Source: Paratrimastix pyriformis (Eukaryota > Preaxostyla > Paratrimastigidae). Taken from it: 64,000 bases of DNA. Positions within the stretch are counted from its first letter, which is position 1. Each line of letters starts with the position of its first letter. Both the position numbers and the translations under genes were made by a program. Under the pieces are notes generated by a model. It made no database searches. It was not told where the DNA came from and saw only the letters and a list, made by a program, of their open reading frames with translations. Location of the stretch: contig JAPMOS010000078.1 of NCBI GenBank assembly GCA_027972325.1, positions 1 through 64,000 of the forward strand, given 5' to 3'. Positions 1 through 64,000 of the stretch are shown here, in pieces.

Positions 1-3000
1 GTGTTTTCGATGAAACTCATCGATTGCATCATCAGAACCGGATCGCGATGTTTGTCGGGGTACTAAAATCCATACCGGCGGTATGGATTTTCAATAAAAT
101 CGAATTTTCGAGGTGGTGTTCTGACATCATCCCAAGTGTTTTCGATGAAACTCATCGATTTACATCAGATCGCGATGTTTGTCGGGGTACTAAAATCCAT
201 ACCGGCGGTATGGATTTTCAATAGAAATCGAATTTTTCGAGGTGGTGTTCTGACATCATCCCAAGTGTTTTCGATGAAACTCATCGATTTGCATCATCAG
301 AACCGGATCGCGATGTTTGTCGGGGTACTAAAATCCATACCGGCGGTATGGATTTTCAATAAATCGAATTTTTCGGGTGGTGTTCTGACATCATCCCAAG
401 TGTTTTCGATGAAACTCATCGATTTGCATCATCAGAACCGGTATCGCGATGTTTGTCGGGGTACTAAAATCCATACCGGCGGTATGGATTTCAATAAATC
501 GAATTTTTCGAGGTGGTGTTCTGACATCATCCCAAGTGTTTTCGATGAAACTCATCGATTTGCATCATCAGAACCGGTATCGCGATGTTTGTCGGGTACT
601 AAAATCCATACCGGCGGTATGGTTTTCAATAGAAATCGAATTTTCGGGTGGTGTTCTGTCATCCCAAGTGTTTTCGATGAAACTCATCGATTTGCATCAT
701 CAGAACCGGTATCGCGATGTTTGTCGGGGTACTAAAATCCATACCGGCGGTATGGATTTCAATAAATCGAATTTTCGAGGTGGTGTTCCGACATCATCCC
801 AAGTGTTTTCGATGAAACTCATCGATTTGCATCATCAGAACCGGATCGCGATGTTTGTCGGGGTACTAAAATCCATACCGGCGGTATGGATTTTCAATAA
901 ATCGAATTTTTCGAGGTGGTGTTCTGACATCATCCCAAGTGTTTTTCGATGAAACTCATCGATTTGCATCATCAGAACCGGTATCGCGATGTTTGTCGGG
1001 GTACTAAAATCCATACCGGCGGTATGGATTTTCAATCGAATTTTTCGAGGTGGTGTTCTGACATCATCCCAAGTGTTTTCGATGAAACTCATCGATTTAC
1101 ATCATCAGAACCGGTATCGCGATGTTTGTCGGGGTACTAAAATCCATACCGGCGGTATGGATTTTCAATAAATCGAATTTTTCGAGGTGGTGTTCTGACA
1201 TCATCCCAAGTGTTTTCGATGAAACTCATCGATGCATCATCAGAACCGGTATCACGATGTTTGTCGGGTACTAAAATCCATACCGGCGGTATGGATTTTC
1301 AATAGAAATCGAATTTTCGAGGTGTGTTCTGACATCATCCCAAGTGTTTTCGATGAAACTCATCGATTTATCATCAGTATCGCGATGTTTGTCGGGGTAC
1401 TAAAATCCATACCGGCGGTATGGATTTTCAATAAATCGAATTTTCGAGGTGGTGTTCTGACATCATCCCAAGTGTTTTCGATGAAACTCATCGATTTATC
1501 ATCAGAACCGGTATCGCGATGTTTGTCGGGTACTAAAATCCATACCGGCGGTATGGATTTTCAATAAATCGAATTTTTCGAGGTGGTGTTCCGACATCAT
1601 CCCAAGTGTTTTCGATGAAACTCATCGATTTGCATCATCAGAACCGGTATCGCGATGTTTGTCGGGGTACTAAAATCCATACCGGCGGTATGGATTTTCA
1701 ATAAATCGAATTTTTCGAGGTGGTTTCGACATCATCCCAAGTGTTTTTCGATGAAACTCATCGATTTACATCATCAGAACCGGTATCGCGATGTTTGTCG
1801 GGGTACTAAAATCCATACCGGCGGTATGGATTTTCAATAAAATCGAATTTTCGAGGTGGTGTTCATCATCCAAGTGTTTTCGATGAAACTCATCGATTTG
1901 CATCATCAGAACCGGTATCGCGATGTTTGTCGGGGACTAAAATCCATACCGGCGGTATGGATTTTCAATAAATCGAATTTTTCGAGGTGGTGTTCCGACA
2001 TCATCCCAAGTGTTTTCGATGAAACTCATCGATTTGCATCATCAGAACCGGTATCGCGATGTTTGTCGGGGTACTAAAATCCATACCGGCGGTATGGATT
2101 TTCAATAAATCAATTTTTCGAGGTGGTGTTTGACATCATCCCAAGTGTTTTCGATGAAACTCATCGATTTACATCATTATCGCGATGTTTGTCGGGGTAC
2201 TAAAATCCATACCGGCGGTATGGATTTTCAATAAATCGAATTTTTCGGGTGGTGTTCTGACATCATCCCAAGTGTTTTCGATGAAACTCATCGATTTGCA
2301 TCATCAGAACCGGTATCGCGATGTTTGTCGGGGTACTAAAATCCATACCGGCGGTATGGATTTTCAATAAATCGAATTTTTCGAGGTGGTGTTCTGACAT
2401 CATCCCAAGTGTTTTCGATGAAACTCATCGATTTGCATCATCAGAACCGGTATCGCGATGTTTGTCGGGTACTAAAATCCATACCGGCGGTATGGATTTT
2501 CAATAAATCGAATTTTTCGGGTGGTGTTCTGACATCATCCCAAGTGTTTTCGATGAAACTCATCGATTTGCATCATCAGAACCGGTATCGCGATGTTTGT
2601 CGGGGTACTAAAATCCATACCGGCGGTATGGATTTTCAATAAATCGAATTTTCGAGGTGGTGTTCCGACATCATCCCAAGTGTTTTCGATGAAACTCATC
2701 GATTTGCATCATCAGAACCGGTATCGCGATGTTTGTCGGGGTACTAAAATCCATACCGGCGGTATGGATTTTCAATAAATCGAATTTTTCGAGGTGGTGT
2801 TCTGACATCATCCCAAGTGTTTTCGATGAAACTCATCGATTTGCATCATCAGAACCGGTATCGCGATGTTTGTCGGGGTACTAAAATCCATACCGGCGGT
2901 ATGGATTTTCAATAAAATCGAATTTTTCGGTGGTGTTCTGACATCATCCCAAGTGTTTTCGATGAAACTCATCGATTTACATCAGATCGCGATGTTTGTC

Positions 3001-4440
3001 GGGTACTAAAATCCATACCGGCGGTATGGATTTTCAATAAATCGAATTTTTCGAGGTGGTGTTCGACATCATCCCAAGTGTTTTCGATGAAACTCATCGA
3101 TTTGCATCATCAGAACCGGTATCGCGATGTTTGTCGGGTACTAAAATCCATACCGGCGGTATGGATTTTCAATAAAATCGAATTTTTCGGGTGGTGTTCC
3201 GACATCATCCCAGTGTTTTCGATGAAACTCATCGATTTGCATCAACAGAACCCGGTATCGCGATGTTTGTCGGGTACTAAAATCCATACCGGCGGTATGG
3301 ATTTTCAATGAAAATCGAATTTTTCGAGGTGGTGTTCTGACATCATCCCAAGTGTTTTCGATGAAACTCATCGATTTGCATCATCAGAACCGGATCGCGA
3401 TGTTTGTCGGGGTACTAAAATCCATACCGGCGGTATGATTTTCAATAGAAAATCGAATTTTTTCGAGGTGGTGTTCCGACATCATCCCAAGTGTTTTCGA
3501 TGAAACTCATCGATTTGCATCATCAGAACCGGTATCGATGTTTGTCGGGGTACTAAAATCCATACCGGCGGTATGGATTTTCAATAAATCGAATTTTTCG
3601 AGGTGGTGTTCTGACATCATCCCAAGTGTTTTCGATGAAACTCATCGATTTATCATCAGTATCGCGATGTTTGTCGGGTACTAAAATCCATACCGGCGGT
3701 ATGGATTTTCAATAAATCGAATTTTTCGAGGTGGTGTTCTGACATCATCCCAAGTGTTTTCGATGAAACTCATCGATTTGCATCATCAGAACCCCGGATC
3801 GCGATGTTTGTCGGGGTACTAAAATCCATACCGGCGGTATGGATTTTCAATAGAAATCGAATTTTTCGAGGTGGTGTTCTGACATCATCCCCAGTGTTTT
3901 TCGATGAAACTCATCGATTTGCATCATCAGAACCGGTATCGCGATGTTTGTCGGGGTACTAAAATCCATACCGGCGGTATGGTTTTCAATAAATCGAATT
4001 TTTCGAGGTGGTGTTCTGACATCATCCCAAGTGTTTTCGATGAAACTCATCGATTTACATCAGAGTATCGCGATGTTTGTCGGGGTACTAAAATCCATAC
4101 CGGCGGTATGGTTTTCAATAGAAATCGAATTTTTCGAGGGTGGTGTTCTGACATCATCCCAAGTGTTTTCGATGAAACTCATCGATTTGCATCATCAGAA
4201 CCCGGATCGCGATGTTTGTCGGGGTACTAAAATCCATACCGGCGGTATGGATTTTCAATAAATCGAATTTTTCGAGGTGGTGTTCCGACATCATCCCCAG
4301 TGTTTTTCGATGAAACTCATCGATTTGCATCATCAGAACCGGATCGCGATGTTTGTCGGGGTACTAAAATCCATACCGGCGGTATGGATTTTCAATAAAT
4401 CGAATTTTTCGAGGTGGTGTTTGACATCGAATTTTTCGAG
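1..4440. repeat. Satellite array, ~136 bp unit, about 33 copies
   Basis: Head-to-tail tandem repeats fill this stretch; successive unit starts such as 1, 136, 265, 400 and 536 give a period of 129-137 bp. Each unit holds two perfect inverted repeats: TCGATGA/AAC/TCATCGA, and a longer one with 12-bp arms around GGC (AAAATCCATACC on the left arm). Units differ mostly by short insertions and deletions (for example CAGAACCGGTATCG against CAGAACCGGATCG or a version lacking CAGAACCGG) rather than substitutions. The array starts before the window. The open frames across it are products of the repeat and not genes. The last, degraded units fade out between about 4,400 and 4,470. Confidence 0.97.
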
Positions 4441-4521
4441 GTGGTGGTGTTCTCATTCAACTCGCGAGGTGGACCTTACCCGGGTTCTAACCTTTGTTAA
4501 CGCGCCTTTTGCCGTTTTCAG

Positions 4522-5620
4522 ATGAACTCGATCGATTGGAACCAGTTCCACACCCCCCAAGAAGCCATTGAGGTATTGCGGGGGTGCGATCGGCCAGGAC
4601 CCCCAAATGAGCCGAGGGTTACCAGGCGATCAATTGGTTTGTTTTACTCGCTCCTCGTTTTCCCGAAACTTGTTGTCATAGCTTCCGTCGACGCCTCTCC
4701 TCCCTCACCCAGCCGTTGGGCGCGGGGCTCATGACGCCCTACCATCTGGAGCTGATTCGACAGACTTTTGACGGCCTTTTCCGGCCGTCCTCACCTGATT
4801 CCGCCGGTAAAGACCTCCTCCTCGACATCGGTGGGGAGGACGAGCCCGAACGCGAGGAGCCCTCGTCCGTATTTGCATCGCACCTCCGGCTCGGTGCTAA
4901 ATTCGTTCTTTGTTAGGTCTCCGCCCCCGCCACGCACACCGCACCAGGAGCGCCCCTGCCCCGACCCCTACCGCCCCGAAGGCCCCGACCGCCCCGACCC
5001 CGGCCGTCCGACGACGCCCGCCTCTGGCGCCGTCGAGCACAAGGACAAGGGAACTGGAGCCGCTCGGCCGTCTGTCGGAGCGGGTTCTGGCCTTTCCCAG
5101 CTGATTCTTTTGGATTTCAGAATCCTGGACGACGATGATGTGCCGAGCCCGCCCAAGCCCAAGAAGGCGGCCCCGGCGGCCGCCAAGCCCAAGAAGGATC
5201 GCGAGGCCCCGAAGAAGGCAAGAAGGCGGCCCCGGTGGCCGCCAAGTCCAAGGAGGCCGCCAAGGAGGCGAAGGCCGCGGCCCCGGCCCCCGCCACCGGC
5301 CCGCCGGAAGCCTGGGCCGCCTCATGAGGCCAAGGAGGCTGCGGAGGCGAAGGGCTCGGACGACGCCCCCAGGAGGACGCCAGGCCGCGGCACCGGCACA
5401 AGCACCCGGCCCCAGTGGAGATCTCCTCCTCGTCGTCGGACGAGGGCGGCCGTGCCCCGAACCCAAGGCGAAGGCCGAGCGCAAGCGGGCCCGGCCGACC
5501 GACCCGGACGACTTCTCCCGGAGGCCGCTCGCCAAGTACTGCAGTCCGTCGTTGATCTCGTCAATGCGTTGCGCGCCACCCTCCCTCCTCCCACCCCGCT
5601 CGCCAAGTAATGCAGTCCGT
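4522..5620 (+). other. Leader and Pro/Lys/Ala-rich section of the virus-like element
   Basis: An ATG at 4,522 directly follows a pyrimidine-rich TTTTCAG. The first codons read MNSIDWNQFHTPQEAIE. Further on, the translation is rich in Pro, Ala, Lys and Arg, and a near-duplicate pair of CTCGCCAAGTA...TGCAGTCCGTCGTTGAT segments occurs around 5,530-5,640. The low-complexity character resembles a Gag-like or linker region, but I see no zinc knuckle and cannot assign a domain. This is the least certain part of the element. Confidence 0.3.
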
Positions 5621-5739
5621 CGTTGATATCGTCAATGCGTACCTTGCGCGCCACCCTGCCTCCTCCCACCACTCGTGACCTGTTTTCATCGTTTCCCTTT
5701 TTGAACAAGTTACTGACTGCACATTCCTTTCGCTTTGTT

Positions 5740-8700
5740 CGGGTTGTTAGGGGCTCTTCGATCTCTCTCTGTCGGAAAAGTGCCACGGCAAGAGGGCCCA
5801 TGTGCTGCTGAGCTCCATCGACCCCTGCCCGAGCCTCGCCCGGCCCCTTGCCTACGAGCGCCTCGGAGCAATTGTGGAATGGTTCGAGAAGCTGGGAGCG
5901 GCCGTCCTGTTCAGCATAATCGTCCAAACGTCGGCCCTGGACGAGGCTCGATACCAGGTGGTCGACGGCTCGCACCGGTCTGACAATGCTCTTTTTGGTG
6001 GATCGGCCTCTAATCGTGCCCCTAGGTTCCAGGTTGCGCGCATCATCGTGGACCCGCGCCGGGTCTCCGAGTTGCCGCCCGAGATCACCGCAGAACAGCG
6101 GACCGAGCTTCGCCAAAGGGTGGAGAAGCTCAACAAGCTACACCCCAGATCCGGCAGGTCTCTTGCACGTTGTCTCCGCCCTCATAACAACGCACCTCTT
6201 CCCCTGCACAGCATCTGAAGGGAGGACTACATCGACGTGGCCGTTTACAACACTCTCGATCCGGAGGCCATGCTCGAGCTGCAACATCGGGTCAACCTGC
6301 TTACTCACGACGCGCGGTTTGGAAGCAGCACCTTCGACGTCCTGCTGAACCTCAAGCGTGCATCCCTCCAAGTCTGTCGTCTCCCGTCTATTGATTATCA
6401 TCAGCCCACCTCCCCGCCCTTATCAGGCCCCAAGCGCTACATCCGTGAGGATCCTGACTTTACACATTTGGAACCCGCCCTCAAGGAGCTGCACTTCCCC
6501 AAAGGCGAAGACGCCCCGGCCAAGCTTGTGAAGATTCTGGAGTGCTTCTCCCTGGAGATGCTGTGTGCCTCTCCCAGCTCCCGGTTGAGCGACAGCCGTC
6601 AGCCACGAACCTGTGGCGCATCTTTGAGGTCCGCATGCACCAACCATTTCCACGCTGCCGCTCACGTCCTGCCCGCCAGGCCAGGGATGCGGAGATGAAT
6701 CGGTGGCTTGCTCGCGCCATGTTGGAGGGTCGTTCAGTGGTTCTGAGGCCACCTCTACTGCAGCGGCCGATCTCAAGAAGCCCATTCGGCAGGCCGAGCA
6801 GACCTTCATGCTGCTCGAGGCCCACGATGCAGCTGAGGTGGCCGCCGGAGACCACCCCCCGTCCTCTACCTGCCCCCGACGAGGCCGCCCGGAGATCCTG
6901 CGGTGCCATCTCGTCCGGACCGAGACCTTTGCCTTCATGAACTGCCTCAACGTGCGGCCCTTCCCATTCCGCAAGGGCAAGGTTCGACTCCCGGCCTTCT
7001 CCGAGGAGCTGGGTGAGCTGGGCTGCCCGTTCGAGCGCCTCAACGAGACGGACGTTGGCAACATGCCCCAGGAGATCACCTTCATGGACGGCCGGCGTCT
7101 CTCCGAGTTCGAGTTGGTCCTCGGCTACTGGCTGGGGTGGTGCGCGGCACAACTGCCACCGGCAATGCAGGACTACCTGATGCCCGAGCACTGCCCGTAC
7201 GCCCGGCTCTGGGAGGAGATGGGCCACCACGACATCCCCGTGCCAGCAAGCGCATGCTGAAGACCGTCGACCGGGAACTACGTGAGGAAAGGCGGGCACT
7301 CCGGGAGGAAGCCGCCTCCGAGCACCCAGAGCCGCCGAAGTCAGAGCCGGCCAAGCGGGCCACCCTGAAGGCGCTTCTTTCCCAAGCCGAGCCGACCTCC
7401 GAAGCCGAGGCCAAGGCGGCGGAGGCCGATGACGAGTATGAGGTCAAGGCCTGCGCACTCCCACCGGAGTCGGCCACCGAGGAAGCCCAGCCTTCGTCGA
7501 AACCGGTGCCCGAGCCCGAGCCCAAAGCCAAGCCCCGAGCCAGCCAGGCCAAGCCGCCGCAGCCCGCCCCCAGGCCAAGCCGCCGCAGCCCGCCCCCAGG
7601 CCAAGCCGCCGCAGCCCGCCCCCAGGCCAAGCCGCCGCAGCCCGCCCCCAGGCCAAGCCGTCGCCTCAGCCCCAGCCGGCTCAGCCTCAACCCCAGACCC
7701 CGGCCCAGGCCCAGCAACAACACTCCAAGCCACCGCAGCAGCGTCAGTCGCCCAGGCCACCACCAAGCCCGCGTCCGCTGCGCCTCGTTCCGGCCCCAGC
7801 TGCTTTCCGCACCCGCGGAGGGCCACGATCCCTCATGGGAAAACCTTGGCCCGGTTCTACTGCGGGATGCCGAAGCGATCTTGTTTCGCGCGAAGGATAA
7901 TCCCGGCCGTGTCTGCAGTTTCCAACTTGTTGGATCCCCACTAACATCCTCGTTTCATTCAATAGACACTGTATACCTTGGCCGTGTTGGATGCTCCCTG
8001 GGGCATTACCGACGACCCTCGAGACAGACCCACCCCGGACTACGGATCCCTGGCCCAGTACCTCGACTCGTTCATTGCCCCCAATGGTACCATCATTGTG
8101 ATGGATACCGAGGCCAACTTGTCCCAGCAATGGACGCTCCTTCTTCATCACTTCTTCGCGCAGATTACCTCGAGGAGGCCAACCCCGGCCGTCGCTCTCA
8201 CCGGGAGCCCCCCGCCCTGAGGAGGTGGAGCTGCCCATCGAGGTCTTCCAGCGAGGCCACGAGGGGCCCGTCAACTGGCGCTGGGATGTACTGTGCCCTT
8301 CTCCGAGTGCGAAGTTGGCCGAGATGAACGCCCGGGCCAACCCGCGCACCAACGCGGTCTACCTGCGGCACCAGGCGGGGCAGGCCCGCTTCGCCAAGCC
8401 GGCCGATCTTTACGTCTACCTCTTCCGCCGCTACGGAGGGCCGGGCCCTGTGTTGGACTGCTACTGCGGCTGTGGGCCAGCTCTCTTGGCGGCAGAGGCC
8501 ACCGGAACGCGCGTTGATCTAATTGACCGGGCGCCTGCAGTGGAGAGCCTCATGATCGGCCACGTGCCTCCGGTGCTGGTGCACCGGCAGGACGAAGCAT
8601 ACCTGCCCCTCGAAGCCCACGAGACGGAGCTTTGCAACGTCGTTGCACCCCTGTCGACGAATGGGACCTGCATCTTCCTCTGCTCCCCCCTCAAGAAGAA

Positions 8701-8938
8701 CCTGCCCGCCTCAACAAGAAGAGCAGGCCTCCGAGCAGACCACCACCGCCGAGCAACAACAACAAGAGCAGGCCTTCGAGCTTCAAGACGACCAAGAGGG
8801 CCCCTCATCCCCGCTCCCGATGATCAGCCTTATCAGTGGCCTCCTCCTTCCGACGAGCTCAACCCGCTGCTGGACCCGCTCAGTCCGGATGCTTTGGGCG
8901 AGGACCTTCAGCCCGAGGAAATCGAGGACTTGCCGTAA
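5740..8938 (+). CDS. ParB-like domain and beta-class DNA amino-methyltransferase region of the virus-like element
   Basis: Two recognisable blocks lie here. Around 5,800-6,140 the translation contains RYQVVDGSHRSDNAL, the substrate-pocket signature of ParB/sulfiredoxin-like domains, flanked by the usual preceding helix and following strand (RFQVARIIVD). Around 7,975-8,540 are LDAPWGI, a DPPW-type catalytic motif, and later VLDCYCGCGPALLAAE, a SAM-binding motif I preceded by KPADLYVYLFRRY. The order motif IV then motif I is that of beta-class N4-cytosine/N6-adenine methyltransferases. ParB-methyltransferase fusions are known from phage and bacterial DNA modification enzymes. Between the blocks is a Pro/Ala/Lys-rich repeat (7,540-7,680). 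The stop is at 8,936-8,938. Activity cannot be judged. Confidence 0.55.
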
Positions 8939-9444
8939 CTTGTAATACAATCCCTCTTTTCGATCCTGATTTTTTTTGGTTTGTTTTCTAAGAAACACGA
9001 TACATCGAGAAATTGCCTCGATTGAACAACAAGCCACCGGGGCGGGATCGGGACCCGGAGGGGGGTCTGGGACCGGGAGTAGTGCTCGCTGGACGGGCTG
9101 CATGACCAGGGTGATAGCCACTCCTGTGGCGCCTCTGATATGGAGCCAATCGAAGTTGACGACCTCCTCCACCGCTTCCTGAGGAGGAGTTATTTTTCGG
9201 AGGTGATGATGGTGACGAGGCGGCACATGAGGAGGCCGAAGAGCCAGCCCTTGGAGACCTGGACCCCGCAGAAGCCGCCGAGATTGACGTCGTCGTTGAT
9301 GTAGCAGCAGACGATGGTGATGTGGCTGATTATGGAAGCTACGACCGGACGGCGCGGGGATCCATCTAATCCTTGCCGGGATCGAACGTCTGTTTTTGGT
9401 TTTTCGGGTCATGATCAATGCCCCCTTTGTCTCATTTTTCCAGT

Positions 9445-10765
9445 TCGGGAAGGATCACGCAGTTACCGGTCGAACTGTCTAAAACACGCCAATGAAGGGT
9501 TGTACCGCGTCGAGCGGGGAGTTCTGCAGCGGCTCCGCTTCGACCACGAGATCCGCGATCGGCCCATCTGGGTGCCCGTGATCTACCCGCTTGCCCGCCG
9601 TGTGCGCTTGCTGCGGCGCTTGCATGTCCAGCAGGGGCACCTCAACCGAGATGCCCTGATTGCCTACTCGAAGGGCCTCTTCTACATTCATGGCGTGGAT
9701 CAGCTTGCGCGGGACATCATCGGGACGTGTGGCCAGTGCCAGAGCGTCCGGCCCACGTACGAGCATCCCAAGTACCACGCCTTGGTGGTCAACCGGCCCC
9801 TCGAGGTGGTCGAGCTCGACTGCGGCGGCTTCGAGATGAGCTGCCAGCCGCCTCGCGCGTTCTGCGTCCTGGTGGACCACTTCACGAGCTACATGTGGGC
9901 CGCCGCGACATGGGAGACGAAGGCCACCGGGCAGGAGGTGACCGACCTTCTCAGTCGTGTGTTCACCAGCGACGAGCCCAATCTGCTCCCCACCCGGATC
10001 GTGACCGACAATGGGACCGAGTTCGTCAACCAGCGCGTGGCCGAGTGGATCGCGTCTGTTCTGTGCGTTTCGGATTTGCTCTTCACAGTCATCAACCCGC
10101 TCAGGAACAAGAACCTGCTGCCCGGGGTCCACATGGAGCACCACCGGTCGAGGCCGTACTACCCCAGTCTCATGGGAAGGCCGAGAACGCCGTCAAGAAG
10201 ATCAAGAACCGGGTGATGAAGATGCGTATCGTGCCGGCCACCAACCGCGAGCTGCCGTGGCAACCCTTCCTGCAGCCCGCCGTGCACCTGTACAACACGG
10301 CCACGGTTTCTTCGGTCTTCCAGCAACGCCCGGTTGTGATGATGGCGCTCTACCTCCCCGAGTACGAACAACTGGGCGACATGGCCCAGCTGCCGGACAA
10401 GTTCGCCAACCTGACGGCCGCGGAGGTGCGCCAAATCAAGGAGGCCGTGGCGTTCTACCGGCACCGCGAGTACGGCTACATTGAGCGGCGCCGCAACAAG
10501 GACCAAGAGACCATCGAGGAGGGACTCGCGTCATGGTCGCCCGCCTGCCAAATGGCGCCGGCCCGGCATTGGCAGGTTCTGCTGGTCCGGGAGGGTGGCG
10601 GAACGCATGCGTAACGGCACCTACGTCATCGAGTTTGAGGATCGGGTCAAGCCGGGCATTCCCAAGGTCTACGGGCGCAACAAGCTGCGGCCTTACGATG
10701 CCACCTTCGATGCCCGCTCCCTGCTGCGGGAGGCGCTCTGGTCCCCGTCGTTGATCGCCGGCGTC
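9445..10765 (+). CDS. Retroelement-type integrase (fossil part of the virus-like element)
   Basis: The translation shows an H2C2 zinc-binding module (H...H then C-G-Q-C in IIGTCGQCQ) at about 9,625-9,745. The RNase H-fold catalytic core follows, with D in VVELDCGG, D in VTDNGTEF, and E in GKAENAVKK. A C-terminal tail ends in PKVYGRNKLRPYD, which is typical after Ty3/gypsy-like integrases. Order and spacing fit the family. It lies about 500 bp downstream of the methyltransferase region on the same strand. Similar integrases occur in Polintons and in domesticated genes, so the host element class is uncertain. It is interrupted in places. Confidence 0.8.
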
Positions 10766-10790
10766 ACGCGCCCCCAGAATAAAACACCCC

Positions 10791-12071
10791 AACCCCACCA
10801 TCCCCACCACCGCCCCCGTCCCGCAGTTTTCCGGTCCGGTTTTCTGCAAAACAAAATGATCTTATACGAATGCTCGAGGAGGGGGTGGGTGAAATCGTTG
10901 GAGGGGTCGGATAATCGGGCTCGGGGGGGGGGGGGGGGGGGGAGAGGCTGCGTGCATTACCAGTTTTCTCCCAGAGGATCCCCAAAACCGGCTCTCCCCG
11001 TGTGTGTCATACATGTTTGCAACATGAGATGCAAAACTCCCGATTCCGGCCGAAGCCGGGGTAACATGACCCCAGTCCCTCCCATGTCCCCGCAATTCTG
11101 CGGGCAACTAGGGCTTTAGGGGCGGGGCTATGGTGACAGGGAGAGGTAGAAAGAACGGGGGAGGGACCAAGAATAGGGTGGATCGAGGAGATAAATCAGG
11201 GAAAAGACTGAACAACGGGACAAAAGATTGAACCGAAAGGAACACAATTCCCTTACATTGGGACTTCTTGGCGTTGGGCATCCGCGTCCCCATGTACCAT
11301 CTGGTACTGGTGCGGAACACGAACATCGGGGCGTGTTGTTGGCGGATCCACCATCCAAAGTCCCGCCTCCGCGGCCCGTCCGGTCCCGCGGGCACTCGAG
11401 CCGCCCGCTCCTTCAACCCCAGATCCGTGGGGCAGAGCGAGGCTCCCTTCGGCGTGGCAAAGCCCTTGCGCTGGGGCAGGGACAAGCGCAGGGGCAGCAT
11501 GGGCAGGGGCAGCATGGGCAGGGGCAACATGGGCAGGGGCAACATGGGCAGGGGCAGGGGCAGGGGCAGGGCAGGGGCATGGGCAGGGGCCACAGTGGGA
11601 GTCGCAGTGGGGCTGGTGCAGATGCAGTGGGGGCTGGTGCAGATGCAGTGGGGGCTGCAGATGCAGTGGGGGCTGGGGGCGGCACCCTGGCGAACGGATT
11701 CCCGACCGGCGCGGGCTGCTGGTGGGCAACAGCAGGGCGCACAGCAAAGGATTGCTGTCAGCCTTCTCCTCAACCCTGTCCTTCTTCTTTGCTGGCGAAG
11801 GTTCGGGGATGGCGGACGTGGCCGACTCGTACCACCTCCAAGCTGAAGCGGGGCAGCTGAGGGGTCGATGCAATGTGCGGTCACTTTTCCGGGAGGCTGT
11901 TTGACAGTGCTCGGTGACTTTGGACACAGGCCGGATTGCGGCGAAGCAGTGGACGGGTTCACCGAAGCCACAGGTCGGGCGGGAACGGGGTCGCCATCGA
12001 TACTCGCGATACAGTAACGGGCTTGCTGGAAGACTCCAAATTGAAAATGGTGGCACCACAAATGAATTGAA
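10791..12071. other. Spacer with minisatellites; no convincing gene
   Basis: This holds a poly-G run near 10,922-10,942. At about 11,484-11,580 there is an array of GGGCAGGGGCAGCAT-like 15-mers and short GGGGCA units. At about 11,617-11,680 there are copies of GCTGGTGCAGATGCAGTGGG. Long frames exist on both strands, but their content is dictated by the repeats (Met-Gly-Arg on one strand, Ala-Pro-Ala on the other). Short non-repetitive minus-strand stretches at 11,700-12,000 could be exon remnants; I cannot support a product. Confidence 0.5.
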
Positions 12072-12341
12072 TCAATTGCGCAAGCTTTTGGCAGCACAGA
12101 GATTGATCGCCCCCGCCGACCGTAGAATGCTCAAACTGATGCGCTGAAGCAACTTGGTCGACGGGATGCGCTTCTCAGAGGCCACCAAATACCCAAAAAG
12201 TTTGCCAAACTCAGGGATCATGGTAGAAGTGAAGGAAAGACGGCTCAGCTGGTCCATGCTCCGGAAGATAGCTCGATGATCGTCGAGCTCGTCAATAAAG
12301 CACAGAAATGGATCTTCTTCATCAAGAATAGAAGCATGTTT
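12072..12341 (-). CDS. Unassigned minus-strand ORF (partial gene or exon)
   Basis: An 89-codon minus-strand frame ends with TGA at 12,072-12,074. The protein (DEEDPFLCFIDELDDHRAIF near its start) has balanced composition and amphipathic helical character, unlike the low-complexity frames around it. I recognise no family. It could be a terminal exon of a host gene or part of a decayed element. The plus-strand LINE fragment begins a little over 100 bp away on the other strand. The first in-frame ATG is at 12,257; a splice acceptor could place the true start elsewhere. Confidence 0.3.
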   Translation of the reverse strand, partial: KHASILDEEDPFLCFIDELDDHRAIFRSMDQLSRLSFTSTMIPEFGKLFGYLVASEKRIPSTKLLQRISLSILRSAGAINLCAAKSLRN

Positions 12342-12475
12342 TCAATAAAAGCAATGGTTGCGTCGTCCAGATCATCATTCACCGCAGTGATTTCGCAGGC
12401 CATAGCCCTGCGTAAATCGTGTTGAACTGAGAATAGTGCCGGGGAGGTAGCAGTAACGGAGGTAAAAGCTGGAGT

Positions 12476-13644
12476 ATGGCTAGAAGTGGGGAAGAAAGAG
12501 TTGAATCCAACTATAAACAACTGATAAAGGAGAGGCAGATGGGGCTCAGAGTGAGCGGGGCTGAAACAAAGCCAAAGAACGCCATGTTGTTGATACAGAG
12601 AAGCTCCAAGAATGTAGATAAAAACCGGGAGAGGCTGGTCAAGCTGACCAACCTGAGAGGGTATTATTCGGCAATGACACAGAGATATATGACAGAGAAC
12701 GTGAGGGCGGAAATACGGGCGCACAAGGGTGAGTTCAAGAGTGAAGAGGAAAAAGAAAGGCAAAGAAATGTCCGTTGGGAATGAGGGATTCATTCAGGCA
12801 CATGATCCTTGTGTGCCCAGGGATGAGGGCTGCCCGGGAGAAGAGATTCAGGGAACAGCAGGCTTCTGAGAGAGTCGCACTTGATAAGTGGTTGGAAGAG
12901 GAGGACGACATAGCCGGGATGAAGGAGGCGCAGAAAGTCCGGGTCGAGGCAGAAGAGGTGCAAGTACTGCAAGCAGTGGGGCAGTACAGCAAGACGATGG
13001 ATTGATAGCATTCCGAGGAAAGATGATGGAAAAGGGGGTGTTCTGGAAGCTGTTTCGGAGGTATCGGCAGGGGGCTCTGAAGAAAGGGAAGAGCTGGGAG
13101 GAGATGGTCACGGGTTTCGTGGAAGAGGTCGTTAGGCTTCATGAGCGGTATACACATGGAACGGTGCTAGATGGGCAGAGAGTCGTAAAGGACGAGAATG
13201 CGTGGGCCACGCCGCACCAATGGAGCACTGTAATGGCGGATGCATTTGGATTAAATTCAATGCTCTTCTGTCATCCTGGGAATATGGATCCGACGTACGA
13301 GGAATACTGCACTCCAGCGAAGGAGGATGAAGTGTTTGGAGCAAGGTTCGACGGACTTGAGAGAGTAGTTGAGGATAGCGAGCTCTTGGCTTTTGCGAAC
13401 CCTGAATATGAACAGGCGGCAATGGATCAGCTCTTTCGGAGAATCGCCGAAAGGCTGAAGAACCCGAGAGCCATGAGGTGTGTGATGGTGATCCCATACG
13501 GATCTGGAATGCCAAACAAAGACGGGGTGGGGACTGGATTGGATATTATCCGTAGAGCGATCGTAAAGGAAAAGGTTGACGCGGTGGTTCGGGAGATTGC
13601 GGTGTTTGAATCAGGGACCTTCAAGTTCTGGCGTGCGAATTTTT
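12476..13644 (+). mobile_element. Truncated LINE: C-terminal ORF fragment
   Basis: This is a lower-GC plus-strand segment. Its translation carries a basic stretch (SNYKQLIKERQMGLRVSG) and a post-RNase H H-x4-C-type segment (SFRHMILVCPGMRAARE). A ~200-residue block follows, beginning FWKLFRRYRQGALKKGKSWE and including FGLNSMLFCHPGN, YCTPAKEDEVFGARFDGL, FANPEYEQAAM and RCVMVIPY. The same block, diverged, follows the zinc knuckle of the LINE at 57,484-58,390, so this is a related element. It has no endonuclease or reverse transcriptase. There is one frame change near 12,990-13,020 in addition to the 5' truncation. The block is cut off at 13,644, where UBR4-derived DNA begins; the other copy continues about 90 more residues. 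Confidence 0.7.
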
Positions 13645-15490
13645 GGCCCTCAATCGAATGCATGGCCCCGATGAAGCCTGGCAACTGGTGCAGATAACGC
13701 AGAGTGGCAAGGTGCGCTACCGATGTGCGTGTGCGTGTGGGGGAAGGGGTAGAGGGGGAGGGTCAGCGAGGGTTGACGAGGGCTTCCACCAGATGTCCCC
13801 TCCACCCAGCCCAAGGGCGGACCGGAGGCCAGGCCCATGAGCAACGCCAGAGCCTGCGGGAAGCCGGGGGTGACTGCGGGCTCGGTGGACTCGTCCTCCG
13901 AAGGGACGGGGAGGTGAGCCATCACGTAGGCCGCACAGCGAGCCGTGACTCCTTGGTCGAAGATAAATTGTTTCAGCTTTGTGCCCACGTCATCTGTGTG
14001 GGTGTGCGGGGTGTGTGTGCGGATGGGAGGTGAAGTGAAGTTGCAGCTGGTGGCCATCGGGGAGACGCGGACCGTTCCGGATGGCCTGGGCGATGGAGAC
14101 GAAGGCGCTCAGGTGGAAGCGGTGCAGCTCGTCACGATGCTTGCCCGCGTCGTACTCGTCGAAGTTCAGGTAGCCCATGAAGTGGGACACCAGGGCTTCC
14201 ATCGAGGCTGGCTCGCCGTAGGTCAGGAAGGGCAGGATCCGTGTGATCGCCTCCACCACCTGGCCACATGCATCATCACGAAGAGAACCCAGGCACAGCC
14301 GCACGAGGAAGAAAGATTGGAAAACGGCGGGATCGCGGGGGAGCTGGCTGGCATGATGAGATCGGGGAACCCGGCCGCGGACCTTGGGGGTGCGCCGGAC
14401 GGCCGGGGTGGTGAGCCGCTCCAGGACCATGGCCACATGGCTCTGCTGGGACTGGCTCTTGGCCTGCTGGGCGGCGGGGCCGGCGGCAGTGGAGGTGACG
14501 AACGCAGCCGAAGAGGCGACGGGCTGCGCAGTTGCGGCTGTTGTGTGGGAGCGGGAGGCACGAAGCGAGGTGTGTGGGCGTGAAGAGGAGCCACTCCTCC
14601 GGACGAAGCGGACATCAGGGCGTGCGAAGGAGGGCAGGGATGCAGAAGGTGGTGTTCCTCGAGAGGTGTGAAGAACCGCTCCTCCGCACGCAGCGGGCAT
14701 CAGGGCGGGCATCGGGGCAGTGATGCAGACGGTGGTGTTCCTCGAGCATCACGGCGTACTCGGTGACCACCTGGCCAATGAGCAGCAGCAGCGACTGGGC
14801 GGCCTTGACGTAGCTGGCCCGGGTCTGGCTGAAGGCCATCCGAAGGACGGAGAGCATCGTGTCGACGGCCTTCAGCTCGAGCAGCGCGCGCCGGTTGACC
14901 CGGATCTGGTGCGAGACGGGTCGAATGTGTGCGGAGGAGAGCATGAGGGAAGGTCGGGGGAGCAGGAGACGGCCACATCGGGTTGAGGGAGGGAGCAACA
15001 GCTCAGGACGTCCATCCCACCCCAGGGAAAAAAGAATGGGGGCCGTGGCGGCCGGACCTTGCATGCGTGGGCAAAGAGGCGCAGCAGGTAGCCCACCAGC
15101 TCGCCCTGCGCATCGAAATCGGCCACCTGGCCAAGCTGGCGCAGCATGGCCGCCAGACCGCCACACTGCCAGCCAGAAACAGCGAAGCACACCAGCAGAG
15201 GAACGGTCAGTGGTTCCCGGGGATGATGGGCAGAAAGCGGAGAGATCACTGAGGGCGCCCCGGCGCGGAGGGCAGACCTCTGCAAGGATGGAGCAGAAGC
15301 CGTACTCCTTCTCGGGATCCACCTCCTCCCGGTCCTCCTCAAGCTGGTCAACGATGGGCTCTGTGGGGATCAAACGGTTCAGAATCTCCGATCGAAACCA
15401 CGGAGGGGAGGCGGCAGACCGGTAGCCTCCCCGTCGAGGCCTTGCAGACGGAAGATGACGACCATCGGCGAGTCGGCAGGGTGTTCTGGG
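13645..15490 (-). pseudogene. Partial segmental duplicate of UBR4 exons
   Basis: The sequence matches 22,798-24,650 almost base for base from GGCCCTCAATCGAATG to the purine tract after CGAGTCGGCAGGG, introns included. The minus-strand translation gives UBR4 segments in order: NPADSPMVVIF-like, then LRQLGQVADFDAQGELVGYL, VNRRALLELKAVDTMLSVL, LPFLTYGEPASMEALVSHF, LKQFIFDQGVTARCAAYVM and LHQLSGFIGAMHSIEG. Neither the N-terminal bulk nor the hemiRING end of UBR4 is present, so it cannot encode a full ligase. Differences from the parent include several small indels, such as the intron stretch near 14,265-14,300, and an extra GAAGGTGGTGTTCCTCGAGAGG-like partial repeat at 14,600-14,750. It lacks the small tandem duplication seen in the parent at 23,105-23,225. 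Recent origin is inferred from the high identity. Confidence 0.9.
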
Positions 15491-15805
15491 GAGGAGGAGG
15501 AGGAGGAAGAAGAAGAAGAAGAAGAAGAAGTCCCACAGTCTGCCCCGCTGCTCACCGCGTTGTCCCGTCGTCCTCCCCGCCCAGCTTCCGGTTGCGGAAT
15601 CAAGGGGCTCTTCTTGAGGAAAACCGTCACGTCACAGGGAGGAGCGCGGTGTGGTGGCAAAGCAAAGCAAGGGGTGGGGTAATGGGGAGCGTGGGGGGAG
15701 GGGGGGGGGGGGGGAGGAGGAGGGGGGGGGGGGGGGGGGGGAGGGGAGGTGGATGGAGGCGCATCCCGGACGCGCAAACGGCCATGAGGTGGGTGATAAG
15801 CAGGG
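15491..15805. other. Purine tract and short spacer downstream of the NTPase gene
   Basis: A GGA/GAA tract (15,490-15,532) is followed by unique sequence to about 15,685. G-rich runs follow at 15,694-15,745. No coding signal is convincing. This is the right-hand edge of the UBR4 duplication and the 3' flank of the minus-strand NTPase gene. Confidence 0.5.
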
Positions 15806-18800
15806 CTACTGAGTGCTTGTCACGTCTCGTGGTTTAAGCGCCGAGGAAATCGCCTGAAACAGCCTCTCGGCCTCAGCCCCACCCAGTCCCTCGGTACGCA
15901 TCTTGTGCACGGTCATCTCCGTCAGATCTGCGACGCTGGTGCAGTAGCCCAGGATTACACTCTGAATGGCGTCCCATCCTTCCGTGCGATCGCGGTCGGC
16001 CAGCTCGGGGCTCTGTCGGACCTTGGACAAGGCCAACCGCAGGGCCCCTTGACGGAGGGAGAGCAGGCCTGCCAAAGGAGAAAGAAGAGCGGGAGTGTGG
16101 GTTTGAGTTGTGTCTCGTTGGAGTGTGCCTGTGCGGACTTGCGGAGGAGAACCAGTGAGGACGGGCGCAGGCGATGGGCAGGCACGTGTTGTTGATGGCT
16201 GCGAGGAGGCAGACCTGGGGCGGATGGGTTGACGGCAACTGGCGGACCGGAGGGCACCGGCGGAGTGGGGCCACCCGTCGTCGTCGCCACTACAATGAGA
16301 ATGGGAAAGGGCACAACATCATCTCAAGATTGCGCAAAATGTCACCTCAGACCAGCATCGTCGTCGCAGTCGGAGGGCAGGTAAGGGGCAACGGCGACCA
16401 GATCCTTCAGTTGGCTGTGTGAGTGGCGGCCGCGCAGTACACGCAGAGCCTCGGCGGAGCCCTTGCCAAGGAGCTCATCCAGCAGGCCAGTCGAGACGAG
16501 GTAGACGGCCACGTTGGGGTCGGTCGTAAGGAAGACTTTCGACCTCGAAGCCCGGCCGGTTCTCGGTCTGGCCCGGAAGCTGTCGCCTGTCTCGACGAGT
16601 TCGGAGTTGGCGGGGATGCAGAGCACAGAGTCGGTCATCGCCGCATTGATCTCGCTGCTCCACTCGGCCGAGAAGCAAAAGAGATGGTAGCGGTGGGGGC
16701 AGTCCGGCGGCAGGAGCTCGCGGCTTTGATTGATAAACTTTCGCACGTCCTCCCAGCTTTGGCTGTTCTGGTTTCGAATCGACGCCAACATGAAGTCGGC
16801 CTCTCCATCGAAGCGGGCATACAAATCGGGCCCAAACGAGCAACGGGATTGGGGCACGTAGACGACTCCGTGAGCCAGCGTGGAAAGATAGGCGTCGAAC
16901 CGGGACTTGGGCACGGTGGTGGGGCTCTCCTCGGCAGCGGTCGCGTGCACGCTCTTGCCGATGGCCAAGGAGGCCGAGCGCTCGTCATCCGACACCAGGG
17001 TGAGTGCCAGGGGAGGGGCGGCTGCCGTCAACAGGGGCGACCGGAGCCCCTTCATTCGGAGGTGGAAAACCAGGGCAACCGGCAGCACCAATTCCATAAC
17101 GGTGCCGGGAGAGAGGGCCGGATGAGGCGCCGTCCCGACGAGGGTGAGCAGCGGATGTAACGGCTGCCCTGCCTCCTGGAACATGTGGCGTAGAAACGCG
17201 TCGGGGAGCCCCAACCGGAACTTGAAGCCCTGGCAGAGACTGGTTCGAACGGGCCGAGAGGGAGTGTTGGCAGGGGCAGGAGGAGCACGGGCCGAGGGGG
17301 CACGAGGGCGCGGAGGGGTGGCAGGCGCGGTTGCTGACGCGGTTGTTGTTGCGGTGGCCAGGGGTGGGCGAGGCTCGCCGGAAGAAGTAGACGTAGAACC
17401 CTCGGTGGTGGTGTCGGCGACGGTGGTGGTGTCGGCGACGGTGGTGGTGTCGGCGGCGGCGGTGGTGTCGGCGGCGGCGGTGGTGTCGGCGGCGGCGGTG
17501 GTGTCGGCGACGGTGGTGGTGTCGGCGGCGGTGGTGGTGTCGGCGGCGGTGGTGGTGTCGGCGGCGGTGGTGGTGTCGGCGGCGACGGTGGTGTAGTTGA
17601 AGCCGAGCGCTTGGGCGTGTTCTAAAAATGTCAGTGTCGGCTTAAAGGGGCTCGAGTCGGTCGAACTGAAGGTAAAGCCCAGCGACGCAAAGACGGCAAA
17701 ATATGAAAACTGTCTGAACGCCTTCGTCGAGGTGACTTGCGTGAAGAAGTCCTTGAAGAGGCCGGCTGGGCAGGGCAGGCAGGATTCGAACTGGTCGGGG
17801 GACGAAACTGGCGGTCGGCCGCCAGCGGCATTCAGCCACGCCTCGAGGCAGGTCAAGACCAGGAGCGGGTACCCAGAGGAGAGCTTGTGGAGGTACTCGG
17901 CGAGGGCGAGCGTGTCGTGGTGCGGGTTTGCCAAAAGGGCGGCCGCGATGCTGGCCTCGACGGTACAGGGCGGGGCCATCGCAACGACCGGGATCACGGT
18001 CGCACCACCGCAACTCGACCCCTCCGGAATCTGCAGAGAGGAAATTCCCAAGTCACACTCGATTGTCCATCGGCGGCACACGTACAAACCGGAGGCGGAG
18101 CATCGTCGTCCACAGGGGTGCCGCAAATGATGTCCCGCAGGTGGGACACCCCCAGAGGCTGCAGCCCAGGGAAAACAAGCCCCCCGATCGGGGACGTTGT
18201 CACGTCTGGCAGTGCTGCTTTCAATCTGGGGAGAGCCCCCCCCCCCCGCCCCGCGCCGCCAAGGAACTTGATGAGCGCCCCCACAAACACAGCAAATGGC
18301 GGTGAAGACCTGCCAGCAGCCATCACCTGAATGTGCGGGGCATGCTGTTTGAGTCTTTGGCACACTGTGGCCAGCGCACGTGTGATCATCGGTTCGTTTG
18401 AGAGAGTTCCACTGTTCGCAAATAACTCGTCGAAAATCACCAAGGTCAACGGGGATGCGTTGTTCACACGGCGGAGAGCGTCCCAGAACTGGGCGTTTCG
18501 GTCGGCATCGTGCAGGAAAAAAAACGGATAAGCAGACCGCTTTATTGTCCACATTCTTTTCTTTGAATTCCCACGGTGTGTCCTCCTGACCGATGGTGCA
18601 GATTACGGCCATGAAGCTACAGCGAACAGGCAGATCAGGAGGGGGGGGAGAGGAGGAAAAAAGACGGACTAATTGACCCATTCCTCCTGGTCCTTGCAAG
18701 AGTGTCTCAGCTGATAGTATGCGAGTCTGCACCCCCTTTCGCGGATTTCGGGAAAGGCCGCCCAAAAACGTGGAGACAATGCAGGATCCGCCAGAACCTT

Positions 18801-20428
18801 GGGCAAAAAGTTCAACAGAAGGGCGGTCTTTCCTGACCCGAACAACTGGGAACCATTGGTGAGCCGCCGCAAGAGGATGGGGGGGACGCGGGCCGACCTG
18901 AGTGAGGAGGGCAAGGCGTTGGCCCTGGTCTCCCTTGCTCTTGCGGTTTTGGATCAGAACATCGAGAAGTATCGCGACGTCGTTGTCGCGATTCACGAAT
19001 CGCAGGGCTCTTCGGGGCATCAGAGTTTTCAAACTTTGAAAAATGGGTCAGGAGCCGGGGCGCTTCGGGCTATTTTGTTGGGCTCGGCTGGGGTTGAGTC
19101 CATAGGTTTTTCTTCCACTGTGGCGCATCTCTGGCAAGTCTTCTCGTTTTGGACTCATTGATAAGGGGCTTCAGCGCCGTCCGTCGCGTGGCGAGCCACC
19201 TCGATCCAACAAATTTCGAAAAATGGTGCCGATCTCAAGTTTTGGAACCCCCTCTCCTCGCGTCGGGACCACTTGGCCCTCGCTCCAGTCTGTGGTACGC
19301 CCTCCGAGGCTGACCGGAACCCGCCACCTGCTCCCCCTCTGGGAAAATGTCCGGCATGCTCCCGTCTTTTTTCTGTTTTGGTGCCCCCTGCACCCCTTCG
19401 AATGGCCCCGTCCCCTTCTTCGTGAAGGCTCGCCGCCGAACCAAACTACTCAGCTATTCCAAGCCAAGATAGAAAGTGAGTTCCCCATGTGTTCCGGTCA
19501 GGGCCAGGCCAGGCGGCCCGAGCCCACCGAGCGATGCGGTTGAATTCCGCTGGGTGGTCGCCTCGGACCAATGGAGCCGCTCAATCGCGGAAAGATTCGT
19601 CAGTTTCTGGTGGAGATTGGAGAGGGTTGTTGTTTTTTCGGCCCCCTGTACCAAGCACAAACATCCAAGCGCTTTGACGATCAAAGGGTCTCGCCGGTGC
19701 ACAAATCAGTCTGTTTTCGTGGTTTGCGGCACCCCGGGGTTCGGCTCACCTCGTCGGCGGATGTCGGACCGGACGGCGGGTTCATGGGCCGGCTCGGTGG
19801 GGCGTTGAATCTGTTCGTGCGTGGGTAACCCCCCGGTTCGCCCTCCTCGCAAGAGAATCCCACATCAATTTGAATCTGGTCACGGGCCCTGACCCTGCCG
19901 GAGTTTCTGGTCTGGGGGGGGGGGGGGGGGCGAGCCACGCATGCATCTTCATGACACCCGCCGACCCGACACTCCCCACCCTCGATTTCGGCCGGGCCCG
20001 GCAGACCTTGGCCTCGTGGACCCAGGTCGCCGGAATCTCCACCAGGTAGCGCTCCTGGGGGTCCGAGAGCGAGGCGACGGGGCCGGAAGGGACACGTGCC
20101 TGCCAAAGGAGAAGAAGAGCGGGAGTGTGTTTGTGTTGTGTCTCGTTGCGGAGTGTGCCTTTGCGGACTTTCGGACTGTGCGCAGGCGAAGAGGGGCAGG
20201 CACGTGTTGTTGGTGGCTGCAGGGGGCAGACCAGAAAATAAAAATACGGAAACAACAGGAGCCAGTCCAAACCGACTGGCGATTCGGGCGTCGCCCACAA
20301 AGCAGGGACAATGCGAGCCCCTTCTGTGCCCAATCCAGGAACAGGATGTCAGGGGAGGCATACTTGGACATGCCAAACGAGGCTTTCAGACGCTCAGGGA
20401 ACTCATAGATCATGAAAGGCCACGACAT
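15806..20428 (-). CDS. Multi-exon P-loop NTPase, possibly Crinkler/RHS-like
   Basis: Exons read in frame through short introns, mostly with GTCYG-type donors. From about 19,020 they give FVNRDNDVAILLDVLIQN, then a Walker A (LFGSGKTALLLN, 18,845 downward), then PWEFKEKNVDNK, then a Walker B-like LTLVIFDELF. SSGYPLLVLTCLEAWL follows, resembling the SGGxPL box of STAND/RHS-type NTPases. Next come a Thr/Ala/Asp repeat, a C-terminal domain with RCSFGPDLYARFDGEADF and a tail ending KPRDVTSTQ at 15,806. The last two introns keep frame, joining DDDA to VATTTGG and PSAP to GLLSLRQ. Upstream exons from MSWPFMIYEFPERL (20,428) are probably the same gene's N-terminus, but the link across 19,040-19,700 is uncertain. 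Crinkler/RHS kinship is inferred from layout; another STAND-like NTPase is possible. It appears intact. Confidence 0.6.
16069..16213 (-). repeat. Intron copy 1 of a duplicated intron in the NTPase gene
   Basis: This intron of the NTPase gene is closely similar to 20,099-20,233. Both run from GGTCTGCC on the minus strand through ACAACACGTGCCTGCCC to CTCCTTTGGCAG, with a few substitutions and short indels. It separates PSAP from GLLSLRQ near the C-terminus. The neighbouring exons are not similar, so the intron itself appears to have been copied. Confidence 0.8.
17399..17591 (-). repeat. In-frame 15-bp coding repeat in the NTPase gene
   Basis: About a dozen tandem copies of GGTGGTGTCGGCGAC/GGCGGC on the plus strand encode a Thr-Thr-(Val/Ala)-Ala-Asp repeat in the NTPase. 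The unit is a multiple of three, so copy-number change keeps the frame. It forms a low-complexity linker between the SGYPL region and the C-terminal domain. Confidence 0.85.
20099..20233 (-). repeat. Intron copy 2, matching 16,069-16,213
   Basis: This lies in the first part of the NTPase gene, before the exon ARVPSGPVASLSDPQERYLV. Sequence similarity to the intron 4 kb downstream extends up to the splice acceptor and stops at the exon, consistent with intron duplication or an introner-like element. Confidence 0.8.
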
Positions 20429-20771
20429 CCGTGTGCGAGGGCGTGGTTACGTACACAGCCAGGCCTTCTGGGGACCTGAACAGAGGGGTCCCCACCTTTT
20501 CCAGCCCCCCAGGTCGCGACCTTCACAGACGCAGACACACAGACACACGACTCACACACTCAATAAGTTGACTAGAAATCCCACGGGCAGGAATTTGAGT
20601 TGTCAGTCCGGCGTTGCGCCATCTCTCTCTCTCCTCTCACAGTCTGGGATATGCGAACTTGTACAAGGCGTCCGATGTTGACTGAATGAATCTACGGAGG
20701 GCACCCGAAAAACAGAGAACGAAACAGAGCGTCACGCGCATAGGCCAGATCCCAGATCCGACACGAACAGC
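20429..20771. other. Intergenic gap between the UBR4 stop and the NTPase start
   Basis: About 340 bp between two minus-strand genes. It contains a short CACAGACACACAGACACAC tract (20,524-20,560) and a CTCTCTCTCTCC run. I see no gene. It must hold the UBR4 3' end and the promoter of the NTPase gene if the 20,428 start is correct. Confidence 0.6.
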
Positions 20772-21416
20772 TTACGCATCGTCGCTCGGGATGGTGGCCA
20801 TCAGCTGCCCCACCCAGCCATCGCAGGGGTCCGCTGGGGCTGGAGCCAGAGGAGGCAGCCGCGCCTGGTCTTGGAGCACCTCCTGCAAGACGCCCATGAT
20901 GTCGAAGAGCTCCTGGAACGAGGCCGCGTCGCTCAAATCCCCGTTGAGGGGCTGCAGTATCCTGTCGGCCAGCTGATCGTGGAGGCTTCGGTTTTCGGCC
21001 CGGAGCTCGTGACGGTAGGGCCGAGTGAAGGGTCCCCCGGGTTGGTGCCAGAAGATTGTCTCCGAGTCGGCCGGGGGCTAGGAAAAGAAGAGAGAAAATT
21101 TCAAAGGGAGGACAACGAGAAGACAGACTGTCTCGGGGGTTCCGACCGTCTTGGGCTTCAGGGTGTCGTTGAGCAAGTCGACCAAGGCCACAAACAAGAC
21201 GGCGGGACGGAGTTTTTGGAAGGGGGTGGCGGCCGCAGTCTCCGGGGAGGCGGCCTCGTCGTGGGGGACAATCTCCCGAATAGCGTGGAAATAGAGGAGC
21301 GCCCGCTTGGCAAAGATGAGCCTGTGTCGGCGCCACTCCTGGAGAGGCGGGTGGATGGATTGGATGAAAAATGAGGAGGAGGAGGAGGAGGAGGAGGAGG
21401 AGGAGGAGGAGGAGGA

Positions 21417-21449
<33 letters not shown>

Positions 21450-22680
21450 TACGAACCTCGCGGGACATGAGTGCCAACGACAGAGCTCCAAAGTAGAACA
21501 CCGAGTCACTTTGCTGGGCCGCCGAGGCGGGGGAAGCAAGCTGTCGGGCGAAGATCTCGTCGGGCATCGTGATGAACTTGGTCATGGCCTGAGAATAGAG
21601 CGTGCCAATGTGAATGGGATCGAAACACGAATTGCACCGATTCGGCAGCAGCCACCAGCCCACGAAAAATCCAGAGAGGAGCGCAGACGGACCTTCTCGA
21701 GCTGCCGCCGCTCGCGACCGTCTCGCGCATCCAGGGTCTCAATCAGGGTGGAGATCAGGAAGGGGATCAACCGCAGGTTCGTCTCCCGCCCACCGCCGTG
21801 GCAATCCGCAGAGAAGGAACGTCCCTCGGCGAACCGGCTCAGGAGCATGCGCAGATCGTGGCCCAGGAGCCGAGAACGGAGGCCCTCCACCCGACCGACC
21901 CGTCCTTGGTACTGCCAGAACTTTTCCAGGGAGCGGCGGTAGTTCTCCTCGGGAAGGCACTCGGCCGCCAAGGGGAGCAGGTTGTTGCACGAGATGCCGG
22001 AGTTTCGCAGGGCCGCGCCCTCCCACTCTTCGCGGGGCTTTTTCAACTGGCTGTCCGCCCTGTGATCACGGTGGACAGAAGGAGAAGCGTTTGGTCGAGT
22101 GTGTGCGTGTTGCAGCGTGGCAGGGCAGGCGTGGCAGGCGTGGCAGGCGTGGCAGGCGTGGCAGGTCGCTTTTCGGAATTTTCCGGCGTTCGGGAGGCGA
22201 GGAGAACGGACTGTGTGGCGTCGTGGTGACATTGCAGGTGAATCAGGTTGAAGGCCGTGACTGTGGTAAAGCCCTGATCGTGTTCGCTCGAGCCGCCCAG
22301 ACCGGCGGCCCCCAGTGGGCTCAAGGGAACCCGTTTCTGGAAGACGTACGCGCAGAGCGGCTCCTCGCGCTTGTATCCGTAGCCCTATAGGAGGACCAGA
22401 AACCAAAAAAAGCGGAAAATGGTGTCGTTTTGTCGAACCCTCCATTCCTGCAGACCTCGCGACACACGGTGCAAGTGAAGTGCTCCTCCTCCAGCGCCTC
22501 GGCGCCCTTGACGGCGTCTACGCACGAGGCGAGAACGGTGCTGGTGCCGGCCTTCTGCTGGAAGCCCATTTCACGAAGCATGTCCTGGCGCCGTTTCTCA
22601 GCCAGCTCGCGCTTCTTGCGCCGGGTGGCGTCCCGGACGTCCCGCACGGCATCGGCAAGCTCCTACCAAGGGACCGTCGC
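20772..22680 (-). other. UBR4 C-terminal hemiRING/UZI catalytic module
   Basis: Exons read EEEHFTCTVCRE, then GYGYKREEPLCAYVFQKRVP, TTVTAFNLIHLQCHHDA, PREEWEGAALRNSGISCNN, FAEGRSFSADCHGGGRETN and LRPAVLFVALVDLLNDTLK, ending WVGQLMATIPSDDA. They parallel the animal hemiRING and UZI region (TCCICREG, VSHFNIVHYDCH, EEWESAALQNANTKCN, MEQSFSADTGGGGRESN, LLFWALVDLIYNMFK). The C-x2-C, H-x3-CH and following Cys are present, so the E3 site looks intact. Confidence 0.9.
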
Positions 22681-25600
22681 AAAGGCGCCCGTGTGAGGAG
22701 GGGCTGCCAACAAGAGCCGGGCGGACCTGGACGCCGGACGCACAGAAGGCCTCGAGGATGCTCTCGGCCATGTTGCCCACACGCTCCTTGTGGGAGAGGC
22801 CCTCAATCGAATGCATGGCCCCGATGAAGCCTGACAACTGGTGCAGGTAGCGCAGAGTGGCAAGGTGCGCTACCGATGTGCGCGTGCGTGTGGGGGAAGG
22901 GGGAGGAGGGGTCAGCGAGGGTTGACGAGGGCTTCCACCAGGTGCCCCTCCACCCAGCCCAAGGGCGGACCGGAGGCCAGGCCCATGAGCAAGGCCAGAG
23001 CCTGCGGGAAGCCGGGTGTGACTGCGGGCTCGGTGGACTCGTCCTCCGAAGGGACGGGGAGGTGAGCCATCACGTAGGCCGCGCAGCGAGCCGTGACTCC
23101 TTGGTCGAAGATAAATTGTTTCAGCTTTGTGCCCACGTCATCTGTGTGGGTGTGGGTGCGTGCGGATGGGAGGTGAAGTGAAGAGAAATTGTTTCAACTT
23201 TGTGCCCACGTCATCTGTGTGGGTGTGCGGGGTGTGCGTGCGGGTGAGAGGTGAAGTTGCAGCTGGTGGCGCCATCGGGGAGACGCGGACCGTTCCGGAT
23301 GGCCTGGGCGATGGAGACGAAGGCGCTCAGGTGGAAGCGGTGCAGCTCGTCACGGTGCTTGCCCGCGTCGTACTCGTCGAAGTTCAGATAGCCCATGAAG
23401 TGGGACACCAGGGCCTCCATCGAGGCTGGCTCGCCGTAGGTCAGGAAGGGCAGGATCCGTGTGATCGCCTCCACCACCTGCCATCACGAAGAGAGGCACA
23501 ACCGCACGAGGAAGAAAGATTGGAAAACGGCGGGATCGCGGGGGAGCTGGCTGGCATGATGAGAGCGGAGAACCCGGCCGCGGACCTTGGGGGTGCGTCG
23601 GACGGCCGGGGTGGTGAGCCGCTCCAGGACCATGGCCACATGGCTCTGCTGGGGCTGGCTCTTGGCCTGCTGGGCGGCGGGGCCGGCGGCAGTGGAGGTG
23701 ACGAAAGCAGCCGAAGAGGCGACGGGCTGCGCAGTTGCGGCTGTTTGTGTGGGGAGCGGTAGGCACGAGAGGTGTGCGGTTGTGAAGAAGAGTCACTCCT
23801 CCGTATGCAGCGTCCGTAACATCAGGGCGGGCGAAGGAGGGCAGGGATGCAGAGGGTGTTCCTCGAGAGGTGTGTGGGTGTGAAGAACCGCTCCTCCGCA
23901 CGCAGCGGGTGTCGGGCAGGGATGCAGACGGTGGTGTTCCTCGAGCATCACGGCGTACTCGGTGACCACCTGGCCAATGAGCAGCAGCAGCGACTGGGCG
24001 GCCTTGACGTAGCTGGCCCGGGTCTGGCTGAAGGCCATCCGAAGGACGGAGAGCATCGTGTCGACGGCCTTCAGCTCGAGCAGCGCGCGCCGGTTGACCC
24101 GGATCTGATGCGAGACGGGTCCAGTGTGTGCGGAGGAGAGCATGAGGGAAGGTCGGGGGAGCTGGACATCGGGTTGAGGATCAGACAACCACGGCCCACG
24201 AAAAAGGAATGTGACAAGGCGCGCGGCCGAACCTTGCAAGCGTGGGCGAAGAGGCGCAGCAGGTAGCCCACCAGCTCGCCCTGCGCATCGAAATCGGCCA
24301 CCTGGCCAAGCTGGCGCAGCATGGCCGCCAGACCGCCACACTGCCAGCCAGAAACAGCGAAGCAAGCAGAGGAACGGTCAGTGGTTCCCGGGGATGATGG
24401 GCAGAAAGCGGATCACTGAGGGCGCGGAGGAGCAGACCTCTGCCAGGATGGAGCAGAAGCCGTACTCCTTCTCGGGGTCCACCTCCTCCCGGTCCTCCTC
24501 AAGCTGGTCAACGATGGGCTCTGTGGGGATCAAACGGTTCAGAATCTCCGATCGAAACCACGGAGGGGAGGCGGCAGACCGGTAGCCTCCCCGTCGAGGC
24601 CTTGCAGACGGAAGATGACGACCATCGGCGAGTCGGCAGGGTTCTGGGGGGGGGGGGGGGAGGGGGAGGAGGAGGAGGAGGGAGGAGGAGGGAGGAGGAG
24701 GGGAGGAGGGGGAGGAGGAGGAGGAGGCGTGAACAAGCGAAACGACGGGCGCATTCGACTCGGATTCGGGGTCAGGCCCACCGGACAAACCTCCTTGGCC
24801 ACACCTGCTCGTACACGGCCCCGATGGGCAGGTCGAGCTTGATGATCTTCCCGCAGACGAGAAGCTCCATTGAGTTGTCGTCCTGGGGGGGGGGGGGGGG
24901 GGGGGGGGGGGGCGCAAAACCAGGAGAAGCACGGCGGGTGAAGTGGTGTGAAAATGTCACAACACACAACAAGAGAACAGGAACAGCCAACAGAACAGGC
25001 ACAGCCTACGGAAGCACGGCGGGTGCAGTGGTGAAACTGGCACAACACACACAAAAGAACAGGAACGTCCAACAGGAAAGGCGCGCGGGTCGTCATGCTG
25101 CCGAGGCAGACCTCCTCAACGCCGCCCACCATGTCGAGGTCCTTGCAGATCTTCTTCTTGACGGAGCGCATCAGCGGCCCGCCCTGCTCGCAGCAAACAC
25201 GAGAGGATGATGAGTCGCCCCGGCCACAGTTGATGAGTCCCCCCGGTCACACAGGCAGAGGGAGCGGGGAAGCGGACAATGTCCTTGGAGGAATACGGGT
25301 TCCGGTTCATGGAGCCCGGGATGAACTCCTCCTGGGAAGATGCCTTCTGGAGACGCAGCTTGTACTCGGGCTCCGGCTTGATGGGGCACAGCACCTGGCA
25401 GAGACGCTCGAAGATGAAGGCGGGCGTCAGGCCTTCGTTGTGCCTGTGGGGCGAGGAAACCGAATGTCATCATCATCATCAAGAAAACAAAAAAGCGAGC
25501 AGTGCATCGCAATTTTTCATCGTCCGAGTGTGCCCGAGAGTCGTGACTTTGGCGGGAGGTGGCGCCGAGGGGTGAGGACGAAGAGCAAAGACGGCGCGCG

Positions 25601-28600
25601 GACTTGTCGAGGGCCCGCACGCAGGCGATGATGAAGAGCCGCTTCTCCTGCTCGGTCTGCTGGAAGTGGCCCAGGATGTTCTGCAGGGCGACACTGCTGT
25701 CCTCGGTCATCTTCGTCTTTTGCACGATCAGTGCGCGGGCCGAGAGGAACCCTGCAGAAAAAAAAGAAAAAAAAGAGAAGAAGCACGACATTTGTTGGCT
25801 CGGGTGGGCGACAGTCACGAGCGGACCGTCGAGGATCTGGACGACAAACTGGCCGTCGGACTTGAAGCGGCGCAGGATGGCCGGGACGGACAGGAAGCCG
25901 ACCAGCATGTCCACGCAGGCCTTGAGCACAAAGCCTGTTGATACGGACGGAGGAAAAAAGAGGGACGCAGGAAAATGAGGCCCGTCACACAAAACGGATT
26001 GTCAGAGGCGAGGCGAGGCACAGCGAGGCCAGCCAGGGGTCACCCCGGACCCTGGTCGGTGGCAATGTCAGGGCAGTGCTCGGCTCGGGTGAGCTTGTCC
26101 ACCTCGGCCGAGATGAGGTTGACCACCGTCCGCAGCCAGCCCCGCGAAGTCAGGTAGAGCTGCCGGTCGAGGGGCTGGCAGAGGGTCCGGTAGAGCTGCA
26201 TGAATTCCTGGGCGCCTTCGCCCACGGCGGGCAGCGAGGGCAGCAGCGAGGTGAGCAGGTCCAGGAAACTGCGAAAGTGGGGGGGGGAGGGGGAGGGGGG
26301 AGGAGGGAGGAGGGGGCGGATGATGATGAGAGGACCCAAGATTCAAAAGCGCAACACAACAACGACCGGATTGTCCCGCAAATCCGCCTCATCGCCTGCA
26401 CGAAGGACACGAAAGCCCCACAAAGAAGGGATGGTCGGCCGACCTGCAGGCGCGCTGCTCGGAGGGGCGGCACAGCGTCTCGATCAGCTGGGCGGCCTCG
26501 GCGCAGACGCTGCGGGAGACCTTGGACAGGAGCAAGGCGGTCAGCCAGCTGGTCTCCGCGAGGGCCGGCAGGGGGCCCGGAGACAGCTGCACGGGGGCAT
26601 CCGCGGGGACGGGCCGGGCGCCGGCACCGTCGCGCATGGCGTGGCTCCAGCGGGCGTACCGGCGCCAGCGGGCCAGGAAGTGGGCGCTGAGGGCACGCTG
26701 GTGGCGCAGGACGCGCGACTCCGGGGTCACAGGGGCCACTTGGGCCGCAGCAGGGGCCGCAGCAGGGGCCGCAGCAGGGGCCGCAGCAGGGGCCGCAGCA
26801 GGGGCCGCAGCAGGGGCCGCAGCAGGGGCCGCAGCAGGGGCCGCAGCAGCAGGGGCCGCCGGGGCGGTGGAAGCCGAAGGGCCGGCGCCAGGGCGGGACA
26901 CCGAGGCGGGCAGGGTCTGGGCCCACTTCTCGTAGGTGGTCGGTCGGAGCCACTTGGCGAACGAGACCGAGGGGGCAACGTCCAGGCCAACCTCGGCCGT
27001 GGCTGTGGGAGAGGATCGGGGGCGAGGGATGGCATTTGAGTGAGAAGGATGTCCTTAAACACGCCTTCCTTCGTCAGAATGACCCCAACAGGTCGCAGGC
27101 GGACCATTGAAGGAAGGCGGCAGCCGGCAGGCCTGGCCGATGACCCGCAGGCAGGGCAGGATGATGTGCTCCGAGATGACCGGGCTGGTGCTGCCCGCTT
27201 GGGTCGCCTCGAAGAGGATCTCGAAAACTGGGAAGCGCAATAGAGAGAAGACGGTGATGATGAGCGACGGGTTCGAAGGATGACCCACACGAAAACTGGG
27301 AAGCGCAAGACAGCGGGTCGATGATGAGTGACGGGTTCGAAGGATGATCCACACGACACGGCCAGTAGTACGGTCGAGCCGGAAGGCGGGGCGAGGGCAG
27401 CGGACCGAAGCGGAGGCGTGTTTCCCAGGCGCGGTCATTGAGCAGCGCCCACTCGGAGAGCAGCTGCATCTCCGTCCGGACCGTGGCCCCCACGTCGATC
27501 GAGCGCTGCTGGGCCAGGCAGAAGCGCAGCTTGTCCTGTGCCGAGAGAAGGCAGTGCATGAAGATGAGGAATATGCGGAACCGTTCAAAACGAACGACGA
27601 CTGCAAACAAGGTGCGGAGCGAGGGGAGGAGACGCAGTGGGCCGGGTGGTTCGAACCTGGAGCATGCTCGTCAGGACTTCCGTCGCGGCCGGGTTGTCGC
27701 GGGACAGCGCCACGACAATGGACCGGGCAGAGTCGCGCGCGGTGGGGGTGCCCGTGTGGATGTTGCACTGGACGAGCTCCTGCAGGACGCCCCGGGTGAC
27801 CAGGTGGGGCCGCATGTAGTCCTGCGCCCATCCCATCCCATGCCCCAATTCCCAGCAAAGCAGGCGAAGTGGAGTCAGCACAACAGAACGAGACCCTCAT
27901 CTGGAGAGCGCCGGGGCTCATCGCATGCCCGCGGACCAGCTGGGCGAGCCGTTCGAGCAGCTGCAGGGTGTGCCCGATGAAGTCGTTGGCGCACCCGAAG
28001 CACTTGTTGGCCCGCGGGGCGGTGGTGGCTTCGTCGGCCTGCAGGGCCCCGGCCGGCTGGGCCTGCTTCAGATAGGAAACCAGCTGGCGGCGCTGGGCGG
28101 AGAGAATCTGGACGCTCCGGTGGAGGGACTCGAAGGCCTGCTTGCACTCGCGGTTGTACAGCTGGCAGGCCAGGGCGATGCGCGGGTTGAGACCGTTGGG
28201 GGTGGCCCCGCCCGAGATGCCCAGTTGCTGCGGACGTGAGACAGATAAATGAGGAAGAAGAATGAGCACGGGAGAATAAAACTTAAAAAATGGACCCCAT
28301 GGGAAGAATGAGGAACACACCCCAAAAAATAAAATCCACTTCAAATGATTGCGCACGGTGGAGTCCACGCACGGGAGAACACACCCCAAAAAATGATTAC
28401 GCAAAACCCGCGGCCGGACCTGCATGAGGTCCTGCTCGTCCTTGGTCTGGACGGGGCTGTTGTACGAGTTGAGCAGCACCACCAGGTGCCGCTTGAGGGC
28501 GGTCAGCTGCTGGAAGCGCTTGTGACAATTCTCGGACTCGCGGTCCAGCACGGTGAGCGTCTTCTTCCGGTCTGCGGGCACGCGATGATGATGATGATGA

Positions 28601-28721
28601 AGATGATGATGATGGTGGTGGTGGTGGCGGTTGTGTGTGGAGTAACGTGTGGCGGTTGTGGCGGTTGTGGCGGTTGTGGCGGTGGGTGGGGTTGGGGTTG
28701 GGGTTGGGGTTGGGGTTGGGG

Positions 28722-28757
<36 letters not shown>

Positions 28758-31700
28758 AAGGGTTTGTCGGAACTCGTAGGTGGGGGACGAAACAGGGTGG
28801 GGCGAAGGCCATGGGAGAGGCGGACCGTCCTCGGACTCGATCGGCTCGGCCTGGAAGGAGGGCCGGCAGGCCACCTGGTATTCGAACTTCTGGTACCGGC
28901 AGAAGCCGCACTGGGGGCACAGGAAGGCATCCAGCTGCTCGTAGTTGATGTGGCGGCACTGGCGGCACTGATAGGCGTTCTCGTGGCAGTTCTTGCAGAC
29001 ACCGTGTTTGTCGAAAACGGGGCTGGGGGAGTCGGGGAATGGAGAGAAGCGTGAGCATTCGATCGTTGCCACTTGGCAAACCATCCCGCCCCCCCCGCGG
29101 GCATCATCGAGCAGCCAGCCGGGGGGAGGCACAGACCGGCTGCAGCGGGGGCACTGGAGGCGCTCGGAGTGGTTGATCTCGAAGGAGGCATACTCCACCA
29201 TGAAGTTGACCGCCGAGACGGGCAGCGGGAAGTCAATTCGCACCTGCAAGAGGAAGGAGGTGCGTCCGTGCGCAGCAAGTGTGTGAGAAGGCGTGGGGTG
29301 GCGGTGGGTGGCGGTGGGTGGCGGTGGGTGGCGGTGGGTGGCGGTGGGTGGCGGTGGGTGGCGGTGGGTGGCGGTGGGTGGCGGTGGGTGGCGGTGGGTG
29401 GCGGTGGGTGGCGGTGGGTGGCGGTGGGTGGCGGTGGGTGGCGGTGGGTGGCGGTGGGTGGCGGTCGGTTCTGTGGTTGTGTTGGATGGGTGTGTGGTTG
29501 TGGGTGGTGGTGAGGTGTGTCGGTGGTGGTGGGTGGGCGGTGAGGTGGTGGCGGGTGGGAGGGACGAGCCTCAGTTTCGCCGCGGTTCAGCCGGACGGTG
29601 CGCAGCTTGCGCCAGGCGGCCCAGTTGTTGCGCAGCTCCGCAATCTCAGCCACCTGCGGGCGGGGGGAAGGGTTGTTGTTGTTGTTGAGCGAAAACCAGG
29701 TCGCAGCGCATTGAGGGGGGATGGAGATGGGATGGGATGCGGCAGGAGGACCTCCTTGCTGTTGGCGTAGAGGTTGATGCTGCGGGCGGCGCGGTTCCAA
29801 TTGCGCGACTCCGGGATGCGGACGAGCTGCCAGAGAAAGAGTGAGACGTGAGAAAAAAGGGGTCTGGCGGTGGTGTGCGTGCGTGTGTCTGTGTCTGATG
29901 CGGGTGGTGGGGTGGGGTGGGGTGCGGGTGGGTGGGTCGAAGAGGAGGTCAACAGACGAGGAACTGGATCTCGCGGGGGGCGTTGAACTTGCACAGCATG
30001 CACGAGCCGGTGTACTTGGTCTCGGCCGCGATGGAGCTCAGCGAGGCCACGTCGAAGGGGATCTCGGGCTCCGAGCAGATGGCACAGGGCTCGGCCTCGA
30101 GGTAGAGGCCCTCCAGGCGGGCGAGGGTCTTCATGGTCTGGTAGACGTACGAGTTGGGATGGTTGGTGACAATCCCGTTCTGGGTGCGCAGGGCCGCGAG
30201 GAGACAGTCGGCCACGCCTGGAGGAGGGGAGAGGCAAGGGAGAGGAAAGGAACGGGACGAGGATGGTGAACAAGACAGCAAAACGAGGCAGCGGGGGCAT
30301 TTCTGCGGATCAACCAAAAAGAACATCAGGTGAAACATCATTGCCCAGAAAACCGACACAAAGAGCCAGGTCCAAGGCCAAATATAGTCGCGGAATCAGG
30401 TCCAATCGGCACAAAGCCATGTCCAAGAGGCACAAACAAGAAAACCCGGGTTCCGGACGGACCGGCCAGCTGATCGGAGTGGGCCGAGCCCGTCTGCTCG
30501 ATGAACAGGGTCAGCAGCTTCATGAACTCGGCCCCGTTGCGCCCGTACGAGGTCGCCCGGGGTACAAAGGCGAGCAGGTTCTGCGGTGAAAGTGAAACAA
30601 CGGAAAGCGCGTGGAGGACAGCAGAAGGATGAGCGAAGTTGCATGGGTGTGTCATCATAGAGAAGGAAAAAGGTAACGGGAAAGCAAAAAAAGTGTCAAG
30701 TGTGTCAAGTGTGTGTCAAGTGTGTGTCAAGTGTGTGTCAAGATTTCGTACGTTTTTCCTCAGAGCACTGTATACCAACAGGCTCAAAGATCATGGTCGA
30801 ATGTGTCAAGTGTGGTCGGGGGGGGGGGAGCTGTCGTCAGGTGGGGCGGCGTGGCGAGCGGACCTTGAAGATGACCTCCCGATCGGCCAGCCCGGCGGCC
30901 GGGGCGCCGCAGATCCCCTGCAGCACCGCGAAGGCGGTCGTGCGGACGGTCAGGTGGGGGCTGCCCAGCAGGAACTGGGCCACGAACCGCACCAGGAGCG
31001 GCTCGTCCAGGAGCACGGCGATCAAGGGCCGGGCCGGAGTCGCGGGCTCGGCAACTGGAGTCGGGGTCGGGGTCGGGGCCGCAGGGGTTGCATCCTCCGT
31101 GGATGGGGCGGTGGCGGTGGCGGGGGCGGTGGCGGGTGCGGGCGATTTGAAGAGCAGGGCCAGGAGGCGCATGGCGAAGGGCAGCACGTCGTCGGGCAGC
31201 AGGAAGATGGCGTGGTAGAGGTCCGTCAGGTCGCGGACTAAGAGAGGCGTGATGATTGTGATTGGATGATTGGATGCTGGATGATGATTGGATGCTGGAT
31301 GATGATTGGATGATGATGATTGGATAATGATTGGATGATGATGAATGGATGATGATGAATGGATGATGATTGGATGATGATTGGATGATGATTGGATGAT
31401 GATTGGGCTGATGATTGTGATGCTGATGACGATGATGATTGGATGCTAACGTGGCTGATTGGATGATTGTGATGCTGATGATGCTGATGGTGCTGATGGT
31501 GCTGATGATGGTGCTGATGCTTGAATGTTGATGCGAAGGACGACGAGAGGACGTGGGCGTGCGAAGAGGGTCGCGAAGCAGACTGTGCGACTCGCAGTAC
31601 TTGCGCCAATTGTGCGGCCGCTGGCCGGCCACCTCGGCGATGGCCTGCAGGGCAGTGACCAACTCGACCGTGTGGTCGTACGAGAGGGCCGTCCGGAAGC

Positions 31701-34700
31701 CGCCGCTCTGCGCGCCGAGGCGCCCGAAGACGGCCATCTGCAGGGCGTACAGGCCCTCGTCACGGTAGGCGTAGTACCGATCCACCGAGCTGTGTGTGTG
31801 TATGGGGGGGTGGGGGGTGGGGGTGGGTGGGTGGGATGGGGAAGGGGGGATGATGAGTTTGCGATTTTCAACGATGTTCGAGTGGAATGGTTCCCAAAAG
31901 CGCAGAATCAGACTGCAAACAGCAGCAAAAGACGACAAGAGGAGGGGATGTCAGACCCAACGAGGGTGAGAAGCACCGCTTCGCGCGCGTCCGGGCGAAG
32001 CGCAGGCCGGGGCATTGATGATCTGGCAGAGGAGGTCCAGCCTGCCCCCCCCCGAGTGCCGAGCGGATGGATCCGTGTGGACACCAAAAACAAGACGAGT
32101 GAAACCGGGCCCGCGGATGGAAGAAGCTGCGCGCTCCACCAGCCGCAAAATCCCGGGGGGGGGGGGGGGGAACGGCCATGTCATGCGGGGGACAGACGGG
32201 TGTTGGGGGTGTGTGCGCCAATGTTCTGCACGAGTTTCAGCACGGAGACCAGGATCATCTCCCGGTGCTCCTTGAAGAGGTCCGCGTCGTGGGCCCGGGC
32301 GTAGGGCTCGCTGAAGAAGGGCGCGAAGCTGGAGGCGGGCAGGTCGAGGTGGACGCGGAGCAGGTCCGTCGTCACCGTCACCGTGGCTGCCTGCTCGTGG
32401 CTTTGGGACTCTGCGCTCGGCCGGCCGGAGGAGACGGAAAGTGAGACGTGCATCCTGGGGGACAACGCGACCGCAAGCGCTGCGCTCCAGGACAGGGCAG
32501 GCAGAGCATGGGCTCCCGTGGGTGCCGGGGCAGGGTACTCTCCTCCCTCCCTCCCTCCCTCCCTCCCCTCCCCCTCCCCCTCCCCCCCTCCCCCCGGCAC
32601 CTGGGCGCAGCCAGGACACGAAGAAGCGAAGGGGGCGCCCGGACCGAAGTACCCGACCAGCCGCACGGCCAGGGCGTACAGCAGCCGCATGGCGTCCCGC
32701 TCCAGGAGGGCGCTCCCGAAGAAGGTGGCCAGCCACTGGTGGGCCGAGTGATGGGCGCGTGCCTGGGGGCGCTCCACGGGAGACGGGGGAACGGCCGAGG
32801 CGGCAGTCGGGCCCTTGAGCTGGGCCGTGGGAAGGCTCGGGGTGGTGGGGACGGCGGGGGCGGTCAACTTGGGGCGGGCCGACTGGGTCAGCAGGGCCGA
32901 CAGAATCAGCGCCAGGATGCGGCCCTCGAGCTGATGAGCGGGTGCGAGACGAAGGGGAGAGGGGGACGAAGGTAAGAATGAGGGTGCCATTCCGGGGGAC
33001 GAAGAGAAGAATGAGGGTGCCATGGGAAGAATGAGGGTGCCATGGGAAGAATGAGGGTGCCATTCCGGGGGAGGAAGAGAAGAATGAGGGTGCCATTGGG
33101 AAGAATGAGGGTGCCATTGGGAAGAATGAGGGTGCCATTCCGGGGGACGAAGGGGGGTGGGGGGGAAGAATGAGGGTGCCATTCAGGGGGATGGATGTGC
33201 GGACCTCGGGAGTGAGCCGATCCACGTGGCAGTCGTAGCCGATCTCCTGTGCGGTGCCTGGGTTGTGTGTGGGTGGGGACGAGAGTGAGAGGCGACCAAT
33301 ATGAAGTGTGGCTGCGAGTCTTGTCTGCGTCCGGCTGCTCGAGAATGGATGGGCGGGGCGGCGTGCAAACCTTCCGTGGCGGTGGACTTGGGTGGGCACG
33401 AGCGCACAAGCGCCTCCATGACGACCGTCGCCATGGCGCGGATCTTGGCCTGCTCGGACAGCGCGCTCTCGGACAGGGCTGCCCAGACGCCAAACGAGAG
33501 CCCGATGAGAAAGGACGCCAACACAGAGACAGACAGTCACCGACAGACACAAACACAGACAGACAGAGACACTGACACAAACAGCAAACAACGACACACA
33601 CCGGCACACACCGTCAAACACATTCTCTAGATATCGCAGGTGATTGAGGGCAGACCCGAGTAGCCGAGGGCGAAGAGGAGCTGCATGATGGGCAGGGCGG
33701 TCAGGCCGCCCGGGGCCTCGACGTAGTCGCCGTACTTCCCCAGCAGGGCCGCCACCACCGCGTAGGGCAGCCAGGTGCAGTCCAGCCCGAAGGTGGGCAG
33801 GGCCGGCTCCGAGGCGGGGGCCGCAGGGCCCGGGGCGGCGCTGGTCGGGGCGGCCGGAGCGGCTGTGTCGGAATGGGGGAAGAAGGTGAGCCGTCGGTCC
33901 GGCAGCCAGATAAGGCACGGGTCAAGAGAGGCAACAGGTCAAGAGAGGCAACAGGTCAAGAGAGGCAACAGGCAGACAGGCAACAGGTCAGAGGCCAGAG
34001 AGGCACAGGCCAGAGAGGCAACAGGTCAAAACGGAGCCCGACGGACCGTCCTGCATGGAGAGCGCCATGGCCAGGGCCATCGCCTGCTCATCGTCGATCT
34101 CCTCGCCCGAGAGGGCAGCCGCAGATGCCGCGGCAGGGGCCGAGGGAGCAGCGGCAGGGGCAGCGGCAGGGGCAGCGGTCGGGGCAGGGGCAGAGGCAGC
34201 AGGGGCCGAGGAGATGGGCGTTGGAGTTGCTGGCGGCGGGGGAGCAGCCGTGAAGGGCACCCGCTGCAGCATCGGGTGGCCGGCCTGGTGTCCGAGGCTC
34301 TCCACGTGGCCCCGGGCGCAGGTGGCGCACAGGTCGTAATCCAGACACACCGTGCAGTGGTGCACCTCCGACGGGGGGATGTGGGCCATCCCGCAGCCGT
34401 CGCAGCGGTAGTCGTCCTCTTGCTCGTGGGTCGGGAAGCGGCGCTGCCAGGTGACCAGGATCTGGGCCAGGCCCGCCGAGGTCACGTAGGCGATGGGCCG
34501 GTAGGCGGCCGTCAGGAGCTGGCGCAGCAGCTGGGAGGCGGGCTCGAGGGCGCGCAGGGGATGCTGCGGGTTGGCGGCCTTGTCGTTCTGGACGAGGAGA
34601 GACGCAGACGGAAGTGTGAGCGCGGGATCGGTTTGGATGAGCGCGGGATCGGCGGATGGGGCGGAGGCGAGCGACCTTGACAAGGAGGTGGTGCCCGTAC

Positions 34701-36094
34701 GCGCAGACGGTCTCCAGAACGCCCATCAGCAGGCTGCGGGCCGCCAGGTTGGGCCGGTCGCGCTCCTGGGAGGCCACCGCGCGCAGGTAGACGCGCACCA
34801 GGGAGGCGGGGAAGTCGGGGTGGCTGGCAAGAAACTTCTGCAGGTTGGCGGGCCGGTTGGAGGCAACCTGCACGGAGATGGTTGTGGTTGGTGGTTGTGG
34901 TTGCGGTTGGTTGTGGTTGTGGTAGTTGAGGTAGTTGTGGTGGTTGTGGTGGTGATGATTGATGATGATGATGATGGACGGGGATGACGTGAGAAAGGCA
35001 CAATGAGAAGGTGACGGAGGTCGGGGCGCAGCCCGGACCTTGCGCACGCGGGACAGGAGCGCGTTGAGCTGGGCGGGGGTGATGGCGGGGGCACCCAAGT
35101 CGGGCAGGGCGGCCAACTTGCCGATGAGGGCGCTGACGTGGGCCAGCTGGACGAGTTCCTTCTGGGCAAAGTAGGCGGCCGGGGTGCGGTGCAGGGCCAG
35201 CAGAATCTGGCGAAGGGGCTTGTGGGACTGTCGACGCGCGTGCGCGGCATGGCGTGGGCGTGGGCGTGGTGTGGCGGAACGGGAAAACATGAGCCCAGCC
35301 CACGACGGCCACATTCGGTGGAGGCACATCCCACAGCGGGCCTGCGCGGGGGTGGGGCGGGCGTCGGACCGTGGCGAAGGCCTCGTCGCAGAGCAGCAGC
35401 GGGATAGTGGCCAGGAGGTAGTCGCGAGGACCGGGCGGCACACCCGCCGTGGCGCCGGGCAGGGCGGTCGGGGGCGAGAGGTCCGTGGCCGGGGGCAGCA
35501 GGGAGGCGGGCGCCATGCGGGCCGTGACGGCCTCGCGCAGGGTCCGAAGCAGGTCGACCAGGGCGGCCTCGAGGGGCGTCGCCTTGGCCGAGGCGGCAGG
35601 GGCGCCTGCTGTGTGGGGGGAGAAGAGTGAGAACCGGGGCGGAGGCTGGCCGACCCCAAGCAGGACCGGGGATGGCGCTCAAGATGATGATGATAACGAG
35701 TTGTGTTCACCTCTCTGAAAGTTCCCTTCGCCACAACAGATCCATTGAAGCGCAGTGTGTGTGCCGGACCACCTTGCGCCCGGGGGTCGACGGGGAACCG
35801 TCGTGTTCAAGGACGGGGGACCCCCGCACCCCAGTCTGGGTTGGCAGGCGGACCTGCGAGCTGTTTCTTCTCGCCGCGAACCCGCAGGCACTCGGCCTTC
35901 TCCTTGAAGTGCCACGCGTCCTTGGGCACTGCGTAGATCTCGACGTTGTCCAGGGTGGGCGGGTTGGTGGGGTTGTACGTCGGCCCCAGAACCACGGTCA
36001 CCTCGTGCTCGGCCTTGGGGAGGGGGTGCGGAGGGGTGGTTGCGATGAGGGTCCGAGAAAAGAGACAGGCCCATGTGGAGTGGATCATGTGCTT

Positions 36095-36138
<44 letters not shown>

Positions 36139-39100
36139 GATACAGACAGGGGGAAGGAACGGGAAAGAAAAAAACAAACAGAGAGAGGAGAACAGGCATC
36201 ACAAGTCTTCTTGGTGGGCGGACGGCGGCCTTGTTGCGGCAGCGGCATTCGGGCGGCAGACCTGGACAATCTCGGCGTCGGTGAAGGGGATGTCGTACCA
36301 GCGGGCCTTGCCCTCCTCGGTGCGGATGACCCGGTCGAAGACGGTGATCGTCTGGGCGATGTGCTGCACGGAGGCCTGACCGAGCGAGATCCGCAGCCCG
36401 GCAATGGCCTGCAAAAAAACAAGAACGATGGAGGGACATGGTATGATGACCACAACGGTGTGATGGGGGCGCTGAGTTTCAATGGATTATGGAGAATTTC
36501 CAGTCAAAATGAAAACAGGCTCCACCACCACCCACAAAGCCCATCAGCGCTTTGGCAACGTGCTCTTCAATTCGCAGCGATGCGAACATCCGCGCCACAA
36601 TGGGGAGATCGTGTTGAAAAATTGACAGGTCATGGCGACAATCACCACGCACCACCTGGCGGACCATGTCGGCCTTGGGGTTCTGCAGGATGATCGTGAA
36701 CGAGTCGGGGCTGCTGCTGATCAGGTACTTGTCGTCGTTCCGCAGGCGCCGCTTGGCCTCGTCGCTCGAGTAGCGCTCCAGCGGGTCGCCCGCGAGGACA
36801 ACCTCGTTGGTGATGCAGGCCAGCTGGGGCGACGTGGTGATGCGCCGCCGTGATGTGACGGGCGTGCAAAAGTGTGAGGGATGGGGTCGGGGCTCTCCCC
36901 CCCCGTTTGCCTTCCCCGATCGGCTGCCAGCCCAGGTGGGCGAAGGGAGCAGCGGACCTTCTCGAAGTAATCCAGGGGGAAGCTCGGCTGGGGCTGCGAG
37001 GGGGCGGCGGCGCCCTTTGCCGGAGAGGCCGCGGGGATCTTCTTCCCCTCCCGGGTGGCGGGCGAGGGGGCAGACGAGGGAGCGGGCGAGGGGGCGGGCG
37101 AGCCGAGGGCTGCGGGCGAGGTCAGGCTCAGGTCGGGGACCAGGAAGCAGTCAGGGACCGCAGCCGCCGAGGCGCCGGTGCCCAGGCAGGTCGGAACCAG
37201 GGACGGGCCGAGAAGCTTGGCAAGGTCCGCGGCTGGGCATATGAGAAGGCAGCCAAAAAAAGGCGATGAACGAATGCGAATCGCAGAATTCTGGGAATCA
37301 CATCAACAAAATCTTGAACGGGCAGAGCACAGGGTGACAAGGATTCTGCCTTGTTTGAGAGGTGCTTCGTGAGCTGGACGATGAACAGGAATACCGCGAA
37401 TCATAGCATTGGTCAACCTTGCCCATCCCCAGCGGGATGTCGGGGAATGGGGGTGGAGCAACACAGACCAAGTCGGGCCGGTGCAAGCTCGCTGCCGGCC
37501 GCGCCCTCGGCTCCGGTCGGCTTGGCTGCCGCGGTGGAGCCCTCCACAGGGGCGGGGGAGACCTTCCACACGCACAGCGACCCGTCCTCGCCCACACCCG
37601 CCAGGTGCGAGGGCGGCCCACCGGCCACGGCGGACAGGGCGCAGAGGCCCTCGGTGCGCTGGTCCTGGTTGCCCGTCAGCCACTTGAGGGGCTGGGTGCG
37701 GATCTGGTCCTGATCCAGCTCGATCAGCACCGGGCGCCGCCCAATGGCGTAGAGGCAGGGCAGCCGGCGGGCCGTGCTGTCGAACTGGGTGGGGGAGGGG
37801 CCGCGGATGGGATGAGCGAAAGATGGGAAAGCCATTTTTGTGTCCCCGTCCACGAGATGATGATGATGATGGGGATGAATGATGATTGGATGACGATTGG
37901 ATGATGATTGGATGATGATTGGATGATGATTGGATGATGATTGGATGATGATTGGATGATGATGATGATTGGATGATGATTGGATGATGATTGGATGATG
38001 ATTGGATGATGATTGAATGATGATTGGGATGATGATTGGGATGACAATTGGGATGATAATTGGGATGATAATTGGGATGATAATTGGGATGATAATTGGG
38101 ATGACAATTGGGATGATAATTGGGATGATAATTGGGATGATAATTGGGATGATAATTGGGGTGATGATTGGATGATGATTGGATGATCTGGGTGATGATG
38201 ATGATTGAATGATGAACAAGATGATGTGATCGGGGGAAACAGAGAACAGTGTCAGGGCGCTCTGCGACCACACGGCCCCCAGGACACAGCAGCGCGGCCG
38301 CAGACCTCGCCGAAACGGAAGTAGGGGGTGATTTGGATGTCGCGTGCCGGGTTCTGCAGGGAGAATCCCGACTCGACCAAGCGCATGTTGGGGGTCAGCC
38401 GCAGGGCGGAGGTGGTGCCATTCTCCCAGCCCACCAGTAGCAGCTGCTGCGAGGGTGCGTAGGTCAGGGCCGTGCCGGGGCAGCGGGTGGCTGGCAGAGC
38501 GCAGAGGCAGAGACAAAGAAAGACGGATCGATGATGATCGGATGATGATGATCGGATGATGATGAGCGGATGATGATGATCGGATGATGATGAGCGGATG
38601 ATGATGATGACTGGATGATGACTGGATGATGATGATTGGATGCTGATGCTGATGATGATTGGATGCTGATGCTGATGCTGATCGGATGATCGGATGATCG
38701 GATGATCGGATTGATGATGATGATTGGGTGACGTGTGAGGAGGCACGCAAGGCATTGCAGACCCCTGAAACGCTCCGGAATGGACAGCAGCTCGCCGAGG
38801 GGCTGCGGGCCGTTGGGCAGCACCCGCAGCGAGAAGGGCTGCCGGAAGACCATCCCCCGCTGGGTGATGACAAACAGGACAAACTCCTCGAGCGAGGCGC
38901 GGCCCGTTTCGGTGCGCTGCGGGACGATGCAGGCCTGGGGGGGGGGGGGGGCGGAGGGTGTTGGTGAGAAGGGACGTGAATTCTTGTGTAGCAAAGGGAC
39001 TCGGAAGAGAAAGTATGCGTGGGGGGCGGGGAGCCCCAGGGCCCACGGGCCCAGCGCAGGCGCGGGCGCGGACCTCACGCAGCTTGTCCTCGCCGTTGGT

Positions 39101-42024
39101 GAGCTGGAAGAAGTGGGTCGGGGCCAGGGTGTCCTTGGAGAGGTCGAAGACCTTGGCCCAGCGGTTGGTCAGCACCGCAATGCGGACCTGTGCGAAGGGG
39201 CGATGGCGAAGGAGAAGGGCAGCATGGGGTGAGCGAGAGTTTGGGTGGGTGAGTGGGGAAGAAATGAAGAGGGGTTGGGCTCTGGCCACCAGGCACGCCT
39301 GATGATGACTTGGATGATGATGACTGGATGATGATGATGACTTGATGATGATGACTGGATGATGCCTGGATGATGACTGGATGATGACGACTGGATGATG
39401 ACGACTGGATGATGACGACTGGATGATGACGACTGGATGATGACGACTGGATGATGACGACTGGATGATGACGACTGGATGATGACGAATGGATGACGAC
39501 TGGATGATGACTGGATGATGACTGGATGATGACTGGATGATGACTGGATGATGACTGGATGATGACTGGATGATGACTGGATGATGCTGATGCTGATGCT
39601 GATGCTGATGCTGATGCTGATGCTGATGCTGATGCTGATGATGGATGATGATTGGGTGATGATTGGGTGATGATTGGGTGATGATTGGGTGATGATGATT
39701 GGGTGATGATGATTGGGTGATGATGATTGGGAGATGATGCTGATGCTGATGCTGATGCTGATGCCGATGCTGATGCTGCTGATTGGATGATTGAGTGCAG
39801 TCCGGGTGGAGTGGTCTGAGACGGGACACCGACCTGGGTGCCGGGCAGCCAGACGGCCCCCATGACGGCCATTCCGCCCGGAATTTCGCCCTCGCCCTCG
39901 CCGCTCCCGCTGCCCCCGCGGCGCGCGCGCTCGGGGGGCGCGTCCTCGGCCGAGAGACCCAGGTCGACGTTGACCTGCTGCAGGATGACGTCGCTGCCCG
40001 GGACGAAGCTGATCACGAGGCACTCGCGCAGGCCGATGACCGCCACGTAGTTCTCGTTGTCCGGGTTGAGGAACAGGGCGTGGGCCTCGAAGGGCAGCGG
40101 GAACTTGGTGACCATCTGCCCCGGGTGGGTGGGGGTGGGGTGGGGGGGGGGGGGGGGGGGGGGGGGGGATGGAAACGTGAGGATGAGGTCAAGAATCAAG
40201 GCCTTGTGGAGCATCAAAATCCCGGTCATGTGCGGTGGTGTACACGCTGTCACGAGGTGATCTCAAAAAGGTGGCAGGGGTCCGTCTCGATGATGTGTAT
40301 GAAGCGGCGACTGCTCTCAGCTTCGCAGAGTTGGCGGCTTCTGAAGCAGGAAGCAAGCGCGACTGGGGTAAAACACGAAGATCTTGAAGGCGTGGCTCCA
40401 GCAATTCACAGAGCGACACACCCCCACCCATGGACAGCCACCCCGACCCTCTCAAACGGACCTTGAGCTGCTTGAAGTCGACCATGCCTGTCGGGCCGGC
40501 CGCCTCCAGGAAGCGGAACCCGTCGGCCACCATGAGCACGTCCCCGTCCACCATCAGCAGCCGCCCGCGGCTGTTGGCGGCCAGGACGGCCCGCCGGACG
40601 AGGCCCAGCTGGAGCATGGGGCGCAGCTCGCGGTGGTCCTTCCGCTCGAGCAGCCCGCCTGGCTTGGTGCTCTTCACCGGCTCCGCCCGGCCCGGCCGGG
40701 TGGCCGCGGGCTGGTCGCGGGGCAGGGAGACGTCCGGCCCGCAGAGGTAGTGGGTCTTGAGCCGGTCGGGGGAGATCAGGTCCTCGTGGGATTCTGGGGG
40801 CGGCGGGCGACAAGAGAGAGAGATGTGGAGAGAAACCGTGGAATGTGGGTGGTGCTTGGTTTGGGGCGGCGAGGGCGGACCCTCATCGGCGGCCACCAGG
40901 TCGCCCCGCTGGAGGGCCGCCTTGCGGTACTGGTCCAGCAGGTGGGTGTAGGCCTCGAAGAGCCGCGTGGCCACGCCGGCGCTCTGGATACACTCGGCCA
41001 TCTGCGCCCTGTAGGGGAGGTGGTGGGTGGTGGTGGTGAGTCTCAGTTGTCTGTCTGTCATGCGTCTGTCTGTATGTCACGTGTCTGTCTGTTAGGTGTC
41101 TCTCTGTCATGTGTCTCTCTGTCATGTGTCTGCATGTCATGTGTCTGTATGTCACGTGCCTCTCTGTCATGGAGGAGGACGAGCGCAGACCAGTCCACGG
41201 GTGCTGTAGCGGCGGCGGCGGCGGCAGCAGCAGCCGGGGCGGCGCCCTCAACCTCATCGGCGGCCCTGCGCTGGCTCCCCCTCGCGCCGCGGGGGCCGTG
41301 CCGTGCCGCGCCGGGCGGCCCGCGCCGTCCGGCCGGCCTCCGTGTCGCTGCCCTCGCTCTCCGAGTCCCGCAGCACGGTGATCGTCCGCCGCAGGGCAAT
41401 CGGCGCCCCGCCAGCCGCCGGGCCGCCGGCGGGCTTCTTGGGGGCGACCGGGCGGGGCTTGAGGCACTGGCAGGGGGGCAGCAGGGCGGCCTCCTTGGGG
41501 ACCTTCTCGCCGGCGGCCTGGCGGGCCGAGCGCTCCCCGCAGAGGCAGGTGCAGCGCCGCTGGCCGCCGTAGGCCAGGGCGTGGCCGCGGTGGCAGGTCC
41601 GGGCGCAGATCGAGCAGATGAGGTACGGGTTGCGCCCGAGGGCCGCCGCGCAGGTGTAGCAGAAGTAGCTGCATGTGGCAAAAAGGGTGGGTGGGTGGGT
41701 GATATGTGTGAGTGTGTGAGTGTGTGGGTGTCATACAGGAAGGGAAAAACAAAAAAAGCAGAGAGGGAGAAGACGACACGAATGTCACTTTGTCTGCGTG
41801 TGTGTGGAGCAAAGGATTTGTATGCGTATGTGGGCCTGTTTGTCTGTGTGTCAGGGCGGACCAGTGCTGCTCGGCCGAGTTGCCCGGGCCCGTGACGGTG
41901 ACGGTGCAGAGGGCCTGCCGCTCGGCATCGGCGCCCGAATCGGAGGCCTCCTTGCCCGACTGTTCCTCGCCGTCTGCGTCGCGTGGTGTGGTTCATATGT
42001 TCAAATGAGCCTCTGGCTTCGTGA

Positions 42025-42119
<95 letters not shown>

Positions 42120-45100
42120 ACAGCAACAGCAGCAACAGCAGCAACAGCCACAGCCACAGCCACAGCCACAGGGCCAGGGGGCGACGGGCAGACCTGAGCC
42201 GGACTGCGGGGCACGACGGGCAACCCGGGCCCCGTCCTCACGCGGCTCGCGCTGCTCCTCGTCCTCCTCATCGGCCCCGCTGACCAGCCCCGAGTCGTCG
42301 GCCTCCTCGCCCGACCCGTCATCCTCCGCCCCCCCGGCCGCCAGGGTCTCCGCCGGGGTCGCGCCGATCGACTGCTGGGAGAGCGACTTGCCCACGGGCT
42401 CGGGGCCGGCGCGGCTCAGGCCGGCCGCATGAAGGAGCCCGCGCAGGGCCGAGAGGAGAACCCTGGCGTGGTTTGGCGGGGGGGGGGGGGGGGGGGGGGC
42501 GATTGGTGAGGGCGTGAGCACGCGTGCCCGAGTCGAGCGGGTGGGATGCAGGGGGTGGGATGGGGGTGGGTGGGGGGGATAACAGACGAGAGTCCGCGCA
42601 GTTGGTTCTCGCCCAAGGCAGCAGCACTTGCGGGCGCCGCCACGGCCGCCGCGGCAGCGACGGGCCCCCGGAAGCCGAGCTGGGGGCTCAGGGACGGTGT
42701 CGCGAAGGAGGCGTGTGGCCCGGCAGGGAAGGTATGCTCCAGGGCCGAAATGAGGGCCCGCAGGACGTCCGGGGCACGGCGCAGGTGCAGGGCGAGCTGC
42801 TGGGTGAAGAGGAACATGGCCACGGGCCCGGTGGATACGCCCTGCCACTGGGCGAACAGGGCGGGCAGGTGGCTGAGCAGCGCGTCCAGGACGGCGCCCC
42901 CGATCTCGCGGGCGGGGGCCTCCAGCGGGGACGGCGAGCTGGCCGGCGGGGGCGCCGAGCGGACGAAGGGAAGCAACGAGGTCAGGAAGGCCAGGCCCGC
43001 CTGTGCGGTGCGGAATCAAATTGGGGGTAGAAAGGGAGAGAGAAAGGCGGCGTGTCAGTGAGGCGGAATCGCTTCAGCGGGGGAAACCCCCGAAAGGATG
43101 TGTGCCCACAAGGCCGGGCGCGGGTGGGTGGGCGAACCTGGAAGGTGGCATCGCTGGCCGCGCTGCCCAGGGCCAGCTGCAGAAAGCCGACCAGCTCATG
43201 GTGGGCGAGCCCGAGCAGGTGCCGGCTGAGCGCCTGCTGACACGCCGGCTCGGCCTGGGCCAGCTCGCCGAGGAGCCGGAGAACGGCCTCGGTCGGGGGC
43301 AGAACCGTGACGGGGGCGCCCGACTGGGAGACACCCAGGGAGCGGAGCGAGCTGGTCGGGCGGGCGAACATGGTGCTGCTCGGGGCTGGGACAAGCAAAA
43401 AAGATGGGGAAGAGAGAAGACAGTCAGGGAGGGCGGCGGATGGGACGACCGGGACAAGAGAGTCCCCGACAGGCCACGCGACGGACCGGATCCGGTGGGG
43501 ACTGGCGCCTCGCCTGCGGCCCAGCGAACCATCTGCACCAGCCGGGTGATGGGCTCGGGCCGGACGCCAGCCATCTCGACCAGCTCCGGCTCGGGCACCA
43601 GCTCAGGCCGGCCGGCCCCAAAGTGTGCCCGCACGGCGGGCTGCAGGGCCTGGTCCCGGAGCAGGTCGCAGACGGCCATGCACTGCCGGGCCACGATGAC
43701 ATCGAGCAGGGCCCGGGTGGCCGGCGAGACCACCAGGTGGGCCCCGCTGCGCGGGGCCGAGGCCACGTTCTCGAGCAGGAATTCGAAGAGCCCCAGCGTG
43801 TTGCTCAGCAGCCGGCGGACGGCCACGTGGGTCAGGGTCGACGCGCCCAGCAGCGAGCAGAGCAGGCTGTGGGCAGGCTCGGAGGCCGCCTCGATGGCCG
43901 GGTGGTACATGAGGGGCAGGACCCCGCCCAGGATGCCCGCCACGAGCTCCGGGGCCAGGACGCGGCCCGTGCAGACATCAAGGGCCGCAGGGCTGGCGGG
44001 CGCGGCGGTTGCCGCCGGACCAGGGGCCGGTGCGGCTGCGGCAGCGACTAAGGCTGCAGCGGCCGGGGTCAGGCTTCGTCCGCTGTCGCTCTCGCCACCC
44101 GACCCGTCCGTGGCCAGGTCGAGCTTCTCCGAGTCGTCGTTGTCCTCGTCCTCCTCATCGTTCTCCACGGGCTCGGGCGAAGAGGGCCCCGAGAGATCCG
44201 CCGGGGAGACGGGGCGGGGCGAGCGGCCGAACCGACCACCCCGGCCACCCCGGGCCCCACCGCGCGGGGGCGCCCCGCGGCCACGAAAACCGCCGCGTCC
44301 TGACGGCGAGTGCCGCCGGGCGCGCGGGCTGCCGCCGCTGCCGTCGGAGGGCGGGCTGTCCGCGGGCCGGGGCGACGGAGTATGCAAGGCCGGAGGCGCG
44401 GGGGTGCCCACGGGGGTGCAGGGAGCCGGGCTGGCATGCTGCCGGGTGGCCTCGAAGTGGGCCCCCACCGCCACCCGGATCCAGTTGGTGCCCGCCTGGA
44501 AGGCCAGCTGGACGGCCTGCAGGAGGCCCACCAGGATGGCCTGGGTGGAGAGTGTGGCCATGTCCACGGGGGGCACGGGCGCCAGCGAGCCGGCCGCGTA
44601 GCCCCGGGCGGCCATGCAGTGTGAGGCCAGCAGCAGGTGGGACTCGCAGTGGGCCCCGAAGAGGTCGCTCAGCTGGTGGCGGGGCGTCCGGCCCTGCCGC
44701 TGGGCCAGCGGGAAGGCGGGGCTGGCGGGGCCCTTGAAGAGCCAGGGCATGGCAAGGCCCAGCTGGGAGAGCAGCGCCTGCAGGCCGTCCCGGTCCTGGG
44801 CTGAGGTGACCCGGAGCACGTGCTCAGCCAGGGTCCGTGCGAACAGGATCGCCTCGCTGTCCACACCGGCGCTCTCATCCCGGGAAGGCGCGGGCGCGGG
44901 AGCAGCCTGTGAGGGAGGAGCGAGGAGATGAGGCGGGGCGACACAAAGGACAGGAAAAAGCAGCAGCACACACACGCACCCCCAGGCGCGCGAGAGGGCC
45001 TCCCAAACCAACGAACCTGCTCCGTCTGGGGCCCAGCCGCGGCCTTCTTCCTCTGCTCGGCCCGCTGGGCCATGTAGTGCTGCACCACCTCGACCGTGAC

Positions 45101-47083
45101 GTTGGCCTGGAAGGCGGTACGCCAGTGGTTCAGCGCCGCCAGCAGGCCGTCCAGCAGACACGGGGCCGAGGCGGAGGGCGTGGGCTGGAAGAGCTGGGGC
45201 AGGGCCGACTTGAGGGCCTCGGGGCTCAGGTGCAGGTAGGCCGCCAGGGACGGGACATGCGGCTGGACGGGCAGCCGGCGACGCACGGCCGCCATGAAGA
45301 CCTGGTGGGGGATCTGTGCGCGTGCGGGGGGCGGGTGGAAATTGGGGGTCTCACAAGAGCCAGCGGGGGGCGATGGTGCTGGGGATCGGTGCGCAAAGCG
45401 TTACGGAGCCACTGACATGTACGCGCGGCATGTGCACATGGCACAGATGCACATGACACACAGATATGCATGACGCATGATGATGGGCCCTGGCCCTGAT
45501 GGGGGTGTGTGCCTTGTCTGACGGACCTTCTGCCGCTGCTCGGCGCTGGCCGTCTGGGGCATTCCCTCGGCCAGGGTGGCGTCCTCCAGGGCGGCCACCA
45601 GCAGGTCCACCGCCCGGCCGGTCAGCGCCGTGCCGAAGAAGAGCGGCTGGCTGGGCGGGTGGCTGACGACCGCCAGGAGACCCTCCAGGGCGCCCTCCAT
45701 CTGGCGGGTGAGCTCGTCCCGGTCGCCCGACCAGGGGGCGAGGGCGGGGCCCGGGCCCTGCGGGCCGGGGTAGAGCATCTCAAAGAGGACCCGCACCCCG
45801 TGCAGCAGCGCGCCAAACTCGCGGCCGGCCAGGCGGCCACGCCAGACCGCGGGGTCGCCCAGCCAGGCCGGGAGCAGGCCGCCCGTGGGGCCGCAGGGGG
45901 GCAGGTGGCCCAGCAGCCGCATCAGGTGGCGCAGGCAGTACATGTACGAGCAGCCCGCGGGCAGGGCGAGTGCCGCCCGGCCGTGGACGGTCAGGGTCCG
46001 GTCGAAACTGGCCAGCAGACCGGGCAGGGTCTCGGCGCACTGGTCCCCGAGCCAGTGGCGCACGGCGGGGGTCGGATGGAGCAGCCGGGGCACCTCGAAC
46101 ACGTCGTAGAGGCAGCAGTCGTCCATGGGTGAGGCGGGGCTCTCGGGCGAGAGGCCGAGGAAGGCCCGGCCCGGGACGAACTCGGCCCCCGAGCTGGTGA
46201 TGAAGGCCGGGGGCTGGGCCGTGGCCGGGGCCCACTTGGCGCCCGTCAGGCCGCCCTTGAGGGGCCGCTGGAAGACGTTCCGCTGGAGGCGGCGGGTGAG
46301 CAGGGCCTCGGGGGTGCTGCCCGAGACGAGGTGGGCGGCCTGGGGGCTGTCGGACTCGAGGCCCAGGTAGAGGCAGCACTCGACCAGCTGAGCGAGGCGG
46401 GCCAACAGCCGGGCTTGGTGGGGGGCGACCGGCTGATGGGGGGGGGGGGGGGATGATTGGATGAGCGGATGATGATGACTGGATGATTGGAAGATTGGAT
46501 GATTGGATGGCGGGATGATGATGCTGATGATGATGATGCTGATGATATTGATGATGATGATGGGGACGAGGCGAAAATGGGGAGGGGAGGGAGGGGAGGG
46601 AGGGGAGAGGGAGAAGATGCAGGCCAGAACACCCTGTCCCGCCAACATCAGGAGTGGAGGAGGGGGCGGTGTGATGACTCTCGCACTGGCAGACCTCGTT
46701 CGTCAGGTAGCCCGCGCATGTGTTCATGACGCCGACCAGCTGGCAGGTGAGGTGGCGCCGGGCCACGTGGGGCGAGAGCATCCCCAGCAGCAGTAGGTCG
46801 ATCCACTCGACGCCCAGCATCTCGGTGCCCATCCCGGGCGGGGCGGGCATGGGCGCGGGGCCGGTGAGGGCCTTCTGGGCGGCGGCCAGGGTGTCCGACC
46901 ACAGGCCCGCAATGGCGGAGGCCTCGAAGATCGGCCGGGCGGGCCACTCGAGGTAGGCAGGCTCGGCCAGGGTGGGCGGGGACCAGGGCATGGGCAGTGG
47001 GGCCGGGGGAAGGCTGACGGCCCGGCGCTGGAGGAGGGTCGCCCAGCCCACGAGCTGGCAGGCTGGCGAGATTGGGGGGGGGG

Positions 47084-47118
<35 letters not shown>

Positions 47119-50100
47119 GAGGACAAAAAGTGAGCCAGTGACGAAAATGACTCCCCGAGGAGCCCTGATGTCAAGCGGGACCCGCACTTTCGCAAAAAAA
47201 AAAAAAAGCAACGGACCCTCAGGCGGCACGCAGAGCGGGTACCCCTGGGCGCCCCGGAGGGCCGCCAGCAGGGCCTCGGTGGCCGTGGCCTGGGCGTCGG
47301 CGGCGGCCCCGAAGGCCACCTGGCAGAGGCGCTGGGCGAGGGCGCGCACCTCGGAGCGGAGGTCGAGGGTCAGGGGCGAGCTGGCCAGCTGGGGGTAGGC
47401 CTGGCCGCTGATGGCCGTCAGGAGGGCCAGAAGCTCGCCCAGATGCTGGTGGGCCTGGCGGCTGTGTGGGGAGACGCAAGTAGAGACAGCAGAGAATGAG
47501 CTGGGAAGGGTCCACAACACAGGCGCTCTCTCGCCATCGTCACCGCTGCATGAGAGCGCGCGTCGGGACCCGTCCCTGATCGCCTCATGCTGCCACTTCG
47601 ACAGCTCCACAGCCTCCGCCAACGTTATCAGCGCTACCACCCAAAGGCAGACCATGCGAGGGCCCCGAGGGGGCTGCCCGCCTCCAAGACGGGCCCGTTG
47701 AGGAGCCGCAGGGCCGAGGAGAGGATGTGTGTGTACCCGTGCGAGAACGAGGTCGCTGCCTTGTCCGCCGCCGGGGCGGGAACTTGGGCCGGGGCCGGGG
47801 CCGTGGCTGGGGCGGGTGTGGACACGGGCGCAGGGGCGGCGGGGGTGCTGAGGGGCCCAGACAGCGTGCCGGGCGGGGGCACCGGGACGGGCCCGTCGTC
47901 GTCGAAGAGCGCGCTCAGAGTCATCTCGCCCGCTGGGGGCGACGAGGGGACCGAGAAAGAACAGGCGGATGAGAAGGGGTCCCGAGCCAGGGGTGGGAAT
48001 AGCTCTGTGTCATCACCGTCATCCAATCATCCAGTCATCATCCATCCAGTCATCATCCAAGCATCACCACCACCACCCCACCGAGCGTGCGGGGATGGTG
48101 GGAGATGCAGTGGAGCATGTTTTGTGTCCGTGGTGTTCGTGGCAGGGTCGGCATCACGTGTGGGTGACGTGGAACTGCTGGGAGGCCCCCGTGTTCCGTG
48201 CGGGCCGCCTTTGGGTGGTCCCAGTTGTCTCTCCTGCCGTCTTGGCTTGTCCTCGGGGCGGGGGTGGGACGGACCATCACCATTCAGGGAGCGACCCGAC
48301 ATGGCCCGCACGACTGCCTTGGGAAGCATGGGGGCCGGGGGCACCGTGGATGCCGGGGTGCCGCTGGGGGCCGCGGCCTGGGCGGCCATGTCCCCGAAGA
48401 GGCCCGGCGGGGCCACCGAGCCCACGAGGAGCTGCGGGTGGGCCGTCGCGACGCCCAGGATGGCGAACAGCCCCGGCAGGACGGGCAGCCTGGCCAGGAA
48501 GTCGCTCAGCGGGGCCAGCGGGGCATCCGGGGAATAGGGGAGCGCTGCCTCTGCAGGATTGGGGTGGATGAATGAGTGGGGATGGGCTGGAGCGGGGGGG
48601 CGTGGACGCAACGGGGGCGGAGCTGACCTGCCGTGCAGCTGGGGGCCGAGTGGACGAACGCCTCGACCGGCGCCCGGGGCGCATCGGGCCGGACGAGGTC
48701 GCCCAGGGCGGAGAGGGCCACGTGGGCCAGCGGGGCGGGGACCCCAACCAGCAGCGGGTCCGTGGCCGGGTCGCTGGGGGGGGACGCGGGCGGAGGGACG
48801 GACGGGAGGCGCGTGAGTGAGTGAGGCAGCCGAAAGGTGTGTGTCGTCAAGACGGATAGACGTAACAGGGTAGCAAAAAGCAGAAAGGTGTGTATCAAAG
48901 GGACTGATCAATCGGACGGCCAGGAAGGGTCTTATGACGCCACAGCTTGCGCGAACTTGTGGGCCAGTGGCGAATAAGAATCATCAAAATGATGATGATG
49001 ACTCGCAAAAAAAAACAACAAGATGCGACACAGACACGCGCATCCTGTCCCCGCAATCCCTGCCCCACCCGCCAGCCAGTCGTTTCCCCATGACATGATT
49101 TGGAGTACACCACCCATCCCCCACACATCCCCACCTCACCCCAGAAAACCTGGTCCGGGGGGCGTGTGGTGACAGACGTTGCGGGCGCGGAGGCGGGGCG
49201 TCCGCGGAGCATCCCGAAGACCTCCCGGACGGCCAGCCGGCGGAGGTGCTCGGCGTGGGTCGGGTGGATGGACTCCAGGGTGGGCAGGGTGATCGACCAC
49301 AGCGCCACCAGGCACTCGCCCAGCGACTCGATGGCGGCGGGGCTCAGCGGGCCCGGGACGGTCGTGTGGGGAACGGGGCCCAGCTTGGCCAGGGGCGCGG
49401 GGCAGGGCCAGGCCACGAGGGGCTCGGGCCGGGCCAGGACCACGGCCAGGAAGTGGGTCAGCATGCGGCCCAGCCGCCAATCGAGCGCCGCCTCGCGGGG
49501 CCAGTTGGCCGGGGCCCCCGTGCTGGCCGGGAGGCAGCCCTGGCTGCAGTGGGGGCACCGGTCGGGCAGGCCCATCAGGGGCAGGGCGGCCGCGATGGAG
49601 GCGATGCTGAGGACGCCCTGGCAGGCCTGCATGACCAGCGGGGGCAGGGCCGAGGGGCCGGTCGGCTCGCGGGCGGCCGTGAGGTGGGGCAGGACGGCGA
49701 TCACCTCGCACCAGCCCTCGAAGCACTGCTTGAGGAGGGTCTCCAGGGCTCCCTGGCTCGCCATGAACTCGGCGCACACGCCCCGGACCGCGGGGCAGAA
49801 CCGAATGACGACGGGCGCGGCCTCGACGGCGGGCGCGGGGGCGGGGGCCGGGGTCGAGGTGGCGGGTCCGCGGGACGGAGTGGCGGTCGGCGTCTGGGGC
49901 GGCGCGGGTGCGGCGGGCGCCGGGACGGCCAACAGGGACTCGAACACAGAGGTCTGGGCGTCCACGGGGGCCTGGGCCGGAGTCGTGGGGATGGGCGCAG
50001 GCGAGGGGGTGGCGACCACGGATGGGGGACGTGGGGTCGATGGGACGGGGGTCGTGGGCTGGGGAGCTGCCACGGGACTACCCGCCGGGGCCGGGGCGCC

Positions 50101-53100
50101 TGGAGGACAGAGCCCGGAAATGGGTGTGAGAGATGGGTGTGAGAGAGGGACGGAAGGGGACGGGGGATCCCCCCGGGTTAGAGCCGCAATGAGGAGCTTT
50201 TTTGCAAACTCATATCGGGCTATTGGGGGGTTGCCATTTGAAGGATTCTTTGTTCTTTGTCTTGTGATCTTTTGCATCTTGTTTTTGTTTTTCTCTTTTT
50301 GCCGCTGGCCTGCGGGATATAAAAAAGGCAAAGGATTGATGAGGATATATTGTGGAAAACTGAAAAACCAATGGAAATCGATTGAAAGAATTACGAAGAA
50401 TACTGCGTGCAGAGTAAGACATTACAAAGTCAGGGAAGGCTTCGCGGAAAGGAAAGTTGGGGTTGTTCACAATGGAAAAAACGGTCTTGAAATCTTGGAC
50501 TTGCCCAGAAAAACGGAACGTAGAGATGGAGAAAAGCATGTTGCGTGGTGGATTAGGACGAAAAGAAAGGAGTGGGACGGAATGCGAAATTATCCATTGA
50601 AAAAAGTGGGAGATGGTTGCCGGTCATTGATAAAGAAAGCTATCTTGAGAGAGCCGAAATGGAAGAGGAGAAGATCCAAAAAAAGGGGAAAAGAAGCTAT
50701 AAGAAGAATAAACAAGATAAGGCAAGGACGAAACCAGGATATCTTGAAGACCTCTAATGAATGGTTGCAGAAAGTGTGGAGATGTCTCTGGTGGGCTCTT
50801 GAAGGTAATCAGAGGATGAGGGAGTCGTTTCAAAAAACAATTCAGGAATCTTCAAAAGGCATCCGTTCGTGGATGGAATGTTGGTCGTATTCTAAACGCG
50901 ACGGAAATGCTCAGAGGATGGTTTGGGGATGGAAGGATGTGGTGGGGAATTTGTGTGGTGGCTGGTGCCAGAGGGAGTGGTGGTTGTCTGTTTTGAAGTG
51001 TGGAAGTTTTTTGGCAAATTTGTGGGAAATTTTCCTCGGAAACTGCGGGGTGAAAATTCAGAAATGGATCCCGCGTTTTTCCTGTATAAAAGGGGCGCCA
51101 ACTTTGGTCTTTCAAACAATTTTTGCTGTGATGGAAGATTCAAACCCACCACCACCGCGGGCTGTGAAAATTGTGTCGACAACGCCTCAAGATGCGCTGG
51201 CTATGGCTGAGTCAAGAATTCGTGATTTGGAGGAGGCCATCCCTAATGGCCAATTCTTCTTTCTCTGGGGTGAGAAGGCTCACACTCTCTATTGTCGAGT
51301 TGAAGGAGGAGGTGTCAATGTGCCTGAAGTTGCACGGCTGATTGGGATCAAGGGTGCTGCTCAAGTCGTTGAGCTGTCTGATGAGCAGTTCGAACGTGAA
51401 CGTGCACTCCTTATGGCAAGGCATGAACATCAGAATGAAAATTCACGGGCGAAGATTTTGGCCCACATGGAGGTTGCAAAACTGGCAGCTGCGGTCTGGA
51501 ATTTTTTCTGTTGGATGAATCCTGACTTGTCGATAGCCTCTCACTGGAGCGCTCTCGGATCTCTTGCGGAGAACGGCCATCCCAGGAGGCAAAATCCTGG
51601 TCTGGCCTCCGAAGGCCATGCCTTCGGGGGGGGACATTGTTGCGATCACTGTCCCCTTCGCAGTGATTGCCCCCCCCCAGGTGATTGGCGAGGTTGCGAA
51701 GCTCCTGCCTCGGGTTCTGCCGCCGCCGTCGCAAGTCCCAATCAGATACACTGCACCGGATACAACCCTACCGACGTGGTGGATCCACGGGGTCCCTCTG
51801 AACGTATCAGAAGATGCAATCAAAACCAGGATGGGCGAGCTCGGCATTCCGATCGAGTCTGTGGAAAGAATCAAGGAGCCTACCAGCAATTTACCTACGT
51901 CTCAAGTCAGGGTCACGGTGACCACCCAGGAGGTGTGGGACCGGCTGAGGGCTCTTGGGAAGTTTATCGACGGGCTCAGTGTAAAGGCCGAACGCAAGAG
52001 AGGCCCCGCCCCGTTTGTTCGTGGTCTCGATTGATGAAGAAGAGCGGATTGGACGCCTTTGGGGGTGATGTGGGGAAATTTATGGTGAAGGTTGGAGGGG
52101 TGTGCTTGAATGAAGCAGGGGGGGATGAGCTAAATTGGATTGAAAAGCGAAATGGGTGTGGACGGTTTGGGGTCAATAGTCGAGGGGGTGAAGTGGCAGT
52201 CGAATATGGATGGATTTGTGTTGGGAGTGCAGGGGGCGGAGCTGGTCAGAGCGAGGATGGGAAGAATAGAGGGGGGGCTGGCGTCATGGAGCCTGGGTAC
52301 TGTGGGATAACTAATTCCACCGGCCATCGTTGCTATATCACTGCTGCAATTCAAGCAGCAGAAGTGATAGTTGATAGTGGTTTGAGGCTTTTTGATACTA
52401 TTCGAAAGGGAGGGATTGATTGGTCGACTCAGAATAAGGTTTGGGTTGAGGATGTTGCTTGTAAATTTGATGAATACCATGACGGCGAGGCTGGGGAAGC
52501 ACTTATAAAGATGCTGGACATATATGCTGGGGGGAGGAGGACGACAGTAGAGGATGGATCGTTGTCTGGGATCTCAAGCTGGGGGTAAGGAATGTGGTGC
52601 TGTGGTGGAGCATCCTAGGGTGCTAGAGAGAGTGTGTCTTCAAGCAGCCTGGGCAGGGAATCGGATGAGTGAGATGATAAACGAATTGGAAAAGATTGAG
52701 CGGATTGAAGTGAATTGTCCCATTTGTGAGAAAAATACAAGTCATGAAAGATCTAGCATGATTGTGGAGGCGGAGGATTTTGTTTTGATTGAGGTTGTTC
52801 GCAATAAGTATGTAGGTCAAGGGGCGTGGGAAGTTGTGGCGGATGAGATAAGAATTGGTGGGGAAAGGTATCTTCCGGTTGCCTTCATGAGCTTCTTAGG
52901 TAGGAGGAAAGGGAAACCTCGACATTGGGTTTGTCAAAAGAAGATTGAGGGGGAGTGGTGGACTTTCAATGACTCATTATGTGCCCCAACAACAAGAGAG
53001 GAGATGGGACAAGGGGATATTTTTGTTTATTCGAAAAATGGTATGTCATGTACGAAAATGGAGAAATCATTTTGTGGGCCGGCATTTGGAAGAGTGGGCC

Positions 53101-56100
53101 TGAATGCGAGTGCAAGTGTCGCTTTTGGGGGGAAGGGTCTCGAAAAATTAGGAGGTTGGGAGAAGCGCGAAGGAAGAACATAGTTAGTAGGGGATGATCC
53201 AGCAAGTGAGAAATGAGAGGGTTGGAATAAGCCCCTTCAAGGACTGAAGAAGGGCAAAGAGTTTTGTACTAAAAAGGGGTCGGCGGCTAGACGCTGATAC
53301 GAAGAAGGCAATAATGAATGAAATGATGGCGGAGAGAATTGTGGGGGTGACGGAAAAGAGTGAGAAGATAGAGAAAACGGCCCTCGTGATGGGGCTGGAG
53401 GAAAAGAGGGGAATTTATTTCGGGTAATGTCTTGGAATTGCCGGGGATTAGGAATGCTCGAGAAGAGGCAAAACGTGAAAATGATAGCTGAAGATAGTGG
53501 GGCGGACGTGATTATGCTCCAAGAAACAAAGCTTCACGTTGTGAAGACGTCGCTTTTGCTCGGAGTTTTGTTTCTTATGGAGCATGCGTTCGGAATGCAA
53601 ACGGAAAGGGTGGTGTGGTAATCATGGTGAAGAAAGAATTGCAAAACTCTGTGGTGGGTGTGGAGAAGGTGGCAGAATGTGAGGGATACTTGATGGTGGT
53701 GCATATGATTCTTAATAAAGTAAGGGTAGCCTTTGTAAATATGTATTATCCGGTAGATAGCAGTGAAGCTGAGATGAAAAGGAAGGTGGAGTTTGAGGGG
53801 AAAAGGATTATCGGTAAATTAAAGGAGGAGGGAGAGGTCATTGTGTTGGGGATGGACGGGAATGCAATGGTGAAGGAAGTGCAGAGGCTGAAGGGGTTAG
53901 ATCTCGTGGATTTAAGCGCGCTGGTTGGCCTTGAGGAGGCTGTAACAAGAAGGGAAGTGAGAGAAGGAGTGGTGCATGAAAATAAAATTGACGCGGTGTT
54001 GGGTTGTGAAGAAGTAGCTACGGAGCTGTTCATTAAAATGCAGATCTTCAGGAATGAAGAGGTGGAGTGGAATGCATTGTCGGATCACTCCATTATTTTT
54101 GTGGATTTTAGGAAAATTGCCAGAGGATACCGGCAATCGGTTGAAATTGAAAAGATCAAGTTACCTGGAGGTAGATCAGAAAGGAATGAGGAGACGGGGC
54201 GACAGATTGAAGAATATCAAGATAGAATGAAAAGGGCTAACCCGAAGGACTTTGGGGAATTGGCGAAAATGATGACGATGGAGGCAAAGAGTGCTTTCGG
54301 AGTAGTAAAAGTGGTATTGACTGAGAAAGATTATGAGCCTGCAAGGGTTAGGAAGGCGAGGGATGTGCTTCTTTCAGGTAAGGCTGGTGCGAGTGAGAAG
54401 GGGGTGGCGAAGAAGACGATTCAGGAATTTCGACAGAAAAGGAGGATAGCCCGGGAATATAATATTCGGCAGGTCTTGTCTGGGAGGAGGAGGCACTTTT
54501 ATCGAACGGTGTTCCAAGATGAAATGTTGAAATCTCCCGTGGCATCTTTTATGGAGAGAGGGGAGGGCGGGAAAATGAGGATAACGGTGGACCCTGGTGA
54601 AGTTAAGGAAGGATTTAGGTTGTTTATGGAGAACCTGGCCAAGAAAAGAGGTAATGATGAAATGTGCCCCATAGAGGAGTATCAGGAGAGAATTGATGGA
54701 ATTATGAAGCCAATCGAGATGGAAGAACTGATGAGTGTGATTCGGCACTTGAAGTCGGGCAAAGCTGCGGGACCAGATGAGGTGGTGGCAGAAATTGTTA
54801 AGGTTTGCCCGGATGAGGTCTTTGAATGGATGCTTAAGGAATATAATAGGATTCTGTGTGAGAGAAGGGTTCCAGATTATATGAAGCAAAGTAATGTTCA
54901 TATGATCATGAAGTCGGTGGAAGTTCATCCTGGTGACCCGACCAATCGGCGGCCGATTACCCTTATTTCGGTAACGTTGAAAATTCTTCAGTGTATTCTG
55001 GCTAATCGATTCCAGGAGAGAATTGCTGAGGTGGAAAGGAGTCATGGGGATAAGGTTTTCGAAGAAAAGCAGTTTGCATTTCTCAGAGGGAGACACATTG
55101 AGGTCCCCATTTTAAACCTGATCCGCGTGATTGAGGATGCGAAAATGCGTGGGAAGAAATGGTATATGCTTGGACTGGATATATCGAAGGCTTATGATAC
55201 GGTTGATTTCGCAGCGTTGGAAAGGGGAATGGTTGAGTTGGGATTGGAGAGAAGCTTCATCGAATACGTGAGGGATTTATATAAAGGTAGGAAGGCTCGT
55301 GTAATTACATCTTTTGGGCTCACTGAACCCTATGAGGTCCAAAGGGGAATCAGTCAGGAGACCCGCTGTCATGTTTGTTGTTTGTCACATTTATGGAAAC
55401 AATCCTGAGGAGGGTTCATGGAAGGGATATACTCTGGCAAGCCTTCGAGAAGTGTTGATTCAAGCGTTTGCTGATGATATTATTATTATCACTGAATCAA
55501 AGGAAGAGCTGATAAGAATTGGGAGTGAGGTGGTTGGGATGATACGAGAAGCGTATATGGATATTAATTTTAAGAAGTCAGACTATATGACAAATGATGA
55601 TGATAAGTCGGGGATCATAATTATGGGAGAGGAAGTGAAATGTAAGGCGAAGGGAGAAGGGATCAGGTATCTCGGGATTTGGATCGATGAAGAATTGCAC
55701 ATGAAAGTGAATTTTAGGAAGCTCTATGAGAAATTGGCGCAGAAGCTAACTCGAATTGGCGAAGCATACTTTCCGATGCAGGAATTGGGAAAAGTGATTA
55801 ACGAATGCGTGACGCCGTGTTTGCAATATATAGCTCGGAGCATGCCTCTCAGGAAGGTTGAGTTGGATGAGGTGGAGAAGTTGTACTCGAGGAAGATTAG
55901 GGAGGCATTAGGAAATCGTTTGAAAAAGTCGGACCCTGTTGACGTGGTTTATGTGATGAAGGAGAATGGCGGTTTGGGTGTGAAAAACCAACGGATGTGC
56001 ATGATCAGATAGTGGTGTTGCAGACGGCAAAAGAGTTGTAGATGATGATCGAATTGAGGGAAGATTCTGATGGAGGCGAGGGATGAGAAGAGAGAGAAGG

Positions 56101-59100
56101 AGAATACAACCTCTTGCTTGTTTAATGACCCGGAGCGATGGTCCCGAGGGGGGTGGCCATCTTTATAGAGCGAACCTTGGGTGCTTTTAGTAGACAAGGA
56201 GTACGGATGGAAGTTGGGAGATGGGAGGAAGGTAGCGCCTATGAGAATGATCAGGATTTGGGGACTTGATCACGATACCGAGGGGTCAAAGAAAGAGAAT
56301 GTTTGGGGAAGGATGGACGAGATTAAGCGATTTAGCCACGAGGGATGGTAAATTATTGAGATCACTGACAACTAAATCTGGTGGGAGTAAAGGGGGAATG
56401 TTCCTCGGTGGTACACGGAGCTGCTGAAAAGACTTGTATGCCAGGATACTCGAAGGTGTTGAAAAGACTGAAGAAAGAATATGCACTTGTGATGAAGGTC
56501 GTGGAGAATGGGGTGGGAGTGCAGGAGGAGCGCCAAAGGGCGTGTAATTTGGGTAGGATAGGAAAATCCCACTTCTTCACGGATGGATCTTCATGTAGAG
56601 AAGGAAAATGGTGAGAGGTTCATATGCGGTGATTGAAAATATAGATGGCAAGTTTGTGAAGAAGGAGGCAAAACGATCGCCGTGGCTAAATCAAACCAAT
56701 AACGAAGCGGAGCTTTATGCGGTTGTAAGAGCGCTGGAGATGGCGGGTGGGGTGATGTCCAAATTACTACTGATTCGAGGTATGCGATTTCTTGGGTTCA
56801 GAAGGTTGGGAAGGATAGAATGTCGTTGGGGAATTGGGGATAAAAAGAATGGGAGTGTACTTGTTCGACTGAAAAAGGTTGTGGATAATTATGTGGGGAA
56901 AATTGAAATGGTATGGGTAAAGGGTCATCAAACTGGAGATGCAGTGGATATTCGAGGGAATAATATGGCGGACTCTGAAGCTGGTGAGGCAAATAAATCT
57001 GAGAAAGTTGAAGACTGCAGTATGGAATTGGGTGTTATGCTGATCGGTCCAAGTGGCGAAAGAGTACAAGGTGACTATAAGACAAGATTGGCGAGGTGGC
57101 AGAATTGGAGAAAGCTAGAGGGGCTGGGAATGAAGACGAGGAATGCTGTTTTGATGATAAATGATAAGTCAGGAAATGCCGAGATGAACTGCTCTCGGTT
57201 TTGTAGAGAATGCTCGGCTGGGTGGCTTTTCGCAGCTTATTTCCAAAGGATTATGACTAAGGAAAACAAAGGCAATTCTTCGGTGGGGAGGAGTTGATGT
57301 GTACTTGTGGTCTGAAAGACACATTGGAACATGCAGTTTATGGGTGCTTAAGGGTGCGTGGGATTTGGAGGAGATGGTCCGGGAGATTGAAAGTGAAGCG
57401 GTCATTGAGAAATTGGCGAGGTGGGTGGAAGGACAGTCTCAGATGCTGGTGATGTGTCCTGAATATCTAGAGGTGCTCGAGGGGTGGGTGGGCTGAGAAA
57501 GAATGGCTTGGTAGTGCTGGGGAACGGAGGCACAATTTCCCAGGAGTGCATCTGGCTATTATATGAGAGGTGCCGACGGGAATTACTCTGGAGTAGCTGG
57601 GCTGAGTTAATGGTTGAACTGAGAAATGAAGTTTGCCGATTGGTTGGTCGGCATGGAGAAGATGGAATGGTGGGGGAGTGTGATACCATGGGACTTTTCG
57701 TTGATATGTGCGGAAGTCTTTTCGTTGAATATGATGCTCCTAAGTCACCCTGTGAGCGTGGATATGTCCTTTAGTGAATTCTGTACAGAGAATCGTAGTG
57801 ATATGTTTTTGGTGCTCGATTTGATAGTTTGGCTCAATTTGAAATGGACTATGATATGATGGCGTGTCTGAATGTGGATTTCTCCCTTGATGCGGAGATT
57901 GGTCGGAGGATATGGGAGGGAATTGGTCGGAGGGGAGGAAGAGTAGAGCATTCCGATGTGTAGTGGTGGTGGAACATGATGGCCGAGTGGTTAATTGGAA
58001 TGAGAAGGTTGGTATAGGACCTAGGGGGACGGGGGACGGGAAGCTTGTGATTGCAGAAATTTTAAAATGGATGAGAACACCTTCTCTTGCTGGCCGGGGA
58101 ACTTTTGGAGGACGGGGAAGAAATACGTCAGGCCGGTAAATCATGTTGTGAGTATAATTGTGTGTGACAATGTGGAAGCGAGGATGAAATATCCGGTGGT
58201 GGAAGGTGGGATGGAGAGGATCTATAATTGGCTGGTAAAGCCGAAATACCAGATGGCGGTCTGGGAGGGGTTCCGGACTGGATTTACTCAAGATGAAATT
58301 GGGTCAAAATTCGGTGGGAAGGTTCTAGTGGGAGGGGTGGAAAAGGCTTGTTTATGGGAGATGTTGTGCGGATTATACAAAGAAGACTGAGGGAATGCTG
58401 TAACTATAAGGAGAGTTGGTCGTTACAGACTCTCTATTCCGCGGCAGTTGGATTTTGGATGGGAGAACGGAGAAAGAGTGGCATCAGTTAGGGATCAGGA
58501 TTGGGATGAAAAGAATTCTGGAGAAACTTATTGAGGGAAGGAAGGAGGGAGTGGATCGAAGTTTGGAAAGTGGTGATGGTTTGAGTAGGAGGAAGCGTGG
58601 ACGGAATCGGTTAGGCGAGGTGGGGAAGAAGAAGAAGAAAGTGTGATGGGGAAGTGGGAACGATTGGTGGGGTTGTGGCGAGAATAATGGTTGGAGGGAA
58701 GGAATGGGATGTGCTGGATGATGATAATGATGAAGGTGAAGATACAACGGGGAGAGAAAAAGGCGGGATGGATGTGGGGGGGGAGAGGGTGGTGATGATG
58801 GGAAAGAAAGGTGGTGGGGGTGGGGACGGGGATGGAAGAAGAGGAATGATGAGGGAGACAGTAGCGTGTTACTTCGCTCAGAGAGTACTGAGTACTCTGT
58901 GAGCGGTGTATATGCCACTGTACCGTTGCCATGGACTCTACCTCCATGGCAATAGGTTTTAAAAACGGAAGGGGACGGAAGGGGACGGAAGGGACGGAAG
59001 GGACGGAAGGGGACGGAAGGGGACGGAAGGGGACGGAAGGGAAGGGGACGGAAGGGGACGGAAGGGGACGGGGGAAGGGACGGAAGGGGACGGAAGGGGA

Positions 59101-60020
59101 CGGAAGGGGACGGAAGGGGACGGAAGGGGACGGAAGGGGACGGAAGGGGACGGAAGGGGACGGAAGGGGACGGAAGGGGAGGTGGGAGGGGAGGTGGGAG
59201 GGAGGAGGCAGCATGTGGTGAAGGAATCTACCCGTCGCCCAGGCAGGCAGGGACGGACTTGCAGCGAGCAGGGCCTCCTGCAGGCCCGAACGGATCGCTT
59301 CGGGGAGCTGGGGCACGCTCAGGCCGCGAAGGGTCTGCACAGCATAACAAGAAGGATGGGATGTGTGTCAGACCAGAGAGAAAGGAACGCGAAATGGTGG
59401 TTCCCCGCAGACCTCCAGTGCCTCTGCATGGATGTCGATGGTCTCGTCCGGCGTCAGGAGCACCGCCAGGGTCTTGAGTAGGCTGTCCCGAGCGCAGTTG
59501 AGCTGGGCATGGCGAGGTGATGACTTTCAAAAGAACGTGGCGCCGCAGACCGCTTTCTGCTCCTCTGGGTTCGCCGCCGAGCTCAACGAGAGATAGTTCA
59601 CAAAGATACGCCCAAGGGCAGAACGAACGAACTCAAGCGTGCGAATGTACACAGATGTTTTCATCCCTGATTGGTGGAGGTGAGCGAGAGAAGCGCGTGA
59701 AGAGAGCGCAAACCTTGAATGCACCGAGTCAGAGCGACAGAGGCGCAATACAGAAGGGTGGCGCACGTGGAGAGGCAGGGGAGTGATTGGAAAAGCAGAT
59801 CCACGTTACGGTCGAGGATCCTCGCAAAATTTTCGAAAAAATCGGAGCAAATCTGTGTCTGTTCGGTTGGAACCCTCGTTTTCTCAACCAGAAGGTCCTT
59901 AACGAGTTGAATATTCCTCTTGAAAGTGGTCTGCGGAAAATCGCTAAAGATCATTTCAAAAAACTTGCGGCGGACCCCAATGAGGTCATCCTTTTTGCTG
60001 GGTGTCGCTTCGCTCGCCAT
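20772..60020 (-). CDS. UBR4/BIG/Pushover-type giant N-recognin E3 ubiquitin ligase, many exons
   Basis: This is the largest gene, about 39 kb with dozens of short exons. The N-terminus starts at ATG 60,020 (MASEATPSKKDDLIGVRRKF; an in-frame ATG at 60,080 is an alternative) and the stop is TTA at 20,772-20,774. Along its length the exons follow animal UBR4 in order: N-terminal helical repeats, UBR box (41.5-41.96 kb), a propeller-like region, UIM-like motif, ZZ finger, the TNHPNSYVYQTM / CAICSEPEIPFD block at 30 kb, the Cys cluster at 29 kb, the NPYSSKD and LDLPIGAVYEQVW blocks at 25 kb, and the hemiRING end. The family binds N-degrons and ubiquitinates cytosolic substrates. One intron (50,098-59,258) is enlarged by an antisense LINE. 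Neighbours are a sterol reductase upstream and an NTPase gene downstream, all on the minus strand. No clear inactivating change was noticed in the blocks checked. Confidence 0.93.
22798..24650 (-). repeat. UBR4 segment that was the source (or sister) of the 13.6-15.5 kb duplicate
   Basis: This part of the gene matches 13,645-15,490 at high identity across exons and introns. It sits in its proper UBR4 context on both sides, so it is the parental or retained copy. It carries an extra local tandem duplication (23,105-23,225) that repeats AATTGTTTCAACTTTGTGCC and the adjacent CATCTGTGTGGGTGTG, giving two candidate splice acceptors in a row. Confidence 0.9.
26749..26852 (-). repeat. 12-bp coding repeat in UBR4
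   Basis: About eight tandem copies of GCAGCAGGGGCC encode an (Ala-Pro-Ala-Ala)n tract inside an UBR4 exon, just before TPESRVLRHQRALSAHFLAR. The multiple-of-three unit keeps the frame. It lengthens a linker that is short in animal UBR4. Confidence 0.85.
28686..28756. repeat. GGGGTT tract and poly-G run in an UBR4 intron
   Basis: Six tandem GGGTTG units, readable as (GGGGTT)n, are followed by an uninterrupted run of about 35 G. On the transcribed strand this is C-rich pyrimidine sequence leading to the acceptor of the exon that starts near 28,500. Confidence 0.9.
28830..29190 (-). other. UBR4 Cys-rich zinc cluster
   Basis: Exons read LQCPRCSRSVPP, then HGVCKNCHENAYQCRQCRHI, then NYEQLDAFLCPQCGFCRYQK, ending in PIESEDGP. 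This matches the UBR4 block CPRCSASVP...[37 protein letters not shown]...PIENEED, with five CxxC pairs kept. The intron between the first two parts spans about 29,025-29,100. Confidence 0.92.
29293..29465. repeat. 10-bp minisatellite GGCGGTGGGT in an UBR4 intron
   Basis: About 17 perfect tandem copies of GGCGGTGGGT, followed by degenerate TGGTGG-rich sequence to about 29,560. It is non-coding and lies between the exons encoding the first Cys pair and the RLNRGE-type segment. Confidence 0.93.
31250..31530. repeat. TGGATGATGAT-type tract in an UBR4 intron
   Basis: Irregular tandem TGGATGATGATTGG units with TGCTGATGGTGC variants. The same family of tract recurs at 37,856-38,215, 38,525-38,715, 39,298-39,790 and, in weaker form, 46,455-46,565. 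Confidence 0.9.
33000..33185. repeat. 18-21 bp minisatellite GAAGAATGAGGGTGCCAT in an UBR4 intron
   Basis: About eight copies of GAAGAATGAGGGTGCCAT, some spaced by GGGA or TCCGGGGGACGAA. Non-coding. Confidence 0.9.
34040..34130 (-). other. UIM-like motif in UBR4
   Basis: The segment EEIDDEQAMALAMALSMQDG has the acidic patch, Ala and Ser spacing of a ubiquitin-interacting motif. It corresponds in position and sequence to DDETMVELAIALSLQQ of animal UBR4. It lies just C-terminal to the ZZ finger. Ubiquitin binding is inferred from the motif alone. Confidence 0.6.
34270..34415 (-). other. ZZ-type zinc finger in UBR4
   Basis: The translation DDYRCDGCGMAHIPPSEVHH followed by CTVCLDYDLCATC, then H-x-x-x-x-x-H, is a ZZ finger with C-x2-C, C-x2-C, C-x2-C and two His ligands. 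Plant BIG carries a ZZ domain at a comparable place between the UBR box and the C-terminal module; from memory, the human protein does not. ZZ fingers bind peptides such as histone H3 tails, SUMO or N-terminal Arg, so this may add a second ligand-binding site. Confidence 0.88.
36095..36139. repeat. (GT)n microsatellite in an UBR4 intron
   Basis: An uninterrupted GT run of about 22 units; on the transcribed strand it is (CA)n. Confidence 0.95.
37856..38215. repeat. ATGATGATTGG / GGGATGATAATT tract in an UBR4 intron
   Basis: Two related units follow each other: GGATGATGATT (37,870-38,030) and GGGATGATAATT with GGGATGACAATT variants (38,030-38,165). The second appears to be an expanded derivative of the first. 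Confidence 0.92.
38525..38715. repeat. GATGATGATCG tract in an UBR4 intron
   Basis: Tandem GGATGATGATCGGATGATGATGAGC units followed by TGCTGATGCTGATGC and GGATGATCGGATGATC units. Non-coding. Confidence 0.9.
39298..39790. repeat. Composite GATGATGACTG / GCTGAT / TTGGGTGAT array in an UBR4 intron
   Basis: Three higher-order blocks follow one another: GGATGATGACGACT units (to about 39,585), a pure GCTGAT run (39,585-39,640), TTGGGTGATGA units (to about 39,735), and a second GCTGAT run. It is the longest intronic array in the gene. Confidence 0.92.
41510..41959 (-). other. UBR4 UBR-box zinc finger (N-degron binding)
   Basis: Two exons (41,862-41,959 and 41,191-41,668) join in phase. They give LCTVTVTGPGNSAEQH, then CYFCYTC, LICSICARTCHRGHAL and RCTCLCGE. 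This matches the UBR-box pattern of UBR4 (LCTFTITQKEF...HCHTC...CTVCAKVCHKDHEIS...FCDCGA), with the Cys/His zinc ligands kept. The box recognises basic and related N-terminal residues. It is the strongest diagnostic domain of the gene. Confidence 0.92.
42028..42118. repeat. (ATC)n microsatellite in an UBR4 intron
   Basis: About 30 uninterrupted ATC units, followed by AACAGC and CACAGC units to 42,173. It lies just upstream of the exon leading into the UBR box. Confidence 0.95.
50318..50328 (+). promoter_or_regulatory. TATA-like box upstream of the LINE's first open frame
   Basis: TATAAAAAAGG lies about 20 bp before an ATG (50,339) that opens a long stop-free frame. The short spacing argues against it driving that exact ATG. 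It may be chance in A-rich sequence. Confidence 0.3.
50339..52034 (+). pseudogene. LINE ORF1 (with possible N-terminal extension)
   Basis: The clear ORF1 starts at 51,131 (MEDSNPPPPRAVKIVSTT) and ends with TGA at 52,032-52,034. Its C-terminal half contains PTWWIHGVPLNVSEDAIKTR, VERIKEP and QVRVTVTTQEVWDRLRAL, an RRM-like fold as in many LINE ORF1 proteins. One frame change lies near 51,570 (frame 2 to frame 3). Upstream, the same frame is open without a stop from at least 50,339 to 51,131, with a Lys/Arg/Trp-rich translation. In such A-rich DNA this length is unlikely by chance and may be an N-terminal extension. The stop overlaps the next start as TGATG. Confidence 0.65.
51085..51093 (+). 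promoter_or_regulatory. TATA box before LINE ORF1
   Basis: TATAAAAGG is a consensus TATA box 38 bp before the ATG at 51,131 (MEDSNPPPPRAVKIVSTT). A start site about 30 bp downstream would give a very short leader. LINEs usually carry internal promoters without a TATA box close to the ORF, so this is notable. Function is inferred. Confidence 0.45.
52034..53183 (+). pseudogene. LINE-encoded USP/UCH-like (C19) cysteine protease
   Basis: The ORF begins at ATG 52,034, overlapping the ORF1 stop. A Cys box GYCGITNSTGHRCYITAAIQ carries the candidate nucleophile codon at 52,331-52,333. A mid region ECGAVVEHPRVLERV and a zinc-ribbon half CPICEKNTSHERS follow. Then come FVLIEVVRNK, YLPVAFMSFLGRRK, and a His box PRHWVCQKKIEGEWWTFNDS with His at 52,922-52,924 and Asn-Asp at 52,968-52,973. 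These match the order Cys, CxxC, QxxHYxxYxx, W..FDD of ubiquitin-specific proteases, and the triad is present. One frame change near 52,560 separates the Cys half from the His half. The expected role would be deubiquitination or polyprotein-type cleavage; this is inference. Confidence 0.7.
53427..57350 (+). pseudogene. LINE ORF2: endonuclease, reverse transcriptase, RNase H, zinc knuckle
   Basis: Endonuclease: MSWNCRGLG, IMLQETKL, FVNMYYPVD, VIVLGMDGNA and ALSDHSIIFVDF (53,427-54,115). Reverse transcriptase: GKAAGPDEVVAEIVK, NRRPITLISVTLKILQ, FAFLRGRHIEVPILN, GLDISKAYDTVDF, GDPLSCLLF and QAFADDIIIIT (about 54,740-55,500). RNase H: FFTDGSS, NNEAELYAVVRALE, TTDSRYAISWVQK and NNMADSEAGEA (56,575-56,990), all four acidic residues kept. 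A CTCGLKDTLEHAVYGC knuckle lies near 57,299-57,346. Frame changes occur near 53,620, 55,360, 55,420, repeatedly in 56,000-56,610, near 56,770 and near 57,290, so it is not functional. Confidence 0.9.
57484..58390 (+). pseudogene. Extra C-terminal domain of the LINE, shared with the 13-kb LINE fragment
   Basis: After the knuckle, broken frames encode CIWLLYERCRRELLWSSW, VFSLNMMLLSHPV, FCTENRSDMF, GARFDSLAQFEMDYDMM, RAFRCVVVVEHDG and CWPGNFWRTGKKYVRP, ending in a stop at 58,388-58,390. Each piece aligns in order with the 13,020-13,640 fragment (FWKLFRRYRQGALKKGKSWE, FGLNSMLFCHPGN, YCTPAKEDEVFGARFDGL, RAMRCVMVIPY, FKFWRANFW). The 13-kb copy has W-A-TP and NPEY, which recalls the W-TP...NPPY pattern of Dam-like adenine methyltransferases. 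This copy has N-V-D-F at that place. The methyltransferase reading is tentative; the shared domain is not. Confidence 0.6.
58391..58881 (+). other. LINE 3' region, no gene
   Basis: A-rich and G-rich sequence after the last LINE ORF, with a GGAGAGGGTGGTGATGATGGG-like purine stretch. No further coding block is recognised. Confidence 0.5.
58882..58952. other. Pair of hairpins at the LINE/host boundary
   Basis: AGAGTACT-G-AGTACTCT (58,882-58,898) and TTGCCATGGA-7 nt-TCCATGGCAA (58,926-58,952) are perfect inverted repeats. They lie between the LINE 3' end and the GGGGACGGAA array. They may be the LINE 3' stem-loop or belong to the host intron. Confidence 0.55.
58968..59195. repeat. 10-bp minisatellite GGGGACGGAA in an UBR4 intron
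   Basis: About 20 tandem GGGGACGGAA units with a few 8-9 bp variants, ending in GGTGGGAGGGGAGGTGGGAGG. Confidence 0.93.
59259..60020 (-). other. UBR4 N-terminal exons 1-4
   Basis: Four exons can be placed: 59,714-60,020, 59,551-59,666, 59,413-59,502 and 59,259-59,334. Frame is kept across each junction. The donors read GTTTGC, GTCTGC, GTCTGC and GTCCGT. The protein reads RKFFEMIFSDFPQTTFKRN, then SALGRIFVNYLSLSSAAN, then LLKTLAVLLTPDETIDIHAE, then LRGLSVPQLPEAIRSGLQ. These are helical-repeat sequence comparable in position to the N-terminus of animal UBR4. The start lies about 190 bp from the stop of the upstream sterol reductase gene. Confidence 0.75.
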
Positions 60021-60205
60021 CAGTGAATTGGCCGAGCGGCGAAAAAACAAGTGCGGGTGAAGCCCCGGGTTTGTGATCAAGACGGCATTTCAAATCTCAA
60101 GCTGAGCCAGGCGAAGCCCGGCATCACCACCCTCCCCAATGTTTTCCCCAAATCAGACGGGCTCGAAAAAACACGTCTGTTGAAAAGGGGCAGGAAGGAA
60201 CCCGA

Positions 60206-63200
60206 TTAAAAGAGCCCAGGGAGCATCCGGTACGGGACGATCTTGCAGTAGCGGACCCAGTCGGCACCGTACTTTGCGCCGCAACGGATCTGGGAAGAGG
60301 AGACAGAGGTGAAGCACCGCTCTGTGACACACCCCCCCCCACACACACACACACACCCCCATCTTTGAACCTTGTTGGGGATTAGCACACAGACGACACA
60401 CACAACCACCAAAACCGGCAGACCTCGTCGCGGTACTGGCGGTGGATGAGCAGGGCCGCGAAGTAGATGAAGTAGAAGTAGCCCAGGATGCGATCGAAGC
60501 CCGTGCACAGGCCCCTAAGTGCGCAGGGGGGGGGGGGGGCGGGGCAGGGAGGAGGTCCGGGTGGTGAAGCTGGAGCTTGGGAGCTGGGCGCCAAAGGTCG
60601 CGGCGGAGAGAGAGGAAGGACGATCGTGGCCAAAACAGCGTGTGGCCAGTCTGGGCCAGTTCAGTGGGATTGGAGCTGGGGGATGGGGGGGATGGGATGA
60701 GGGCCGCTGTCGGTGCGGACCAGGACAGGGCCATGAGCAGATCGCCCGTGTAGTTGAGGTGGCGCGCGTAGCCGAAGAACCCGCCAATCAGTAGGCGGCC
60801 CTTCTCGGTCTGTCAGCCGATGCATGTCCCCCAGAATCAATGATGATCGACCGTCATCATGATCACGCCCTCCCCATCCTCGCCCTCCCCATCCCCGCCC
60901 CGCCCTCATCCCTGCTTTGGCCCACAATCAGATCATGACCACCATTGTCGTCACCACCACCATGATCACCACCATCATGATCACCACCATCATGATCACC
61001 ACCATCATGGTCGCCATTATCAGCGCCGTTATCAGGATCACCACCATCATGATCGCCGTTATCAGGATCGCCACCATCATGATCACCATCATGGTCGCCA
61101 TTATTATGATCACCAGGACCATGATCATGATCACCAGCATCCAACAGTCGCCACCACGGCAGACCTTCATGGTTTTCCAGGAGGGGTACTTCTCCGGGGA
61201 TGTCCTGTGCCACCCCGGGGAGACCGGAAGAAGCTGTGAGACCTCAGGTGGTTGGAGGCGCCCGCATTTCGACCCATGAGGAAGCAGCCATCAACGAGAC
61301 ACGAGGAGCCCCCAGTCCGCGGCCCCGAACCGGAAAGCAGAGACCGATAGATGCAGACGACGGCAAACAAGAGGCACACAAGAGGCGCACGACCGGGCAG
61401 AGGCGCACGAGGCAGACGACCGCAAACAAGAGGCACACGACGGCAGGGGAAAATACGACGTCGGGGGGGACGAAGACACACGACGTCGGGGGGGAGCCGA
61501 ATGCAAGGGCGACTGTCACACGACGTCAGGGGGACGAACGGAGGACGGGCGCAGGGGACGGACTTGTAGAGGTGCTTCTGCCAGTTGAAGCCGCGGAAGA
61601 GGGTGTACCCGCACAGATGCAGGGCCGCCACGAGGCACACCCGGAGGGGCGACATGGCGGGCAGGCCGGTGCTGCAGTGGGCAAGCTTCAGGCAGGCCAG
61701 CGTGTAGGTGAAGGGGACCCTGCGAGTGGAGTGCCCGTGAAGACGGACAGTGAGATAAGGACAACGAGGAACAGAATGAAAACGGGAAATTCTGGCCGAC
61801 TGTGCGAGAAGTGATGATGAAGGGTGATGTGCAATAATGAAACATCCGTTGCGGGGGGCAGCTGGGGCGGCGGGGAGGGGACAAGAGGGGATAAGAAAGT
61901 TGTTGATGATGATCATATACAGTACCTCTCATAAATAGCGGCGGAAAACAAAGTTCCCCCCTCCCCGATCCCAGTGCCCGCCCGGGCTGGGGCAGGCTGC
62001 AGGGTGCAGAGAAGTGACCAACATTTTGAGATCCCATAATTTTGTTGCTGGCCTGTGGCTTCAAGGGGCGGCTCGGTGGGGGGGAAGAATGACCAAGAAA
62101 ATGGACGAGCAAACCCGCCTCCTCAGACGCCAAGGCAAGACCACCAGCCGGATTGCCCGGCTGCAGCACCGCAGTGAGACATCTGTTCGTCGGGCACTGA
62201 GCCGCTCCCCATCCGCCAAACCGGGAGCCCGGGGGAGACCACGAAAGCATTCTCGCCCGGACGACCAGGCCATCATCCGACGTGCAAAGCGCCACAGAAC
62301 GGAGAGTCTGCCCAAATTGGCCCGCTGGGCACGCAAGAAGAGGACCATCCGCATCAGCCCACAGACAGTCTCGCGCATCCTCCTGCGGGCTGGCCTGCAA
62401 TCGAAGTGGCAAACCAAAACCCCTCCTCACCGAGGCCCACCGACAAAAACGTCTCGCGTTTGCCCGAACCGAGAAGGATCGCGACTGGTCCAAGGTGGTC
62501 TTCCTGGACGAGACAACCTTCACCACAGGACCCCGCAAGCATCGTGTCCGTGCGGGCCGGAACGAGTTCGTGCCACTGCCCACCATCAAGCATCCCCCCA
62601 AAGTCCGTGTCTGGGGCGGGGTCAGTGCCAAGGGGAAAACGAAGGTGTTCATCTTCACCGAAAACCTGGACGCCGCCCTCTACACGCGCATCCTGAACGA
62701 GGCCTTGCTCCCCTCTCTTCGCGCCCTGGGTCGGGGTGCCGGGCCCATCCAGCAGGACAACGATCCGAAGCACAATGCAAAAGTGTGTCTGAAAGTGCTG
62801 ACCGACAATCACATCAGCCGCGTGCTTCAGCCACCCCAGAGCCCCGACCTCAACCCACTGGAGAACGTCTGGAACACCCTCAAGGACCGTGTGGCAGAGC
62901 ACAACCCCGGATCTGCCCAGCAGCTGCGGAGGTGGATCCAATTTGAGTGGGACAAAATGCGAAATGCCGATTTTCTGTCATCGGTTTTGAGTATGCCCCA
63001 AAGATGCCAAGCGGTCATCGACGCCCAGGGCGGCCCCACCCGATATTAATCCATATGAGTAAATGTCAGTGAATTCTCCGAACACGGTGCCATGGGGCTT
63101 CCCCCCCCGACGGTTCCTTGGGGGTCAGACGGGACTGGGTTTTCCGCCGCTATTTATGAGAGGTACTGTAGGTGATGATGATGATCCATGATGATGATGA

Positions 63201-64000
63201 TCGGACGGGGCAAGAGGGGGAGGGGAGCTCTTCGCACGGACCATGCGAGATCACCGAAGACGAGCATAAATCCGAACCTGTGCGATGCCAAAGGGAAGGA
63301 CGATGCGAGGTCAGTGATGGATGGAGGTTGAGGAGGAGCGGGTGGGGGTGGGGGGTGGGGGTGGGGGGTGGGGGGGTGGGGGGGAGCAACTGCCGGACCG
63401 ATCGAAGGTGATGTCGAGGATGTTGGTCAGGGCCGCCTCAAAGAGCCAGCACTACACCCCGGCCAGCAGACGGTGGGATGGTGAATGGAGTGGTCACACA
63501 CACAACCCCCCAGAAGAGTGCTCATGTCACGCGGCATGAGAAGAGGCGGGTCGCACGGCGGCACGGAGAGCGACAAGGTGCACAAGACCCCCAAAGGCCC
63601 GGCCACGGGGCACTGCCCATGCCACGCGGGGAGGCAAGAGGCAGGGCGCACAGCACGGACATCGACAATGTACCAGAGCTGCAGGCCGGTGCACAGGAGC
63701 AGCGGCACGGGTAGCCCCTGGCCGGGGTGGTCCCGGAGGTAGGCAAGCGTGATCTGCCACAGGCATGGAGGCCGGAGGCCACGAGGAGGGGGTGTGACAA
63801 ACGAAGAAAGACATCAGGAAAGATGGGGGGTGGCGGTGGTGGTGGCGGTGGCGGTGGCGGTGGCGTGGTGGCGGTGGCGGTGGCGGGTGGCGGGTGGCGG
63901 GTGGCGGGTGGCGGGTGGCGGGTGGCGGGTGGCGGGTGGCGGGTGGCGGTGACGGAGGGAAGAGCTGAAGGGCGAAGAAGGCGACCTGGATGTTCAGCAT
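60206..64000 (-). CDS. Sterol reductase, DHCR7/ERG4-ERG24 family (3' part; 5' end beyond window)
   Basis: Nine exons join in phase: 63,986-64,000 (edge), 63,661-63,753, 63,399-63,451, 63,242-63,277, 61,564-61,719, 61,165-61,204, 60,721-60,809, 60,424-60,514 and 60,206-60,289. They give LLLCTGLQLWYIVD, NILDITFDR-FGFMLVFGDLAW, VPFTYTLACLK, CGYTLFRGFNWQKHLYK, GGFFGYARHLNYTGDLLMAL, LGYFYFIYFAALLIHRQYRD and KYGADWVRYCKIVPYRMLPG. This is the C-terminal half of the membrane-bound, NADPH-dependent sterol C=C reductases. The RHLNYTGDL box and the ending RMLPGLF are closest to 7-dehydrocholesterol reductase (ARHFNYVGDL, RLLPGIF). Delta-14 or C24 reductase cannot be excluded. It would act in the ER membrane. 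All donors are GTCCG/GTCTG. An intron (61,720-63,241) carries the Tc1 element. Confidence 0.88.
60917..61145. repeat. ATGATCACCACCATC tract in a sterol reductase intron
   Basis: Tandem 15-bp ATGATCACCACCATC units grade into 33-bp units containing GATCGCCGTTATCAGGAT. Non-coding; it fills most of the 60,810-61,164 intron. Confidence 0.9.
61920..61949 (+). repeat. Left terminal inverted repeat of the Tc1 element
   Basis: Thirty bases starting CAGTACCTCTCATAAATAGC match the reverse complement of the right end without a mismatch. Confidence 0.97.
62089..63049 (+). pseudogene. Tc1 transposase (DD34E) with one frameshift
   Basis: The gene starts at ATG 62,089 (MTKKMDEQTRLLRRQGKTTS) and stops at TAA 63,047-63,049, about 320 codons, the family's usual size. 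An N-terminal paired-type HTH (TSRIARLQHRSETSVRRAL) is followed by a GARGRPRK hook and a second HTH (ISPQTVSRILLRAGL). The catalytic residues are D in FLDETTF, D in IQQDNDPKHNA and E in SPDLNPLENVW, with 34 residues between the last two. Reading moves by one base near 62,420-62,428, in an AAAACCCC run, between the DNA-binding and catalytic halves. A single extra base would explain it. Otherwise intact. Confidence 0.93.
63139..63168 (-). repeat. Right terminal inverted repeat of the Tc1 element
   Basis: The reverse complement of the left repeat, ending ...ATTTATGAGAGGTACTG before the TA duplication. Confidence 0.97.
63818..63952. repeat. GGCGGT / GGCGGGT minisatellite in a sterol reductase intron
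   Basis: GGCGGT units give way to about nine GGCGGGT units. On the transcribed strand this is CCGCCAC/CCCGCCA. It fills the intron between 63,754 and 63,985. Confidence 0.92.

Follow-up and report, generated by a model that had tools for sequence, protein, structure and literature searches.

Can a LINE carry a USP-type deubiquitinase as a working part of its own protein, and what would such a domain do for the element? The question is raised by a 64,000-nucleotide stretch of the genome of Paratrimastix pyriformis, a free-living unicellular flagellate (contig JAPMOS010000078.1, positions 1 to 64,000; hereafter the window), in which an initial annotation noticed a USP-like (peptidase C19) block between ORF1 and the endonuclease and reverse transcriptase of a LINE. 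Our analysis indicates that this block is very probably a genuine USP-family domain, forming the N-terminal module of ORF2, and that it may protect the element.

Layout of the LINE copy

The LINE copy lies at approximately 50160..58965 on the forward strand, as do all features described below, spans about 8.8 kb and has a GC content of 47%, against 62% in the remaining window. All 11 other DNA matches extending to its 5' edge begin at 50122-50186, whilst 21 of the 44 DNA matches of the copy place its 3' end at 58965, directly at which stand 22 copies of the 10-bp unit ACGGAAGGGG (58965..59180); similar units are found at the 5' edge (about 50149-50166). ORF1 (51131..52034) opens in one frame from the ATG at 51131 and has its second part (51537-52034) in another, with a C-terminal stretch that is RRM-like by eye only. 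Its stop codon overlaps the ATG of ORF2 in TGATG (52032..52036), and this arrangement, flanked by an open ORF1 and by an ORF2 that stays open up to the Cys box, is present at five of the eight places of the window family (L001, the window copy itself, L002, L003, L004, the same as L032, and L007; absent from L005, L006 and L008). Upstream TGATG or TAATG sites in other families have no ORF1-like frame ahead of them, and we therefore make no general claim of translational coupling.

Downstream of the USP block, motifs of an APE-type endonuclease (EN) were recognized by eye at approximately 53421..54110, with MSWNCRGLG...QETK in one frame and the rest, including SDH at 54080, in the frame of the ORF at 53498-55408; Pfam returned no endonuclease match on the window ORF. 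The reverse transcriptase (RT; 54938..55685, the span of the Pfam matches) is spread over two frames (ORFs 53498-55408 and 55305-56012), matches PF00078 with E values of 1.3e-10 and 8.5e-9 and contains AFADDI at 55464-55481. An ORF with RNase H follows (56599..57297; PF00075, E 6.4e-8), and the end part of an ORF2 C-terminal extension (58025..58390) resembles by eye the C-terminal ORF of L029, on which Pfam found no match. In the window copy, the ORF1, USP, EN and RT parts are all interrupted.

The LINE setting first proposed is borne out by RVT_1 and RNase_H in the window and by Exo_endo_phos in related copies, where it exceeds its cut-off in L033 (E 5.2e-10) and stays below it in the others (E 5.5e-5 to 5.6e-3). 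Related copies have the APE endonuclease N-terminal to RT and gave RVT_1 at 1.1e-31 (L010) and RNase_H at 1.3e-13 (L029). Ten solved RTs were matched, L1 ORF2p and R2 proteins among them, and Pfam scans of window and related ORFs returned no integrase family. Judged by its domains, the element is an APE-type, RNase H-bearing LINE, a combination that fits several LINE clades (PMC4640811), and its ORF2 runs in the order USP, basic linker, endonuclease, RT, RNase H and C-terminal extension.

Motifs of the USP block

The Cys box, CxxC, His box and Asn-Asp reported by the initial annotation are all in the sequence, at 52298-52976. The N-terminal half of the block (52034..52588) comprises the start of ORF2, the Cys box YCGITNSTGHRC (52298-52333), with the predicted nucleophile Cys codon at 52331..52333, and a QQD-like box, HDGEAGEAL (52478-52504). 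The C-terminal half (52551..53183) is in another frame because, compared with another copy, the window copy differs in length near 52551 in a way that breaks the frame, and contains the zinc-type Cys, the His box PRHWVCQ (52917-52937; predicted catalytic His codon 52923-52925) and FNDS (52965-52976), in which the predicted third catalytic Asn and the next Asp occupy 52968..52973. At L004/L032 (C478), the whole block lies within a single 597-aa ORF. The CPIC (52716-52727; Cys codons 52716-52718 and 52725-52727) that had been described as a half-ribbon is present, but since a further Cys pair was found (52563-52565 and 52593-52595), the zinc ribbon may have both its halves; the first pair in the window family is C-x9-C, not CxxC. 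Read by eye, the Cys box is non-canonical, its Asn standing one residue further from the Cys than in NxGNTC, which we take to be the usual USP Cys-box motif with the oxyanion-hole Asn, and L030 has no Asn. Similar Asn spacing occurs in a TssM alignment.

Profile and fold evidence for peptidase C19

Profile searches on the window itself did not reproduce the C19 assignment. Translated separately, the two halves gave no UCH match over the cut-off: the N-terminal half had no Pfam match, and the C-terminal half had only sub-threshold Josephin (0.066) and UCH (0.14). Josephin, the best sub-threshold match there, was rejected, being under its cut-off wherever it came up. UCH was not significant in L032, the sister of the window copy (0.25). 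With no significant score in the window family, Pfam alone would not have settled C19 identity, and divergent copies were needed: UCH reached 30.8 bits in L030, against a cut-off of 23.9, and 27.9 in the LINE fragment P0002, also over the cut-off, and was below it in five further ORFs scanned. Scanning the genome with PF00443 yielded 61 rows over the cut-off, and pairing by eye places 18 of them at LINE copies. The hmmscan matches to UCH are confined to the C-terminal, His-bearing part of the profile, and the Cys half is assigned to USP by motif, position and predicted fold. Ulp1 gave no Pfam match on the scanned ORFs.

The predicted fold is that of a USP (thumb-palm-fingers), with about 235 residues matched to USP structures that include the catalytic domains of USP46, USP12, USP15 and USP2 (10-21% identical in the alignments listed). 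Model confidence is moderate (mean pLDDT 61 and 67 for two models, which share alignment rows and are not independent), and the Cys half is less confident (block means 47-71 in model 1 and 44-79 in model 2). Neither Ulp1 nor OTU is among the 50 fold matches listed, which by itself excludes neither. The C19 profile matches over the curated cut-off in related copies and the predicted fold uphold the USP-type identity, and we consider a USP-fold domain within a LINE almost certain.

Copies and conservation in the genome

Although, according to the initial annotation, no USP-type protease is known as a regular LINE component, in this genome such a protease appears to be one, with at least 163 matches to query P0001 and several copies carrying the block in the same position ahead of EN. 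The query 52034-52588 gave at least 108 matches and 52551-53180 at least 151, all three counts being of matches rather than copies, some copies giving two or more. From the at least 108 matches, 20 stretches, picked mainly for long frames, were fetched for examination; alignments A1 and A2 comprise 13 and 12 loci, respectively. Many copies are decayed, and C471 retains an open frame of 2365 aa.

Other LINE copies keep the block together with its predicted catalytic residues in USP order (Cys in 30, His in 29, D or N in 29 and the following D in 30 of 31 loci), where the 31 loci represent 30 places, L004 and L032 on C478 being counted twice, and the residues, read from the best-scoring piece, may stem from different copies within a locus. 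The residues are missed through gaps in L008, L023 and L026 and replaced by different letters in L005 and L022; by eye, each of these copies has a broken frame. The four zinc-type Cys are invariant in the 12 rows of A2, and L015, outside A2, has Arg at one of them. In L033, the His box matched at E 0.002 and the Cys box was identified by eye (E 1.8). Other USP-bearing lineages have 22-35% of their USP residues in common with the window family. Across copies, dN/dS points to purifying selection on the block, based on 18 sequences taken by pattern from the 31 block-bearing loci and on pairs with more than 15 differences. The L016-L028 pair had a higher dN/dS (0.38, on 9 changes), and L019 and L027, whose pairs gave 0.51-2.13, were dropped from the 18 sequences because their frames change internally. 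The USP domain is probably kept under purifying selection in P. pyriformis LINEs, and its capture probably preceded the split of the USP-bearing lineages in this genome. Comparison of copies and structure prediction together establish the predicted domain, its place and its conservation in P. pyriformis.

Beyond this genome, 5.8 billion proteins searched with the L010 ORF region 350-640 gave no match at E 0.01, the L030 USP found one protein, from P. pyriformis, and profile A2 found two, both from P. pyriformis, among the best 7993 candidates scored; A1 had no match in IMG/VR. Distant relatives may be missed because these searches need shared short words. PF00504, a photosynthesis marker, gave no match. 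The main text of the P. pyriformis genome paper contains no word beginning 'transpos', and a search of the open-access PMC literature found no paper on P. pyriformis with a retrotransposon. P0002 stands in databases as 'USP domain-containing protein', a label that serves as an annotation warning.

Possible roles of the domain

LINE proteins are present in low amounts, and the ubiquitin-proteasome system can target them. The initial annotation had suggested either protection from ubiquitin-dependent turnover or polyprotein processing, and we favour protection as the predicted role. We infer that the predicted USP is an active enzyme that binds ubiquitin and shields the element; intact copies probably encode an active isopeptidase. 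During RNP formation and copying, the domain would strip ubiquitin in cis from ORF2p, ORF1p and their neighbours, and the large polyprotein would thereby escape proteasomal destruction. That such cis-protection is the main role is a tentative proposal, which we hold at slightly under an even chance. On this model, the element would interfere with protein disposal in the cell, and a deubiquitinase maintained by purifying selection in LINE lineages would count as genetic evidence of retrotransposition being limited by ubiquitin.

The domain might instead act at the insertion site, where a USP tethered to EN and RT would deubiquitinate histones or PCNA-type factors and aid target-primed reverse transcription. 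Sharing an ORF with EN-RT would bring it to the nick, and its fold matches include Ubp8, the deubiquitinase of SAGA, alongside many other USPs; such matches do not tell USP substrates apart. The Ginger paper (PMC2836005) suggests that transposon Ulp1 and OTU domains may activate DNA-repair factors. We consider this role unlikely. A broader version, in which the USP is an ancestral, obligatory module of a whole protist LINE clade, needed for insertion and stripping ubiquitin from chromatin, repair factors or host restriction targets at the insertion site, we judge similarly unlikely. If this broader version were true, ubiquitin would be a real battleground between host and retrotransposon.

Processing would be useful for a protein in which the USP stands N-terminal in so long an ORF as that of C471, ahead of a basic linker, and the domain could then be a protease acting not on ubiquitin but on ORF2p, or on ORF1-ORF2 products, to release mature proteins. 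USPs as a family, however, cleave after the C-terminal tail of ubiquitin; no LRGG-like motif was found in the USP-EN linker of the 10 ORFs searched (L011 and L012 have such motifs within the USP, L010 and L030 ahead of the Cys box), and the Pfam scans of ORFs showed no ubiquitin-like domain, so that we find this role improbable. Equally doubtful is a pseudo-USP that lacks activity and serves solely to bind ubiquitin or another protein: the non-canonical Cys box would suit it, as would a tri-snRNP chain at row 46 of the fold list, which we take to be the pseudo-USP USP39, but the catalytic residues are kept across diverged lineages, which a pure binding role would not demand. An artefact, whether motifs arisen by chance in decayed sequence or a piece of a host USP gene beside one LINE, would fit the lack of significant Pfam scores in the window copy and L032 but is contradicted by the number of matches, position and purifying selection, with no host UCH row of the PF00443 scan among the P0001 matches listed, and has a negligible probability.

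Comparison with known systems

With USPs of peptidase C19 (PF00443), the domain shares the predicted fold and the succession of motifs, from the Cys box through the QQD-like box, the zinc-type Cys and the His box to [DN]D; it differs in being short (about 245 residues), in the spacing of its Cys box and in being built into a LINE polyprotein. In NeSL/Utopia LINEs, too, the N-terminal side of the LINE protein carries a cysteine protease of ubiquitin/SUMO type, but they are RLE-type with an Ulp1-like protease, whereas the P. pyriformis LINE has APE before RT, RNase H after it and a predicted USP protease. Among other mobile elements with deubiquitinase-type domains, PMC2836005 describes Ginger1 DNA transposons carrying OTU or Ulp1 and mentions in passing one Trichomonas vaginalis protein joining transposase_11 to Peptidase C19, which is thus also C19; both cases are DNA transposons, unlike the P. 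pyriformis LINE. Helentrons, according to PMC4067079, have ORFs for OTU-like cysteine proteases and so likewise keep a conserved protease of deubiquitinase type, but they are rolling-circle elements with a protease of the OTU family, unlike a LINE with a USP. The USP family would thus join the Ulp1 and OTU proteases known in mobile elements, which suggests independent capture of a like function.

Organization of the LINE and its predicted protease block

The LINE copy in the window (~50160-58965) comprises ORF1, a TGATG overlap of the ORF1 stop and ORF2 start (52032-52036), a predicted ubiquitin-specific protease (USP; peptidase C19) block, endonuclease (EN) motifs, reverse transcriptase (RT), RNase H and a C-terminal extension, with several frame breaks. 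The Cys box, CxxC pair, His box and Asn-Asp that the initial annotation placed between ORF1 and the endonuclease/RT (52034-53183) were all found, together with a QQD-like box (52478-52504) and an additional Cys pair (52563-52565 and 52593-52595) that it had not listed. The block is split over two frames because this copy is broken near 52551; on contig C478 it is uninterrupted within a single 597-aa ORF. The Cys box of the block is non-canonical, and the structural models that predict a USP fold are of moderate confidence. The TGATG overlap, present at five of eight places in the window family (the copies closest to that in the window), is suggestive of stop-restart translation of ORF2.

Outside the LINE, GC content in the window is 62%, compared with 47% within it. 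A 10-bp unit, ACGGAAGGGG, repeated 22 times, begins at the LINE 3' end (58965-59180), and units of this kind also occur at its 5' edge (~50149-50166); the LINE may have inserted into repeats of this type, or reverse transcription may have produced a repetitive tail. The extension 3' of RNase H (58025-58390) resembles by eye positions 1627-2718 of locus L029, spanning two LINE lineages; the L029 extension had no Pfam match.

Retention across genomic copies

Paratrimastix pyriformis is a free-living metamonad with a published nanopore and Illumina genome of 56.6 Mb (633 scaffolds, 60.9% GC; PMC10703272); our searches covered 56.06 Mb in 495 contigs. Three USP-block queries returned at least 108, 151 and 163 matches, which are not copy numbers, and residues 1-241 lacked stops in at least 25 matches to the third. 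Other LINE copies retain the block, with the Cys, His and Asp/Asn on which the initial reading turned kept at 29-30 of 31 loci by tblastn (30 places; Cys 30, His 29, D/N 29, following D 30), all within one genome and in copies selected for open frames. All exceptions lay in copies judged by eye to be frame-broken, and residues came from each locus's best-scoring piece, so a two-copy locus may give mixed residues. Across a 12-row alignment including L030, from another lineage, the Cys, His, second Asp and four zinc-type Cys were invariant; L015, outside this alignment, has lost one zinc-type Cys. Nei-Gojobori dN/dS was 0.07-0.29 (23 non-independent pairs with more than 15 differences and dS <0.3), the window family being too uniform for such estimates; one closely similar pair gave 0.38, and pairs with L019 or L027 (rows dropped) 0.51-2.13.

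Module order recurs in intact frames: L009 carries UCH, Exo_endo_phos and RVT_1 matches within a single 1820-aa ORF, and 2024 aa of L010 contain UCH, endonuclease, RT and the beginning of RNase H (open frame 2365 aa at this place per the genome search).

The public protein PAPYR_11614 shares 97% identity with a portion of a second LINE lineage. It fuses part of the USP with part of the endonuclease and is annotated as a USP domain-containing protein. A further public gene model, PAPYR_10970, also matches the LINE USP. With one such LINE fragment annotated as a USP protein, the P. pyriformis deubiquitinase count may be inflated.

Divergence, origin and proposed role

The window EN-RT is 34-35% identical to L009-L012, the L030 EN ~32% identical to the same loci, and L033 26-44% identical depending on partner and segment, while USPs of other lineages share 22-35% identity with the window family. 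Since the lineages are strongly divergent in both, USP and EN-RT appear from sequence to have diverged together. In L033, putative USP pieces in three frames (~4554-5192, minus strand; the His box matched at E 0.002 and the other pieces were recognized by eye) precede an EN-RT ORF intact over 1495 aa, which could reflect USP-only decay or assembly errors. L034 is a LINE of another clade (RT match; EN by eye), whose best USP match within the 8.6 kb examined reached only E 0.28. At L034 (contig C484, 1-6300), a very long GC-rich tandem repeat, with several open frames on each strand, stands upstream of the LINE and shares its reading frame. Host UCH matches from the PF00443 genome scan were absent from the LINE-USP matches listed, so recent capture from a present-day host gene is not indicated.

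USPs remove ubiquitin. Joined to the endonuclease/RT, the predicted domain would act chiefly on things bound to ORF2p, with ORF2p itself, ORF1p, the ribonucleoprotein and chromatin at the target as candidates. Of the two roles initially proposed, we favour protection of the element's own proteins; its chief rival is action at the insertion site. The other proposed role, polyprotein processing, is less likely because no LRGG-like tail occurs between USP and EN in the ORFs searched.

Comparison with known elements

In our searches of the open-access literature on proteases in LINEs, we found no report of the USP family inside a LINE; a mobile element with a deubiquitinase-type protease is itself a known kind, given the NeSL/Utopia, Ginger1 and Helentron cases. 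NeSL families and one Utopia element of nematodes carry an N-terminal Ulp1-like protease (PMC4640811) and Helentrons an OTU-like protease (PMC4067079), whereas the P. pyriformis LINE encodes a predicted USP. Ginger1 transposons carry OTU or Ulp1, and one T. vaginalis transposase is mentioned with Peptidase C19 (PMC2836005), the same family as the predicted P. pyriformis LINE protease.
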